From an uncultured Opitutaceae bacterium (lineage in GTDB: Bacteria; Verrucomicrobiota; Verrucomicrobiia; Opitutales; Opitutaceae), in contig CAITEC010000063.1 in the NCBI GenBank assembly GCA_903891325.1, positions 1 through 64,000 of the forward strand: DNA of 64,000 bases, read 5' to 3'. Both the position numbers and the translations under genes were made by a program. Shown here piece by piece: positions 1-64,000 of this stretch (position 1 is the stretch's first letter; each line of letters begins with the position of its first letter). Below the pieces are notes generated by a model. It did not search any database. It was not told the origin of the DNA and was given only the letters and a program-made list of their open reading frames with translations.

Positions 1-30
1 ACAGGCGAATCTCGGCCAAATTCCGGGCAT
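1..30 (-). CDS. possible start of a gene running off the left edge
   Basis: An ATG on the minus strand opens a frame to the window edge (MPGIWPRFAC...). A purine-rich GAGGG lies five bases before it, which is a plausible ribosome binding site. It would follow menB on the same strand, where menC or menE often sits, but ten codons cannot identify it. The bases between it and menB hold only a short GGCCTC/GAGGCC hairpin near 54-67. Confidence 0.2.
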   Translation of the reverse strand, partial: MPGIWPRFAC

Positions 31-141
31 AAAAACCCTCATGCTCCCTCTATGGCCTCACGAGGCCACCTTCGGTCGCCTTCGGGCTTTTCTGCTCCGG
101 AATTTTGACGATCTTCATCCTGTGTTCATGAAATATCCGGG

Positions 142-975
142 CTACGGCAGCCAGGGAAACTTGCGGGCCTTGGGCTTTCGCTTTTCCCGCTGCGCGCTGT
201 GGAACTCCTTCGCCTCCCCGCTCATGTAGTAAAGCAGGGTCGCGTTGCCCGCCAGTTCCTGCACGCCGGCCTGGCCGTCAACGTCGGCGTTGAAGGCGCT
301 CTTCAGGCAGCGGATCGCCAGGGGGCTGTGCCCCAGGATCTCGCGGGCCCAGCGGACCCCCTCGGCCTCGAGCTCCGCGACCGGCACGACGGTGTTCACA
401 AGCCCCATGTCAAGCGCCTGTGCCGCGTCATACCTGCGGCAAAGGTACCAGATCTCGCGCGCCTTCTTCTGCCCGACGAGGCGGGCGAGGTAGCCGGCGC
501 CGAAACCGCCGTCAAAGCTTCCCATCCGGGGCCCGACCTGGCCGAACACGGCGTTGTCCGCGGCGATCGTCAGGTCGCAGACAACGTGCAGCACATGGCC
601 GCCGCCGATTGCGAATCCCGCCACGAGCGCTATCACGACCTTGGGCATCGAGCGGATCAGCCGCTGCAGGTCCAGGACGTTGAGACGGGGAACCCCGTCT
701 TTTCCGACGTACCCGGCCGCGCCGCGGACGGACTGGTCGCCGCCGGAGCAGAACGCATACTTTCCGTCGGTGTGCGGGCCGGCGCCGGTCAGCAGGACCA
801 CGCCGACCGACGGATCATCCCGGGCGTCCGAGAAAGCCGCGATCATCTGCGCCACCGTCTCGGGCCTGAAGGCATTCCTCCTCTCCGGCCGATTGATCGT
901 GATCTTCGCGATCCCGCCCGCCTTGTGGTAGAGGATGTCGCCGTAGGTCCCCGCCTTTTTCCAGCCTCGCTTCAT
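142..975 (-). CDS. menB: 1,4-dihydroxy-2-naphthoyl-CoA synthase (MenB)
   Basis: Converts O-succinylbenzoyl-CoA to 1,4-dihydroxy-2-naphthoyl-CoA in menaquinone synthesis; a cytosolic enzyme of the crotonase family. The 277-aa product has the crotonase CoA and oxyanion elements (NRPERRNAF near the start; [16 protein letters not shown] in the middle) and the MenB signature [19 protein letters not shown] followed by [13 protein letters not shown]. Length matches the family. The ATG ([14 protein letters not shown]) is chosen because the crotonase fold begins right after it, although the frame stays open far upstream as an artefact of high GC. It lies 38 bp after the sensor kinase gene and is probably the fourth pathway-linked gene of a metG-menF-menD-kinase-menB transcript. 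Confidence 0.95.
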
Positions 976-1013
976 CCCGGCAGTCTGCGCGCTCCGGGCC
1001 GCTTGTCGAAGAT

Positions 1014-3485
1014 TTAGATGAGGGCGCAAAGCTGCTCGGCGAGGAATCCGGCGTCGAAGGGCTTCCTGATCACGCAGCGGATCCCCAGGGCGAGCGCCTG
1101 GTCGCTCGACCGCTCGCCGACGTGCCCGGAGGAGAGGATGATCGGAAACCCGGGGCGGACCGCCAGGATTTCCCGAGCGATATCCATTCCCGAGATGCGC
1201 GGCATGGTGAGGTCGGTGATCGCGATCGAAAAGCGACCCGGTTCCCTCCGGAACGCCGCCAGCGCCTCCTCGGGCCGGGTGTGGGACTCGACCGCGAACC
1301 CCATCCGGCCGACCAGGCCTTCCATGACCGCGAGCACCTGGGGTTCGTCGTCGACGAGAAGGACCACCCTGCCGCCGCCGAAGGGCGCGGGCGGCCGGGC
1401 AATGGGCCCCTGGTCGCAGCCGGGGGGGACGAGCGCGACCTTTGCCCCGGGGAAATACAGGTGGAAGGCGGTGCCCGCGCCCTCGGCGCTCTCGACGACG
1501 ACCGCCCCGTCGTGGCCCTTCATGATCGAATGCACGATCGCCAGGCCCAGCCCCGTCCCCTCGCCGAAGGGCTTGGTGGTGAAGAAGGGCTCGAAAATCC
1601 TGTCGAGCACCTCGGGCCTCATCCCGCAGCCGCCGTCGCGGACCGTGAGGCACACCGTGTGGGCGGCGGTCACCTGCGGATGGCGGTCCCGCCAGGCGCG
1701 GCCCGGCTCGACCCGGTGCAGGCCGAAGTGGATCCGGCCGCCCCCGTCCCCCAGCGCGTGGGCGCTGTTGGTGCCCAGGTTCATGATGAGCTGGTGGATC
1801 TGCCCGGGGTCGAAATCGACCGGCGGACAGTCCGGGTCGATGTCCGACTCGATCTCGATCCCCGGGGGCACGCCCGCCCGGAGCAGCCCGATCGCCTCGG
1901 TCACGGTGGGTGCGAGCGAGTCGGCGGTCTTCGAGTCCTGAAGGGGGTTGCTGAAGGTCAGGATCCGGGCGACCAGTTCGCGGGCGCGCAGCGCGGCCTT
2001 CTGCGCGGAGGTGAGCGCGCCGAACGCGCGGTGTCCGGCGGGCAGGTCCATCAGGGCGAGCTCCAGGTTGCCCAGGATCCCGGCCAGGATGTTGTTGAAG
2101 TCGTGGGAAATGCCGCCGGCGAGCGTGCCGAGCGCCTCCATTTTCTGCATCTGGTGCACCTGGTCCTCGAGCATGCGGTACCGCTCCTGGCTCTCGCGGA
2201 GCGCCTGCTCCGCCCGCCTTCTCTGGGAAACATCCTCGGCAATCCCGTCGTAATGGAGAATCGCGCCGGCGGCATCCCGCACGGCCGTGGCGCTCTCGCG
2301 GATGAAGACGGCCGAACCGTCCGGCCGCAGCACGCGCGTTTCCCAGCCGCTCACCTCGCCCTCGCGGTCGATTTTCAGCCGGAACTCCTCGCGCGGGTGA
2401 TCGCCAATCCCGGACCCCGCGCGGGACCCCAGGGCGGCAAGGTCGGCGAAGGAGGCGACGCCGAGGATCCGGAGCATGGCGGGATTGGCCAGGAGAAACT
2501 CGCCTGTCGGGGTGAGCCGGTAGATGCCGACATTGGCATTCTCGACGAAGCTGCGCAGGCGCTCCTCGCTGTCCCAAAGCCGCCGCAGGACGTGGTCCCG
2601 CTCGGTGATCGCGAAGGCGGACGTCAGCCCGACGATGGACGAGACGATCACGTAGGCGTTCAGCATCCCGCGGTAACTGCCGCTCCCGACCACGGCCGCC
2701 GACAACCCGGTAAGCCCGTGGGCGGTCAGGTAGGTCATCAGGATCGAAAGGAAGAGGATCGTGGCGGATACGCCCCGGATCCCGAAGCGAAGGGCGGCCC
2801 AGAGGATGAAGGGCAGGAGCAGGATCGTGTTCGATGAGATCGCGCCCCCCCTTTCGACCAGGATGTACCAGGTGGACCCCGTCACGGCGGCGGCCAGCGC
2901 GGCCATCTCAAGAACCCGGGCCCGATTCGGCCACTTGGGCCTGGGGCCTGAGAACCAGCTGAGCAGGAGGGGCGTGATGACGAGGATGCTCATGGCGTCG
3001 GACTTCCACCACTCGACCCAGGAGAGCGCGTACCCTCCCGACTGCCCGCCCAGGAACGACGCCCACGCCCCGATGCTCGCCCCCAGCGCGGGACCCAGGA
3101 TGGAGCAGAAAACCAGGAACGCGAAATACTCGCGGAAGCGCGTGAACGGGTGGACGGGGGCGAGGAAGCGCCGCAAGGTCCAGGCGCAGGCGGCCGCCTC
3201 CGCCACGTTGGCGAGCTCGCAGACGAGGGTGACGGCCAAGGGGGTGCCGTGGCTGTGGTCGAAGGCGAAATCACCGAGCGCCCCGCCGATAAAAAGCGCC
3301 GGCCACGCGTCGAGCGGGCCGAGGGTCAGCACCGCTATGAAGATCCCGCCCGGAAGCCAGAAATTGACAAACCAGCTGTCTGAATCCGACAGGTACAGGC
3401 TGAGATTGGCCGCCGCAAACTGAACGGCGCAGAACAGGGCCGCCCGCAGGAGGTTCTTCGGTGATAGGATCGCAGCCGGCCGCAT
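1014..3485 (-). CDS. MASE1-PAS hybrid sensor histidine kinase with receiver domain
   Basis: 823 aa. Residues 1 to about 300 are a multi-pass MASE1-type membrane sensor (early motif [18 protein letters not shown]). A PAS domain follows at about 305-430 ([20 protein letters not shown]). The dimerisation/phosphoacceptor segment is [16 protein letters not shown] with the histidine near residue 459. The ATPase part has an N box ([15 protein letters not shown]) and G box ([20 protein letters not shown]). A C-terminal receiver (about 705-823) has VDDEP, an acceptor Asp near 757 (ITDLTMP) and the conserved Lys (RKPFD). This is the HATPase type seen in PAS-linked hybrid kinases. No response regulator with an output domain is adjacent. 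It sits 43 bp after menD and 38 bp before menB, so it is likely co-transcribed with menaquinone genes. The ligand is unknown; a redox or quinone signal is only a guess from context. Confidence 0.92.
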
Positions 3486-3528
3486 TTAAGCCGCTCAGGC
3501 AATGGGGCGGGAATATACGTAGCAATAC

Positions 3529-5313
3529 CTATTTGCCGGGAAGGGCGGACGGCGCCGCGGCCGCCGCGAAAAGCTCCCTGCGCGCGGCGGCGTCCCGCCT
3601 CCGGTCGGTGCGCAGCTCGAGGATCCGGATCCCGGCCGCGGCCGGGGCGCAGATCAGCTCCCCAAAATGCGCCCAGTCGCGGACCGGGACGTGCCCGATC
3701 CCGTGCGCGGCGGCGAGGAGCGCGAAATCGGCCTCCTGGGGCGTGGCGAAGAACTCCTCAAAGGGGGGCTCTAAACGTGAAATGGGCAGGTGCTCGAAAA
3801 TCCCACCGCCCCGGTTGTTGATAAGGATGATCGTCAGGCTCCCCGCAAAGCGGGGCTTGAGCAGGAACCCGTTGGAGTCGTGGAGGAGCGCGAGGTCGCC
3901 GGTGAGAAGCACCGCGGCCCCTCCGCCGTGCGCGATCCCCAGCGCGGTCGAGAGCGTGCCGTCGATCCCGTTTGCCCCCCGGTTGAAGTAGGGCCGCAGG
4001 CCGCGGTCTCCCGCCGGCCAGACGTACTCCGCATCCCGGGCCGGCATGCTGCTGGCGATGAAGATCGGGGTGCCGGGCGGCAGTCGGCGGGCGAGGAGCC
4101 AGGCGGCCTTCGGCTCGAAGAGCGCGGACTGCGCCGACAGCGCCCCGTCGATCACCCCACGGGCCCGGGCTTCATGGGGCGCCCAGGGGGTGGCCCCGCC
4201 GCCCGTCCCCGGGGAGAGCGCGGCGGCAAGGGCCTCCGGCGAATACGGAAGGACCCGCGTCCGGCCGTGGATCCCGTCGCGGTTGTCCGCTCGGGTCGAG
4301 GCGATCCAGACAAGGGGATCGGCCTCCTGGAGCCATGCCCGGAGCACCTTGCTCGTGGGCCAGCCGTCGAGGCAGAGGACGCGGCCGGGGCGCAATTGGG
4401 CCGCCGCGGCCGGGTCGCGCAGGATCGCGTCGTAGGCCGTCACGACCCCGGGAATATTCCCCGCGTGCTGCCTGACCGGCGAGAGTGCGTCGGCGAGAAC
4501 GGGCCAGCCCAGCCTCCGGGCCAGGACGCCCACCGCCGCCGCGTAGGCGGCCGGGTCGGCCGGCTGGGAGGGTCCGGCGACGATCAGCCCGGGTCCGTCG
4601 CCGTCCAGCGAAAGGGGCGGAGCGGCGAAGACCGGGCGAATGGCGGGCGCGCAGGAGGCGAAGAACCTCTCCCAGTCGACCGTCTTCTCCATGTGACCCA
4701 CACCCCCGCCCTCCACCGGGGCGAGCGGATCGCGAAAGGGCGCGTTGAGGTGCACGGGGCCCGGTTGGGGCCAAAGGGTCCGGCCCAGGGCGTGCGCGGC
4801 GGCCTGGCGAAGGTAGCGGAGCAGGGGCTCCGAAGCCTCGGGCAGCGCCATCTCGTGATGAAAGACCGGATAGCCGCCGTAGATTTTCTGCTGGTCGATC
4901 GTCTGCCCGGAGGCGCAGTCGCGCATCTCCGCGGGCCGGTCGGCCGTGATCGCAAGGAGCGGGACGCCGGACTCCGAGGCCTCGATGATCGCCGGAAGGT
5001 AGTTCGCCGCGGCGGTCCCGCTGGTACACACGAGGAGTACCGGGTGGTGCTTCCGCCGGGCCAGGCCCAGCGCGAAGAAGGCGGCGGAGCGCTCGTCCAG
5101 CACGGGAATCGCCTCGATGCCCGGGTGCCGCGCCAGCGCGAGGGTCAGCGGCGTCGACCGGGAACCCGGTGAAACGACCGCCTGCCGGAGCCCGCAGCGA
5201 AGGAGGGTCTCCACGAGCACGCTGCCCCAGAGGGCGTTCACGCCGCGAAAGTCGAGGGAGGGCGGTGCCACGGGGGGTATGAGAGCGCGATTTGGCGGGG
5301 GCGGAAAGCGCAA
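3529..5313 (-). CDS. menD: SEPHCHC synthase (MenD)
   Basis: 2-succinyl-5-enolpyruvyl-6-hydroxy-3-cyclohexene-1-carboxylate synthase, the thiamine diphosphate enzyme joining isochorismate and 2-oxoglutarate in menaquinone synthesis. The 594-aa product shows VVSPGSRSTPLTLALA near the N-terminus, LVCTSGTAAANYLPAIIEA, ITADRPAEMRDCASGQTIDQ and the cofactor-binding segment TGDLALLHDSNGF followed by INNRGGGIFEHLP. Length is typical. The annotated start is a TTG five bases after the menF stop. A GTG 14 codons later is the only close alternative, and the usual N-terminal pattern (NALWGSVLVETLL) begins after both, so the start is uncertain. The spacing implies translational coupling to menF. Confidence 0.95.
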   Translation of the reverse strand: MRFPPPPNRALIPPVAPPSLDFRGVNALWGSVLVETLLRCGLRQAVVSPGSRSTPLTLALARHPGIEAIPVLDERSAAFFALGLARRKHHPVLLVCTSGTAAANYLPAIIEASESGVPLLAITADRPAEMRDCASGQTIDQQKIYGGYPVFHHEMALPEASEPLLRYLRQAAAHALGRTLWPQPGPVHLNAPFRDPLAPVEGGGVGHMEKTVDWERFFASCAPAIRPVFAAPPLSLDGDGPGLIVAGPSQPADPAAYAAAVGVLARRLGWPVLADALSPVRQHAGNIPGVVTAYDAILRDPAAAAQLRPGRVLCLDGWPTSKVLRAWLQEADPLVWIASTRADNRDGIHGRTRVLPYSPEALAAALSPGTGGGATPWAPHEARARGVIDGALSAQSALFEPKAAWLLARRLPPGTPIFIASSMPARDAEYVWPAGDRGLRPYFNRGANGIDGTLSTALGIAHGGGAAVLLTGDLALLHDSNGFLLKPRFAGSLTIILINNRGGGIFEHLPISRLEPPFEEFFATPQEADFALLAAAHGIGHVPVRDWAHFGELICAPAAAGIRILELRTDRRRDAAARRELFAAAAAPSALPGK

Positions 5314-5318
5314 ACCCC

Positions 5319-6743
5319 TCAGGCCACCAGGGCCTCCTGCATCGCGCGGAACTTGATCTCCGTCTCGGCGAACTCCCTTTCGGGGTCGGAGCCCGCGACG
5401 ATGCCCGCGCCTGCGTAGAGCCGCGCCCGGGCGCCGTCGATCAGGGCCGAGCGCAGGGCGACGAAGAACTCGCCTTCGCCCCGCGCGTTGATCCAGCCGG
5501 TGGCGCCCGCGTAGAGCCCGCGGGGAAACGATTCCCTTTCGGCGATGGCCGCGATGGCGGCTTCCCGGGGCGTGCCGCCCACCGCGGGCGTCGGATGAAG
5601 GCGGGCGAGCACGTCGAGAAGCCGGACCCCGCCGGGCAGCCGCCCCTGGATCGGGGTGAGGAGGTGCTGGACGTTCGCCAGGCGCCGGACGGACGGCCGG
5701 GACGGCGCCTCGGGCCGGATCCCCAGCGAGGATAGCGACTCCGCGATCGACCCGGAGACCAGCCGGTGCTCCCTGAGCTCCTTTTCGTCGCGAAGGAGCG
5801 CGCCGGCGAGGGCGGCGTCCTCGCTCGCCGAGGCGCCGCGCCGAATCGAGCCCGCCTGGGCTTCCGTCAGGATCTCACCTCCGCGGACGCGAAGCAGCCG
5901 CTCCGGGCTCGCCCCGATGAAGCTCTGGCCGCGGCCGTTCGCCAGCGAGAAGGCGTGGCAGTCGGTGAAGCGCTGGCGGAGGCCGTTCAGGACGCGCAGC
6001 GGGTGAAAGGCGCCCCGGGCGGCCAGGTCCTTGACCCGGGCCAGGACAACCTTCTCAACCCGGCCGCAGGCGATATCGGCCAGCGTGCGCCGCACGGCCT
6101 CGCGGTAGCCGGGCCCGTCCCCGGGCTCCGAGACGGCGGCGGAGCCGGCGGGCGGCGTGCCTCCAAAGTCCGGCGCCGAATAGTCGAATGCCCCGAAGGT
6201 CGCGTGGGCGCGCCAGACCCTCGTGGCGAGGGCCTCGACCGGGGAGCCGGCGTCGACGAGGAAGTTGGCGACCGCCACCGTCCGGTCCCCCACCCGGCCC
6301 ACCTGCCAGCGCGGGACGAATACGCCGGCCGCCTCAAAGGGCTCGCCGGGGCCCACGGTATCGGCGAAGGAGAAAGCCGCGAAAAAGTGCGGGCCGGCGA
6401 AGGGTGCGGCGAGGTCGCCCACGGCCAGCGTGTTGTCGAGGGTCTCGTCGATGAAGCGCTGGCAGGCGGCGAAGCGACCGGGCCCACTGGCCGAGAATGA
6501 CAGGACCGCCTCGGCACCCGCGACGGCGAGGCCCTCATCAGGGCGCTCCGCATAGAAATGGCGCTCGCCCGGCTCGAAGATCGACTCCAGGACGGCGAGG
6601 GGATCGAGGGGGTCGACGCCCAGCGAGATGCTCACAAGCTGCGCGCGGCCGGCCCGGACCGCCGCGGCCTGGCAGCCGTCGAGGAAGGCGCGAAGCGCGG
6701 CCGGCGTCCGGTTGGCGGCGGGATCGAGCGGAAGGACGGTCAT
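5319..6743 (-). CDS. menF: isochorismate synthase (MenF)
   Basis: Chorismate-utilising enzyme making isochorismate, the entry step to menaquinone (or to a siderophore). 474 aa. The C-terminal two thirds is the chorismate-binding fold: KVVLARVKDLAARGAFHPL, FIGASPERLLRVRGGEILTE, AGSIRRG, LRDEKELREHRLVSGSI, LHPTPAVGGTPREAAI and LYAGAGIVAGSDPEREFAET. The start ATG overlaps the metG stop as ATGA, so the choice of start is firm and translation is probably coupled. The neighbours menD and menB identify the product as the menaquinone rather than the siderophore isozyme. Confidence 0.95.
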   Translation of the reverse strand: MTVLPLDPAANRTPAALRAFLDGCQAAAVRAGRAQLVSISLGVDPLDPLAVLESIFEPGERHFYAERPDEGLAVAGAEAVLSFSASGPGRFAACQRFIDETLDNTLAVGDLAAPFAGPHFFAAFSFADTVGPGEPFEAAGVFVPRWQVGRVGDRTVAVANFLVDAGSPVEALATRVWRAHATFGAFDYSAPDFGGTPPAGSAAVSEPGDGPGYREAVRRTLADIACGRVEKVVLARVKDLAARGAFHPLRVLNGLRQRFTDCHAFSLANGRGQSFIGASPERLLRVRGGEILTEAQAGSIRRGASASEDAALAGALLRDEKELREHRLVSGSIAESLSSLGIRPEAPSRPSVRRLANVQHLLTPIQGRLPGGVRLLDVLARLHPTPAVGGTPREAAIAAIAERESFPRGLYAGATGWINARGEGEFFVALRSALIDGARARLYAGAGIVAGSDPEREFAETEIKFRAMQEALVA

Positions 6744-8266
6744 TTCCTCACCGATCTCGGAAAGAGGACGAGAGACGCGGAGACGGTGGAGCCGGCGAGA
6801 CGCCCTCCCCACGCCAGTTCGTCGATCCAGGGGCCGGAGCGGGCGCCCAGGCCGAGAGCCTCGCGAATCCGGGTCGCGGTCGAGGGCATGACCGGCTCGA
6901 GCGCGGTCGCGCAGAGCCGCAGCGCCTCGGCCATCGTCGCCAGGGCGGCGCGCAGGGTCTCCTGGTCGGCCGGGTCCGCCGACTTGCCCAGCTTCCACGG
7001 GGCGCGCCGCTCGATGTAGGCGTTGATCGACTTGACGAAGGTGAAAATCCGCTCGAGCGCGGTGTGGAACTGGAAACCCTCGCACAGGGGAAGAAACGCC
7101 GCACGGGCCGCCTCCCACCCCGCCCGGACCTCCGCCTCGATATCCCCGCCGGCGGGCGCAGCGGGGACGACGCCGCCGGCGAAGCGCTGCGTCATGTTCA
7201 GCACGCGGTTGAGGAGGTTGCCAAGGTCGTTCGCCAGGTCCCCGTCGTAGCGGACGAGGAAGGCCTCCCGCGAGAAATCGCTGTCCTGGCCCACGTTCAT
7301 CTCCCGGATGAGGAAATAGCGGAATGCGTCCGCGCCGAACTCGTCGACAAGGTCGAGGGGATTGAGCGCATTACCGGTGCTCTTGGACATCTTCGCGCCG
7401 GCGGTCGTCCACCAGCCGTGCACCAGGATGCCGCCGGGCAGCGGAAGCCCCGCGGCCTTCAGCATGATGGGCCAGTAGACGGCGTGGGGCGGCACGAGGA
7501 TGTCCTTGCCGATCACGTGCCAGGCCGCCGGCCAGAGCCCGGGCCGGTCCGCGACGGCCGAGTAGTAATTGACCAGCGCGTCGAACCAGACGTAGGTCAC
7601 GTAGGTCTCATCGAAGGGAAGCGGAATCCCCCACTCCAGCCGGTTCCGGGGGCGCGAGATGCAAAGGTCGTTCAGGGGTTCCTTCAGGAATTCGAGGACC
7701 TGCTTCTGGCGGTAGTGCGGAAAGATGAAGCCCGGGTTGGCCGCCAGGTGCTCCACAAGCCATGCCTGGTGGGCGCGCAGGCGAAAAAAGTAGTTCGGCT
7801 CAACGATCTCGGTCACCTCGCCGAAAATCTCGGGCCAGGACCCGTCCGGGTTGCGGTCCTTATCCTGGAGGAACTGCTCCTGCCGGGTGCTGTAGAAGCC
7901 CCGGTACTCGCCCAGGTAGATGTCCCCCTGGTCGTGGAGTTGCTGGAGGATGGCGCGCACGACCTTCTTGTGCCGCGGCTCGGTCGTCCGGATGAAGTCG
8001 TCATTGGAAATCCCCAGGCGGGGAAGGAGCGCCCTGAACTCGGCGCTGACCTCGTCGGCAAGGAGCTGCGGCTCGATTCCCCGCTTGCGGGCGCTCTGCT
8101 GGACCTTCTGCCCGTGCTCGTCCGTGCCGGTAAGGAAGAACACCGTGTCGCCCATCAGCCGCCGGAACCGGGCGATGACGTCCGCCAGCACCTTCTCATA
8201 CGCGTGGCCTATGTGCGGCGAGCCGTTCACGTAGTCGATCGCAGTGGTGATGTAGAACGGTTTCAT
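6740..8266 (-). CDS. metG: methionyl-tRNA synthetase
   Basis: Class I synthetase charging tRNA-Met in the cytosol. 508 aa. The HIGH motif is in YVNGSPHIGHAYEKVLADVI near the N-terminus and the KMSKS loop is AGAKMSKSTGNALNPLDLV. The connective-peptide region (EYRGFYSTRQEQFL) lacks the zinc-binding cysteine pairs of the E. coli type, so this is the short zinc-free form. The protein ends soon after the anticodon-binding helical domain, with no C-terminal EMAP-like tRNA-binding domain. It is the first gene of the probable metG-men transcript. A nested-palindrome repeat occupies the gap upstream of its start, toward rdgB. Confidence 0.95.
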   Translation of the reverse strand: MKPFYITTAIDYVNGSPHIGHAYEKVLADVIARFRRLMGDTVFFLTGTDEHGQKVQQSARKRGIEPQLLADEVSAEFRALLPRLGISNDDFIRTTEPRHKKVVRAILQQLHDQGDIYLGEYRGFYSTRQEQFLQDKDRNPDGSWPEIFGEVTEIVEPNYFFRLRAHQAWLVEHLAANPGFIFPHYRQKQVLEFLKEPLNDLCISRPRNRLEWGIPLPFDETYVTYVWFDALVNYYSAVADRPGLWPAAWHVIGKDILVPPHAVYWPIMLKAAGLPLPGGILVHGWWTTAGAKMSKSTGNALNPLDLVDEFGADAFRYFLIREMNVGQDSDFSREAFLVRYDGDLANDLGNLLNRVLNMTQRFAGGVVPAAPAGGDIEAEVRAGWEAARAAFLPLCEGFQFHTALERIFTFVKSINAYIERRAPWKLGKSADPADQETLRAALATMAEALRLCATALEPVMPSTATRIREALGLGARSGPWIDELAWGGRLAGSTVSASLVLFPRSVRK

Positions 8267-8370
8267 GGTGAAAAAGAAGATGAGCTAGGGGCCGGGCACC
8301 TGAAAAGTCGACCCAAAGGAGTCGAGAACAGTGTCCTAAGTAAAATTTTCCCAGCCCCCTACGCAATTGT

Positions 8371-8462
8371 AGCCGGGGTCCCAGACCCCGGTGCTTGGGG
8401 TCCTATTTCGATCCATCAATCCCCCGGCGCGTTGCGCCGGGCCGGGGTCTGGGACCCCGGCT
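8371..8462. repeat. dispersed nested-palindrome intergenic repeat, copy A
   Basis: Perfect 21-bp inverted arms at 8371-8391 and 8442-8462 enclose a second hairpin: CCCGGCGC, loop GTT, GCGCCGGG (8423-8441). Each outer arm is itself a small palindrome (CCGGGGTC-CCA-GACCCCGG). The asymmetric middle contains GCTTGGGGTCCTATTTCG. A second copy lies at 26599-26713. The repeat fills the gap between rdgB (end) and metG (start), otherwise a featureless 217-bp interval. It resembles REP/MITE-like elements; no associated transposase is visible in this window. Confidence 0.9.
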
Positions 8463-8483
8463 CCATCGCCTCCCGGATTTAAA

Positions 8484-9092
8484 TCAGGACGCTGACCCAG
8501 TGAGGGATTTGGTGACGAGCCAGGTGTGAAAACGGGCCCAGGCACCCGCCCGGTGGCTGATGCGATTTTTGATCGTATCGCCCAGCGAGGCAAAGCTTTG
8601 GGTGTATCCGTCTGGGACGAAGAGGGGGTCGTAGCCGAACCCCCCGCTCCCCGAGGGGCGGCGCAGGAGGCGCCCGGGACAAGTGCCCGTGAAAATTTCC
8701 TCGGCTGAATTGGGCCCACGCAGGACAAGGCAGCAGGTGAACGAGGCTGCGCGGAGCGAATCCGGGACGTCAGCCATTACGGCGACGAGTTTTGCGAGGT
8801 TCGCGCTTGGATCGCCGGCGGGGCCAGCGAAATAGGCGGACTCGACGCCCGGGGCGCCCCCGAGGGCATCGACGCAGAGGCCGCTGTCGTCGGCAAGCAC
8901 CCAGGCATCGGGAGGAAGGCAGGCGGCCGCCGCGAGCGCCTTGATCCGCGCGTTTCCTTCAAAGCTGCCCGAATCCTCCGCCACCGGGGGAAACACGACC
9001 GGCGCCAGCTCGACCGGCGTGCCCGCGGCGGCGGCCAGCTTCCGAAACTCCGCAAGCTTGTGGGCGTTGCCGGAGGCGATGTGCAGCTTCAT
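8484..9092 (-). CDS. rdgB: non-canonical purine NTP pyrophosphatase (RdgB/HAM1)
   Basis: House-cleaning enzyme hydrolysing dITP, XTP and similar nucleotides to monophosphates. 202 aa. It has the family N-terminus (LHIASGNAHKLAEFRKL), the metal/nucleotide region VLADDSGLCVDALGGAPG, and FGYDPLFVPDGYTQSFASL near the end. The usual invariant pattern (S/T)xNxxK appears as SGNAHK. Length fits. Its ATG overlaps the ribD stop (ATGA), so it is co-translated with ribD. The C-terminus (HRAGAWARFHTWLVTKS) is ordinary for the family. Confidence 0.93.
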   Translation of the reverse strand: MKLHIASGNAHKLAEFRKLAAAAGTPVELAPVVFPPVAEDSGSFEGNARIKALAAAACLPPDAWVLADDSGLCVDALGGAPGVESAYFAGPAGDPSANLAKLVAVMADVPDSLRAASFTCCLVLRGPNSAEEIFTGTCPGRLLRRPSGSGGFGYDPLFVPDGYTQSFASLGDTIKNRISHRAGAWARFHTWLVTKSLTGSAS

Positions 9093-10252
9093 CCCAGGCT
9101 GAAGGTGGCCTCGTCGACCTGGAGGCGGTCGGGATAGACAAGGCTGCCCCGCGTGAGCACGTCGTCGCCGAGGATCTCGCGGCGGACGCCGGAGAGCCGC
9201 AGGGCCTGGGCCAGGCGCTCGGTGCGCAGTCCGGTCAGGAGGGGCTTCGCCTTCTCGTCGGCCAGCAGGATCGGCGCGCAGTAGCTGAAAAGGTAGTCGA
9301 GGTGCCGCTGGTGGAGCACGGTGCTCAGGAGCTGGGCGCCGCCCTCGATGAGAACCCCGCGGATTCCGTCCTCCGCGCAGCGGCGGCGGAAATCCTCCAT
9401 CGACACCCGCTGGGTCGCCGATGGGAAGACCCAGACCTGGACGCCCCGCTCGCGGAGCTTTCTCACGTAGCCGGCGCCGCCGTGGGGGGTCGTGACCACC
9501 ACGGTGCGCTCCGAGAACTCGTCGGTGTAGACACCGGGGAGATTCCGATCCACCACGGTGCGCAGGAGCCCGTCGAAGATGAAGCGGATCGGGCACCACT
9601 CCGGCTCGGCCGGCAGCCGGGCGGTCAGCCGGGGGTTGTCCTTCATCACGGTTCCCGCGCCGACCGCGATGCCGGGGAAAAGCCTGCGCCAGCGATGGAC
9701 GTCCCCGCGGGCCGTCTCGCCGGTGATCCACTGCGAGTCGCCGCTGCGGCAGGCGATCCGCCCGTCCATCGTCATCGCCAGCTTGCCGGCGAAGAGGGGG
9801 GACTTCCGGGCGACCCAGTTGTTGAATAGGAGGTTCAGGTCCTCGCAGTCGGCCGCCAGCACGCCCGACACGACCTCGATTCCCGCCTTGCGGAGCACCT
9901 CCATGCCCCGGCCGCAGTGCTCGGGGGTTGGATCCACCGCGCCGATCACGACGCGCCTGAACCCCGCTGCGATGATCGCGTCGGTGCACGCCCCTGTCCT
10001 GCCGTGGGTGGAGCAGGGCTCGAGCGTCACGTAGAGCGAGGCGCCGGGCGCCGGGGGCCTGCCCAGGGCCTCGATTGCAACCCGCTCCGCATGCGGACCC
10101 CCGTCCCTGGCGTGGAACCCCTCGGCCGCGATCCTGCCGTCCTCGACGACGAGCGCGCCGACCATCGGGTTGGGAAGCGTCCGCCCCCAGCCGTTGAGCG
10201 CGAGCTGCAGGGCCTTCCGCATGAAAGCCTCGTCGTTGCCGGGATTTTTCAT
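9089..10252 (-). CDS. ribD: bifunctional riboflavin deaminase/reductase RibD
   Basis: Carries out the second and third steps of riboflavin synthesis: deamination of the pyrimidine intermediate and reduction of its ribosyl chain. 387 aa from the ATG at MKNPGNDEAFMRKALQLA; an upstream in-frame ATG would add 19 residues without family similarity. The N-terminal deaminase has HAE (GGPHAERVAIEAL) and the zinc cysteines in EPCSTHGRTGACTDAI. The C-terminal RibD/DHFR-like reductase starts at AGKLAMTMDGRIACRSGDSQ and includes GVLIEGGAQLLSTVL. No FMN riboswitch is seen in the short upstream gap, and no other rib genes are adjacent. Confidence 0.94.
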   Translation of the reverse strand: MKNPGNDEAFMRKALQLALNGWGRTLPNPMVGALVVEDGRIAAEGFHARDGGPHAERVAIEALGRPPAPGASLYVTLEPCSTHGRTGACTDAIIAAGFRRVVIGAVDPTPEHCGRGMEVLRKAGIEVVSGVLAADCEDLNLLFNNWVARKSPLFAGKLAMTMDGRIACRSGDSQWITGETARGDVHRWRRLFPGIAVGAGTVMKDNPRLTARLPAEPEWCPIRFIFDGLLRTVVDRNLPGVYTDEFSERTVVVTTPHGGAGYVRKLRERGVQVWVFPSATQRVSMEDFRRRCAEDGIRGVLIEGGAQLLSTVLHQRHLDYLFSYCAPILLADEKAKPLLTGLRTERLAQALRLSGVRREILGDDVLTRGSLVYPDRLQVDEATFSLG

Positions 10253-10322
10253 TCGAGTCGACGTGTCCGAACCGCTTCGGGAAGCAGACAGTGTACCGGA
10301 AGCGGGCAAAGGTCACTCATGT

Positions 10323-12139
<1,817 letters not shown>

Positions 12140-12148
12140 CACCCGACC

Positions 12149-14863
12149 ATGACATCCGCCGAGATACGCAAGTCGTTCCTGGATTTTTTCGCCGAGCGCG
12201 GCCACACGATCGTCCCGTCGTCCTCCCTCCTGCCGGATTCGCCCGGCCTGCTGTTCACGAACGCGGGGATGAACCAGTTTGTGCCGATCTTCCTGGGAGA
12301 CCGCGCGCCCGATGTCGCCGGATGGGCCGGCGCCCGCCCCGGCCGGGACACACGCGCCGCCGACACCCAGAAGTGCATCCGCGCGGGCGGCAAGCACAAC
12401 GACCTGGAGGATGTGGGATTCGACACCTACCACCACACGATGTTCGAGATGCTGGGGAACTGGTCCTTCGGGGACTACTTCAAGAAGGAGTCGCTTGAGT
12501 GGGGCTGGGAGCTGATCACCGGGCGCTGGGGGATTCCCGCCCGGCGCCTCTTCGCCACGGTCTACCGCCCGGGCAAGGGGGACCCGTCGGAGTTCGACCG
12601 GGAGGCCTTCGACATCTGGTCGGGCATCTTCAGTCGGGCGGGGCTGGACGCGGCCCTGCACATCGTCGACGGGGGAAAGAAGGACAATTTCTGGATGATG
12701 GGCGAGACGGGCCCCTGCGGGCCCTGCTCGGAGATTCACTTCAACCTCCTGCCCGACGACGACGAGGCCGCGGGCCGGAAGCTGGTCAACGCCGGAAGCC
12801 CCCGGTGCATCGAGATATGGAACCACGTTTTCATCCAGTTCAACGCGAACGCCGACGGCTCCTTCTCGCCGCTCGCCGCGAAGCACGTGGACACGGGAAT
12901 GGGATTTGAGCGGGTCGCGGGGATCTGCGCGACAACGCGCGGGTTCACGGACTTCTCGCGGGCCCCCTCGAACTACGACGCGGACGTCTTTGCCCCCCTT
13001 TTCAGCCGCATCGCCGCCCTTTCGGGCAGGCGGTACACCGGGAGCGTGCCGGACCGGCGCGAGGGCCTGGGTGAGCAGGAGGCGACCGATGTCGCGTTCC
13101 GCGTGCTGGCCGACCACGCCCGCTGCGTCACCTGCGCGATCGCCGACGGAATCCTTCCGGGCAACGAGGGCCGCCGCTATGTCATCCGGCGCATCCTGCG
13201 CCGCGGCATCCTCTACGGACGCAAGCTGGGCCTTCGGCCCGGATTCTTCGAGCAGCTCGCCGAGCCGGTGGCCGAGTCGCTCGGTGGCGTATTCCCCGAA
13301 CTGCGGCTCCAGCTCGACCTGGTCCGGCGCGTGATCGGCGGCGAGGAGGAGAGCTTTGGGCGGACCATCGACCGCGGCCTGGAGCAGTTCAACCTGCACA
13401 CCTCGCGCAATCCGGGCGCGGTTATCCCGGGGCCGGTCGCATTCCTTCTTTACGACACCTACGGCTTCCCCCTGGACATGACGCAGCTCCTCGCCCAGGA
13501 GCGGGGACTGAGCGTCGACACGGCGGCCTTCGAGCGGGAGATGGACCTGCAGCGGGAACGGGGACGGGCCGCGCTGAAGCGCGAGGTCCTTGTCGCGGCA
13601 ACCGAGGGCGACGCGGCCGTTGTCGCGAAGCCGACCGCGTTCCTCGGCTACGCGCAAACCGAGGCGCATGCCCGGGTGCTGGAGGCGGTCGCGGCGGGGA
13701 AGGACACGTTTCTTGTCTTCGACCAGACCCCCTTTTATGCGGAGATGGGCGGCCAGGCCGGCGATGCCGGCACCGCGCTGATCGGCGGCCATGCCTGGCC
13801 GATCATCGACACGGTCAAGGACAAGTCCGGGAGGCATCTCCACCGGCTCGACCCGTCATCACCGCCCCCCGCTCCGCCCTCCGGGCTCCCGGGCTCGGAG
13901 GCCCTGCTCGCCGTCGACGCCCAGCGGCGCCGGGCGATTTCCCGCCATCACTCCGCCACCCACCTGCTTCACTGGGCGCTTCGGAAGGTCCTGGGCACGC
14001 ACGTTCGCCAGGCGGGAACCCACAAGACCCCGGACCGGCTTCGCTTTGACTTCTCGCACTTTGAGGCCGTCACCCACGCCCAGCTCCAGGAGATCGAGCG
14101 GCTGGTCAACGAGAAGGTCGTCGAGAACGGCCGGGTCGAGACCTACGAGACGGAGTTCGACAAGAAGCCCGCGGACACGCTTGCCTTCTTCGGCGAGAAG
14201 TACGGCCGGATCGTCAGGGTGGTCGACATCGGCGGATTCAGCCGCGAGCTGTGCGGCGGGACCCATGTGGGGACCGCCTCGGAAATTGCGCTCGTGAAGA
14301 TCGTTTCCGAGAGCGCGATCGCCGCGGGAACACGGCGCATCGAGGCGGTCGCCGGCCAGGCGGCCATCGACCTGGTCGCCGCGCGCGAGGGCGCGCTGGC
14401 GGCGGTGAGCGCCCACCTCTCGGCGGGCCCGGCCGACGTCGCCCGCAAGCTCGAGTCCCTGCTCGCCAGCCATCGGGAGATGGAGAAGCAGCTCAAGGTA
14501 TTCCAGCAGAAGGCGTCCGCCGGACTGGCCGGGTCGCTTGCGGCCGGGGCCGCCCACAGGGATGGCCTCGCCTTTGTCTCGGCCGTCGCGCCCGCTGAGT
14601 CCCCGGAGGCGCTGCGCGGGGTCGGGTCGCAGGTGCTCTCGAAGCTCGGGGAGGGCGTCGTCGTGCTCGGCGCGGCCTTCGGCGAGAAGACAAGCATTGT
14701 CGCTTTCTGCTCCCCGGCCGCCATACGGGCGGGCCACGAGGCCGGCAAGATCGTCGCGGGCCTGTGCGCGGCCCTCGGCGGCCGCGGCGGTGGAAAACCC
14801 GATTTTGCGATGGGCGGCGGCCGGGACGCGACACGGCTCGCCGAGGTCCTCAAGCCAAGCTAG
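12149..14863 (+). CDS. alaS: alanyl-tRNA synthetase
   Basis: Class II synthetase charging tRNA-Ala, with editing of Ser and Gly. 904 aa. Catalytic core: FTNAGMNQFVPIFLGDR, CIRAGGKHNDLEDVG and MMGETGPCGPCSEIHF. The editing domain has the zinc site HHSATHLLHWAL and CGGTHVG. The C-terminal C-Ala domain ends with FAMGGGRDATRLAEVL. All domains are present and of normal length. Nine bases separate it from leuB and only two from the chosen ispH start, so leuB-alaS-ispH looks like one transcript. Confidence 0.96.
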   Translation: MTSAEIRKSFLDFFAERGHTIVPSSSLLPDSPGLLFTNAGMNQFVPIFLGDRAPDVAGWAGARPGRDTRAADTQKCIRAGGKHNDLEDVGFDTYHHTMFEMLGNWSFGDYFKKESLEWGWELITGRWGIPARRLFATVYRPGKGDPSEFDREAFDIWSGIFSRAGLDAALHIVDGGKKDNFWMMGETGPCGPCSEIHFNLLPDDDEAAGRKLVNAGSPRCIEIWNHVFIQFNANADGSFSPLAAKHVDTGMGFERVAGICATTRGFTDFSRAPSNYDADVFAPLFSRIAALSGRRYTGSVPDRREGLGEQEATDVAFRVLADHARCVTCAIADGILPGNEGRRYVIRRILRRGILYGRKLGLRPGFFEQLAEPVAESLGGVFPELRLQLDLVRRVIGGEEESFGRTIDRGLEQFNLHTSRNPGAVIPGPVAFLLYDTYGFPLDMTQLLAQERGLSVDTAAFEREMDLQRERGRAALKREVLVAATEGDAAVVAKPTAFLGYAQTEAHARVLEAVAAGKDTFLVFDQTPFYAEMGGQAGDAGTALIGGHAWPIIDTVKDKSGRHLHRLDPSSPPPAPPSGLPGSEALLAVDAQRRRAISRHHSATHLLHWALRKVLGTHVRQAGTHKTPDRLRFDFSHFEAVTHAQLQEIERLVNEKVVENGRVETYETEFDKKPADTLAFFGEKYGRIVRVVDIGGFSRELCGGTHVGTASEIALVKIVSESAIAAGTRRIEAVAGQAAIDLVAAREGALAAVSAHLSAGPADVARKLESLLASHREMEKQLKVFQQKASAGLAGSLAAGAAHRDGLAFVSAVAPAESPEALRGVGSQVLSKLGEGVVVLGAAFGEKTSIVAFCSPAAIRAGHEAGKIVAGLCAALGGRGGGKPDFAMGGGRDATRLAEVLKPS

Positions 14864-14865
14864 AA

Positions 14866-16605
14866 GTGCCCCCGTCCCCCACCCACCCGCAGTGCTGCAT
14901 TCTCGCGTTTGACACGGGAAGCCGGCTGGCGGTGCGGGTTTCGGCCGGCGCGCCGGAGATGCCCTTTGCCGGGCCGGATTTCGCGGCGGCCACCGTCGCG
15001 CTGGATTCCTCTTTTCCCGGCCATACCTCGCCGTCGCCCCCCTTCGTGGCGGAGGCGGGGGGCGCGGCCTGGAGCGTGTCCCTCTGCCAGGTCGAGCCGG
15101 CTCCATCCGGCCCGCCCCCCGGCCTGGAGTTCCAGTCGATCGAGCGCCTCCAGTCGCCGGCGGCCGCGGTCGGGCCGGCCCTGGCCGGGATCCTGCGTGC
15201 CCTGGAGCCCCGCCTGATCGAGATTCCCTACCTGCACCTCGGGGAGAACGACTTCATCTACAAGTTCCGCCCCGAGAAGGAGCGCAATGTGGCCATCTAC
15301 GCGCAGGACGCGGCGGCGGGCACCCTCTACCAGTCCCGGCTCTTCACCGCGATCAAGGCCCTGGCGCGGCGGCATGAGCGGGCCGCCACCGACCCGGTCA
15401 CCCTGGATTTCGGAGCCGTCACCTATGTCATTCCAAGCCACTTCGGGTTCTGTCTGGGGGTGAAGAATGCGATCGAGCGCGCCTACGAGACGCTCGCGGA
15501 AAACCCCGGCCGGCGGGTCTTCATGCTCTCCGAGCTGATCCACAACCCCTTTGTGAACGAGGACCTCCTGAGCCGAGGGCTGCGCTACCTGCAGACCGAC
15601 AAGGGAGAGCCCTACGGGCCGGATGGGCGCCTCGCGGGAAGCGGCCCGAGCCTCTGGGACACCCTCACCCCGGCGGACATCGTCATCATTCCCGCGTTCG
15701 GGGCGACCGACGAGGACAAGAAGCGCCTCGTTCGGAAGGGAATCGCCGTTTACCCCTACGACGCCACCTGCATGCTGGTGGAGAAGGTCTGGAAAGCGGC
15801 GCGGACCTACGCCCGGGAAGGCTACACGGTGGTGATCCACGGCAAGCACGAGCACGAGGAGACAAAGGCGACCTTCTCAAACACCCGCCGGCACGGTCCG
15901 GCCGTGATCGTCCGCAACCTGGAGGAAACCCGTCTCCTGGGAGAGATCATCGCCAGCCGGGACCCCTTGGTCCGCGCCCGGTTCCATACGCTGTTCGCCG
16001 GCAAGCACACGCCCGGCTTCGACGTGGAGCGGCACCTCGAGCGGGTTGCGGTCGTGAACCAGACCACGCTTCTCATGAACGAGACCCGCGAGATCATCGC
16101 CTACCTTCGCGACCTCTATGCGGCGCGCTTCGGCGCCGATGCCCCGGGGGCGCCCGCCCGGGTGGGCGGCAGCGGCCGCAACGACACCCTGTGCTACGCG
16201 ACCCAGGTCAACCAGGACGCCCTGGGCCTCGCCCTGGCGCAGCCCCTGGATGCCGCATTTGTGATCGGGGGCCGGAACTCGTCAAACACCTACCAGCTCT
16301 ACCGGCTCTGCGCGCAGAAACTGGGCGGGCGCGCCTTCTTCATCCAGGGCGAGGAGAGCATCCGGAGCCGGCTTGAGGTCGAGCACTATGTATTCCCGGC
16401 GAAGGGCCAGGCTTTGGTCGGAGGCCGGATCGAGGCCCGTCCCCTCTGGCCGGAACCCTGGGACGGCAGCCCGCGGCGCGTCCTGATAACCGGCGGCGCA
16501 TCCTGCCCGGACGGCATCATCCAGCAGGTCATCAACCGGATCAACACCTTCTTCCCCGAGAGCCGGCTGCGCAGCCCCGAGGCCGTCCTCTCCGACCTGC
16601 ATTGA
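14866..16605 (+). CDS. ispH: 4-hydroxy-3-methylbut-2-enyl diphosphate reductase (IspH), extended form
   Basis: Final step of the non-mevalonate isoprenoid pathway; a [4Fe-4S] enzyme. 579 aa from a GTG two bases after the alaS stop. An ATG at 14959 (MPFAGPDFA) is an alternative start. Cluster cysteines are visible at about residues 196 (HFGFCLGVKNAIERA), 302 (YDATCMLVEKV) and 547 (TGGASCPDGIIQQVI). The segment HGKHEHEETKATFSN is of the plant/cyanobacterial type rather than the E. coli type, and VVNQTTLLMNETREI is the TTxxxE-like active-site stretch. The protein is unusually long: about 195 residues precede the first cysteine (about 11 in E. coli) and the spacing to the third is also enlarged. 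The isoprenoid link fits the menaquinone side-chain need. Confidence 0.9.
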   Translation: MPPSPTHPQCCILAFDTGSRLAVRVSAGAPEMPFAGPDFAAATVALDSSFPGHTSPSPPFVAEAGGAAWSVSLCQVEPAPSGPPPGLEFQSIERLQSPAAAVGPALAGILRALEPRLIEIPYLHLGENDFIYKFRPEKERNVAIYAQDAAAGTLYQSRLFTAIKALARRHERAATDPVTLDFGAVTYVIPSHFGFCLGVKNAIERAYETLAENPGRRVFMLSELIHNPFVNEDLLSRGLRYLQTDKGEPYGPDGRLAGSGPSLWDTLTPADIVIIPAFGATDEDKKRLVRKGIAVYPYDATCMLVEKVWKAARTYAREGYTVVIHGKHEHEETKATFSNTRRHGPAVIVRNLEETRLLGEIIASRDPLVRARFHTLFAGKHTPGFDVERHLERVAVVNQTTLLMNETREIIAYLRDLYAARFGADAPGAPARVGGSGRNDTLCYATQVNQDALGLALAQPLDAAFVIGGRNSSNTYQLYRLCAQKLGGRAFFIQGEESIRSRLEVEHYVFPAKGQALVGGRIEARPLWPEPWDGSPRRVLITGGASCPDGIIQQVINRINTFFPESRLRSPEAVLSDLH

Positions 16606-16624
16606 TCCGGGGCCCGGCTGCCAC

Positions 16625-17965
16625 TCAGAACTTGAAGGTCATGCCGCCCCGGATGCCCTGCTGGGTGGAAAAGTCCACCTTGGTCGAGTAGGATCCCTGG
16701 GAGGTGTTGGAGTCCACCGCATAGCCGCTGACCGTCTGGTTGTAATTGCCCGCCTCCTGGAGGAAGGCACCGAGGTACACCCCGGCCTTTTCGCTGAAGT
16801 CGTACTGCAGGGTCGCATCCGCGTACACGGCCGGCAGGAGCTTGTCCTCGACGTCCTGGAAGGTTGCGATTTCCTGCGCGCCGGTGGGCGGGGTCAGGAC
16901 CGCGGTCACGTTGAGGGTCGAGCTGGCGTCAAGCAGCTCCGGGCCGGCGCTCACGGTGAACCTGAAGTGATCGTTGAAGTTGAAGTTCAGGGCCGGACCG
17001 GCGCGGAAGGCAAGGTAGGCGCCGTGGAGCTTGAAATTATTAAGCACGCTGACCGTGTCGATGGCCGTGGTAACCGAGTGGCCTATCGGCGCGTTGCCGA
17101 TGAGGACGCCGGTGTCGGCGACCTGGGTGACATTGTTTCCACCGGAATTCAGGACGTCATTCCCGTTGTTGGTGATGTTCTGCGTGGTCGTCGCCGGGTA
17201 GAAAGCCGGCCCGGGCGCGATGGCGCCCCCGTAGAGGTTGTAGGTGTCCGTCAGCGTCGTGACCGCGGCCGTCATGTTTGTGGCCATGTTCGCCTGGATG
17301 TCGTTGAGGCTGACGCCGGCAAAGAGCGACCAGGTGAAATGCGAGCCGATCCTTCCCATGTCGTGGTCGGTGCGAAGCTCAACCCCGGAGGTTCCCCGCG
17401 CGGACTTGCTCCGCGCCAGGTCGTCCGCCGAGGTGGCCTGGTACAGGTGAAACTGCATATAGTCATCCCCGGTGACCTGGCTGGTCGTCCCCGTCCCGGA
17501 GGCAAGCTCCTGGCCATTCGTGTCGTAGGTCCAGGTATTGGTCTTCCCGTCCGGCAGGATCGGCACGGAAGCCGCTATCCCGTTGGCGTTGAGCACTGTC
17601 TGGCTGCGCGTATCCTGCTCCACCTCGCCGTCGTGGTATATGCGGGTGAAGCCGAATCCGGTGGCGGGGGGCGTGGACTCGGGGGGGGCGATGTAAAGGC
17701 TGACGAGGCCGCCCCACTGGTAGATCTGGTTGGTGGTGTTGCTGGGGACGGAAATCGTGTTGTTCCCGTGAAAATTGGTCTTCACCCCGCTTACGTAACG
17801 GAATCCAACCGAGGCATTTCCCTTGGGCTGGTAGACAAATTCATCCAGGTTGCTGAAGTCCGGGACGTCATCCTGCGGGGCGCTGCCCTTGTCGTCGTCA
17901 TCCGCGGCATGGGCGCAGAGCGCGAGGCCGGGCAACAGAAGCAGGAACAGGCGTAGGTATTTCAT
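16625..17965 (-). CDS. exported protein, probable outer-membrane beta-barrel
   Basis: 446 aa, function unknown. Clear signal peptide (MKYLRLFLLLLPGLALCAHA, then acidic DDDDKG). The mature part is rich in Asn, Thr, Gly and alternating aromatic strands, and the chain ends ...GIRGGMTFKF with a terminal Phe, as in barrel proteins inserted by BamA. There are many N-x-T patches and no cysteines of note. Middle segments LHGAYLAFRAGPALNFNFN and ATLQYDFSEKAGVYLGAFL read like amphipathic strands. It converges on ispH with a 19-bp gap and lies 76 bp downstream of glgB on the same strand. A hairpin sits just before its start. Confidence 0.75.
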   Translation of the reverse strand: MKYLRLFLLLLPGLALCAHAADDDDKGSAPQDDVPDFSNLDEFVYQPKGNASVGFRYVSGVKTNFHGNNTISVPSNTTNQIYQWGGLVSLYIAPPESTPPATGFGFTRIYHDGEVEQDTRSQTVLNANGIAASVPILPDGKTNTWTYDTNGQELASGTGTTSQVTGDDYMQFHLYQATSADDLARSKSARGTSGVELRTDHDMGRIGSHFTWSLFAGVSLNDIQANMATNMTAAVTTLTDTYNLYGGAIAPGPAFYPATTTQNITNNGNDVLNSGGNNVTQVADTGVLIGNAPIGHSVTTAIDTVSVLNNFKLHGAYLAFRAGPALNFNFNDHFRFTVSAGPELLDASSTLNVTAVLTPPTGAQEIATFQDVEDKLLPAVYADATLQYDFSEKAGVYLGAFLQEAGNYNQTVSGYAVDSNTSQGSYSTKVDFSTQQGIRGGMTFKF

Positions 17966-17974
17966 TCGGTGGGT

Positions 17975-17992
17975 AGCCGTCCTTGGACGGCT
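17975..17992 (-). promoter_or_regulatory. hairpin in the leader of the exported barrel gene
   Basis: AGCCGTCC and GGACGGCT form a perfect 8-bp stem with a 2-nt centre, starting 10 bases before the ATG at 17965. It would either occlude the ribosome binding region in mRNA or act as a DNA dyad. Function is inferred from position only. Confidence 0.45.
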
Positions 17993-18041
17993 GAAAAGCG
18001 AAAATGTTTCCCTTTAACTGTGCGGAGCGCCGCAGGGCCCG

Positions 18042-20255
18042 TCAATCAGATTGCCACTTGAAGATCAGCGTGGAGAGCGGGGGGAGCGTGACGAGGATGG
18101 ACTGGCTGAATCCGTCCGCGGGTTGATCCTCGGCGGCGCGGCCCCCGTCGTTCCCCAGTCCGCTGCCGCCATAGTACTCACTGTTCGTGTTGATGATCTC
18201 GCGCCAGAAGCCGCGCCGGGGCACCCCGATGCGGTAGGAGCGAACCGCCCCGCCAAAGTGGCCGACGGCCGCAAAGAGGGTCCGCTCGAAGGCATCCATG
18301 CGCAGGTAGGCGATCACGTTGGCCCCCGAATCCTTGCAGGAGAGCCAGCGGAATCCATGGGGGTTGAAGTCGTTGGAGCTCAGGACCGGCTCCGCGGCGT
18401 AGAGCCGGTTCAGGTCCCTGACCAGCAGCCGGACGCCCTCGTGGTCCTGGTACTGGCAGAGGTGCCAGTCCAGGCTCGCGTCGTGGTTCCACTCGTGGGC
18501 CTGCGCGAATTCCCCGCCCATGAACAGCAGCTTCTTTCCCGGGTTCGCCCAGAAATGGGCGTAGAGGGCCCGCAGGTTGGCCGCCTTCTCCGGAATGTGC
18601 CAGGCCCCCATCTTGAGCAGGAGCGACCCCTTTCCGTGGACGACCTCGTCATGCGAAAATACCCCGATGAAGTTCTCGGCGTACTGGTAGAGCATGCCGA
18701 AGGTCAGGTCGTCCTGGTGCCAGCGCCGCGTGATCGGCTCCTTGCTAAAATAGCGCAGGGTGTCGTGCATCCACCCCATGTTCCACTTGTAATCAAATCC
18801 CAGGCCGCCGTCCGCCGTGGGCCGGCTGACCTTGGCGAAGGATGTGCTCTCCTCCGCAATCATGGCCACGCCCGGGTGGTAGTGGTGGGCGAGGTCGTTC
18901 ACCCGGCGGATAAAGTCGATGGCCTCCAGGTTCTCCCGGCCGCCGTAGCGGTTGGGGATCCACTCGCCCGCGGGGCGGGAGTAGTCCAGGTAGAGCATCG
19001 ACGCGACCGCGTCGACCCTCAGCCCGTCCACATGGTAGCGGTCGAACCAGGCGAGCGCGCTGGCGATGAGAAAGCAGCGCACCTCGCTGCGGCCATAGTT
19101 GAAGATCAGGGTGCCCCAGTCGCGGTGCTCGCCCTGGCGGGGGTCGGCGTGCTCGTAGAGCGCCGTGCCGTCAAACGCCGCCAGCGCGAAACTGTCGCGG
19201 GGAAAGTGGGCGGGGACCCAGTCGAGGATCACGCCGATGCCCAGCCCGTGGAGGTGGTCGACAAGCGCCGCGAAGTCCTCGGGCGTGCCGTAGCGGTGCG
19301 TCGGGGCGAAGAAGCCGGTCACCTGGTAGCCCCACGAACCGTCGAAGGGATGCTCGGCGATCGGCATGAGCTCCACGTGCGTGAATCCCATCTCGACGGC
19401 ATAGGCGCCGAGCTCGACGGCGAGTTCGCGATAGGTGAGAGGCCGGTTCCCCTCCTCGGGGCGGCGCCGCCATGATCCCGGATGGACCTCGTAGATCGAG
19501 AGGGGCCGGTCCGGCCTGTCGCCGAGCGCGGAGCGGCTCTTGATCCACTCTCCATCGGTCCACGGGAAGCGGCCGGTCGTGCAGACGATGGCGGCGTTCC
19601 CCGGGGGCGCCTCGAACCGGGTGCCGTACGGGTCGGTCTTCAGCAGGATTGCCCCGCTCCCGTCGCGGATCTCGAACTTGTAAAGCTCTCCCTCGCCCAG
19701 GCCCGGGACGAACAATTCCCACACGCCGGAAACCCCGAGGGAGCGCATCGGATGGGCGCGGCCGTCCCAGGCGTTGAAGTTGCCCACGACCGAGACGCGG
19801 GTTGCGGCCGGCGCCCAGACGGCAAAGGAAACGCCCTTCACCCCGCCAAGATCCCGCGGGTGGGCCCCCAGCTTCTCGTGCACCCGATGGTCGTTGCCCT
19901 CGTTGAACAGGTAGAGGTCCTGCTCCCCGAGCGTCGGCAGGAAAGTATACGGGTCGAAAAACTCGCTGATCGTCCCGTCTGCTGCGGTTGCGCGAAGCCG
20001 GTACTTGAAGACGGAGGGCCGCCCGGGAATCGTCACCTCGAAGAAACCCGCCGCGGCGATCCGCTTCATCGGGAACTCGGGCGATCCCGCTGCGTCGGGT
20101 TCCACCACCGAGCAGGCCTGGGCGCGCGGAAGAAGCGCGCGGACCACCACGCCCTTGCCCCGGCCCCTCGTGCAGGGGTGCATCCCGAGGACGGAATGGG
20201 GCGATGCATGGCGCGCCCCCAGAAGCGCGTTCAGGTCCTCCTTGGATACCGGCAT
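18042..20255 (-). CDS. glgB: 1,4-alpha-glucan branching enzyme
   Basis: Introduces alpha-1,6 branches in glycogen; GH13 family, cytosolic. 737 aa. It has the N-terminal CBM48 modules (SVVGNFNAWDGRAHPMRSLG), the TIM-barrel motifs VILDWVPAHFP, GLRVDAVASMLYLDYSR (nucleophile Asp near 414), MIAEESTSFAKVSRP (acid/base Glu near 464) and GVFSHDEVVHGKGSLL, and a C-terminal all-beta domain. Length matches the E. coli enzyme. It follows ppc on the same strand after a 55-bp gap. No other glg genes are in the window. Confidence 0.96.
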   Translation of the reverse strand: MPVSKEDLNALLGARHASPHSVLGMHPCTRGRGKGVVVRALLPRAQACSVVEPDAAGSPEFPMKRIAAAGFFEVTIPGRPSVFKYRLRATAADGTISEFFDPYTFLPTLGEQDLYLFNEGNDHRVHEKLGAHPRDLGGVKGVSFAVWAPAATRVSVVGNFNAWDGRAHPMRSLGVSGVWELFVPGLGEGELYKFEIRDGSGAILLKTDPYGTRFEAPPGNAAIVCTTGRFPWTDGEWIKSRSALGDRPDRPLSIYEVHPGSWRRRPEEGNRPLTYRELAVELGAYAVEMGFTHVELMPIAEHPFDGSWGYQVTGFFAPTHRYGTPEDFAALVDHLHGLGIGVILDWVPAHFPRDSFALAAFDGTALYEHADPRQGEHRDWGTLIFNYGRSEVRCFLIASALAWFDRYHVDGLRVDAVASMLYLDYSRPAGEWIPNRYGGRENLEAIDFIRRVNDLAHHYHPGVAMIAEESTSFAKVSRPTADGGLGFDYKWNMGWMHDTLRYFSKEPITRRWHQDDLTFGMLYQYAENFIGVFSHDEVVHGKGSLLLKMGAWHIPEKAANLRALYAHFWANPGKKLLFMGGEFAQAHEWNHDASLDWHLCQYQDHEGVRLLVRDLNRLYAAEPVLSSNDFNPHGFRWLSCKDSGANVIAYLRMDAFERTLFAAVGHFGGAVRSYRIGVPRRGFWREIINTNSEYYGGSGLGNDGGRAAEDQPADGFSQSILVTLPPLSTLIFKWQSD

Positions 20256-20310
20256 GGGGCGATCGTGGGGGCCGCGGGGCCCGGGGGCAAGGCGCCAGTC
20301 CCGGAACCGC

Positions 20311-23067
20311 TCAGCCTGTGTTCTTCAGCCCGCCGCTGATCCCGTTGATCGTGAGCTCGATCACCCGGCGGACGGCCTCGGCTTCGTCCGGCGGCAGGCC
20401 CCCGGGACGCCGCAGGCGCCGGATCATTTCCACCTGGATGTAATTGAGGGGGTCGACGTAGGGATTGCGAAGCTGCACGGAGCGCAGGAGCACGGGCTCG
20501 CGCTGAAGGAGCTGCCGGTCGCCCGTGGCGGCGAGGATTCCCGCCTCGGCGCGGGCGAACTCCCGCGCGAGCCGGGCGAAGATCCGGCGCCGTATCCGCG
20601 CGTCATCGACCAGCTCCGCGTAGATTGCCGCGATGCCCATGTCCGCCTTCCTGAGGGTGAGCTGGGCGTTCTCGATGAGCGTCTGGAAGAAGGGCCAGCC
20701 CCGGTACATCTCGCGCAGGAGCCGCCGGCCGGAAGGTCCGCGCCTGAGGATGACCGCAAGCGCGCTTCCCAACCCGAACCAGCCGGGGAAATTGAACCGG
20801 CTTTGCATCCAGGAAAAGACCCAGGGAATGGCGCGGAGGTCCGAAACGCTGGTGGTTGCCCGGCGGTAGGCCGGGCGCGAGCCCAGGTTGAGGCCCCCGA
20901 TCTCCTCGATGGGCGTCGCCTGGCGCCAGAAGGCCAGGAATTCAGGGTCGTCGTGGACGAGGGCCTTGTAGGTTGAAAATCCGGCGGCGCTCATGGCCTC
21001 CATCGCCTCGCGCCACTCCGGCGGGGGTTGCGGGCCGGATGCGGCTGCGTGGGTGCCCAGCATGACCCCGTAGGCCATCTGCTCGAGGATGCGGTGCGCC
21101 AGGTCGGGATCGTGGTAGCGGGTCGAGAGCACCTCACCCTGCTCCGTCACGCGGATCGATCCATCGGCCAGCCCGGCCGGCTGGGCGAGGATCGCCTTTG
21201 CCGCGGGGCCGCCGCCGCGGGCGATGCTCCCGCCCCGCCCGTGGAACAGGCTCAGCCGCACACCCGCCGCCCGACAGACCGCGGCGATCGCGTCCTGGGC
21301 CTTGTAGAGCGCCCAGTTGGCCGTGAGATAGCCGCAATCCTTGTTGCTGTCCGAATAGCCCAGCATCACGTGCTGGATTTCCGGCTTTCGGCCGGGCATG
21401 GCCAGCAGGTCCCGCAGGATACCGGGTGCGTGCTCAAGGTCGGACAGGGTCTCGAAGAGGGGCGCGATTGGAAGGTTGGCGCCCGTCAGCTTCTCCAGAA
21501 GCTCGACCTCGAGGATGTCGGAGACGTCGTTGGTCATGCTGATGACGTACAGGCCCATCGCCTCCGGTCCCCACGCGGCCGTCGTCCGTGCAGCCAGGGC
21601 CATGGGCCCGAGCACGTCCCGGGTTGGGCCGCTGAAGGCTCCCAGGGCCGCCGCGTCCAGGGGGGCGGCCGCACCGATCGCCTTCTCAAGCAGGGCGAGC
21701 TTTTCCGCCTCCCCCAGCGTGGGATAGTCGGAGCGCCCGAGGACTTCCGCGGTCGCCGCCTCGTGCCGGGACGAGTGCTGCCGCAGGTCCAGCCGGGCGG
21801 TGTGCAGGCCAAAGACGTCGAGCTGGATGCCCATTGCGCTTAATTCACCCCCGGTCAGGGCGGCGCCCTTTCCGGCCAGGAGGCTGTCCCCGATCAGGTT
21901 CACGGTCCTGCGAACCTCCGCCTCGAGAGCCCCGCCGCGCGCGGGACCGGGAGCCCCGCCCGCCTCCGCTCCCCGGATTTCCTGGACCGCCCCGCCCAGG
22001 GTTTCCCGGAGAATACCGAGCAGCAGGCGGTAGGGCTCGTGCGGATAGCGCCGCGCAAGGTCGCGCAGGTGGGCGGAGGGGGGCCCCCTTCCCTCCAGCG
22101 CTCGGCGCAGCTCGGGGGTGACCGAGTCGCGGCGATCGCTCACCGTGAGCGTCCGCGCCAGTTCCCGGGCGGCCAGGCGCAGCTTCTCGATCGCCAGGCG
22201 GCGGTTCAGGAGGAGAATGCCGGCGGTCACCTCCGCGGTGACGTTGGGATTTCCATCGCGGTCGCCGCCGATCCAGGATCCGAACGAGAGCCACCGGCGC
22301 GGGGGCTTCACTCCGGGGAAATGTGCGCTGAGCGAGCGGGCAAGGTCGGCGTGCAGGCGCGGCAGCGTCTCGCAGAGCGCGACGTCAAAATACCAGAGCC
22401 CCGTCCGGGCCTCGTCGGCGACCTCGGGGCGGGCGGTGCGACTCCGGTCGGTCAGCCAAAGGGAGGCGATTTCGCGCTCGACGCACCCGTTGTCGAGGAC
22501 ACCCGGGTCCGGGGCCCCCTCGGGGTGCGCGCGCTGCCGGAGGATTTCCGCCAGGCGCCTGAGCTTGGCGAGCAGGGTGCGCCGCTTCGACTCGGTCGGA
22601 TGAGCGGTGAAAACCAGCTCGATGTCGAGCCGGTCCACCAGTGCCTGCATTCCCGCGGTTTCCAGGCCGCGCCGCTTCAACTCGACGACCGCGGCCTCGA
22701 TCGACTCGCGCATCGGTTCCGGGGTCCCGGCGGCCCCCATCAGTGAGGCGGCCCTGCGGCGGCGCAGGAGCCCTATGCGGAAATTCTCCTCAGCCAGGTT
22801 CACCAGTTCGAAATACAGCGTAAAGGCCATCGCCTGGTTGAACGCCTCCGCCGGGCCGAGCGCCGCCACCCTCTCCCGAAGCGCCCCGGCGGCCTCCGGG
22901 TCGCCGGCGCGGCGGGCCTTGGCGAGCTTGCGGAGGGCCTCGACCGTCTCGAAGGCGGCTGCGCCCTCCAGCCGGGTGATCACGCGACCCAGGGAACTTC
23001 CAAGCTCCCTCACGTCGGCCCCCAGGCGGGCCAATTCGCGTCGGGCGGAGGATCGGCGTTTGGTCAT
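20311..23067 (-). CDS. ppc: phosphoenolpyruvate carboxylase
   Basis: Anaplerotic carboxylation of PEP to oxaloacetate. 918 aa from the ATG at MTKRRSSARRELARLG; the frame continues 53 codons upstream into the divergent promoter region without similarity. Diagnostic motifs: VFTAHPTESKRRTLL (catalytic His), GSWIGGDRDGNPNVT, MLGYSDSNKDCGYLTANW and SLFHGRGGSIARGGGP, with the C-terminus INGISGGLKNTG resembling the conserved NTG end. All catalytic motifs are intact and the length is typical. It is divergent from lptD. Confidence 0.96.
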   Translation of the reverse strand: MTKRRSSARRELARLGADVRELGSSLGRVITRLEGAAAFETVEALRKLAKARRAGDPEAAGALRERVAALGPAEAFNQAMAFTLYFELVNLAEENFRIGLLRRRRAASLMGAAGTPEPMRESIEAAVVELKRRGLETAGMQALVDRLDIELVFTAHPTESKRRTLLAKLRRLAEILRQRAHPEGAPDPGVLDNGCVEREIASLWLTDRSRTARPEVADEARTGLWYFDVALCETLPRLHADLARSLSAHFPGVKPPRRWLSFGSWIGGDRDGNPNVTAEVTAGILLLNRRLAIEKLRLAARELARTLTVSDRRDSVTPELRRALEGRGPPSAHLRDLARRYPHEPYRLLLGILRETLGGAVQEIRGAEAGGAPGPARGGALEAEVRRTVNLIGDSLLAGKGAALTGGELSAMGIQLDVFGLHTARLDLRQHSSRHEAATAEVLGRSDYPTLGEAEKLALLEKAIGAAAPLDAAALGAFSGPTRDVLGPMALAARTTAAWGPEAMGLYVISMTNDVSDILEVELLEKLTGANLPIAPLFETLSDLEHAPGILRDLLAMPGRKPEIQHVMLGYSDSNKDCGYLTANWALYKAQDAIAAVCRAAGVRLSLFHGRGGSIARGGGPAAKAILAQPAGLADGSIRVTEQGEVLSTRYHDPDLAHRILEQMAYGVMLGTHAAASGPQPPPEWREAMEAMSAAGFSTYKALVHDDPEFLAFWRQATPIEEIGGLNLGSRPAYRRATTSVSDLRAIPWVFSWMQSRFNFPGWFGLGSALAVILRRGPSGRRLLREMYRGWPFFQTLIENAQLTLRKADMGIAAIYAELVDDARIRRRIFARLAREFARAEAGILAATGDRQLLQREPVLLRSVQLRNPYVDPLNYIQVEMIRRLRRPGGLPPDEAEAVRRVIELTINGISGGLKNTG

Positions 23068-23198
23068 GGCGGTTGGGTTGGCTTGAGGGCTTCTGGTTTT
23101 CCGGGTGCTCAAGCAAGTGTCGGACCATGCGCGGCCCGCGTCCAGCGTTTGTGGAAGGACCCACCCACGGGCCGGGTTTTCCAACCCATCGCCCACCT

Positions 23199-23217
23199 GC
23201 GCGATCGGGGATCGCGC
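23199..23217. promoter_or_regulatory. dyad in the ppc/lptD divergent promoter region
   Basis: GCGCGATC-GGG-GATCGCGC is a perfect 8-bp dyad in the 188-bp gap between divergent ppc and lptD. A smaller hairpin TCAGG/CCTGA (23240-23255) abuts the lptD ATG. The dyad could be an operator shared by both genes; no regulator is identified. Confidence 0.4.
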
Positions 23218-23255
23218 TGCCCGCAATGGAGAGATTAAATCAGGTGCTTGCCTGA

Positions 23256-25370
23256 ATGCGGGGCCATGCTTTGCTCCGCTGCGTGATTTGCCGCCGCGCC
23301 CTCGCCCTTGCCCTTGCCCTGGCGCTTCCGCGCGTCCTGGCGGCCGTCGCCGGGCAGCCGTACATGGAGGCCGACAGCATGGAGGGGGATCTCGACGCCC
23401 GCACGACGATCTACCGGGGCCACGCGCTTGTCAGGGACGGGCAGGTGCTTCTCACCGCCGACGAAATCCGCTATGCGGAGACGACTGAGACGCTCGTGGC
23501 GACCGGGCATGTGACACTGACCCGGGGCGACCAGCGGCTCCTGGCCGACCACCTGACCTACCGGCGGGTGGACGACTCATTTTCGGCGACGAACGTGCGG
23601 ATAGGCCGCTACCCCTTCTACATCGAGGGGACGAGGGCCGAGGGGAATCTCAAAAGGGTCGTGGTCCATCATGCCAAGGTGACCTACGGGGAACCCGGCC
23701 CGTACCAGCCAACGGTGAGGGCCGAGACGATCACCTACGAGCCGGGCAATTACCTTCGCTTCGTCAGCTCGATGGTGGGCATCGGCGGGACCGATTTTCT
23801 CCCGATCCCGAAGTTCAACCAGGACTTCCGGAAGGGAAATCCCCTGGACATGCTGACCGCGGACGTCGGCTACCGCTCCACCCTCGGGGGATCCGTCGAT
23901 ATCGGGTATCATGAGCCCGTCTTCCCGGGTGCGCAACTGGGTGGCGACCTCGGCTTCTACACCGCCCGCGGGCTCTTGCTGGGGCCCACCGGCACCTACA
24001 AGTCCGTCGACGGCAGCGACGACCTCGCGGGCTCCCTCCAGTCCGGCTACATCTACGATTACGGGACCCGCGGGGTGGACATTCTCGGGGCCCCCGTGCA
24101 GGCAAACCGGGCCTTCCTGGAGTGGACGCACCGCCAGCAGCTTTCCGACGGGATCAGCCTCGCCGCGAATATCAACTATTGGTCGGACTCCGACATCATC
24201 CGCGACTTCCGCTCCCAGGATTTCTACGCCGTCCAGACGCCGGATAATTTTCTCGAGGCGAGCTACGCCGGCGACGACGTTTTTGCCTCCATCTTCACCC
24301 GCTTCCGGCCCAATTCCTTCGAGCAGGTCCAGCAGCGCCTCCCCGAACTCTCGGTTGCGCTCGCCCCCTCGCCCCTGGCGGACGGGTTTTACCAGCGCTC
24401 GAGTGCGAGCGCGGTGTCGCTGGTCGCCTGGCCGGTTGTCGGGGGAGCGGAGCTGGCCAGCGACCGGGTGGACGCCTTCTATGAGCTCTCGCGGCCGATC
24501 AGCCCGACGGACTGGCTCACCCTCACCCCGGTTGCCGCGGCCCGGTTGACAAACTACTCGAACACGGTCGGGGCAAGCGTGCCCGGCGGCACGACGCGGG
24601 CGATCGGGGAGGTCGGCTTCGACGCGATCATGCGCGCCAGCGGTACCTTCGGCTACCGAAACCCCCTCTGGGACATCGACGGGCTGCGGCACCTGCTGAC
24701 CCCGCACGTTTCCTACCGCTACATCCCAAATGCGGATGCGGGCTCGAAATACATCCCCGACATCGATGGCCAGACCTTCAACACCTATCTTGCGCCCCTC
24801 GACCTGGGGGACATCCGCACCCTCGACCACATCAACCCGGTGAACACGCTGAGGCTGGGCCTGGACAACACGCTGCAGACGCGGGACGCGGGATACGGAT
24901 CGAGGGACCTTTTCACCTTCAATGTGGCCGACGACCTGAATTTCATCCGGACACCCGGGGAGCCGGATTTTTCCGACCTGCACACGGATGTGGCGATCAC
25001 CCCGGCGCCGTGGATCAGCTACAGCATCGCAAACATCATCTCGCCGCAGACAGGGACGCTCTACGAGCTGGATTCGGCGCTGACCATCCACGACGCGGAT
25101 GCCTGGAAGCTTGAACTGGGCGAGGACTTCGTGCGGCACGAGGACGACGACTACATCCTGGACTACCGCCAGCGGCTGAACGAGGCATACGAGGCGCTGG
25201 TCGCCCTCGAGTACGGGGCCCGCAACTTTCGGCTGAACACGGTGGAGGTGGGGCTCGTCCAGGACCTTGCGAACATTTGGAGCGTCCGCTACCTGCTGTC
25301 GTTCAACGCCGGGCCCAACCGCGATGGGCACTTCGGGTTCAACGTCCAGCTCCTCACCCTCCACTACTGA
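23256..25370 (+). CDS. lptD: LptD/OstA-like LPS-assembly outer-membrane protein
   Basis: Places lipopolysaccharide in the outer leaflet of the outer membrane. 704 aa with a signal peptide (RRALALALALALPRVLAAVA). Residues about 35-150 are an OstA/LptA-like beta-jellyroll (MEADSMEGDLDARTTIYRG; LLTADEIRYAETTETLVATG). The rest is a long beta-barrel; the LptD C-terminal pattern RHLLTPHVSYRYIPNA is present, and the chain ends in NVQLLTLHY with an aromatic residue. It is shorter than E. coli LptD, as is usual outside Proteobacteria. The ATG is chosen as the first start before the signal sequence. It is followed after 10 bp by rsmB. Confidence 0.85.
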   Translation: MRGHALLRCVICRRALALALALALPRVLAAVAGQPYMEADSMEGDLDARTTIYRGHALVRDGQVLLTADEIRYAETTETLVATGHVTLTRGDQRLLADHLTYRRVDDSFSATNVRIGRYPFYIEGTRAEGNLKRVVVHHAKVTYGEPGPYQPTVRAETITYEPGNYLRFVSSMVGIGGTDFLPIPKFNQDFRKGNPLDMLTADVGYRSTLGGSVDIGYHEPVFPGAQLGGDLGFYTARGLLLGPTGTYKSVDGSDDLAGSLQSGYIYDYGTRGVDILGAPVQANRAFLEWTHRQQLSDGISLAANINYWSDSDIIRDFRSQDFYAVQTPDNFLEASYAGDDVFASIFTRFRPNSFEQVQQRLPELSVALAPSPLADGFYQRSSASAVSLVAWPVVGGAELASDRVDAFYELSRPISPTDWLTLTPVAAARLTNYSNTVGASVPGGTTRAIGEVGFDAIMRASGTFGYRNPLWDIDGLRHLLTPHVSYRYIPNADAGSKYIPDIDGQTFNTYLAPLDLGDIRTLDHINPVNTLRLGLDNTLQTRDAGYGSRDLFTFNVADDLNFIRTPGEPDFSDLHTDVAITPAPWISYSIANIISPQTGTLYELDSALTIHDADAWKLELGEDFVRHEDDDYILDYRQRLNEAYEALVALEYGARNFRLNTVEVGLVQDLANIWSVRYLLSFNAGPNRDGHFGFNVQLLTLHY

Positions 25371-25380
25371 CCGGGGTCGC

Positions 25381-26562
25381 ATGAGCATCGTGGAAAACCA
25401 GCGGAGGGTCCTGCTGGAATTCATCCGCGCGCTCCGCCCGCACTGGAGGCGGGATGCGGCGCTCCCGGACCGGATCGAGCGGCTCCTCCGGGGCGACCGG
25501 CGGCTCGGTTCCCGGGACCGGCGGCTCTACCGGGAGCTGCTTTACACGACCCTGCGCTTCCTGCCCTGGATCGAGCCCTCGCTCGATTCGGCAGCGGACC
25601 GCGCGGTCGAGGCCGCGGCGCTGCTTTCGGCCGACCTTCCCTCGACGCGGGCCTTTCGCTCGGCATTCGGCGCTCCCGCGGGGGAGCCGCCCGCGGGTGT
25701 TGCCGCGAAGGCGGCGTTGGTGGCCGGGATCCTGGGGGAATCCGCCGGTATCCCGCTGCTGCCGGACTGGTTCAGGGCCGAGTGCCCGGAGGCGTTCTCG
25801 GGGCCGGATTATGAATCCCTTGCCAACCGGGCTCCGCTATGGCTCCGGCTGCAATCCGGGGATGCGGCTCCGGTGCTTGCCGAGTTTTCAGCCCGCGGCT
25901 GGCCGTGGAGGGTGTCCCCCGCGCTCCCGACCGCGATCCGGCTTGCTCCGGACACCGACGTGAAGGGAACGGACGCCTACCGCAGCGGTTGCGTCGAGAT
26001 CCAGGATGTCGGTTCGCAGCTCATCCTCGAGGCCGCGGCGATTTCCGCAGGAGGGGCGTGGCTGGACGCCTGCGCCGGGGCCGGGGGCAAGACGCTGCAA
26101 CTGGCCACCCTGCTCGGGCCGAGTGGCCGGGTCGATGCGCTCGATCCCAGGCCGGCGGCGCTGGCCGAGCTCGGGCGGCGGGCCGCCCGGGCGGGCCTCG
26201 ATGGCGCGATCCGCCTCCCGGGAGTGCCCGGTGCGGCCTACGACGGCGTCCTTGTCGACGCGCCCTGCTCCGGGTCGGGAACCTGGCGGCGTTCGCCGCA
26301 CCTGAAATGGACGACATCCGCCGCCCGGGTCGCCGACTGCGCCGCGCTTCAGCTTTCACTCCTGTCCCGGTACGCCCGCCACGTCCGCCCGGGGGGAACG
26401 CTCATCTATGCGACCTGCTCCCTATGCCGAAGCGAGAACGAGGCGGTCGCCGCGGCTTTCCTGGCATCGTCGCCGGAATTTGCGCAGCGGGGTCCCGGCA
26501 TCCGTATCTCCCCCTCCGCGAACGACGGCGACGGGTACTTTATGGCCGTCTTCAAGCGGTAG
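25381..26562 (+). CDS. rsmB: RsmB/NOP-family rRNA cytosine-C5 methyltransferase
   Basis: Probably methylates a cytosine of 16S rRNA using S-adenosylmethionine. 393 aa. A NusB-like helical N-terminal domain (about 1-130) is followed by the methyltransferase fold: LDACAGAGGKTLQLATLL binds AdoMet, VDAPCSGSGTWRRSPHLKW holds one active-site Cys and YATCSLCRSENEAV the other. It is somewhat shorter than E. coli RsmB. The ATG at MSIVENQRRVLLEFI starts 10 bp after lptD. RsmB versus another NOP-family member is a close call; the NusB-like domain favours RsmB. Confidence 0.85.
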   Translation: MSIVENQRRVLLEFIRALRPHWRRDAALPDRIERLLRGDRRLGSRDRRLYRELLYTTLRFLPWIEPSLDSAADRAVEAAALLSADLPSTRAFRSAFGAPAGEPPAGVAAKAALVAGILGESAGIPLLPDWFRAECPEAFSGPDYESLANRAPLWLRLQSGDAAPVLAEFSARGWPWRVSPALPTAIRLAPDTDVKGTDAYRSGCVEIQDVGSQLILEAAAISAGGAWLDACAGAGGKTLQLATLLGPSGRVDALDPRPAALAELGRRAARAGLDGAIRLPGVPGAAYDGVLVDAPCSGSGTWRRSPHLKWTTSAARVADCAALQLSLLSRYARHVRPGGTLIYATCSLCRSENEAVAAAFLASSPEFAQRGPGIRISPSANDGDGYFMAVFKR

Positions 26563-26598
26563 TGTTTCCCGATTTAAGACCAGCAGGGTCCGGGGCGG

Positions 26599-26713
26599 AT
26601 GTAGCCGGGGTCCAAGACCCCGGAGGCTTGGGGTCCTACTTCCGAACGCCGGCCTCCCTATTCAATCTCCGGCCTCGTTGAGGCCGGACCGGGGTCTGGG
26701 ACCCCGGCTACAT
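26599..26713. repeat. dispersed nested-palindrome intergenic repeat, copy B
   Basis: Arms of 25 bp at 26599-26623 and 26689-26713 are inverted repeats with one mismatch in the small central loop. The inner hairpin TCCGGCCTC-GTT-GAGGCCGGA (26668-26688) has the same GTT loop as copy A but a different stem sequence. The asymmetric part GCTTGGGGTCCTACTTCCG is shared with copy A. It sits in the 318-bp gap between rsmB and scpA. The remainder of that gap (26714-26880) shows nothing I can name. Confidence 0.9.
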
Positions 26714-26880
26714 AGGAAATGGCGGGCTGCCTTGGCGCCGAGATTGGGAATTGGCTGCCAGCGGCCGCGAAGGGAGCCTGCCAAAATCGAGTCAGGCCAC
26801 TACCGTCCTCGTTGGGTACTTGATCTGCCGCCGTATTTTCCCCAGCTTTGCCTTACCACGCCCAATTCCGGGCAAAATCG

Positions 26881-27657
26881 ATGCTTCCAGACACTTCGCA
26901 CCGCATCAGGCTCCAGGTCTTCGAGGGACCGCTTGACCTCCTGCTCTTCCTGATTCGGCAGAACGAGCTGGATATTTACGACATCCCGATCGAGTCGGTC
27001 GCCCGGCAGTACATGGACGCCCTCCGCTCGATGCAGGAGCTGGACCTGGACGTGGCGGGGGAATTTTTCGTCATGGCCGCCACGCTGATGGAGATCAAGA
27101 GCCGGATGCTCCTGCCCCGCGGCGAGCACGCCGTGGATCCGGATGCCGACGACGACGTCAGCGACCCGCGGTGGGAGCTGGTCTACCAGCTCCTCCAGTA
27201 CAAGAAATTCAAGGAGGCCGCGGCCCGGATCGCGGAGCTGGCGGCGTTCCAACAGGATCTCATGGATCGGCGGGTGTCCTCGCGCTCCGACAATGCTGAC
27301 CGGCCCCTCCAGGGCGTGGACCGGATCGACTTCTGGACCACCTTCAACGGGGTCCTGCGGCGGCTCGCGGAGAAGCTCGTGGTCGGCGAGATCCACGACG
27401 AGAGCGTGACGGTGGCCGACCAGATGGAATGGCTGCTCGGCCGGGTGAAGGCCGGCGAGTCATTTGTCTTCTCGGGGCTCTTTTCAACGGGCACGACGCT
27501 GCGCCGGCTGGTCGCCACATTCCTGGCGGTGCTCGAGCTCACGCGGCTCAGGAAGCTTCGCCTGCGGCAGGACGAGGCGTTCGCCGACATCGTCTGCGAG
27601 GCGGTCGGCGAGAACCTGCTTGAAAACCAGCCGAACGCCGACACCGTGCCGGCGTGA
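26881..27657 (+). CDS. scpA: segregation and condensation protein A (ScpA kleisin)
   Basis: Kleisin subunit bridging SMC heads in the bacterial condensin. 258 aa from the ATG at MLPDTSHRIRLQVFEG; an ATG 11 codons upstream is possible. Family signature at the N-terminus: VFEGPLDLLLFLIRQNELDI, then FFVMAATLMEIKSRMLLP. The C-terminal winged-helix part includes TTLRRLVATFLAVLELTRLR. No scpB follows; a small gene overlaps its stop instead (GTGA). Confidence 0.93.
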   Translation: MLPDTSHRIRLQVFEGPLDLLLFLIRQNELDIYDIPIESVARQYMDALRSMQELDLDVAGEFFVMAATLMEIKSRMLLPRGEHAVDPDADDDVSDPRWELVYQLLQYKKFKEAAARIAELAAFQQDLMDRRVSSRSDNADRPLQGVDRIDFWTTFNGVLRRLAEKLVVGEIHDESVTVADQMEWLLGRVKAGESFVFSGLFSTGTTLRRLVATFLAVLELTRLRKLRLRQDEAFADIVCEAVGENLLENQPNADTVPA

Positions 27658-27908
27658 GCAAGAAGCGAAAAAAACCAGGGCCGAGGGCCGGGCTCCTCGG
27701 CGTCGGCCTCGACAACGGCGACGGGCACAAGCGGGTGACCACCGGCGAGTCGTTCGCAATCGTCGGGGGCTCCGCGGAGACCCACGAGCGGCTCACGGAG
27801 ACGGTCGTGAAGACCTTCGAGGAGCTGAAGCACCGCGGCAAGTCCCTGCACGAGGTCGAGACCCGCGAGCTGAGCGAAATCCTCCACAAGGTGACCCCGC
27901 CCCGCTAA
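27654..27908 (+). CDS. small hypothetical protein coupled to scpA
   Basis: 84 aa, starting at a GTG that overlaps the scpA stop codon. It is basic at the N-terminus (SKKRKKPGPR), followed by GVGLDNGDGHKRVTTGESFAIVGGSAETHERL and a helical end (VVKTFEELKHRGKSLHEVETRELSEILHKV). No signal or membrane segment is present. I do not recognise the family. It sits where scpB is often found but is far too short for it. Codon-position composition and the tight coupling argue that it is a real gene. Confidence 0.7.
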   Translation: MSKKRKKPGPRAGLLGVGLDNGDGHKRVTTGESFAIVGGSAETHERLTETVVKTFEELKHRGKSLHEVETRELSEILHKVTPPR

Positions 27909-27950
27909 CTTGCATTTCGCCGGGTTCCGGCTTCAATCGCACCAGAAAAC

Positions 27951-28277
27951 ATGTCCGAAAAAATCGCAAACCTAACAGCGGATAGCTTCAAGTCCTCCGT
28001 CGCCTCCTCAACCGTCCCGGTCCTCGTGGACTTCTGGGCGTCGTGGTGCGGCCCCTGCAAGGCCATCGCGCCCATCCTCGAGGAACTGGCCGGGGAGTAC
28101 GGCGGCCGGCTGACGATCGCCAAGCTTAACATCGACGAATTTCCCGAGGTGGCCGCGGCCCACGACGTGCGGTCGATCCCAACCCTCCTCGTTTTCAAGG
28201 GCGGTTCGCTCGCATCGCGGCTGGTCGGAATGCTGCCGAAGGCCGCGCTCAAGGCCAAGCTCGACCCCCTTCTCTGA
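27951..28277 (+). CDS. trxA: thioredoxin
   Basis: Cytosolic dithiol oxidoreductase. 108 aa, with no signal peptide. Active site WCGPCK with Cys33 and Cys36; the cis-proline region is [12 protein letters not shown]. Length is exactly typical. It converges on menA with a 16-bp gap. Confidence 0.96.
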
Positions 28278-28293
28278 GCGGCGTTCGGGCTCC

Positions 28294-29178
28294 TCAGGCG
28301 AGGATCCCTGCTGATAACAGGACGGCGTAGAGCGCCAGGTAGCGGGCCGCGCCGCCCAGCAGCCGGATTCGCTCGGCCGGCGTGCGGCTTTCCGCAAGCC
28401 GGTGAACCTGGAGCGAGGCCATGGGCGCAAGGAAGATGGGGAGCAGCACCGACAGCCCGTAGCCGTGCTGCCACAGGAAGAAGGGGACGGCCACAGCCGC
28501 GCAATGCGACAGCGCCACCTGCCAGACGGCGGCGTTTCGGCCGAAGCGAACCACCAGGGTCCGTTTTCCCGCCGCCGCGTCGGTCTCCGCATCCCGGTAG
28601 TTATTCATCACAAGTATGTTAGCCGTCAAAAGTCCGATCGGGACGGCGCCGATCAGAACGTCCCGGGGAAATCCGCCCGCCTGGACAAAATAGGTGACCC
28701 CGACGGCCACCGGGCCGAAGAAGAAAAAGGCGAAGATATCGCCGAAGCCGTGATACCCGAGGGGAAAGGGTCCGCCGGTGTACGCTATCCCGCACAGGAT
28801 GCTGGCAACACCCACGGCGAGCATCCACGGTCCGCCGTGCGCCACCAGGCCGAGGCCCGTCGCAAAGGCGGCCGCGAACACCCCGGTCGCGACCCGGCGC
28901 ATCGCCCGCGGCGAGACCTCGCCCGAGGCCACTGCCCGGCGCGGGCCGACCCGCGCCGCGGTGTCCGCACCCTTGACGAAGTCAAAGTAGTCGTTCGCCA
29001 AGTTCGTCCCGACCTGGACGAGCAGCGCGAAGCCCAGGCAGAGCAGCGCGTCGACCGTGCGGAAGGCGCCGTGGCGGGAGGCAAAAGCGGAGCCGACCAG
29101 GACCGGCGCCACGGCCGCAGGCAGCGTGCGGGGGCGGGCCGCGGCGATCCAGACCGAGGGCCGGAATCCGGCGCTCAT
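28294..29178 (-). CDS. menA: 1,4-dihydroxy-2-naphthoate octaprenyltransferase (MenA)
   Basis: Membrane UbiA-family enzyme that prenylates 1,4-dihydroxy-2-naphthoate to demethylmenaquinone. 294 aa and about eight to nine membrane helices. The two Asp-rich motifs are visible: NLANDYFDFVKGAD and NNYRDAETDAAAGKRT. The N-terminus ARPRTLPAAVAPVLVGSA is typical of MenA. The ATG chosen (MSAGFRPSVW) overlaps the acylphosphatase stop (ATGA). It is separated by about 20 kb from the menF-menD-menB group, as in many genomes. Confidence 0.93.
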   Translation of the reverse strand: MSAGFRPSVWIAAARPRTLPAAVAPVLVGSAFASRHGAFRTVDALLCLGFALLVQVGTNLANDYFDFVKGADTAARVGPRRAVASGEVSPRAMRRVATGVFAAAFATGLGLVAHGGPWMLAVGVASILCGIAYTGGPFPLGYHGFGDIFAFFFFGPVAVGVTYFVQAGGFPRDVLIGAVPIGLLTANILVMNNYRDAETDAAAGKRTLVVRFGRNAAVWQVALSHCAAVAVPFFLWQHGYGLSVLLPIFLAPMASLQVHRLAESRTPAERIRLLGGAARYLALYAVLLSAGILA

Positions 29179-29450
29179 CGGATCTGAAAGCCGGCGAAGC
29201 ACGCCTGGCGGTCGCGGGCCGCGCGGTCCACCTTCCGGATGAAGCCATTCATCCTCTCCTCGAGCGCAGCCACGTACGCCTCCGCCTGCCCGCGCTCCCC
29301 CTCGACCTCGACCCGAACGCCTCCGTCGGGAAGGTTCTGGACGAAACCGGCGACATCAAACTCCCGGGCTACCTGGTGGGCCGCGTAGCGGAACCCGACC
29401 CCCTGCACCCGCCCGGTGAAGACGGCCTCGATGTGGTGAACGGCTGCCAT
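29175..29450 (-). CDS. acyP: acylphosphatase
   Basis: Small cytosolic enzyme hydrolysing acyl phosphates. 91 aa. The family signatures GRVQGVGFRYAAHQVAREF (catalytic Arg) and GFVQNLPDGGVRVEVEGE (catalytic Asn) are intact. Length is normal. It is co-translated with menA through a 4-bp overlap; no functional tie to menaquinone is known. Confidence 0.93.
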   Translation of the reverse strand: MAAVHHIEAVFTGRVQGVGFRYAAHQVAREFDVAGFVQNLPDGGVRVEVEGERGQAEAYVAALEERMNGFIRKVDRAARDRQACFAGFQIR

Positions 29451-29518
29451 CCCCGATCACGCCCCTCTTTTGTGCTGCCCGTCAAGCGAACACGGGCGGC
29501 GGGAGCCGCCAACGCCCT

Positions 29519-30442
29519 TCAGACTGAATCGTACCGGCGGCTCACTTCGTCGAATCGCCTGGCGGCGTCGCGGCAGATGGAGTCAAGCAACTCGGGGGAG
29601 AGGGAAAGCCGCGCGACCACACCCGGCTCGACATCGGTGGCCGGGTCGAGGTCGCGCGTCCGGCCCTCAACGCGCTTGGCTATGATGTTTGCAAGGTAGG
29701 CCGAGTCGCAGATAAGGTCCTTCCCCCGTTCGGGATCGTGATGAAATGTGATGCCCAGCACGACGCGGGGCGGCAGGTTCCAATGCCGCGCGATGATCCC
29801 GCCAAGTTCCCCGTGGTTCATGCCAAGGACGCTCGACTCGAACTCGATATCCGTGACGGCCGCGGCATCGTGGGATCGGCGAATATATCCGGAGATTTCA
29901 GGGCTCATGAAACGCCCCATCACGAGTTTCCCGACATCGTGCAGAAGAGCGGCGGTGAACGTCTCGGAGGGAACGGGAGTCCGCTGGCACGATTGCATCG
30001 CATCGACGGCGACCGCCGCCGCGACGGAATGCCGCCAGAGCGCCCCCTCCGGAAGACTGTAGGCGGGGATGGCCGACTGCATGGCCGGGCGCGCGGCGGC
30101 GGCCACGGCAAGGGCCACGACGTGGGAAAAACCCATCCGCTCCACCGCGTCGGTCACCGTCGAAATTGGGAGGGCGCTGGCGCTTGCCGCGGAATTTGCC
30201 GCGCGGATGAGCTTGAGTGTGAGAACCTGGTCAAATGAGATCAGGTCGGCCAGGTCCTCAACGTGGCAATTCTGCTGTGCCGCCATGCCGGCAAGCCTGG
30301 TCACGCTTGCGGGCAGCGGCGCCAACTCAAGCGCCTGCTCGACGACTTCATTGAGATTGAACGCCAAGGGACCGCCGGCTCCGGCGCTCCAGGTGGTCAA
30401 ATCCGCCAGGGCGGGGGAACCGGGGTTGTTTGGCGATTTCAT
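29519..30442 (-). CDS. HDOD-domain protein
   Basis: 307 aa, soluble. The HDOD fold covers most of the chain: LPASVTRLAGMAAQQNCHVEDLADLI begins it, then LKLIRAANSA and AVERMGFSHVVALAV, with LWRHSVAAAVAVDAM, LLHDVGKLVMGRF and FHHDPERGKDL toward the end. The HD of the hydrolase relatives survives as LHDVGKL, so residual metal binding is possible. HDOD proteins are usually regulators or adaptors in signalling, motility or stress; no partner domain is present. It sits 68 bp upstream of acyP on the same strand. Confidence 0.85.
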   Translation of the reverse strand: MKSPNNPGSPALADLTTWSAGAGGPLAFNLNEVVEQALELAPLPASVTRLAGMAAQQNCHVEDLADLISFDQVLTLKLIRAANSAASASALPISTVTDAVERMGFSHVVALAVAAAARPAMQSAIPAYSLPEGALWRHSVAAAVAVDAMQSCQRTPVPSETFTAALLHDVGKLVMGRFMSPEISGYIRRSHDAAAVTDIEFESSVLGMNHGELGGIIARHWNLPPRVVLGITFHHDPERGKDLICDSAYLANIIAKRVEGRTRDLDPATDVEPGVVARLSLSPELLDSICRDAARRFDEVSRRYDSV

Positions 30443-30543
30443 CCAGAGGGAGCATCGGCCGGATTTCCGATTTGATTAGCCCAATTTCGGGCAGCGGGTC
30501 AATTTGAAGAGAGATCGATTTTTCATTTCCAACCAGGCCTGAT

Positions 30544-30616
30544 GGTGGAGCGCGATCTCCGAGCGCGCTTGGCGACCACAGTCGCGAACAGGCGTGCCCG
30601 GAGGTCACGCTCCACC
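30544..30616. repeat. inverted repeat in the HDOD/MFS gap
   Basis: GGTGGAGCG (30544-30552) and CGCTCCACC (30608-30616) are perfect 9-bp inverted arms around a GC-rich centre that also contains GCGCGATCTCCGAGCGCGC. This is the only structure seen in the 240-bp gap between the HDOD gene start and the MFS gene end. It may be a degenerate intergenic element or a terminator for the MFS gene. Confidence 0.4.
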
Positions 30617-30682
30617 TTCAAACTGCCCCATTATGCATTTTCGCATGCGGTCCCATTGGACGCCCGCGACGGCGATCGCGGA

Positions 30683-31936
30683 CTACCCGGCCTTCCGGAT
30701 TTCACCGCCCAGCCGGTCGTAGGCGAGAAGTTGCGGAAACAGCCGCATCCAGATCGCCCCGACCATGATTGTGCCCACGCCTCCCAGCACCGTTGCCGGC
30801 ACCGTGCCCAGCCACGCAGCGGTTATTCCAGACTCGAACTCGCCGAGCTGGTTGGAGGTGCCGATGAAAAGGGCGTTCACCGCGCTCACCTTTCCGCGCA
30901 TCGCGTCGGGGGTGCGCAATTGCACGAGCGAGCTGCGGATAACCACGCTCACGATATCGGCCGCGCCGAGCGCCATCAGCGCGGCAAACGAGAGAAGGGG
31001 CGAGCGCGAGACGCCGAACACAATGGTTGCGGCCCCGAAGGCAAAGACCGCGGCGAACATCTTTGGCCCCGCCTTCCCGCCCAGCGGCCGGCGCATGAGA
31101 AGGGCGGACATCGCGAGCGAGCCGATCGAGGGAGCCGCCCGCAGGAGTCCGAGCCCGACCGACCCCATGCGCAGGATGTCGCGGGCATACACGGGAAGGA
31201 GCGCAGTGGCCCCGCCGAGAAGCACCGCAAAGAGGTCCAGGGAGATGCTCCCCAGGATCACCGGCTGGCCCCGGATGTAGTGAAGCCCGGAAAAGACCGT
31301 GTCCGATCCCGCGCGCTTTCGGGCAGGCGGTGCCGGCGCCATTCGTATGGCCGCGGTGAGCCCGGCTCCCGCGAGCGCCAGCAGCCCGGCGAGCGCATAG
31401 GGGACGGCCGCACCCGCGGCGTACAGGAGCCCGCCGACGGCCGGACCGACGATTGATGCGGTCTGAAAGATCGCCGATCCCCAGGCGATGGCCTTTGGCA
31501 CCAGGGCAGCGGGAACGAGGTTGGGCATGAGCGCCTGGCTTGCGGGCCTCTCAAAGGCCCGCGCCGCGCCGCTCAGGGCAACGGAGGCGAAGAGGGTCGC
31601 CGGCGTGAGCCACCCCGCGCGACTACCGACGGCAAGTACCGCCATGACCACGCCCTGGGCGGCCATGGCGACGGCCGAGACGAGCCGGCGATCGTGGCGA
31701 TCGGCGACGTGGCCTGTCACCAGGGTGAGCAGCATCATGGGCAGGAACTGCGCCAGGCCGACCATCCCCAGCTCGAAGGTGCTTCGGGTCAGGGCGTAGA
31801 TCTGCCAGCCCACGGCAACCCCCTGGATTTGGAAGGCCAATGCCGACGCTCCGCGTGCGTACCAGAAAAGACCAAACCCGGGGTGTTCCCTGAGAAAGCT
31901 CCGACCCGGCCGGTCCTGCGACTCTGTGTTTGGCAC
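30683..31936 (-). CDS. MFS transporter, EntS/MFS_3-like exporter
   Basis: 417 aa with about 12 membrane helices. The MFS loop signature is GHVADRHDRRLV after TM2, and the N-terminal FLREHPGFGLFWYARGASALA is typical of the EntS/macrolide-efflux group. The middle loop is short (PAPPARKRAGSD) and the repeat motif LMRRPLGGKAGPKM lies in the second half. The substrate is unknown. The start is a GTG (VPNTESQDRPG). It is not obviously in an operon: 240 bp separate it from the HDOD gene and the 5' side faces a 347-bp gap. Confidence 0.85.
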   Translation of the reverse strand: MPNTESQDRPGRSFLREHPGFGLFWYARGASALAFQIQGVAVGWQIYALTRSTFELGMVGLAQFLPMMLLTLVTGHVADRHDRRLVSAVAMAAQGVVMAVLAVGSRAGWLTPATLFASVALSGAARAFERPASQALMPNLVPAALVPKAIAWGSAIFQTASIVGPAVGGLLYAAGAAVPYALAGLLALAGAGLTAAIRMAPAPPARKRAGSDTVFSGLHYIRGQPVILGSISLDLFAVLLGGATALLPVYARDILRMGSVGLGLLRAAPSIGSLAMSALLMRRPLGGKAGPKMFAAVFAFGAATIVFGVSRSPLLSFAALMALGAADIVSVVIRSSLVQLRTPDAMRGKVSAVNALFIGTSNQLGEFESGITAAWLGTVPATVLGGVGTIMVGAIWMRLFPQLLAYDRLGGEIRKAG

Positions 31937-32283
31937 CGCCTTGGAAAGTGCGATCGCGCCTCCGAGGTCAAGACGAAGTCTGGCGTCGCCAAACAGGGCA
32001 CATTTCGCGGGGCCGGAAGAAAGTCCTTGCCTCAGCCGCTTCGCGAGCCGTATTCAGGACTGGTCCGGCAAGTGTTCAGATGCACGGTTGAGATCGTGGT
32101 TTGAGTCCGGCGTAGCGCCAGTGACGGGACGGCGTAGGCAATGCTCGGTTGGTGCAGTGTCCGATAGGCGGTAGCCCCCGAATCGAGGGACAGCCCGGGG
32201 AGCCGCGCACATGCGGGACAGCCAGTGGCGGTGAGGTCGGTTCGTTCAACCTTAACAATCCCAGGCTCGAGAAAGGAACTCCC
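31937..32283. other. intergenic region between divergent genes
   Basis: A 347-bp gap between the divergent MFS gene and a small hypothetical gene. Purine-rich AGAAAGGAACTCCC just before the ATG at 32284 is one of the best ribosome binding sites in the window. No RNA gene, repeat copy or convincing promoter pair is seen. Confidence 0.5.
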
Positions 32284-32682
32284 ATGAAACTTTCCATTCT
32301 TCTCTCCCAACGTCGGGCGCTTCTCCGGCAGGCGCGCCTGGCCGCATACGCCTTTGCCTATTGGAAACTGGACGAATGCACCCGGAGGATCGCGCGGGCG
32401 GGGATACGGGGCGGCGTCCGTCTGACCCGGGGGGCGCCGGACGCCCCCGAGTGCTTCCCCACCCTCACCGCGATCGACGGCAGCCAGTCCGTCCTCGAGG
32501 AGCACTTCACCGACGAGGACATCATCGACCTGGCCGACTCGGTCGCCCTCGCCACCGGCGAGGGCGAACTGGACGCGACCTTCCGGATCGAGACGCTTTC
32601 CGAGGCCTTCCTGCCGTCCCTCCGACTCGAACTCGAGCGCGGCGGCGTGGACATCGACCGGGCCGTTCAGCCCGTCGAGTGA
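32284..32682 (+). CDS. small hypothetical protein
   Basis: 132 aa, soluble, function not recognised. A basic helical N-terminus (LSILLSQRRALLRQARLAAYAFAYW) is followed by an acidic region (LEEHFTDEDIIDLADSVALATGEGELDATF) and LRLELERGGVDIDRAVQ. The strong purine-rich ribosome binding site fixes the ATG at 32284 although the frame is open 45 codons upstream. Strong third-position GC supports real coding. It starts the plus-strand exported block, but it has no signal peptide itself. Confidence 0.65.
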   Translation: MKLSILLSQRRALLRQARLAAYAFAYWKLDECTRRIARAGIRGGVRLTRGAPDAPECFPTLTAIDGSQSVLEEHFTDEDIIDLADSVALATGEGELDATFRIETLSEAFLPSLRLELERGGVDIDRAVQPVE

Positions 32683-32751
32683 CCCCTTTCCCTCCAGCCG
32701 GACAGGGTCGCGACACGTCGAAATCGGCTAATATACCCTAAATTGGGAACC

Positions 32752-32771
32752 ACTACCCGATTTCGGGTAGT
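32752..32771. promoter_or_regulatory. palindrome upstream of the exported-protein cassette
   Basis: ACTACCCG-ATTT-CGGGTAGT is a perfect 8-bp dyad 59 bp before the chosen ATG of the secreted protein at 32830. It is flanked on the left by an AT-rich run (CTAATATACCCTAAATTGGG) that contrasts with the GC-rich surroundings. This is a good candidate operator or activator site for the genes at 32830-41453. Confidence 0.5.
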
Positions 32772-32829
32772 TGCGGGGCTTGTCCCGTGCGCTCGTTCCT
32801 TAGATGCTTGCCGATGGGCATATAGCGCA

Positions 32830-33471
32830 ATGTCGTTCCCGATCCCAGACTCCTTCATCGCGCCGGTTTTCAGAAAACCAGTGTGCGCGAAATTCGCGAT
32901 TCCAATTTTTCTCCTTGGACTGATGCTTTGCGGTCGATGCGGCGGGATGACGGTCGTGCCGCCCGCCTTTGCCGACCTGGTGGCGCGTGCAGACAGGATA
33001 GTCCGGGTCCGGGTGACGGCGGTGGCAAGCACGTGGGACGATCCCACCGGTCCGAAGGCGATCCATACCGCAGTCACCTTCCGGATCCTGCGGACACTCA
33101 AGGGCCAGTCCGGCGAAACCCTCGTCCTGAGGTTTCTTGGAGGCCAGGTCGGCGAGGTGACGATGGCAGTTCCAGGGATGCCGGTCTTTGACGTCGGGGG
33201 AACCTACATCCTGTTTGTCAGGCGAAATCTCAATGCATTTTGTCCCTTGGTCGGGGTGATGCATGGCAGTTATCGGGTCGCACAAGACCCAGCAACCGGG
33301 GCTGAGCACATTTTGCGAAGCAATTCCGAACCGCTTCGGTCGATTGCCGACGTCAACACTCCAATGGACTCGGTAGTGCCGCCGGCCACGGGAACCGGCG
33401 CCCCGGCAATGACTCGCGATTCCTTTGAAAATGCCATTCTCGGCGAGCTTGGCCATGCCCGCGGTCAATAA
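32830..33471 (+). CDS. secreted protein of the type often paired with matrixins
   Basis: 213 aa. A basic N-region and hydrophobic core (KFAIPIFLLGLMLCG) form a signal peptide or anchor. The mature part has a recurring pattern of exported proteins: LVARADRIVRVRVTAVASTW, TAVTFRILRTLKGQSGETL, LRFLGGQVGEVTMAVPGMP and GGTYILFVRRN. In other bacteria this kind of protein is often encoded next to a matrixin-like metalloprotease; that is recalled knowledge, not a search result. The ATG at 32830 is preferred because an earlier in-frame start would include the palindrome at 32752. Its 3' end overlaps the next gene by 17 bp. Confidence 0.7.
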   Translation: MSFPIPDSFIAPVFRKPVCAKFAIPIFLLGLMLCGRCGGMTVVPPAFADLVARADRIVRVRVTAVASTWDDPTGPKAIHTAVTFRILRTLKGQSGETLVLRFLGGQVGEVTMAVPGMPVFDVGGTYILFVRRNLNAFCPLVGVMHGSYRVAQDPATGAEHILRSNSEPLRSIADVNTPMDSVVPPATGTGAPAMTRDSFENAILGELGHARGQ

Positions 33472-36400
33472 ATCCGGCCCCAGGGAAATTTTCCTGCTTG
33501 GTCTCGCGTTACTGGGCATCCCCGGAGCCGCGCGGGGATATTCCTTATCCGGCCAGGCGTGGCCCGCAGGCACCCCGTCCTACCCATCCCAGATTCAAAT
33601 GCAGCTTCAACTCCAGGATGGCCCTCCGGCCAATCGAACCCTTATTGATGGATCGACCTCCTGGAACCAGGTGGCCATCGCGGCGCTCACCGACTGGAAT
33701 CAATACCTGTACCTGGCTCAGTTCACCTGGGTGAACAATTCACCGCTGTATATTCCCAAGACGCCGGGTGCGGGGAACAACGACAACGTTTTCTTTTCCC
33801 CGACCGTGTACAACAACCAGTGGGGCGATTACGGCGTTGATAGGGAAGACACACTTGCCATCACGATCTACTGGGTGCAGGGAAACCAGATAGTCGAGGG
33901 GGACGTGCTCTTCAACAGCCTCGTGGGCTGGGACTCCTACCGGGGAGCGAAGATCACCGGTGTCAGGGATTTGAGGCGCGTGGCGCTCTTTGAATTCGGC
34001 ATAGTTCTTGGCCTCGCTCCTCCCGACCTGGCGGGCCAGACCGTCAGCGCCATCATGAACAGCACGGTGAGCAACACGGACGACATCACGAACGATGATG
34101 CACTTGGGGCCCAGGCCCTGTACGGCGCGCGCCCCGCCCCGCCTCCGACCATAACCCTGGAGCCGACGAGCCAGGAATCCGTCGTGGGCGGGTCCGTCAC
34201 GCTTTCGGTGACGGCCGGCCCGATCCCCCTGACCTACCAGTGGCAGAAAAACGGGACAAATATCGCATCGGCCAAAGGCACCACATTGACACTGACAAAC
34301 CTTCAGCCCGGGGACTTCACCAGTTATACCGTGGTCGTGTCGAACGGGAGCTCTAGCGTCGCCTCACTGCCCGCAGTCCTGACAATCGGCCTTCAATTCG
34401 TCTCCCAGCCGGCCAACCAGGTGATAGTCCAGGGAGGCGTGGTGACGTTTTCCGCGATGGCCACCGGGACAACGCCAGTGAGCTACCAGTGGAATCTCAA
34501 TGGTTCGCCAATCACCGGAGCCACAGGCTCCACTTACACATTCACGGACAATCCGGCTACCGGAGGATACGCCAGCGCCTATCCCTATACTGTGACCGCG
34601 ACAAACGCTGCAGGGAGCATCACGTCGCAGCCGGCCTATTTCACCGAGGGGCTGGCGATTTCGATCCAACCGGCCTCCCCTGACGCGTGGCTGGGTGGCA
34701 ATGGCGTGATTTACGTGACTGCCCTCTCCACTACTCCCCTCTTTTTCAAACCGAACAGCATCATAGCCACACCCTCGGGCGACCTGGTCATCTCGGATTC
34801 GGGAAACAGGGTGCTCCGTAAACTTTCGGCCGCCGGCGTAGCGTCGACGATCGCGGGCAGTCCGGGAAACACCACGGTCATCGACGGGCAGGGTGCAAAT
34901 GCTGGATTCTTCCTTACCACTAGCATGGCGGTGGATGGCGCAGGCGACATTTACGTCGTCGACGACAATCTGCTTCGAATGGTGACCCCTACCGGAAATG
35001 TCACAACCATTGCCGGAGGAGGGAGATCCGGAGTCAGTTTTGAGCGACTCTCCGGTGTGGCGGTCGACTCGGCCGGCAACGTATTCCTGAGCGACCAGGG
35101 GCAGAACAAGATATTCAAGATGGCGCCAGGCGGCGGCCCCGTCCCTTTCGCGGGAACCGGTACTTCTGGCAGCACGGATGGGCCCGGGCCGACGGCGAGC
35201 TTCAATACCCCCGAGGGAATGGCGGCGGACAGCTCGGGAAGTCTCTATGTCGCCGATACGTACAATTATACGGTTCGCAAGATTTCGCCGTCGGGCATGG
35301 TGACCACGCTTGCCGGCCACCCCGGCGTTCAGGAAACGGGATACGGATCGGGATCTGGCGCAGGCTTTTCGCTTCCTCACGCGATTGCGGTCGACAGTCA
35401 GGGGATGCTTTACGTTGCCGACGTCTCCACCCGAAAGGTGACCCCGGACGGCACGATACTCGGTCCCGAGTATCAGGTGGATGACGCCTATAATATAGCG
35501 GTTGACAGGGCGGGCAACGTTTATGCCTGCGTGGGGAATGGCATTCAGACAACAACCGTTCCCCCTTCATCGTTCAACGGCACGCTTCCCTATTATATAG
35601 CCGGCGACGGCGGCGTTGCCGGATACATTGACGGGCCCATCATGCGCTACCAGTGGCTGCTCAACGGCCAGCCGATATCAGGCGCGACGACTCCGCTGCT
35701 TTCGCTTGGGCCCTTTCAGGTGGGCAATGCCATCTACTCGGTCGTGGTCTCCAATCCATACGGGTCGCTGACGTCGTCGCCGGTGAGTGTGTCCCTATTT
35801 CAATCAAGCGATGTCGTCATTCCCTTTTCAGGGCAGCTCCAGAGCCAAAGCATTGCTGCCGGGGGCTCCGCCGTGCTTGGCGCAGGGCTGGGTTACTTCG
35901 CGGGTGCAGGCGGCCTCCAATGGCTGCGCAACGGTGTGGTGATCCAGGGTGCAACCGGTCCGCAACTGTCGTTGTCGAATGTCGGGCCGGACTCAGCTGG
36001 CGAGTACAGCGTGGAATTTTCCTCCGACGAGGGGACATTCACTTCGATGGCGGCAATTGTGACTGTGACTACCAATGCCCGCCTCATGAACCTATCCGCC
36101 CGTGGCTATGTCGGTGACGGCGCAAGTACCCTCATTGCCGGTTTCTCGGTGGGCGGCACGGGCTCGAAGAATGCGCTAATCCGCGGAGTGGGACCGGGGC
36201 TCAATTCCACCTTTGCATTCCCGGGTACCGTCGGAGATCCCGAATTGAGCTTGTTCGATGGCAATTCAATCCCGATTGCGGCCAACGCAGGCTGGAACGG
36301 GACGATCGTCCCCGGAATTTCTCCCGTGGGAGTCAGCCCACAGCTGGCGGCCGCCTCCCTGATGAACACCCTCGGCGCCTTCCCGCTCAATTCGGGCTCC

Positions 36401-36958
36401 CTTGATTCCGCCATGGCGGTCCTTGCGGCGCCGGGCGGCTACACAGCGGAGATAAGCGCAGCTGACAACAATCCGGGCGTGGGACTGGCCGAGATCTATG
36501 ACGCGGACGCGGGGATTCCCACGGCGCGGCTCATCAACCTCTCCGCCCGCGCCAATGTTGGCACGGGCAATAATGTCCTGGTTGGCGGATTTGTCATTTC
36601 TGGAACGACGTCGGAGACCCTCCTGATTCGGGCTGTTGGCGAGGGACTGTACCTCAACTTTGGGCTTTCCGGCGTGCTCGCAAAGCCCCAGCTCATTCTT
36701 TTTGACGGGAACCGGGCTGTAATCGCCACCAACACGGGCTGGGGAAATCCGTCCATCCGGGGCTCATCGACACTCAGCGTGGGTCTCGAGTCGGCGACCG
36801 CCGACGTCATGGCTGAACTCGGCGCATTCCCGCTTTCCGCCAACTCAACCGACAGCGCTATGGTCGTTACCCTCCCCCCCGGGGAGTACACCGCCCAGGT
36901 AGGCGGCGCGGACGGCGGCACGGGAATCGCGCTTGTCGAAATCTACGTGCTTCAATAG
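33455..36958 (+). CDS. giant exported matrixin-like pseudoprotease with Ig, NHL and C-terminal repeats
   Basis: 1167 aa, with a signal peptide (MPAVNKSGPREIFLLGLALL ending GAARG). About 30-230 is a matrixin-like domain (INxT... style DGSTSWNQVAIAALTDWN). The zinc motif HExxHxxGxxH is replaced: Phe179-Glu180-Phe-Gly-Ile183-Val-Leu-Gly186-Leu-Ala-Pro189, with the Met-turn IMNSTVSN kept. All three His are lost, so zinc proteolysis is not expected. Then come two Ig-like domains (about 230-400; TYQWQKNGTNIA, SYQWNLNGSPIT), NHL repeats (about 420-720; GVAVDSAGNVFLSDQGQNKI, GMAADSSGSLYVADTYNYTV), two more Ig-like units, and two copies of a roughly 150-aa repeat (starting near 874 and 1022; ARLINLSARANVGTGNNVLV). 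The role is probably binding or scaffolding at the cell surface. Confidence 0.75.
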   Translation: MPAVNKSGPREIFLLGLALLGIPGAARGYSLSGQAWPAGTPSYPSQIQMQLQLQDGPPANRTLIDGSTSWNQVAIAALTDWNQYLYLAQFTWVNNSPLYIPKTPGAGNNDNVFFSPTVYNNQWGDYGVDREDTLAITIYWVQGNQIVEGDVLFNSLVGWDSYRGAKITGVRDLRRVALFEFGIVLGLAPPDLAGQTVSAIMNSTVSNTDDITNDDALGAQALYGARPAPPPTITLEPTSQESVVGGSVTLSVTAGPIPLTYQWQKNGTNIASAKGTTLTLTNLQPGDFTSYTVVVSNGSSSVASLPAVLTIGLQFVSQPANQVIVQGGVVTFSAMATGTTPVSYQWNLNGSPITGATGSTYTFTDNPATGGYASAYPYTVTATNAAGSITSQPAYFTEGLAISIQPASPDAWLGGNGVIYVTALSTTPLFFKPNSIIATPSGDLVISDSGNRVLRKLSAAGVASTIAGSPGNTTVIDGQGANAGFFLTTSMAVDGAGDIYVVDDNLLRMVTPTGNVTTIAGGGRSGVSFERLSGVAVDSAGNVFLSDQGQNKIFKMAPGGGPVPFAGTGTSGSTDGPGPTASFNTPEGMAADSSGSLYVADTYNYTVRKISPSGMVTTLAGHPGVQETGYGSGSGAGFSLPHAIAVDSQGMLYVADVSTRKVTPDGTILGPEYQVDDAYNIAVDRAGNVYACVGNGIQTTTVPPSSFNGTLPYYIAGDGGVAGYIDGPIMRYQWLLNGQPISGATTPLLSLGPFQVGNAIYSVVVSNPYGSLTSSPVSVSLFQSSDVVIPFSGQLQSQSIAAGGSAVLGAGLGYFAGAGGLQWLRNGVVIQGATGPQLSLSNVGPDSAGEYSVEFSSDEGTFTSMAAIVTVTTNARLMNLSARGYVGDGASTLIAGFSVGGTGSKNALIRGVGPGLNSTFAFPGTVGDPELSLFDGNSIPIAANAGWNGTIVPGISPVGVSPQLAAASLMNTLGAFPLNSGSLDSAMAVLAAPGGYTAEISAADNNPGVGLAEIYDADAGIPTARLINLSARANVGTGNNVLVGGFVISGTTSETLLIRAVGEGLYLNFGLSGVLAKPQLILFDGNRAVIATNTGWGNPSIRGSSTLSVGLESATADVMAELGAFPLSANSTDSAMVVTLPPGEYTAQVGGADGGTGIALVEIYVLQ

Positions 36959-37001
36959 CGGGCCGCCGGCCCTCCCCAAAAACTTTCAAACCATCCCGAC
37001 A

Positions 37002-40000
37002 GTGCACGCCTCGACTCTCATCGCAGCAGGGAAGTCCGCCAGTGTGGGCCTGCTCCTGCTCGTGTTCGGGGCGACCGCCGCCCGGGCGTCTGCCGATCAG
37101 GGTGGCGGGGCGCCCCGACGCCTGTTTCCGCAGTCCGTGAGGACGGTGTCGGAGGATCCGTCGGCAAGCGGCTGGCATGTGGTTCGCCGGAACCTTTCGG
37201 AGGAGGAGCTCGCGGTGCCCGTTGACTTTCAGATCAGCCTGCAGATGGGCGGGTTCGCCGACCTGCAACGGCGGCTCGAGACCGGGGAGCGAATACCCGC
37301 GTCGGAAATGGAGGCGAAGTATCTTCCCGCCAAGTCGGATTACGACCGGGTGGTTGGGTGGCTGAAAGCCAACGGCATTTCGATCAGCATGGTCGATAGG
37401 AACCACACCACCGTCTATGCGAGGGCCTCGACGGCGCAGGTCGCGCTCGTGCTCGGGACGACCTTTGCCCGGGCGGCAAATGCCGGCGCCGAGGTGACGA
37501 CCGCCATTTCCGCGCCAAGCCTTCCTTCATCGATTGCCGGACCGGTCCTGGGGGTCAGCGGGCTTCAGCCCAATCGCCGAATCGCCAGGGTCCAGCCGAA
37601 GGGCCTCACCGCCCAGTTTATCCCCGGTCCCTACGGATGGAATTGCGCAACTCCGGCAATTTTTGCGGCGAACTACGACTTCCCTGCCTCGCTCGACGGG
37701 ACGGGGCAGACGATAGCCCTGGTCGAGGACTCCGTTTCCAACATTTCGGAATTTGCGCAGTTCTGGAGCGCCGTCGGATCGAGCCAGAAGGTTGAAAACG
37801 TGAGTTACGTCCTCCTCCAACAGCAGAACAATATTCAGCAGCCCAGCAACCCCGAGGATGAGCCGGAGACAGCGTTGGACGTCGAGTGGGCGGGCGCCCT
37901 CGCGCCCGGGGCCTCCATTCGGATCTATGTCCACCAGAATATCGTCACGGCCGTGGGCGCCGTCCTGAACGACCTTCCTGCCCATCCGGGCATGCGAGTC
38001 CTCTCGATCAGCTATGCCGGGCTGGAGGAGGACGCCTACCAGCCGGGCTACGCGCAGACGTTCGCCCAGCTCGCGGCTGCCGGTGTCACGGTGGTCGCGG
38101 CGGCGGGAGAAAACGATCTTCCCAGGACGCCCCCGATTGTCTCCTATCCGGCCAGCGACCCGAACGTGACCGGCATCGGCGGCATAAGGACGTGGTTCAG
38201 CCCCGCGGGCCTGGACGAGGGGGACAACGTCTTCACCGGGGACATCAACATCAATGCGGTCGAGATGAGCGGCCCGAGCTCAATTTTCCCGGTTCCCTCC
38301 TGGCAGTCGGCGGCGCTGGCCTCCTCTGCAACCTACCCGGGAACGAGCGGAATCCACACCGCCGATATCACCGGTCGGTGGGTGCCCGACGTCGCAGCCT
38401 TCGCCAATGGCGAAACCGACCAGGGATTCAACACATTCGCCTACGTCGTCGATACGTACGGGGTGGATGCCCTAGAGGGCACCGAGGTCTCCACCGCCAT
38501 TTGGGCGGGAGTGGCGGCGCTGATGAACCAGGAGCGCGCGCGGATTGGCGGGGCCCCGATGGGTTGCCTGAATCCCCTCCTCTACCCGGCCTTCGACCTC
38601 TACCCGCTCAAGCTCCCGCCCCCGCTCGTGCCCACTTATGCGGTCATTCCAAGCAGCACAAAATACTTCGTGAACGGGCCGGGACTTGGTCGTCCCGACG
38701 TGAGCGAGCTGATCTCCTGCCTGGCCGACAACTTCTATGTCTATACCGACAACACCGCGGCGGGCATTGTGGCCAATAGCGCGGCCACCCTGAACGGATT
38801 CTCAAATTCCCCCAACACCGCCTTTCAGTGGCAGGTGAACAATGGCTCGGGCTGGGTGAATCTCGTCGACGGCTCAAACCCCGGCTTGGCCAGCGGCTAC
38901 CTGGGCAGTGCCAGCCCGCATCTCACCGTGATAGCCTCTTCGGGCTACACCGGGGGATTGCAGTATCGCGCTGTGGGAACCAACTCGCTCGGCGCCACGG
39001 CGGCGACAGCCGCCATAACCCTTTCGCTCGCCAGTCCCCTGGCCGGCTTCACGGTCTCTTCGAATGGAAACGGGACGGGAAATCCGGTTCCGCTGGGCGC
39101 CAGGCTGGGCGTGGGTGTCATCGCCCCCCCGGGGAACGATGATTACTCCTACCAGTGGGAGCTTAACGGCGTTCCCATTCCCGGCGCGACCGAGGAGGGT
39201 TTTTCCGCGGCGTCGGCGACCGCGGCGAATGCGGGCTACTATTCGGTCGTCGTTACCAGCCTCATCTACACAAACCTGTCCACTACGATCAATATCGGGT
39301 ACGTGAACGTGGTTCTCCCGTCCACGGTTTACCATCTCACGCTTCTCGCCGGTGGAGCCACCGGCTTCGCCGACGGCCCCGGCGCTGCGGCTCAATTCGA
39401 GGACCCGGGTGCCTTGGCAGTGGACTCGCAGGGAAATGTCCTTGTCTCCGACGCCGGCAACTATGCGATTCGAAAAATCTCACCATCGGGTGCCACGAGC
39501 ACGCTGGCGGGGAACGGTTCCCTGGGCCTTGTGAATGGAATCAGTTCGGCCGCTGAATTCGCCGAACTGGGCGGGTTGGCGGTTGATTCGGCAGGCAATG
39601 TCATAGTGGTCGACGGTGGCAACTCGGTGATTCGACTCATCAATCCCGCCGGTGTCGTGAGCACGCTGGCGGGCTCGCTGGCGGGCTATGTCGACGGCCC
39701 GGCAGCCACCGCAGAATTCTACGCGCCAACATCGCTCGCGATCGATTCTGCCGGGAATATCGAGGTCGCCGACTTTGGCAATCAGCGGGTCCGGACAGTG
39801 ACTCCGGCCGGCCAGGTGAGCACGAGGGGAAAACTTGCCAATGGCGTCCGTTTATTGGCCGTCGACTCGGCCGGTGACATTTACGTCACCGACTATGTCA
39901 ATCCACCGGAGGTTGACATCCTGGCGCCGGGGGCGGGGCCGGTGGCGTGGTTCGGATCGGAATACTTTGACTATAGTCTGCTCACCGGGATTGCCGTGGA

Positions 40001-41453
40001 TCGGCACGGGAATGTCTTCCTTGCCGATCGCGATATCGGTGTCACTTTCATCCCGGCAGGCGGTTTACCCCAGGAAGTCATCGGGGATAACGGCGCCAAT
40101 CTGTCCCTGGGACCCGCAAGCGATGGCGGCTCCACAGGCGGCCTGAATGAGACGCTGGCGGTTGCCACCGATTCCGCCGGAAATTTCTATTTTTCCCAGG
40201 GTTCCAACAATGGTGCGACTTCCCAGATATTCAAGGCCTCGCCGGCGGCCACCGTCTCACAGCCCGCACCGGCCGCCCCGACCCCGGCCGGGACTCCGGT
40301 CACGATGACCGTCACCGTCACCGGATCCTACGCCACCTCCACTTTCCAGTGGGAGAAAAACGGCCTTCCGATTCCGGGGGCGACAGGCAGCACCCTGGCA
40401 ATCCCGAGTCCCGGCGCGACAGACCGCGGGGTCTATTCGGTGGTCTGGACCAACGAGATGGGAACGGTGACGCTGGGCGCCGGAACCCTGGACGTGGCCC
40501 CGTCCGATGCCCGCCTCATAAACCTGTCCGCTCGGGCCCAGGTGGGCACCGGTGCCAACGTCCTGATCTCGGGGTTTGCGGTCGGGGGCGATTCGCAGTC
40601 TGTCCCAAAGAACATTGTCGTCACGGGCAAGGGCCCCTTTCTCCAGCACCTGGGAGTTTCGGGAGCCCTGACAAATCCAACCCTCACTCTTTTCGACGGG
40701 CAGTCCAATCCGATCGCGGTAAACGTCGGCTGGGGCAACACGCCGGTCATGGAAACAGGCGCCGGGGCGTCGCCCCTTACCGGAACGATTGCGGTGACAG
40801 CAGTGTCTCCGACGCTAATCGCAGATACGGCGGGGACCGTCCCCGCGACGGGCAGCGCCGACTCCATGTTGGCCATGGCGGCTCCTGTCGGCTCGTTCAC
40901 GAGCATCGTGTCGGGTGCGAACGGCGGCAGTGGTGTCGGCCTTACCGAGGTGTTTGACGCCGACATGGCCACGGGCAACGGGGGCAACTCGGCGCGCCTG
41001 ATCAATATTTCGGGGCGTTCGTACGTCGGCACTGGGGGTTCGGTCCTGATCGCCGGATTTGCCGTGGCGGCGGGCCCGTCCGGGGCGCCCGAAACGGTCA
41101 TGATTCGCGGGCAGGGGCCCAACCTGGAAACCTTCGGCCTTGTAAATGCCCTCCTGCAGCCAAGGGTCACATTGTACGATGGGACTTCCGCACCGATTGC
41201 CTCGAACACGGGGTGGCAAACCAGTCCCGTCTATGCCACGGGAGCGGGTGCATCGCCGCTTGCAGCCGGATCGATCGGCCTCCAGGCGATAACCCAAGCC
41301 CTTCAGTTCACCTATGCGGGCAACGTGTTTGCCCAGGGAGCGGCCGATTCCGGGATGCTTGTCACGCTGCCGCCGGGCAACTACACGGTGATACTCGACG
41401 GCGTGGGTGGAACGACCGGGGTCGGCCTCATCGAATTGTACGAGGTGCGCTGA
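37002..41453 (+). CDS. giant exported sedolisin-like (S53) pseudoprotease with NHL and C-terminal repeats
   Basis: 1483 aa from a GTG giving a clean signal peptide (SVGLLLLVFGATAARASA). A TTG 23 codons earlier overlaps the previous gene. About 45-190 is a pro-kumamolisin activation domain (WHVVRRNLSEEELAVPVDFQ). The S53 core follows, with Glu289 and Asp293 of the triad kept (EPETALDVEWAGALAPG). The serine motif GTSAxTP is GTEVSTA instead, with Glu495 at the Ser position, and the oxyanion Asp motif SGDSG reads AGEND (Glu370 or a shifted Asp372). After Ig-like segments there is an NHL propeller (about 775-1080; GALAVDSQGNVLVSDAGNYA), another Ig-like unit, and two C-terminal repeats (near 1168 and 1330; ARLINLSARAQVGTGANVLI). 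Peptidase activity is doubtful; a surface-binding role is inferred. Confidence 0.78.
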   Translation: MHASTLIAAGKSASVGLLLLVFGATAARASADQGGGAPRRLFPQSVRTVSEDPSASGWHVVRRNLSEEELAVPVDFQISLQMGGFADLQRRLETGERIPASEMEAKYLPAKSDYDRVVGWLKANGISISMVDRNHTTVYARASTAQVALVLGTTFARAANAGAEVTTAISAPSLPSSIAGPVLGVSGLQPNRRIARVQPKGLTAQFIPGPYGWNCATPAIFAANYDFPASLDGTGQTIALVEDSVSNISEFAQFWSAVGSSQKVENVSYVLLQQQNNIQQPSNPEDEPETALDVEWAGALAPGASIRIYVHQNIVTAVGAVLNDLPAHPGMRVLSISYAGLEEDAYQPGYAQTFAQLAAAGVTVVAAAGENDLPRTPPIVSYPASDPNVTGIGGIRTWFSPAGLDEGDNVFTGDININAVEMSGPSSIFPVPSWQSAALASSATYPGTSGIHTADITGRWVPDVAAFANGETDQGFNTFAYVVDTYGVDALEGTEVSTAIWAGVAALMNQERARIGGAPMGCLNPLLYPAFDLYPLKLPPPLVPTYAVIPSSTKYFVNGPGLGRPDVSELISCLADNFYVYTDNTAAGIVANSAATLNGFSNSPNTAFQWQVNNGSGWVNLVDGSNPGLASGYLGSASPHLTVIASSGYTGGLQYRAVGTNSLGATAATAAITLSLASPLAGFTVSSNGNGTGNPVPLGARLGVGVIAPPGNDDYSYQWELNGVPIPGATEEGFSAASATAANAGYYSVVVTSLIYTNLSTTINIGYVNVVLPSTVYHLTLLAGGATGFADGPGAAAQFEDPGALAVDSQGNVLVSDAGNYAIRKISPSGATSTLAGNGSLGLVNGISSAAEFAELGGLAVDSAGNVIVVDGGNSVIRLINPAGVVSTLAGSLAGYVDGPAATAEFYAPTSLAIDSAGNIEVADFGNQRVRTVTPAGQVSTRGKLANGVRLLAVDSAGDIYVTDYVNPPEVDILAPGAGPVAWFGSEYFDYSLLTGIAVDRHGNVFLADRDIGVTFIPAGGLPQEVIGDNGANLSLGPASDGGSTGGLNETLAVATDSAGNFYFSQGSNNGATSQIFKASPAATVSQPAPAAPTPAGTPVTMTVTVTGSYATSTFQWEKNGLPIPGATGSTLAIPSPGATDRGVYSVVWTNEMGTVTLGAGTLDVAPSDARLINLSARAQVGTGANVLISGFAVGGDSQSVPKNIVVTGKGPFLQHLGVSGALTNPTLTLFDGQSNPIAVNVGWGNTPVMETGAGASPLTGTIAVTAVSPTLIADTAGTVPATGSADSMLAMAAPVGSFTSIVSGANGGSGVGLTEVFDADMATGNGGNSARLINISGRSYVGTGGSVLIAGFAVAAGPSGAPETVMIRGQGPNLETFGLVNALLQPRVTLYDGTSAPIASNTGWQTSPVYATGAGASPLAAGSIGLQAITQALQFTYAGNVFAQGAADSGMLVTLPPGNYTVILDGVGGTTGVGLIELYEVR

Positions 41454-41458
41454 GCAGG

Positions 41459-41477
41459 AATACCTCGCAGGGGTATT
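41459..41477 (+). terminator. weak hairpin after the sedolisin-like gene
   Basis: AATACC-(7 nt)-GGTATT forms a 6-bp stem just after the stop codon, followed by a GC-rich stretch rather than a T run. It could slow or end transcription before the tRNA gene, but the lack of a T tract makes this tentative. Confidence 0.25.
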
Positions 41478-41570
41478 TGGCCCCCCTGCGCCGCAGGGCC
41501 TTGCATCTTCCGCCTAAACTTCGCGCTTGCGGTTCCCGGCATTTGGCGGCTTTTTCTCACGTTCAGCTGT

Positions 41571-41647
41571 GCACCCATAGCTCAATTGGATAGAGCGCCT
41601 GACTACGGATCAGGAGGTTGGGGGTTCAACTCCCTCTGGGTGTACCA
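41571..41647 (+). tRNA. tRNA-Arg (ACG)
   Basis: Complete cloverleaf: acceptor GCACCCA/TGGGTGT (first pair G-U), D arm with AGCTCAATTGGATAGAGC, anticodon stem CCTGA/TCAGG with loop CTACGGA (anticodon ACG at 41605-41607), T loop TTCAACT, and an encoded CCA end. The ACG anticodon is normally edited to ICG by TadA and reads CGN codons, which are heavily used here. The flanks show no integrase gene. Confidence 0.97.
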
Positions 41648-41655
41648 CTTTCGCC

Positions 41656-44600
41656 TCAGGTGCCCGGGGCGCGCCGCTTGGCGGCCTCGGCCTGGACCTT
41701 GCGCATGATCATGCCCCAGGTTCCGCTCGAGCCCTCGACGGCCCTGGCAAGGACATCGTAAAGGGCATGGAAGTCGGGCTGGCCGAGTTTCCCGCCGATC
41801 ACAAAGGGCTGCTTCATCCTCCGGTATCCGTCCGGTCCCGGCGGATCCACAAGCTTCATCCCGGCGAGGATGACGGCGAGATCCCCGGTGGCGGCCAGTC
41901 GCGCCTCGACTGCGAGGGGCTGCCCCATCAGGTCGCGGGACTTCGCATTGGCCACCTGGCCGGAGGCGATCAGGCGCATCTGCGGCGACTGGAGGACCAT
42001 TGTGTCCAGGTAAAGGCCCCCGCCCGGCGCCAGCCTGCCCGAGGCACTCATCTGCGAAATCGGAACGTCGGAAAGCCTTGGAATCAGGCGGCCGAGCGCG
42101 CGCAGTTCGCTGGAAAAGGTAAGCATGCCTCCGACGAGCAGCGCATTGGATATCTCCTCGCCTTTCGGCAGGGTCATCCGAATCCGCCCGTCATGGCCGG
42201 TCAGCGCGAAGCCGCCGGATGCGCTCGCGGCCAGGTCCTCGATCCGGTCCGCCCTCCCGGAAAGGGCCACGTCGAGGTCGAAGCGGCCGTCCACCCCGGC
42301 GGCCGGCTTGGGAAAACGCATCCGGGCCGCCCTTCCCGCATCGAGCTGCGCGAGGCCGAAGTGCGATTCGTAGCCGAGCGCCCCACCCGGAGCCCCGGGC
42401 TTGTAGCGAACGGAGCCATCCGCCGTCCACTTGCCATCCAGCAGCCCGGCTGAGAGTCCGCTCAGGGAGATACAGTCGGCCGTTACGTCGAGCCTGCCTC
42501 CCAGGTTCTCCATCACGTAGGGTCGCATGACAATGGTCTTGATCGCCAGGGTGAAGTGCCCGCGGAGGCTGCCCCAGGGAGGTCCGCCCGGCGGCAGGAT
42601 CACCGGCACGGTCCTGCCGAAAAGGCGCCGCGGTCCCCTTGGAATGTCCCCGGCCCGGACGGCGACCGAACTTCCGACGGCCGCAGGCTGGCTGACCGGC
42701 GTGGAGAACGCGGATGAAGGCGGCCGCGGGGGGCGAGGAGCGGCCGGCGAAAAGGCCGCCATGAAGACCTTGAGCTCGTCGCCGTCGATGTAGTTTCCCT
42801 CGAGCTTGGAGGACAGGTCCACAATCCGAAGCTGGCCGAAGTCGAAGCGCATTCCGAAGTGCAGGTCGCTTGGGCGGGGTACGGTCTGGAGCGTCGCCTG
42901 CAGTCCGAACCCGGCGACACGCTGGTTCACGTCCGCCCGGGCCCGTCCGACCAGAAGCAGGGCGGGAGCCGCGGCGCCGTTGCGGCCCACGAGGTGATCA
43001 ATGCGGGCGTCGAACTCGACGACTTTCGTCCTGGATTGGGACTTCGCAAGGGTCAGGGTCAGCTCTCCCTTTGCTGGAAGCCGCGCGCCGGACAGGAAGG
43101 GAATCCGGCCCATCGCGCCGAGGTCCAGCCAGAGGGAGCCCGCGACGTCGTTCACCCCCCCGCCCTTCTCGGTGGCGGAAAGCCCGATCCGGCCGTCGAA
43201 GCGCGCCACCGTTGACCCGCCTTCGGCGATCATTCCGTCGCTGGCGCGAAGGACGGCCGCGCCCTTCATGCGGAAGACCGGCAGGAGCCGATGCTCGATG
43301 TCGAGGTCGAGCGACACGCCGGAGCGCAGGATTGCCCGGTCAATCAGCACGTCCCCCAGCCGCTCGAGATGAAAGCCCGTGAAACCCAGGGCGCCGGCTG
43401 ACTGGATCCGGACGCGGCGCGGGCTGAACGAGAGTCGGAACTCGCTCGGGGAAATCATTCCCCCCAGGGCGAGGTTTCCGGACTTGAGCCACGGATTGAG
43501 CCGGGAAAGGGAAAGCGCGGCCGTCGAGACGCGAAGCGGGAGCGGCGAGCCGATGAGCCATTCGGCATTCTCCGTGCGCGCGATTGTCACGGGCTGGTCC
43601 GCGGCGACGGACACCAGGGTCCGCCCCTGCGCGCTGGCGAGCGTGAATGCGAGCCGCGCCAGGTCCCCCTTGCCGTCGGGAAATGCGTGGGCCAGGGCGG
43701 AGAGCGTGAAGTGAAGGGGCCCGAGCCGGGTTCCAGGTCCCGCCAGGCCGGGTATGTCCCCCTCCAGCGCAACCCGGCCGCCCATTCGTCCGTCCCCGCC
43801 TCGAAGCCCGGCGCCGAGCGAGCCGGTCAGGCGGTAGCCGCGCGTGTCAGAAGCCACGAGCCGATCGACCCGCACCCATCCCTTGGTCGGTCCGTAGGCG
43901 AGCGAGGGCGATGCCTCGAGGCTTCCGTTGAACAGCACCCGGCCGCCCTCAAGCACCCGGAGCCCGGCGAAGCTCCAGGGCGTTGTGGTCGTCACGGCAA
44001 TTCCCGGCCCGACAGTGGAGCTCACCACCGCCCCGCCCGCGACGAGGGTTCCGTCGACGGACCGTCCCGGGGTCAGGTGCGAGAGCCAGGCAAGGGGCGC
44101 GTCATGGGCCGAAATCCTGATGAGGTCGCCCGGGCCGGCGCGCAGGAGGGCTGCGGCGGCTCCGTTCCGGTCAAGGTCGATCGGGCGGAGGAGGCTAGCC
44201 GACAGAAAGGCCGGAGACCCCGAACCCCTGCCGGCCGCGAGCTCAAGGGCTGAAATCCTCAGCATGGGTTGGCGGACCCATCCAAGCGTGAGGTCGCAGG
44301 ATCCCCCAAGCCGCCAGCCGCCGTCGGCGTCCAGCCGGAGCCCGTCGACGACAATCCGGGCGCTGTCCCGCCTGATCTCAAACCGGGGGAGCGCCGTGAG
44401 ATTCACGCCTCGGACCCCGGGCAGCCGGCTTCCCCCAATCCGCAGTCCGGAGATCGCAAGGGGTTCGACGGAAGTGATGGCGATGGCGTCGCCCGACTGG
44501 GTGATCCGCCACGCGCCGCCCAGTTCGCAGGGCCCGAGGGCGATGCCTGCGCGGGCCAGCCGGGGATCCGCGAGGTTGATCGGAAAGTGCTCGATTCGCA

Positions 44601-45738
44601 GGACGGAGGCCGGCAATCGGTTTGCCTCCGGCCCCGCGAGCCGCCACGGCTCCGCGAGCTCGAGCCGAACTTGCGAGCCCGCCGAGCCTCCCTTGAGCAG
44701 CGCGCCTGCGCTCACCAGCGACCAGATCGGTCCGTCGAGCTTGAATCGGGCGTCGACACTGCCGCTCAGGGCTCCCGAGCTTCCGGTCACCTGGCGGAAC
44801 GAGTCGAGGGAAGCCTCCGCGGACGGATCGCCGGTCAGGTCGGCGTGAAGGGAGAGGTCCCGGCGGCTCCTTGAAAATTTTCCGCTCGCCGTGGCGCCAA
44901 GGGCCCGCCCAAAGGCCTCGTGGAACTCGTAGGACTCCCCATCGGGATTGGCCGTGACCGCGAAACCCAGGCTTGAAGAACCCAGGTTGAACACACCCCC
45001 GCTGGCGGTGGAGCCACCCTGGAATTCGAGGCGCGCCAGCCGGCCCGCGCCGTCCTCGGTCGCGGACAGCGTCCCTTGGAGCACGACCGCGCCACCCGCG
45101 GACATGGCGAGTCCTCCCGCCCCGACGCGGCAGTCGAGCGCCGCCGTGGTCCCGGGCCGCAGGCCCGCTCCGCGGACCGTCCAATGGCTTTCGACCACGG
45201 GCACCTTCCCCCTGAAGAGCGTGAACCCGCCCTGCAGCGCGAGGGAGCCGACCCACAGCGCCCGCGCGGGGGGCATCATCGCGAGGACACCGGCAAAGGT
45301 CCTTGCCGGCGCCGCCGCCCGGCTCTCGGGTCCGAAGCTGCCGGTCGCCCCGGTTTCGGCCGGATAGGCGAGGTCCCAGGAGGTATCCGCGGCCGCCGCG
45401 GACACTTCCGTTATCTCCAGGCGTCGGCGGCGGAGGGCCCAGGGGTTGGTTGCGATGCGCAATCCGCGCACGTCGACCCCAAGGGGGCCCCGGCGGAATT
45501 TTACGCGCTCGGCGGTGATTCCAAAGGGCGTTGCATGGAAATAGCCGAGCTCGATCCCCGTTGCCCCGGCGGCGGAAAGTCCCCGGGCAAGCAGACCCCG
45601 CTGGAGGGCCGGGATGAACAGCGCCGCAAGAACCAGGACAAGGAATCCGAAGGTCACCGCCAGCAGTTTCAGCAACGTTCCGGCGCGGGATTTTATCGGT
45701 TTACGCGACACCGATCCACCAACTACCCACTCGCCCAT
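41656..45738 (-). CDS. giant AsmA-like envelope protein
   Basis: 1360 aa. One N-terminal membrane helix (LLKLLAVTFGFLVLVLAALFIPA) anchors a very long, mainly beta, periplasmic part with repeated patterns such as GVDVRGLRIATNPWALRRRRLEITEVS. The C-terminus (LSGRADRIEDLAASASGGFA, GGMLTFSSELRALGRL, LDTMVLQSPQMRLIASG, GQPDFHALYDVL) resembles the AsmA/TamB C-terminal region. By analogy with the bridge-like AsmA proteins it may form a hydrophobic groove for phospholipid transport between membranes. The start is uncertain: ATG at 45738, or a GTG nine codons later. It is divergent from the MscS-like gene across a short gap. Confidence 0.7.
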   Translation of the reverse strand: MGEWVVGGSVSRKPIKSRAGTLLKLLAVTFGFLVLVLAALFIPALQRGLLARGLSAAGATGIELGYFHATPFGITAERVKFRRGPLGVDVRGLRIATNPWALRRRRLEITEVSAAAADTSWDLAYPAETGATGSFGPESRAAAPARTFAGVLAMMPPARALWVGSLALQGGFTLFRGKVPVVESHWTVRGAGLRPGTTAALDCRVGAGGLAMSAGGAVVLQGTLSATEDGAGRLARLEFQGGSTASGGVFNLGSSSLGFAVTANPDGESYEFHEAFGRALGATASGKFSRSRRDLSLHADLTGDPSAEASLDSFRQVTGSSGALSGSVDARFKLDGPIWSLVSAGALLKGGSAGSQVRLELAEPWRLAGPEANRLPASVLRIEHFPINLADPRLARAGIALGPCELGGAWRITQSGDAIAITSVEPLAISGLRIGGSRLPGVRGVNLTALPRFEIRRDSARIVVDGLRLDADGGWRLGGSCDLTLGWVRQPMLRISALELAAGRGSGSPAFLSASLLRPIDLDRNGAAAALLRAGPGDLIRISAHDAPLAWLSHLTPGRSVDGTLVAGGAVVSSTVGPGIAVTTTTPWSFAGLRVLEGGRVLFNGSLEASPSLAYGPTKGWVRVDRLVASDTRGYRLTGSLGAGLRGGDGRMGGRVALEGDIPGLAGPGTRLGPLHFTLSALAHAFPDGKGDLARLAFTLASAQGRTLVSVAADQPVTIARTENAEWLIGSPLPLRVSTAALSLSRLNPWLKSGNLALGGMISPSEFRLSFSPRRVRIQSAGALGFTGFHLERLGDVLIDRAILRSGVSLDLDIEHRLLPVFRMKGAAVLRASDGMIAEGGSTVARFDGRIGLSATEKGGGVNDVAGSLWLDLGAMGRIPFLSGARLPAKGELTLTLAKSQSRTKVVEFDARIDHLVGRNGAAAPALLLVGRARADVNQRVAGFGLQATLQTVPRPSDLHFGMRFDFGQLRIVDLSSKLEGNYIDGDELKVFMAAFSPAAPRPPRPPSSAFSTPVSQPAAVGSSVAVRAGDIPRGPRRLFGRTVPVILPPGGPPWGSLRGHFTLAIKTIVMRPYVMENLGGRLDVTADCISLSGLSAGLLDGKWTADGSVRYKPGAPGGALGYESHFGLAQLDAGRAARMRFPKPAAGVDGRFDLDVALSGRADRIEDLAASASGGFALTGHDGRIRMTLPKGEEISNALLVGGMLTFSSELRALGRLIPRLSDVPISQMSASGRLAPGGGLYLDTMVLQSPQMRLIASGQVANAKSRDLMGQPLAVEARLAATGDLAVILAGMKLVDPPGPDGYRRMKQPFVIGGKLGQPDFHALYDVLARAVEGSSGTWGMIMRKVQAEAAKRRAPGT

Positions 45739-45842
45739 TGGCTGGCAACACTGGCCCGGACAATTTCGAACCGCCGGTTCCCGCATCCTCCAAATGCCTT
45801 GAAAGGGCGCGCACCGCGGGCTAACTGCTTGTCATTCAATTT

Positions 45843-47363
45843 ATGCTGCGATTTTCAAGGCTCCCGGGGCCCTTTCTTTTCCTGCTCTTCCTCGGCGCAG
45901 CCGCCACCGCGGCGGGTGCGGACGCTGCCGCACCGGCGACGCTTTCGGGAGCCGCGCTCATATCCCACCTGAACGAGTCGATCCAATGGTACCGGCAGGT
46001 CGACGAGGACAAGCAGTGGCTCGCGCAACCCAGCGATGTCTTTTTCTGGAATCGCCAGCGGGATCTGGCGGCGCAGGCCGTCCGGCTGGCCTTTGTGGGC
46101 GCCAACGCCGAGCTGCCCCTCGTCGCGCCCGCTGCGCCGCAAAAGTTGAGCGACGCAAAGTCGCAGGCCATCGCCAACCAGGCGAAGATCGCGAACCTGG
46201 CCGCGTCGCGCGCCGACCGGGTCCGCAAGCTCCAGATGGACATGGCGTCGCTCGACGGGCAGATCGCAAAGGCCGCCCCCGACGGCAAAGCGAGCCTCGC
46301 GGCGCGCCGAAGCGCACTCCAGGCCGAGGCGAACCTTTTCAAGGCCATGGAGGATGCCCTCCAGAAGGTCGGTGACATCATGACCGCCCAGGCCCAGGGA
46401 ACCGGAGCGAACACGCTCGCCGGGCAGGTGGACGCCCTGCAGAAGATATTTGACGGGGTTTCCGCCGCGGGCGCGCCTCCGACGGTTCCCTCGCTCGACA
46501 CGAACGGGCTGATCAAGCAGACGCTGGCCCTCATCAAGCTGCTGCGGAGCCTGAAGACGGTCGACCGCCTCGTGGCCGAGACCCTCCAGCTCCAGGGCCT
46601 GACTGTCGGGATCCAGACCCCCATCCGCGCGATCATGCGGGACATCACCCGGATCGGTGACAAGTCCGCCGACCAGGTCGCGGGCGCCAACCCGAGGCAA
46701 TTGCCGGGCATCGAGCAGCGGCTGGCGTCGATCTCAACGGAATTTACCCAGCTCGCCGCGGTGACCATCCCGCTCCGCCAGGAACTGCTGATCCACGACC
46801 AGAGCCTCGAGAACCTGCAGCGGTGGCGCGAGGCGGTCGCCCAGCTTTACCAGAAGGTCCTCTGGTCGCTGTTCACCCGCGCAGGGGCGATCCTGGTCGG
46901 GATCGCCGCAGTTTTCGGGATTTCCGGGTTTTGGAGGCGCATGACGCTTCGCTACGTGCAGGACGAGGAGCGGCGCAGGCAGTTTCTCCTGGTCCGGCGC
47001 GTCGTCACCGGGGCGCTGATGATCACCGTCATCTTCCTGGGCTTTGTGAGCGATTTCGGCTCGCTGGCGACTATCGCGGGCATGATCACCGCCGGCCTCG
47101 CCGTCGCGCTGCAGTCGATCATCCTCTCGATGGTCGCCTATTTCTTCATGATCGGCCGCTCCGGTCTCCGCGCGGGCGACCGCGTGACAATCGCCGGCGT
47201 GACGGGGGATGTCATGCACGTCGGGCCCGTGCGTTTCTACGTGAAGGAACTGGCGGGCGACGACCTTCACCCCACCGGGCGGATGGCGATCTTCTCAAAT
47301 GCGGTGATCTTCCAGCACAACCCGGTGTTCCGGCCGATCACCGAGGAGAAGAGCCCGCGCTGA
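45843..47363 (+). CDS. MscS-family mechanosensitive channel-like protein, short C-terminus
   Basis: 506 aa, with a signal peptide (RLPGPFLFLLFLGAAATAAG). A long Ala-rich, helical periplasmic part (about 35-330) has coiled-coil-like segments (ADRVRKLQMDMASLDGQIAK). Three membrane helices follow; the pore helix region is IAGMITAGLAVALQSIILS, then VAYFFMIGRSGLRAGDRVTI and a beta domain (GVTGDVMHVGPVRFYVKEL ... MAIFSNAVIFQ). The protein stops about 15 residues later, so the alpha/beta C-terminal vestibule of MscS is missing. The gene ends 9 bp before a convergent gene, so this is not a window artefact. It may be an osmotic channel or a membrane-stress sensor. Confidence 0.8.
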   Translation: MLRFSRLPGPFLFLLFLGAAATAAGADAAAPATLSGAALISHLNESIQWYRQVDEDKQWLAQPSDVFFWNRQRDLAAQAVRLAFVGANAELPLVAPAAPQKLSDAKSQAIANQAKIANLAASRADRVRKLQMDMASLDGQIAKAAPDGKASLAARRSALQAEANLFKAMEDALQKVGDIMTAQAQGTGANTLAGQVDALQKIFDGVSAAGAPPTVPSLDTNGLIKQTLALIKLLRSLKTVDRLVAETLQLQGLTVGIQTPIRAIMRDITRIGDKSADQVAGANPRQLPGIEQRLASISTEFTQLAAVTIPLRQELLIHDQSLENLQRWREAVAQLYQKVLWSLFTRAGAILVGIAAVFGISGFWRRMTLRYVQDEERRRQFLLVRRVVTGALMITVIFLGFVSDFGSLATIAGMITAGLAVALQSIILSMVAYFFMIGRSGLRAGDRVTIAGVTGDVMHVGPVRFYVKELAGDDLHPTGRMAIFSNAVIFQHNPVFRPITEEKSPR

Positions 47364-47371
47364 GGCCGCCC

Positions 47372-48262
47372 TCACCGGTTGGGCGCGCGGACGGGGGTCC
47401 CGGCTTCCACGCGACCCTCCGGCACCTCCGAGCCGGTGCTCACGATCGGTATCCGGGTCTCCCGGCCGAAGCGCGGGGCCCCGACGGCGATCAGCGCGGG
47501 AAGCACGTCGGCGAAGTCCCTTCCCGCCATTTCCGTGCTCATGTGCTCCTCCCAGAGAACCCGGGACTTGTCCCCCGGATTCCGGTGGTGCTTCCAGTCG
47601 TCATAGTGCCGGAACCAGTCCAGCGCATCGTAGGCGGCGATGATGATGAAGTAGCGCGGCTCGCTGGCCAGGGCGAGGATCGCCTGGATCCGCGGGTTCC
47701 GCGGGTCGGTGACATTGTAACCGCGGTCCTTCAGCGTGTCGCCGGCCACCAGGTAGAGCATGCCGGGGCTCGGGCCGGTGCTGTAGCGGGCGTTATCCAG
47801 GAGCCCGCTGGAAAGCGCCCTCATGTCCGGCTGGAACCCGCCGCCTCCCGGGCCGCCGCCCAATCCGCCGACCATCATCGATTCCTGCTGCAGCGGGGAG
47901 ACCTGCTCGCGCTCCCAGCGCCGCCCCGGAGCGAGCAGCCCCCAGCGCAGCACGAACACCAGGGAGGGGGGATTGCGGCTGTTCTCAACGCGGTAGCCCT
48001 GGTCGAAGAGGGCGCGCGCGATCATCCGCTGGACCTGCGCGGTCGGGGGCGGGTCCTTCAGGCGGGCCTCGGGATGCCCGGATTGCCCGTAGCCCAGCGT
48101 GATGGGAAAATAATAGGCGGGCTTGTCCGCGCTCGGGCGGACGAGCCGGCCCGCGCCGCTGTTGAAATCGACAACCACAGCGACCTTGATCTCGTCACCG
48201 CGGGCGGCGGCTCCGGCGGCAAATGCGGCCAGCGCAATCAGGGGGCGGATCAGGGTATTCAT
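47372..48262 (-). CDS. exported protein of unknown function
   Basis: 296 aa from the ATG at MNTLIRPLIALAAFAAG, which gives a clean signal peptide ending AAARGDE. The mature part includes VAVVVDFNSGAGRLVRPSADK, PTAQVQRMIARALFDQGYRV, VFVLRWGLLAPGRRWEREQ and YFIIIAAYDALDWFRHYDDW. There is a Gly-rich, Met/Gln-containing loop (MMVGGLGGGPGGGGFQPDM). I do not recognise the family. No lipobox is present, so it is probably periplasmic or surface exposed. Convergent with the MscS-like gene; recJ lies downstream on the same strand. Confidence 0.7.
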   Translation of the reverse strand: MNTLIRPLIALAAFAAGAAARGDEIKVAVVVDFNSGAGRLVRPSADKPAYYFPITLGYGQSGHPEARLKDPPPTAQVQRMIARALFDQGYRVENSRNPPSLVFVLRWGLLAPGRRWEREQVSPLQQESMMVGGLGGGPGGGGFQPDMRALSSGLLDNARYSTGPSPGMLYLVAGDTLKDRGYNVTDPRNPRIQAILALASEPRYFIIIAAYDALDWFRHYDDWKHHRNPGDKSRVLWEEHMSTEMAGRDFADVLPALIAVGAPRFGRETRIPIVSTGSEVPEGRVEAGTPVRAPNR

Positions 48263-48332
48263 GGGTGCACGCATCCGGGACGCGCGTCCGACGGCTTTCC
48301 ATCAAATAATAGCAATCCGGGCCGGGGGCAAA

Positions 48333-50054
48333 TCAGGCGCTTAGGCGCCAGTCGGCGAGCTCGAGCTGGAGGACCTTGCGGCCGTTGAAATGATTCCAGT
48401 GGATCGACACGGCGAGGTCGACCGGCACTCCCTTCGGGGGAATCCTCCCCGCCGCCTTCCAGGCGACCCCGCTGATCCTGCGGCCCGCGCCATCGTCGAC
48501 CCAGAAACGGAAGTGGTGCTCCTTGAACACCTCGGGCGCCTGCCGGAGGACCACGCCGCCCAGCCCGAAGAGCGGCTCGGGATTTCCCTGGCCGAAGGGA
48601 TGCAGGGTGTCCAGCTCGGCCATCAGCTCATCGCATGCCTGCGCGGGCAGGATCCATGCGGCGATCGTCAGGCGGGCCTCGGCGATTTCGCCGCCGCAGT
48701 GGGCGCGGACGGCCTCGGAGAACCGCTTTCGGAATTCCGCGACGCGGGCCTTCGGAAGGGAGATGCCCACGGCCATCGGGTGGCCGCCCCAGCTCTCGAG
48801 GAGGGCGCTGCAGGGGGCCAGCACCTCGACCAGGTTGATCCCGTCCACGCTGCGGCCCGAGCCCTTGGCGAGGGTCCCCTCGTTTCCCAGGACGATCGTC
48901 GGCCGGTTGAATTTCCGCGTGACCCGCCCGGCGACGATGCCGACGACCCCCGGATGCCAGCCCTCGTCGAAGAGGACGATCCCGTGGTCGGCCGCGTAAT
49001 GGGCCGCCACCATCTCCTCGGCCTGGTCCGTGATCTGGCGCTCGATGTCCTGCCGCTCCCGGTTGAAGAGATCAAGCTGCCGGGCGGTATCGAGGCAAAA
49101 AGCGGCGTCGTCGCTGAGGAGCAGGTCGACGGAGAGGGCGGCGTCCGCGAGGCGGCCGGAGGCGTTGATCCTGGGGCCGATCCGGTAGGAAACGTCGGAG
49201 GGCATGACCGGCTGGCCCGGCTTCAATCCGGACACCTCCATGAGCGCCCTCAGCCCCGGGCGGCGGGTTTGCTGGATGATCCGCAGCCCGTGGTGGGCGA
49301 GGATGCGATTCTCGCCGGTGAGCGGCACGAGGTCGGCGACCGTGCCCAGCGCCACCAGGTCGAGGTGGTCCCGCAACCGGACCGCGAAGGCGGCCGGGTG
49401 GTTGTCCGCCCTGAGGCGCTTCAGGAGCCCGTGCATCAGCTTGAAGACGAGCCCGGCCGTGCAGAAATTCCGCCAGGGCGCGTCGGCCGCCGAGCCGTCC
49501 GCGTGCGCGTGCGGATTGATCAGGATCCCCTGGTCGAGGAAGCGGTCCTTCGAGCGATGGTGGTCGATGACGATGACGTCGATGCCCTGCGCCCGAAGAT
49601 AGGCCACCTCCTCGTGGGAATTGGTGCCGCAATCCAGGGCGAGGAAGAGCGACGGCTTGCCCTGCTCCAGCGCCCGGTCGATCGCGCTGCGAGACAGCCC
49701 GTAGCCGTCCTCCGCGCGGCGCGGCACGACGAAGCGCGGGGAGAGCCCGAAGCGGCGCAGCATCGTCACCACCAGCGCCGTGCTGGTGACCCCGTCCACA
49801 TCGTAGTCTCCCAGGACGGTTACCGCCTCCCCGCCCATGATCGCGTCGCGGATCCGGGCGGCGGCCGGTTCGACGTTTCCGAGCAGGTAGGGGTCGGCCA
49901 GGCTCGCCAGCTCGGGGTGCAGGAAGGGGCCGGCCACCCCCGGATCGCCGACGCCGGCGCGCAGGAGCAGCTCGGCCAGCACCAGGCTGACCCCCTCCCG
50001 CTTGCTGAGCGCCTCGATGTCTGGGAACGGATGCGGGCTGTGGATCCAGCGCAT
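48333..50054 (-). CDS. recJ: single-stranded-DNA exonuclease RecJ
   Basis: 5'-3' exonuclease acting in recombination and mismatch repair. 573 aa from the ATG at MRWIHSPHPFPDIEALS. The DHH motifs are intact: VLGDYDVDGVTSTAL, LALDCGTNSHEEV, VIVIDHHRSKD and LGTVADLVPL. The DHHA1 part has AKGSGRSVDGINLVEVL and GGHPMAVGISL, and an OB-fold end follows. Length is typical. Only 4 bp separate it from the secDF stop, so yajC-secDF-recJ is one transcript. Confidence 0.95.
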   Translation of the reverse strand: MRWIHSPHPFPDIEALSKREGVSLVLAELLLRAGVGDPGVAGPFLHPELASLADPYLLGNVEPAAARIRDAIMGGEAVTVLGDYDVDGVTSTALVVTMLRRFGLSPRFVVPRRAEDGYGLSRSAIDRALEQGKPSLFLALDCGTNSHEEVAYLRAQGIDVIVIDHHRSKDRFLDQGILINPHAHADGSAADAPWRNFCTAGLVFKLMHGLLKRLRADNHPAAFAVRLRDHLDLVALGTVADLVPLTGENRILAHHGLRIIQQTRRPGLRALMEVSGLKPGQPVMPSDVSYRIGPRINASGRLADAALSVDLLLSDDAAFCLDTARQLDLFNRERQDIERQITDQAEEMVAAHYAADHGIVLFDEGWHPGVVGIVAGRVTRKFNRPTIVLGNEGTLAKGSGRSVDGINLVEVLAPCSALLESWGGHPMAVGISLPKARVAEFRKRFSEAVRAHCGGEIAEARLTIAAWILPAQACDELMAELDTLHPFGQGNPEPLFGLGGVVLRQAPEVFKEHHFRFWVDDGAGRRISGVAWKAAGRIPPKGVPVDLAVSIHWNHFNGRKVLQLELADWRLSA

Positions 50055-50058
50055 CAGC

Positions 50059-52638
50059 TCAGCGCGAGGCCTTGCTGCCGCCCGACCACTCGTACTTGGG
50101 CGCCACGTCCGCATGGGCCTCCACATGCTTCCGGTCGCCCTTGTGCCACCAGTAGAAGACCTGGGCGGCGATGAAGATGGCGGAGAAGGTGCTCGTGACG
50201 ATGCCGACGAGGAAGGTGAAGGAAATGTCCTTCAGCACGCCGGTCCCGAAGGTGTAGAGGGCCAGCGCCGCGAGGAAGGTCGTCGTCGCGGTCATGATCG
50301 TGCGGGCGAATACCTTGTTGATGGCCGCGTTGATCACGTCGCGGAGGGTTCCGGTGGGGTTGAGCTTCAGCTCCTCGCGGATCCGGTCGAAGACGACCAC
50401 CGTCTCGTTGATCGAGTAGCCGGCGATGCAGAGGATGGCGGCGACCATGGGCGCGGAGAATTGGCGGCCCGTGAGAACGAAGACCCCTATGGTCATGAGG
50501 ATGTCGTGGAGCGTGGAGCACATGGCGCCCACGCCGAAGCCGAACTCAAAGCGGAAGGCGATGTAGACGAGGATCGTCAGCATCGATACGCCGATGGCGA
50601 GCAGGGCGTTGAGCTCGATCTCCCGGCCGATGGAGGCTCCGATGTGGTCGCTTCCCATCAGATCCAGGCCGGCCTGGGGATAGGCCGCGCGCAGGGCCGC
50701 GAGCATGGCGCCGGACTTCCCCTCGGGGGTCTCGATCTTGAGGATCTCGGCGCCGCCGCTGAGCGCGCTCACATAGGTCGGGTTGATCTCGCCCACCCGG
50801 GCGGCATCCGCCACGTGGCGCACCTGCCCGATGTCGAGCTTCTGCTTATACTGGAGGCTGATCATGTCGCCGCCCGAGAAGTCGATTCCGTAGATCGCGT
50901 TGCCCTTGTAGGCGATGACGCCGATGCCGAGCGCGACCAGCGCCAGGGAGGCGATCGCCGCAGGCTTCCCAAACTTCACGAAGTCCACGTGGATGGACTT
51001 CAGGAGGTGCCGCATCGTGATTTTCTTCACCCAGCCGGACTCGATCAGCATCTCCAGGAGGAGGTGGGCGGTGATCAGGACCGAGAACATGGTCGAGAGG
51101 ACACCGATCGCCAGCGTGACGCCGAAGAGCTTGATGGGGCCGGTCCCCAGCCAGATCATGATGGCGCAGATGATCAATTGGACGATGTGCGCGTCGATGA
51201 TCGTCGTGAGCGCCTTCAGGTAGCCGCTCTGGTTGGCGGCGAGCAGGTTCTTGCCCGCGGCGAGCTCCTCGCGCATCCGCTCAAAGATCAGGATGTTCGC
51301 ATCGACGGCCATGCCGATGGTCAGGACGATGCCGGCGAGGCCCGGGAGGGTCATCGTGGCGCCGAAACTGGCCATCGTGCCCAGGATGATCATGATGTTG
51401 ACCGCCAGGGTCCCGACCGCGACCAGCCCGCCGGTTGCGTAGAAGGTGATCATGAAGGCGGCAACGAGGGCCGTGCCGATGATGGATGCCCTCATTCCGC
51501 TGGAGATCGCGTCGGTGGCGAGCGACGGCCCCACGACATACTGCTCGGTGACCACCAGGGGAAGGTCCAGGGGATTGCTCAGGTCGTTTGCCAGGTCGAT
51601 GGCCTCTCGGTCCGTGAAGGTGCCCGTGATCCGCGCCTGGTCGCTGTCGATCTCCTCGTGGACGACGGGGGCCGAGCAGAGCCGCCCGTCCAGGACGATC
51701 GCAAGCTGGCAGAGGTGCCCGAGCTTCTGGCCCTCCGCTGCGATCTCGCGGGTGAGGTCGGCAAAGCGCTTCCGGCCCGCGCTGGTGAATTCCATGGTGA
51801 CCTCGGGCTTGCCGTACTCGTCGATCCGCTCGAAGGCGCCGGCGATGTTCTCTCCGGTCATCTCGGGGATGCGTTTGACGAACACCTGCGTCGTCGCAAC
51901 CTGGCCATTGGCGCGGTCGCCCTCATCCAGGGTCTTGATTTCGTAGCCGGGCGGGATTTCGCCGTTGGGCGAGTTCTCGGGGGTCAGCGTCGGGTGAACC
52001 AGCCGGAAGTCGAGCCGGGCGGGCTTGGTGAGATTCTCGATGAGCGCCGGGTCGTCCTTCGGGTTCACGCCGGGAAGCTCGACCTCGATCCGGTTGTCGC
52101 CGACGGCGCGGATGATCGGCTCGGAGAGGAGGCCGCCGGTGCCGCTGCTTGACTGGCTGATGCGAATGCCGATGATCTCGATCGCCTTCTGGAGTTCCGT
52201 CGCCCGGCGCGCCTCGTCCCGCTCGCCCGTGGCCACCCGCTCGTCCACCTGGAGGGTCAGCGCGACACCGCCGCGCAGGTCGAGGCCGAGCTGGAGACGG
52301 CCCTTGGACCTGCGGATGAGCTCGTTAACCAGGATATCGTTGCGCTTCACATGGTTGAGAAGCGTCGCCTCAATGCGGATATTCGGGAAGTAGCGGCTCA
52401 GGTCGATATTCCTCTCCTTGCCGATCTGCTTCAGGGCCAGCGACTCGCTCAGGGCCTGGCCCGAGCGGACGCGGGCGCCCGCCTCGTCGAGGAGCTTGCC
52501 AAATTCGGGCGCATTGTCGGTGACATGCTCCCGGGCGTAGACGGGGAAGGGAATGTCCTTGAGCGGCAGGAGCTCGGACAGCGCCCAGCCGGCAATCGCA
52601 ATACTGAGCAGCAGCTTCCAGAGATTTCGCTTGAGCAT
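50059..52638 (-). CDS. secDF: fused protein translocase subunit SecDF
   Basis: Proton-driven partner of SecYEG that pulls exported proteins across the membrane. 859 aa, a SecD-SecF fusion. The SecD half: TM1 near the N-terminus, LQLGLDLRGGVALTLQVDE, RLDFRLVHP in the P1 region, then the membrane block MTLPGLAGIVLTIGMAVDAN and IFERMREELAAGKNL. The SecF half starts near KGNAIYGIDFSGGDMI and has LCIAGYSINETVVVFDRIRE. Both halves carry the conserved Asp/Arg of the proton path. Fusion is known in Chlamydiae, Verrucomicrobia and some Firmicutes. Confidence 0.96.
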   Translation of the reverse strand: MLKRNLWKLLLSIAIAGWALSELLPLKDIPFPVYAREHVTDNAPEFGKLLDEAGARVRSGQALSESLALKQIGKERNIDLSRYFPNIRIEATLLNHVKRNDILVNELIRRSKGRLQLGLDLRGGVALTLQVDERVATGERDEARRATELQKAIEIIGIRISQSSSGTGGLLSEPIIRAVGDNRIEVELPGVNPKDDPALIENLTKPARLDFRLVHPTLTPENSPNGEIPPGYEIKTLDEGDRANGQVATTQVFVKRIPEMTGENIAGAFERIDEYGKPEVTMEFTSAGRKRFADLTREIAAEGQKLGHLCQLAIVLDGRLCSAPVVHEEIDSDQARITGTFTDREAIDLANDLSNPLDLPLVVTEQYVVGPSLATDAISSGMRASIIGTALVAAFMITFYATGGLVAVGTLAVNIMIILGTMASFGATMTLPGLAGIVLTIGMAVDANILIFERMREELAAGKNLLAANQSGYLKALTTIIDAHIVQLIICAIMIWLGTGPIKLFGVTLAIGVLSTMFSVLITAHLLLEMLIESGWVKKITMRHLLKSIHVDFVKFGKPAAIASLALVALGIGVIAYKGNAIYGIDFSGGDMISLQYKQKLDIGQVRHVADAARVGEINPTYVSALSGGAEILKIETPEGKSGAMLAALRAAYPQAGLDLMGSDHIGASIGREIELNALLAIGVSMLTILVYIAFRFEFGFGVGAMCSTLHDILMTIGVFVLTGRQFSAPMVAAILCIAGYSINETVVVFDRIREELKLNPTGTLRDVINAAINKVFARTIMTATTTFLAALALYTFGTGVLKDISFTFLVGIVTSTFSAIFIAAQVFYWWHKGDRKHVEAHADVAPKYEWSGGSKASR

Positions 52639-52644
52639 GGATAC

Positions 52645-52983
52645 TTACTTTTTTTCTTCGCCGTCGGACTTCGCGACCACCGAATGGACGAAACTCTTGG
52701 GAATCTCGACCTTAACATTCTCGGCGATGCGCACGACAAATCGGCTGTCCTTCACGTTTGTGATCGTGCCGAAGATGCCGCCGGTCGTCAGGACCTCGTC
52801 GCCGCTTTTCAGCTCGGCGAGCATCTTTTCCTGCGCCTTCTGCTTCTTTCGCTGGGGGGCGATCATCAGGAAGTACATCGCCAGGGCGATCAGGATGACC
52901 GGCATCAGGCTGACGATCGCCGATGCGCCGCCGCCGGGTGTGGCGGGAGTTGCCTGGGCCAGGATTGCGGAAATGGCTGTCAT
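52645..52983 (-). CDS. yajC: preprotein translocase accessory protein YajC
   Basis: 112 aa from the ATG at MTAISAILAQA; ATGs 3 and 6 codons earlier are possible. One membrane helix (IVSLMPVILIALAMYFLMI) is followed by the YajC signature APQRKKQKAQEKMLAELKSGDEVLTTGG and GTITNVKDSRFVVRIAENVK. It lies six bases upstream of secDF, the usual order. Confidence 0.94.
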   Translation of the reverse strand: MTAISAILAQATPATPGGGASAIVSLMPVILIALAMYFLMIAPQRKKQKAQEKMLAELKSGDEVLTTGGIFGTITNVKDSRFVVRIAENVKVEIPKSFVHSVVAKSDGEEKK

Positions 52984-53082
52984 CGAGTGCATTTTCGGCA
53001 TTGCGTGTTGGTGATTTTGAACGGAGAAGAAGGGTCCATCTAACTGTTTCAGAGCACCCGAAAGCAAGCCCTAACCACCGAG

Positions 53083-55032
53083 TTGAAAAGCAAGTCCGCA
53101 TCGAGCTGGTCCGCCGCCAAGTCCGAGGAGCATTACGGCTTCAAGCGCTGGGGATCGGGCCATTTTTCCGTGGACGATGACGGATTTGTGGCCGTCCAGC
53201 CCCAGGCGGACGGCCGGGCGATCCGGCTGATGGACGTGATCAACGAGGCCGTCGGGATGGGCCTGAAGGCGCCGATGGTCATCCGTTTCCAGGACCTCCT
53301 GCGGCACCGGGTGGTCCAGCTCAACGAGCTGTTCCGCAAGGCGATCCGGGAGGAGGGCTACAAGGGCGAGTACCGCGGCGTCTTCCCAATCAAGGTCAAC
53401 CAGCTCCGCGAGGTGGTCGACGAGATCATCGCTGCGGGCAAGGACTACAACTACGGGCTCGAGGCCGGCTCAAAGCCCGAGCTCATGGTTGCGCTGGCCA
53501 TGCACGAGGGCCCGAACCGGCTGATCGTCTGCAACGGCTACAAGGACGACGACTACATCCGGCTGGCGCTGCTGGGCCGGAAGCTGGGCAAGAAGATCAT
53601 CCTCGTGGTCGAGCAGCTCTCCGAGCTGGACGACATCATCGGGCTCTCCCGCGAAACGGGCGTGAAGCCGATGATCGGCTTCCGGGCCAAGCTCCAGACC
53701 CACGGCGAGGGCAAGTGGGCGCTCTCGACCGGCGACAACGCGAAGTTCGGGCTCAACACGGCGGAAATCCTCTTTGCCTGCGAGAAACTGAAGGCCGCAA
53801 AGTTTTCCGGGTGCCTGCGCCTGGTCCACTTCCACATCGGCTCCCAGGTCCCGAACATCATCACGATCAAGAACGCGGTCGTCGAGGCCACGCGCTTCTA
53901 CTGCCAGTTGGCCAAGATGGGCTTCCCGATGGGCTACCTCGACGTCGGCGGGGGACTGGGGATCGACTACGACGGCTCCCGGACGAACTTCGAGAGCTCG
54001 ATGAACTACTCGATGGAGGAGTACACAAGGGACGTCGTCTTCAACATCCGCGAAATCTGCACGGCCGCCGGGGTCCGCGTCCCGGACATCGTCAGCGAAT
54101 CGGGGCGCGCCGTCGTCGCCCCGCACTCGATGCTGGTCGTGGAGGTGTTCGAGCGGATCAACAAGCGCGAGTCCCTCGGCCAGCAGCACCAGCCCGAGGA
54201 AAAGCACAAGGTGGTGACCGACATGGAGGTGCTCCTGCGGAACAAGACGAAACTGGGCCGGCTCGAGCGCTTTCACGACGCCCTCCAGCGCAAGGAGGAG
54301 GCCTTCTCGCTCTTCAACCTGGGCTACCTCGACCTGGAGAACCGCGCGGCGGCCGAATCGATTTTCTGGCAGATCTGCGAGCAGATAGCCAAGGAGGGCC
54401 GCAAGTCCGGCTACCAGCCCGAGGAACTGCACGACCTGGACAAGCTGCTCGCCGACCAGTACGTGTGCAATTTCTCGGTGTTCCAGTCGCTCCTGGACCA
54501 CTGGGCCCTCAAGCAGCTTTTTCCGATCGCCCCGCTGCACCGCCTCAAGGAGAAGCCGACCGTCAACGCGATCTTGGTGGACATCACCTGCGACTCCGAC
54601 GGGAAGATCGGCAACTTCATCGATCTGCAGGACGTGAAGGACTACATCACGCTCCACCCGCTGAACAGCAAGCCGTACTACCTGGGGATATTCCTGACGG
54701 GGGCCTACCAGGACATCATGGGGGACCTGCACAACCTCTTCGGCCGCGTCAACGAGGTGCATGTCTTCCTCGAGGACGACGAGCCGAACGGTTTCTACAT
54801 CGAGGAGGCCCTGAGCGGCAGCCAGATCGCCGACGTGATCGAGGGTGTCCAGTACCAGCAGCAGGAGCTCTGCCGCCGGATGAAGGCCCAGATCGACGCG
54901 GCGACGCGGCGCGACATGGTGAAGCCCCGGGAGGGCGTCCGGCTGCTCGAGCTCTACGAGGGCCAGATGCTGAGCAAGACCTACCTGAACATCGTCCGGG
55001 CAAACGGCCGCAAGCGCCCGAAATCGGGCTGA
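53083..55032 (+). CDS. speA: biosynthetic arginine decarboxylase (SpeA)
   Basis: PLP enzyme converting arginine to agmatine for polyamine synthesis. 649 aa, full length. The Lys that binds PLP is about residue 104 in GVFPIKVNQLREVV. Other motifs: NYGLEAGSKPELMVALA, LVHFHIGSQVPNI, YLDVGGGLGIDYDGS, IVSESGRAVVAPHSML, and near the end VEVHVFLEDDEPNGF-like NEVHVFLEDDEPNGFYIEEA. The start is a TTG (MKSKSASSWSAAKSEEHYG) with no strong ribosome binding site; no better ATG precedes the fold. It diverges from yajC and converges on hrpB. speB is not in the window. Confidence 0.95.
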   Translation: MKSKSASSWSAAKSEEHYGFKRWGSGHFSVDDDGFVAVQPQADGRAIRLMDVINEAVGMGLKAPMVIRFQDLLRHRVVQLNELFRKAIREEGYKGEYRGVFPIKVNQLREVVDEIIAAGKDYNYGLEAGSKPELMVALAMHEGPNRLIVCNGYKDDDYIRLALLGRKLGKKIILVVEQLSELDDIIGLSRETGVKPMIGFRAKLQTHGEGKWALSTGDNAKFGLNTAEILFACEKLKAAKFSGCLRLVHFHIGSQVPNIITIKNAVVEATRFYCQLAKMGFPMGYLDVGGGLGIDYDGSRTNFESSMNYSMEEYTRDVVFNIREICTAAGVRVPDIVSESGRAVVAPHSMLVVEVFERINKRESLGQQHQPEEKHKVVTDMEVLLRNKTKLGRLERFHDALQRKEEAFSLFNLGYLDLENRAAAESIFWQICEQIAKEGRKSGYQPEELHDLDKLLADQYVCNFSVFQSLLDHWALKQLFPIAPLHRLKEKPTVNAILVDITCDSDGKIGNFIDLQDVKDYITLHPLNSKPYYLGIFLTGAYQDIMGDLHNLFGRVNEVHVFLEDDEPNGFYIEEALSGSQIADVIEGVQYQQQELCRRMKAQIDAATRRDMVKPREGVRLLELYEGQMLSKTYLNIVRANGRKRPKSG

Positions 55033-55039
55033 CCGCCCG

Positions 55040-57589
55040 TCAGCGCCACTCGTGGCGCGGGTAGCGGCGCTGGAGCTCGGTCTTCAGCTTCGGGTAGATG
55101 TCCCTCCAGAACGAGGTCAGGTCGTCGGTCACCTGGATCGGCCGCTGGTTGGGCGCGAGGACCTCGATTTTCACCGCCACGCGTCCCCGCCCGAGCGTGA
55201 AGCCGCCGTCCACCCCGAAAAGTTCCTGGATCCGCGCGCTGAGGACCGGCGGCCCCTCCCGGGCGTAGGTCAGCCGCGACTTCCGCCCGTTGCCCATCAC
55301 CAGCCTCTCGGGCAGGCAGGTGTCCAGCGCGGCGAGCTGCTCGGCGGTGAGCCATTCCCGCAGGAAGGGCATGACCTCCTTCTGGCGCACACCGCGCGCG
55401 CCGGTCTCGCCGTGGCAGATCTGCTCGATCAGCATCGCCCGGCCCGCGTCGTCGAGCGGGTTCACCTCAAACTCGGGAAACCACTCGGCCAACCGGTTGA
55501 CGCGCGTGATCCACTGCTCGACGCCCTCGTCCCAGGCATCGATCCTGATCCGGCCCGCCAGGACCTCGCGGGAGAGGAGGGCTGCGGCCGCGTCGAGGGG
55601 AACGTCCTCGCTCGCCCGCGATTCCAGGACCAGGTCGCGGAACCGGCGCTCGCGCCGGGCGACCACGCGCTTGGCCTCCGGGTCGTACGTCACCTCGCGG
55701 GTCTCGCCGTAGTCCCCGGGAAAGAGCTCCTGAAGCCACGAGTCCGAGATCGCGGTCGCCAGGCTGAGGAGGACGCTCACCTCCCCTCCCCGCCCCCCGA
55801 TCTCGCTGATCTCCGCCACGGCCATGAGGGGAGCCTTCTGCATCGCGCTCTCGCGGGCGAGCAGGCCCTTGCGCCCGTGGACGAGCTCGCAGCGAAGGGT
55901 CCCGGAGTCCAGCCGCCGGGCGACCTGGTCGGAAAAGCCCGCCAGGACGCATTTCCTGACGGCATCCGGATCGGCGGGCGGGCCGGACGGCGACGGTGCC
56001 TTCCCCTCCCCGGCGATCTCCAGGAACTGCTCGAAGAGGGGCCCCACCTGGCGCGCGCCCTGCGCGTGGATCCCGAGCCGGCGGCAGGCATCCAGGGCGA
56101 AGCCCTTGGACTGGGCGTAGGTCCAGGCGCGCATCATCAGGAAAAAATCGCTCTCGTGCTCCTCGCCGAGGACTTCCTCGCGGGCCAGTTCCACGTCGCG
56201 GCCCGCGGCGCGCAGGAGAAAGCTCCGGCCCTGGGTGAGGGCGGCCATGAGGGCGACCTGCCTCACGCATCCCCGCTCGCGGGCGGCGAGGAACATCCGG
56301 GCATAGCGCGGATGAACGGGAAAGCGAAGCAGGGCGCGGCCGACCTCGGTGATGCGGGATCCCCGCTCGGTCCGCGCCAGCCCGCCGAGGTCCTCGAGCA
56401 GCCTCTCGGCGCGCTCGAGGGCGCGCGGATCGGGCTTGTCGAGCCAGGGGAACGCGGCGATGTCGCCGATCCCCGCGGCCTTGAGGGTCAGGACGACCTC
56501 GGCCAGGTCGAGCCGTTTCACCTCGGGAAGCTCGCGGAGCGGCCGCCGCTCGTGCTCCCGCTCCGTCCAGAGCCTCAGGCAGACGCCGGGGGCGGTGCGG
56601 CCCGCCCGGCCCGCGCGCTGGTCGGCGCTCGCCGCGGAGATCTTCTCGACGAGCAGGGTGTTGATCCCCCGGTGGGGATCGAAGCGGGCCATCCGCGCAA
56701 GCCCGCTGTCGATCACCGCGGTCACCCCGTCGATCGTCACCGATGTCTCCGCGACATTGGTCGAGACGATGATCTTGCGGGTGGCGCACCGGGCGACCGC
56801 CCGGTCCTGGGCGTCCGGCGGGAGCTCGCCGTGGAGCGGGAGCACGGCAAAATCCCGCAGCGCCCGCGATCCCTGGATCGCCTGGACGGTGCGGCTGATC
56901 TCGTAGGCGCCCGGCATGAACACGAGAAGGTCCCCGGGCGTCTCCCCCGCGACGCGCTCGCAGGCCTGGGCGGCCGCCTCCCAGGGCGGCTCCACCTCGA
57001 AATCGACGGACTTCTGAAGGTAGCTGATGTCGACCGGAAAGGTGCGGCCCTGCGAGGTCAGGACCTGGCAGGGGGCGAGGTACTCCCGCAGGCCGGCGGT
57101 GTCGAGGGTCGCGGACATCACGCCGATCTTCAGGTCGGGCCGCGTGGAGCACTGGATCTGGAGGGCGCGGGCCAGCGAGATGTCGCCGTAGAGGTGGCGC
57201 TCGTGGAATTCGTCGAAAAGGACGGCCTTCACGCCGCGCAGGTTGGGGTCGAACGACATCTGCCGCAGGAGGATTCCCTCCGTCACGAAGCGGATCCGGG
57301 TCCGCTCGCTCACGCGCGACTCGAGCCGTATCTGGTAGCCGACCGTATCGCCCAGCGGCGTGCCCCACTCCTCCGCAACGCGCTTCGCCAGGAGGCGCGC
57401 AGCCAGCCGCCGGGGCTGGAGGACGACCACCTCGCCCTTTTCGCCAAGGAGCCCGTGCCGCAGGAGCATCTGCGGGATCTGCGTCGATTTCCCCGAGCCG
57501 GTGGGCGCCTGCACGATCACCCGGCCGGTGCCGCCCAGCGCCGCCACGATGGCGGTTTCCAGTTCGAAGATGGGGAGCTGCGGTTCCAT
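55040..57589 (-). CDS. hrpB: ATP-dependent helicase HrpB
   Basis: DEAH-box RNA helicase family of uncertain physiological substrate. 849 aa from the ATG at MEPQLPIFELETAIVAAL. Motifs: VIVQAPTGSGKSTQIPQML (Walker A), VVVLQPRRLAARLLAKRV (Ia), VLFDEFHERHLYGD (DEFH in place of DEAH, as usual in HrpB), GVMSATLD (III), IIVSTNVAETSVTIDGVT and QRAGRAGRTAPGVCLRLW (VI). The HrpB C-terminal domain is present. The frame stays open 23 codons upstream, but those lie in the region with DnaA boxes. Confidence 0.93.
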   Translation of the reverse strand: MEPQLPIFELETAIVAALGGTGRVIVQAPTGSGKSTQIPQMLLRHGLLGEKGEVVVLQPRRLAARLLAKRVAEEWGTPLGDTVGYQIRLESRVSERTRIRFVTEGILLRQMSFDPNLRGVKAVLFDEFHERHLYGDISLARALQIQCSTRPDLKIGVMSATLDTAGLREYLAPCQVLTSQGRTFPVDISYLQKSVDFEVEPPWEAAAQACERVAGETPGDLLVFMPGAYEISRTVQAIQGSRALRDFAVLPLHGELPPDAQDRAVARCATRKIIVSTNVAETSVTIDGVTAVIDSGLARMARFDPHRGINTLLVEKISAASADQRAGRAGRTAPGVCLRLWTEREHERRPLRELPEVKRLDLAEVVLTLKAAGIGDIAAFPWLDKPDPRALERAERLLEDLGGLARTERGSRITEVGRALLRFPVHPRYARMFLAARERGCVRQVALMAALTQGRSFLLRAAGRDVELAREEVLGEEHESDFFLMMRAWTYAQSKGFALDACRRLGIHAQGARQVGPLFEQFLEIAGEGKAPSPSGPPADPDAVRKCVLAGFSDQVARRLDSGTLRCELVHGRKGLLARESAMQKAPLMAVAEISEIGGRGGEVSVLLSLATAISDSWLQELFPGDYGETREVTYDPEAKRVVARRERRFRDLVLESRASEDVPLDAAAALLSREVLAGRIRIDAWDEGVEQWITRVNRLAEWFPEFEVNPLDDAGRAMLIEQICHGETGARGVRQKEVMPFLREWLTAEQLAALDTCLPERLVMGNGRKSRLTYAREGPPVLSARIQELFGVDGGFTLGRGRVAVKIEVLAPNQRPIQVTDDLTSFWRDIYPKLKTELQRRYPRHEWR

Positions 57590-57650
57590 GGCTCGGGTCG
57601 GTGGCTTGGTAATAAAAAGAGAATAACCCGGCGCGATCCCAATTCCCAAG

Positions 57651-57687
57651 TTATTCACAGGGTCGGCGGTGAGAAAAATGTGGATAA
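57651..57687. promoter_or_regulatory. two perfect DnaA boxes, facing each other
   Basis: TTATTCACA (57651-57659) and TGTGGATAA (57679-57687, the reverse of TTATCCACA) both match the DnaA consensus TTATNCACA exactly, with 19 bp between them. An AT-rich stretch (TAATAAAAAGAGAATAA, 57610-57626) lies just to the left, unusual here. This could be part of a replication origin, a DnaA-titrating site, or a DnaA-regulated promoter of hrpB or of the RNA region to the right. Confidence 0.6.
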
Positions 57688-57888
57688 CAAACGCTTCACT
57701 TTCGGGCGGGCGGGGGCACCTTCGGCTCGTTCATTGATAGAACAGTCGAGGCGCGGCGGTCTGAAAACTCCGCCGAGAGCACGACTGGGATAATCCCGGG
57801 CGACCGGGGAAAGGACGGTGGCAGCTGGTGCCGCCATCCCCTCCTGTTCCGCGCAAGCGGGATACGGCAGGCACAATCACCAGTTCCT

Positions 57889-58701
57889 CTGGCCGGTGTC
57901 ATGACCGGTCAGTCACATGACAAAGGAGCTGAGCGGCTAGGGGCGATCAGAAACCGCCCTCGAGCCGAGTCAGGCGGACGGAACGTTTCGATCCGGCCGC
58001 CGACGCAGTTACCCAGAGGGTTTCGGCTGCTACTGCGCAGACCAGAACGCAGTCGCGTTTCCCGGCGGGACGACCCCGCCAAAAGGCCCCGTGCGGAAAA
58101 AACGGACGGGGCGCGTAAGGGAGGCGCGGCGGCGCGGAGAGAGCGGGCCAGGCAAAGCCCGTCAAACCTCCTCATTGGGCGGTCCCGCCAAGCGGGCTCA
58201 CCCAACTGCAAAGCGAACGCAGCCTGAGAGTTAAGAGGTCAGACCCGTAACACGGGGCAAACGGCCGGCCAAAAGCCGGCGCCGTCCCCGTGGCAACGGT
58301 GCCGACGCGAAGAACACACTTGTAGGCGTGTCTGCACCACGTCCGGCGTGCCGTCCCCGGCAGGGGGCGACCGAACCGGGCGAAGAGGCCTCACTCAACA
58401 AACTCCAGCCAGAAATGGTCGGAGCGATCCCGCCATGAGATCGAGAACTTCGCATGCCGCGAAGAGTGGCGTCGGGGAACACACGGCCCGCGAAAGCGAG
58501 AGCGCCAAACGTGTGTGCCGGGAAAGAGCGAGTGGCGACCGCCCACCCCCATTTTTAGCCCCGGGACCTTACGGTTCCGGGGCTAAATTATGTATGGGCC
58601 TCGCGATGCGAGCCCATACACCCGCCGTAGTCCGCAAGCGCGGACGAAGGAGGGTCTTACCCCCAGTCAGCGGCGGATCGCATAGGTCCCATAGGACCTA
58701 T
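57889..58701 (+). ncRNA. candidate large structured RNA (about 800 nt), family unknown
   Basis: No protein gene is supported here; the short frames present are low-complexity. The interval has many stems: 57935-57945 with 57955-57966, 57973-57982 with 57992-58001, GCCCCGT/ACGGGGC (58086/58106), GCCGGC/GCCGGC (58264/58275), CTTCGC/GCGAAG (58448/58459), CGC-GAAA-GCG (58489), an 11-bp stem TTTAGCCCCGG/CCGGGGCTAAA (58554/58577), TGTATGGG+CTCGC/GCGAG+CCCATACA (58591-58620), GTCCGC/GCGGAC (58630/58640) inside CCGCCG/CGGCGG (58622/58671), and ATAGGTCC/GGACCTAT (58682/58694). The GNRA loop and A-rich unpaired stretches favour the plus strand. I see none of the conserved motifs of RNase P RNA, tmRNA, SRP or 6S RNA. 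Ends are approximate; a hairpin CTGGCCGGT/ACCGGTCAG marks the left side. Confidence 0.7.
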
Positions 58702-58794
58702 AGCCTGTTGCCTGGGCCTGTTTGCCAATCCAGTGGGTGATTCCGCGTCTGTCGGTGCCAATCGGACTATTCGCGGTCGGGCCCGCCCGTCTGC

Positions 58795-58812
58795 GTGCCC
58801 CTTTTGGGGCAC
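58795..58812 (+). promoter_or_regulatory. hairpin in the typA leader
   Basis: GTGCCCC-TTTT-GGGGCAC is a perfect 7-bp stem with a four-T loop, about 90 bp before the typA ATG. It lacks a following T run, so it is more likely a leader structure (possibly cold-responsive, as typA often is) than a terminator. The region 58702-58904 otherwise holds only the typA leader. Confidence 0.4.
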
Positions 58813-58904
58813 TCCGCCGGGCATTTGGGCTTTGCGTCTGTTCTGCTTGCTTACGGTTCGTGGTCGGTTCACGATGGGCATCTTTTTCAAAACTTTTGGC
58901 CCAA

Positions 58905-60725
<1,821 letters not shown>

Positions 60726-60728
60726 GCG

Positions 60729-61109
60729 CTACGCCGTCGCCTTGCGGTAGCCCTCCGCGTCGAGGAGGGCCGCCGCCTCCCCCGCATCGGCAACCTTCAG
60801 CCGCGCGATCCAGCCCCCGGCAAAGGGTTCGCGGTTGAGCAGGTCCGGGCTCGCCTCGAGCGCAGCATTCGCGGAAACCACCGTCCCGGAGACCGGGGCG
60901 TAGATGTCCGACGCCGCCTTCACCGACTCGACCACGCCGAACACCTCTCCGGCCTTCACGGTGGCGCCGACCTTCGGCAATTGGACGTAGGTGATGTCTC
61001 CAAGGGAACCCTGGGCGTAGTCGGTGATGCCGACCGTCGCCACCCCTTCCTCGATTTTCGCCCATTCGTGGGACTTTGCGTAGCGGAGGTTCTCGGGGAT
61101 GTTGCTCAT
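60729..61109 (-). CDS. gcvH: glycine cleavage system H protein
   Basis: Lipoyl carrier shuttling the aminomethyl group between P, T and L proteins. 126 aa. The lipoylation site is Lys64 in GVVESVKAASDIYAPVSG; other family parts are YAKSHEWAKIEEGVATVGIT and GDITYVQLPKVGA. The ATG overlaps the gcvT stop (ATGA). It is the last gene of this transcript; no gcvP follows because typA converges here. Confidence 0.96.
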   Translation of the reverse strand: MSNIPENLRYAKSHEWAKIEEGVATVGITDYAQGSLGDITYVQLPKVGATVKAGEVFGVVESVKAASDIYAPVSGTVVSANAALEASPDLLNREPFAGGWIARLKVADAGEAAALLDAEGYRKATA

Positions 61110-62224
61110 GGATGCGCTGGGTTGGCTGACTTTCCCATAGGGACAAAGGGGGGCTTGACGGGGTGCAGGGGAATCCTTGCTCCCCGAATCTCGGCGAAAA
61201 GCGGGCCGCAAACGAAGGCCGCCGGCACCAGCGCCGAGCCGATCGCCTCGTTCAGCATGGGCGACAGCGTGCCGGAGAGGACGCGTCCGACAGGGGCGCC
61301 CCCGGTGTCCAGGACCGGGGAGTCCGCCCGCACGATCCGGCGATCGCCTGTCCGGAAAAAAACGACGCGGCGCGGGGACCCGGCCCGCTTCTCCTCCTGA
61401 AGGGCGGCCTTCCCGACAAAATCGCCGGCCTTGCCCAGCTTGACGGTCCAGCCAAGCCCGGCCGTCAGGGGCGATATCCCGCGCGATAGCTCGTGGCCGT
61501 AGAGCGGGTAACCGGCCTCAAGGCGGAGGCTGTCGCGCGCTCCCAGGCCGCAGGGCTGCAGCCCGACGGGCGCCCCCGCCGCCAGGAGCGCGGCGGCGAG
61601 CTTTTCGGACTCCGACGGCGCGTGATAGAGCTCAAACCCGTCCTCGCCGGTGTACCCGGTCCGGCTGATCAGGCAGGGGACCCCGCCGACGGCGCCTTCC
61701 CGGAAGTGATAGGTCTTGAGTGATTTCAGGTCGTCGCCCGCCAGCGACTGGACAATTCCGGCCGCCGCGGGTCCCTGCACGGCGAGAAGCGCGGTGTCCG
61801 CCGAGCGGTCGGTCACGCTCACCGCCTGCCCGGCCGCCCTCTCCAGGATCCACGCCAGGTCCCCGTCGAGGTTACCGGCGTTCACGCAAAGCAGATAGTC
61901 CCCGGTGCCGCGCATGTACACCAGCAGGTCGTCGACGACCCCTCCGTCCGGCAGGCACATCGGGGAGTAAAGCGCCCTGCCGGGGAAGAGCGCTCCCACA
62001 TCGTTTGTGACCAGCCCGTCGAGGAAGGCGCCCGCCCCGGGACCCTTCACGTCGAATTCCCCCATGTGGCTGACGTCAAAGAGTCCCGCGGCCGAGCGCA
62101 CGGCCCTGTGCTCCTCGAGGATGCTGCGGTACTGGACGGGCATCTCCCAACCGGCGAAGTCCACCATCCGCGCACCCTGCGCGACATGGAACTGGTAGAG
62201 CGACGTGCGTTTCAATCCTGCCAT
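61106..62224 (-). CDS. gcvT: glycine cleavage system T protein (aminomethyltransferase)
   Basis: Transfers the methylene group to tetrahydrofolate and releases ammonia. 372 aa. Motifs: MVDFAGWEMPVQYRSILEEH near the N-terminus, FDVSHMGEFDVKGPGA, SRTGYTGEDGFELY, CGLGARDSLRLEAGYPLYGHEL and the C-terminal GRVLSGTLSPMLNEAIGSAL. Length is standard. The 78-bp gap to the divergent CNNM gene is too short for a glycine riboswitch and none is seen. Confidence 0.96.
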   Translation of the reverse strand: MAGLKRTSLYQFHVAQGARMVDFAGWEMPVQYRSILEEHRAVRSAAGLFDVSHMGEFDVKGPGAGAFLDGLVTNDVGALFPGRALYSPMCLPDGGVVDDLLVYMRGTGDYLLCVNAGNLDGDLAWILERAAGQAVSVTDRSADTALLAVQGPAAAGIVQSLAGDDLKSLKTYHFREGAVGGVPCLISRTGYTGEDGFELYHAPSESEKLAAALLAAGAPVGLQPCGLGARDSLRLEAGYPLYGHELSRGISPLTAGLGWTVKLGKAGDFVGKAALQEEKRAGSPRRVVFFRTGDRRIVRADSPVLDTGGAPVGRVLSGTLSPMLNEAIGSALVPAAFVCGPLFAEIRGARIPLHPVKPPFVPMGKSANPAHP

Positions 62225-62302
62225 CCCCGGAGTTTACGGCATCAGCCCCGGGGCGGCGCAAGAATCTTGTGCTCGGCGCCGATTCCCGGCTTATCATTGG
62301 GG

Positions 62303-63328
62303 ATGCCCGCGATAGCCGTTGCCATCGTCCTCACGCTCGCCGTCTCCTTCGTGTGCTCCCTCACCGAGGCCATCGTCCTGAGCGCGACCACGGCTGAGCT
62401 GGAGTCGCTCAAAAAGTCCTATCCGACGCGGGGACAATGCTTTGAGGTGATGCGTTCCCGGATCGACGAGACGATATCCGCCATCCTCACGCTCAACACC
62501 CTGGCCAACGGCGTCGGTTCGGTGATCGTGGGCGCGCTCTGCGCCCGGACGTTCGGCGGATCATCCCTCGTCTATGTGACTCCGGTTTTCGCCGTCGTGC
62601 TCCTTGTCGGTTCCGAGGTGCTGCCGAAGAACATCGGCGTCGCCTACCGCAGGCGCCTGCTCCCCGGCGTGGTCTACCCGCTTTGGTGGCTGCGCCGGGT
62701 GCTCACGCCGGTCACCTGGCTGTGCAACCGCTTTGTCCGGCTCTTCGTGCGGACCTCCGACCACATCTACCGGTCCGACGAGGAGATCATGCTCCTGGCC
62801 GAGCGCGGCGCGAAGCAGGGAACCCTGTCCAAGAGCGAGTCCCGGATCATCGCCAACGCGCTCTCGCTGGATGATGTGCGCGTGAGCGCGATCATGACCC
62901 CCCGGACGGTCGTGGCGGCGCTTCCGGCGAAGGCCTCCGTCGCCGACGCCTTTCGCGAGTTTCCAAACCTGCGCTTCGGGCGTTTTCCCGTGTACGGGAG
63001 GAATCTCGACGACATCGTCGGCGTCGTCCGACGGAGGGACCTGCACAGCGCCAAGGCCAACGACCAGGACGCCGTCCTGGTCGAGCAGCTCATGCTCGAG
63101 CCCCATTTCATCCCGGAGACGGCGACGGTCGGCGCGGCGCTCCAGGTTTTCCTGAAGGCCCACCAGAAGCTGCTGATCGCGGTGGATGAGTTCGGCGCGA
63201 CCTCCGGGGTGATCTCCCTGGAGGACATCATGGAGCACCTGCTCGGTTCGGAGATTTTCGAGAAGGACGATGTCGCCGTCGACATGCGCGAATTCGCCCG
63301 CTCGCACCAGGAGCGCCAGAAGAAATAG
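62303..63328 (+). CDS. CNNM/CorC-type membrane protein with CBS pair
   Basis: 341 aa. The N-terminal DUF21/CNNM membrane domain (about 1-150; LTLAVSFVCSLTEAIVLSAT, TLNTLANGVGSVIVGAL, LLVGSEVLPKNIGVAYRR) is followed by two CBS domains (SAIMTPRTVVAALPAKASV; FGRFPVYGRNLDDIVGVV; DEFGATSGVISLEDIMEHLL). It ends soon after the second CBS domain, so the C-terminal CorC_HlyC domain of many relatives is absent. Likely a magnesium or cobalt transport/efflux protein. The ATG (MPAIAVAIVL) is chosen to begin at the first membrane helix. Its stop is 1 bp from lgt. Confidence 0.88.
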   Translation: MPAIAVAIVLTLAVSFVCSLTEAIVLSATTAELESLKKSYPTRGQCFEVMRSRIDETISAILTLNTLANGVGSVIVGALCARTFGGSSLVYVTPVFAVVLLVGSEVLPKNIGVAYRRRLLPGVVYPLWWLRRVLTPVTWLCNRFVRLFVRTSDHIYRSDEEIMLLAERGAKQGTLSKSESRIIANALSLDDVRVSAIMTPRTVVAALPAKASVADAFREFPNLRFGRFPVYGRNLDDIVGVVRRRDLHSAKANDQDAVLVEQLMLEPHFIPETATVGAALQVFLKAHQKLLIAVDEFGATSGVISLEDIMEHLLGSEIFEKDDVAVDMREFARSHQERQKK

Positions 63329-63329
63329 G

Positions 63330-64000
63330 ATGAACGCACCGCTCGCCCCCCTCGCCTACTGGGTGGATAATTTCGGCCCCTTCCTCGGGCCGCATTGGGG
63401 CCGGATCGGCGTCCGCTATTACGGGCTGTCCTATGTCGCGGGTTTCCTGGCCGGGGCGTGGCTCCTGCGCCGCTACGCGCGGGCCGGCCGCTCGCTGGTC
63501 TCCGCGGAAAAGGTCGGCGACCTGATGGTCTGGATCGTCCTCGGGGTTCTGCTCGGGGGGCGCCTCGGCTTCTTCCTGCTCTACCAGCTCGGCACACTGA
63601 GGGAGGACCCGCTCGCGATCCTTCGGGTGTGGGACGGCGGCATGTCCAGCCACGGCGGGTTCCTCGGGGTCGCCGCCGCGCTCTGGTTTTTCTCGCGCTC
63701 CGAGAAGATTCCCTTCCTGCACCTTTGCGACATCACCGCGTCCGCGGCCTCGATCGGGCTGTTCTTCGGGCGAATCGCGAATTTCATCAATGGCGAACTC
63801 TGGGGCAAGATTACGGACGTGCCCTGGGCTGTGATCTTTCCGCGCAGCGAGCCGGACGCGCCGCTCTACCTGGTCTCACCGCGCCATCCCTCGCAGTTGT
63901 ACGAGGCGGGCCTCGAGGGCCTTCTCCTTTTCGCGTTTATCCAGCTCCGGTTCTGGCGCAGCGACATTGTCCGGAAGCAGCCCGGCCGCCTGGGCGGCGA
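63330..64000 (+). CDS. lgt: prolipoprotein diacylglyceryl transferase (Lgt), 3' end cut by the window
   Basis: Membrane enzyme adding diacylglycerol to the lipobox Cys of prolipoproteins. 223 codons are visible, in frame to the edge; the full protein is usually 260-300 aa. The N-terminus MNAPLAPLAYWVDNFGPFLG leads to VRYYGLSYVAGFLAGAWLL; then GGRLGFFLLYQ, WDGGMSSHGGFLGV, the signature GLFFGRIANFINGELWGK and SPRHPSQLYEAGLEG. The essential His and Arg/Asn motifs are present. The ATG follows the CNNM stop after one base (AGGATG), so it is coupled. Confidence 0.95.
   Translation, partial: MNAPLAPLAYWVDNFGPFLGPHWGRIGVRYYGLSYVAGFLAGAWLLRRYARAGRSLVSAEKVGDLMVWIVLGVLLGGRLGFFLLYQLGTLREDPLAILRVWDGGMSSHGGFLGVAAALWFFSRSEKIPFLHLCDITASAASIGLFFGRIANFINGELWGKITDVPWAVIFPRSEPDAPLYLVSPRHPSQLYEAGLEGLLLFAFIQLRFWRSDIVRKQPGRLGG

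Follow-up and report, generated by a model that had tools for sequence, protein, structure and literature searches.

A full-length MISL RNA gene with conserved candidate control sites between hrpB and typA of an uncultured Opitutaceae bacterium

Results and Discussion

The gap between hrpB and typA in the window, which is the whole 64-kb stretch of DNA that was analysed, holds what is almost certainly a full-length copy of MISL, a catalogued large bacterial RNA (Rfam RF03079). The region is probably the gene of this RNA and a transcription unit of its own, whose product would act in trans and whose synthesis would be tied to DnaA and carry a boxA-like signal. Very probably, the anatomy of MISL genes comprises conserved control sites, a longer start than that of the Rfam model, the core and an end signal. 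MISL itself is already catalogued, and the find is an ordinary one that usefully extends a poorly understood family. New here are the covarying 5' domain, four predicted pairings of pseudoknot type, the terminator hairpin, the GTTCnTTGAnAGAAC element, the DnaA-box-like sites and the joins of MISL to RNA-phage sequences.

Identity and limits of the RNA

The range 57400-59100 was searched by cmscan against 4227 Rfam families, a scan that an earlier note on this DNA had proposed. MISL was the sole family above its gathering score (274.6), with a match over the full length of the model (Table 1; E = 1.2e-155). The RNA that the earlier note had called unidentified is thus a known family, and the note's description of a large, ornate structured RNA is borne out. 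It had also correctly seen that the gap lacks a protein gene: the six ORFs of the gap had no Pfam match at E <= 0.1, and hrpB and typA were clear. The absence of RNase P RNA, tmRNA, SRP RNA and 6S RNA agrees with the scan. The limits proposed before, 57889-58701, need correction. The Rfam match spans 57788-58543 and the conserved signals of the transcript run from about 57729 to 58587, so the former interval is about 100-160 nt short at the 5' side and, past the RNA, takes in hairpins unrelated to it as well as a REP-like repeat.

The predicted fold of positions 57729-58590 has an energy of -434 kcal/mol, and 20 shuffles had a mean of -361.9 (sd 6.56; z = -11). The strand is strongly structured, and the Rfam pairing is kept among relatives (see below). 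High G+C and many stems would also be found in a HEARO or omega-RNA, in a degenerate ribozyme or intron, both of which had been suggested for this region, or in an RNA without a kept function. HEARO and omega-RNA gave no match up to E = 5 in the range scanned, all families other than MISL stayed below the gathering score, and the RNA is conserved, covarying and full length in most copies found, in many genomes. The MISL copy is therefore not a decayed element, and these readings have next to no probability.

Table 1. Features of the MISL locus and its neighbours (positions in the window; "cells" are base pairs counted over the aligned sequences, "slid" is the pairing of displaced control helices)
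Feature	Positions	Strand	Evidence
hrpB, divergent upstream neighbour	55043..57589	-	Pfam HrpB_C 5.5e-36
DnaA-box-like site TTATTCACA	57651..57659	+	TTWTNCACA match; TTWTNCAC site in this region at 115/139 loci
DnaA-box-like site TTATCCACA, inverted, 19 bases from the first	57679..57687	-	TTWTNCACA match; conserved in many relatives
Promoter region, placed by position only	57688..57728	+	TTGAC- and TA---T hexamers at this place in distant relatives
Conserved element GTTCATTGATAGAAC, boxA-like, at or near the RNA start	57729..57743	+	at least 13/15 matches in 126/130 loci
5' leader domain, stem 57743-57748/57782-57787 and inner hairpin	57743..57787	+	missing from the Rfam model
MISL RNA core, RF03079 model 1-751	57788..58543	+	cmscan 511 bits
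Predicted pseudoknot 1, 57899-57903/57916-57920	57899..57920	+	596/608 cells paired; 82 double-change cells; slid at most 48%
Predicted pseudoknot 2, 58025-58030/58219-58224	58025..58224	+	726/738 cells paired; double changes in 6/6 pairs; slid at most 49%
Extra closing helix, 58056-58063/58119-58126	58056..58126	+	791/976 cells paired (81%); double changes in 8/8 pairs; slid at most 51%
Predicted pseudoknot 3, 58206-58211/58320-58325	58206..58325	+	711/734 cells paired; double changes in 4/6 pairs; slid at most 47%
Predicted pseudoknot 4, 58431-58434/58468-58471	58431..58471	+	492/492 cells paired; 37 double-change cells; slid up to 75%
Terminator hairpin	58554..58587	+	89% paired; double changes in 13/13 pairs; T-run decayed here (TTATG)
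typA (bipA), downstream neighbour	58905..60725	+	Pfam GTP_EFTU 9e-59, BipA_C 2.8e-42

Structure of the core and end of the transcript

The family search gave 141 rows, of which 119 were analysed and 22 were unused (contig ends, partial, or not fetched); with 11 from the searches of relatives and of the phylum, 130 loci were available. After the exclusion of six truncated or aberrant loci and one with an N, the alignment comprised 123 sequences. The covariation test on these, which had also been proposed earlier, found double changes in 151 of the 174 Rfam pairs. Across the alignment, 89% of cells retain the Rfam pairing of the window copy, against 36-41% for the slid pairings that served as control, in statistics that ignore the relatedness of the sequences. 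Among the 100 best covarying column pairs, 49 are Rfam pairs of the window copy, and further ones mark pseudoknots 1-4 and the closing helix.

These four pairings of pseudoknot type, added to MISL here, are predictions from covariation, and the fourth is weaker, being supported by a single varying pair, in which 36 of its 37 double-change cells fall. Another helix, 58046-58053/58129-58136, was left out at 66% paired. The helices of RF03079 are the same as those found here; the model differs from the gene and its relatives in lacking the 5' element, the 5' domain and the 3' terminator. The pseudoknots are absent from its covariance model, and the original description of the family may have drawn some of them. 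The Ribonanza study chemically mapped a stretch of a MISL RNA (PMC10925082). The likely gene ends, pseudoknots and control sites would allow better constructs for structural work on MISL.

At the 3' end, the terminator hairpin is followed by TTTT in 106 of 127 loci of relatives, and this run is absent in the window copy. A terminator scan of the window alone was not significant (1 found, 2.0 expected). Beyond the terminator stand two strong hairpins (58592-58619 and about 58681-58703) that were not seen in the relatives compared; 21 bases of the second are found again at one other place in the genome. A REP-like repeat, CGCCGTAG...GAAGGAGGG, occupies 58623-58654 between MISL and typA, and four other partial copies (81-89%) are present in the genome. 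These hairpins and the repeat lie beyond the MISL RNA.

The 5' domain and the boxA-like element

The outer stem of the leader domain is paired in 687 of 734 cells (94%), with double changes in five of six pairs and at most 41% pairing when slid; the inner hairpin is paired in 72% and its register is less sure. In front of it, mostly 59-61 nt before the Rfam start, the GTTCnTTGAnAGAAC element is near-invariant, with 13-15 of its 15 positions kept in almost all loci. The reversed motif reached at most 12 of 15. No segment further upstream scored above 11 apart from that of G039, in which the element itself sits. All of 14 further loci carry the element by eye, 11 of them in full.

The leader of the rRNA operon in the own genome has GGCTCTTTGAAATTTAC, and its boxA, TCTTTGAAA, shares the core with the MISL element; rRNA leaders of three more family genomes, and of G014, have TCTTTGAAATTTAC. 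The pattern TCnTTGAnA is common to the MISL element and to the rRNA leaders of the own genome and the three other family genomes; two rRNA leaders of G559 lacked such a core with the pattern used. A word of the GTTCTTTGA type near the start of a long untranslated transcript is also what links MISL to the boxA leaders of rRNA operons and CRISPR arrays, as described in passages of PMC7862264. There the boxA of CRISPR arrays is given as GTTCTTTAAAA, and it improves the expression of distal spacers. The MISL word differs in varying at the third core base and in having a dyad, the arms of which are lacking in the boxA of the rRNA of the own genome.

Whether the element may be a boxA antitermination signal is close to evenly balanced. 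It might instead be a protective hairpin at the 5' terminus or a promoter-proximal DNA operator, a reading with slightly less than an even chance. The GTTC/GAAC arms are paired in 96% of cells, and in several relatives the element starts about 7 nt after a -10-like hexamer, both in favour of this reading. On the other hand, the arms have almost no compensatory change (three double-change cells); in some distant families they are broken and TCTTTGA is kept (by eye); and some relatives have a hairpin before the element, which therefore does not always stand at the start. A LexA-type operator was also considered for the element; the four-base spacing ascribed to such operators does not fit the seven bases found here.

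A small extra hairpin between promoter and GTTCnTTGAnAGAAC element was seen by eye at five loci (L078, L079, L080, L173 and L228). The layout of a hairpin followed by boxA occurs in rRNA leaders, and the extra hairpin is alike in this. At one locus (L022) the usual 5' start of MISL and the element are missing upstream of the match by eye; the DNA there looks like part of a gene coding for a sigma factor, through insertion or misassembly.

DnaA-box-like sites and promoter

The two upstream sites are the only matches to TTWTNCACA in the window, where 0.51 would be expected; 10 of 100 shuffles had at least two anywhere. The DnaA-box consensus was scored on eight fixed positions in the 139 loci with enough upstream sequence. 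Upstream of MISL it was perfect in 37 and matched at seven or more positions in 124; the controls gave 0 and 3 further upstream (n = 139) and 0 and 8 inside MISL (n = 141). The best of 119 other permutations of the motif had 16 perfect and 106 at seven or more, and the 7-of-8 count is therefore less specific than the perfect count. The 8-base word occurs at least twice in 70 of the 139 loci, and in none of the 139 inside MISL. One complete genome lacks a perfect DnaA box near MISL. Altogether, conserved DnaA-box-like sites adjoin the promoter region in most MISL loci, also in those with differing neighbours.

A promoter under the control of DnaA itself is a general type at dnaA. In eight of 11 genomes TTATTCACA is found about 60-65 nt upstream of the dnaA match (one of the remaining contigs begins at dnaA), as expected of a real DnaA box, and the site before MISL is similar. 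The MISL case differs from the dnaA promoter in lying away from the inferred origin and in that the action of DnaA there is putative. An oriC at MISL was rejected on its distances from dnaA, which range from 76 kb to 2.5 Mb over ten genomes with one or two contigs each (taken as circular), and on that from the switch in GC skew in G148. There the skew switch taken as origin falls at about 3.8-4.3 Mb (twenty 20-kb samples), MISL at 2.45 Mb and dnaA at 2.29 Mb, likewise away from the switch.

DnaA control of MISL, suggested by the nature and position of these sites, is a serious candidate that we place a little below an even chance. A comparable probability is given to the sites serving another regulator, or hrpB. 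Many of the Opitutaceae sites read TTATTCACC and form an inverted repeat with GGTGAA, an arrangement that would also suit a different dimeric regulator; the sites stand there between divergent genes; and 24 of the 139 loci have no match to the 8-base word. Against this, similar sites precede MISL copies with other neighbours, TTATTCACA precedes dnaA as noted, and the three genomes that have hrpB next to typA and no MISL lack the sites. Of ten genomes without MISL, nine have no DnaA-like site in the 1.5 kb upstream of typA, and G149 has one. DnaA control, if true, would tie an ornate RNA to the replication cycle, which is testable in a cultured relative, and the conserved sites offer a first handle on the timing of MISL synthesis.

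The promoter of the window copy has a hexamer score of 6 of 12, no better than shuffles, and a promoter scan found none there. In the family as a whole the mean is 6.3, against 5.7 for shuffles, with 14 of 115 loci at 8 or more; the hexamers are clearer in other families (7.5 against 6.2; 15 of 24 at 8 or more).

Distribution and genomic neighbourhood

The genome of the window has one MISL copy. Under strict filters, with which weak matches are lost, and with the own genome counted, MISL was found in 26 of 57 relatives; in 130 of 252 Opitutaceae genomes, 127 of them above the cut-off; and in 31 of 387 genomes of a phylum sample (21 in the family, six in the order, two in the class and two elsewhere). 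None of 14 control genomes had a match. Among family genomes with a completeness of 90% or more and a contamination of 5% or less, 94 of 165 carry MISL, and it is dispensable, since the other 71 have no match. A motif scan of named genomes gave at least 119 stretches with the search motif; the matches listed are all of Verrucomicrobiota groups by title, except one of Proteobacteria (L275). Rfam searches of 17 of these loci placed MISL above the cut-off in 16, with up to 603 bits; L233 has the search motif and no Rfam match above the cut-off. Of the 16, 14 were used, leaving out L213 (too little upstream sequence) and L178 (truncated).

Six aligned genomes carry two copies, 67-78% identical to each other; the nearest relative is at 87-95% for one copy and 77-81% for the other. 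In one genome with two diverged copies (L083 and L084), one adjoins typA and one a signal-peptidase gene.

At 22 of 27 loci, hrpB or typA lies no more than about 1.5 kb from MISL (both in 13, hrpB only in seven, typA only in two). Outside the family the neighbours vary and include Mur ligase, PfkB, CobW, fasciclin and PALP enzymes; PALP enzyme genes stand beside three copies, and several copies have no Pfam match beside them. A fixed partner gene was sought and none was found among the loci examined. The GTTCnTTGAnAGAAC element is likewise missing from the 1.5 kb upstream of typA in all ten genomes without MISL. In three of them hrpB adjoins typA, with gaps of about 140, 170 and 1100 nt; cmscan found no RNA family in the longest.

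Proposed role and known large RNAs

We propose that the transcription unit would run in the order DnaA-box-like sites, promoter, GTTCnTTGAnAGAAC element at or near the RNA start, 5' domain, core and terminator. The core would fold with several pseudoknots, the intrinsic terminator would end the transcript, and the boxA-like signal would keep the polymerase going over the long untranslated RNA. DnaA would most likely couple its synthesis to growth or the cell cycle. The RNA may act in trans as a stable machine or scaffold, as a self-oligomer or with proteins. Taken as a whole, the idea of a large RNA machine with synthesis set by DnaA and rRNA-type antitermination, that is, of a growth- or cell-cycle-linked structural RNA of Verrucomicrobiota, is speculative and rather unlikely to hold in full. 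No function of MISL was found in the literature searched, which took in few subscription papers.

OLE, ROOL and GOLLD are likewise large, elaborate bacterial RNAs, and by analogy with them, as treated in parts of PMC12286853, oligomers are possible for MISL. They belong to other Rfam families, MISL was the only family that matched here, MISL is chromosomal, and an oligomer of it is hypothetical.

MISL sequences in RNA-phage contigs

A viral collection scanned with MISL motifs gave four contigs (L291, L292, L293 and L294), with MISL pieces at 254, 543, 210 and 66 bits, of which only that of L292 is above the cut-off. The first three have 5' pieces of MISL in sense at the 5' side of the contig, with phage genes behind: a maturation protein (7e-28) and a weak coat match below the cut-off in L291; an RNA replicase gene (3e-42) and a weak maturation protein match below the cut-off in L292; and an RNA replicase gene (1.5e-86) and a maturation protein (1.4e-20) in L293. 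The contig of L294, 15 kb long and bearing a DUF3383 gene, need not derive from RNA. To our knowledge, single-stranded-RNA phages have no DNA stage, and the contigs L291-L293, MISL included, therefore come from RNA. These sequences indicate that the MISL of relatives exists as RNA in nature, a statement that covers the relatives and not the window copy.

The simplest reading of the joins is that they are chimeras among abundant RNAs, MISL presumably being one. Recombination could also have placed MISL truly in these phages, as the sense pieces 5' of maturation or replicase genes, or both, in three contigs would suggest; MISL is broken at a different point in each of them, and this reading is very improbable. 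As a control, 28 stretches were found with an RNase P motif; in one of the five looked at (L314), RNase P RNA is fused to a gene for the Gp23 capsid protein, a similar join that template switching between RNAs, or their misassembly, would be expected to give. The idea that MISL is a phage gene was rejected, four scans of the collection having given four contigs and the 3'-end motif none.

Two further contigs are of minor note. L293 starts just after the expected place of the element (L293:1-46), perhaps at a processed 5' end of MISL, a single case. L298, a 7.1-kb contig of the viral collection, carries a gene for RNase P RNA and a long series of tRNA genes.
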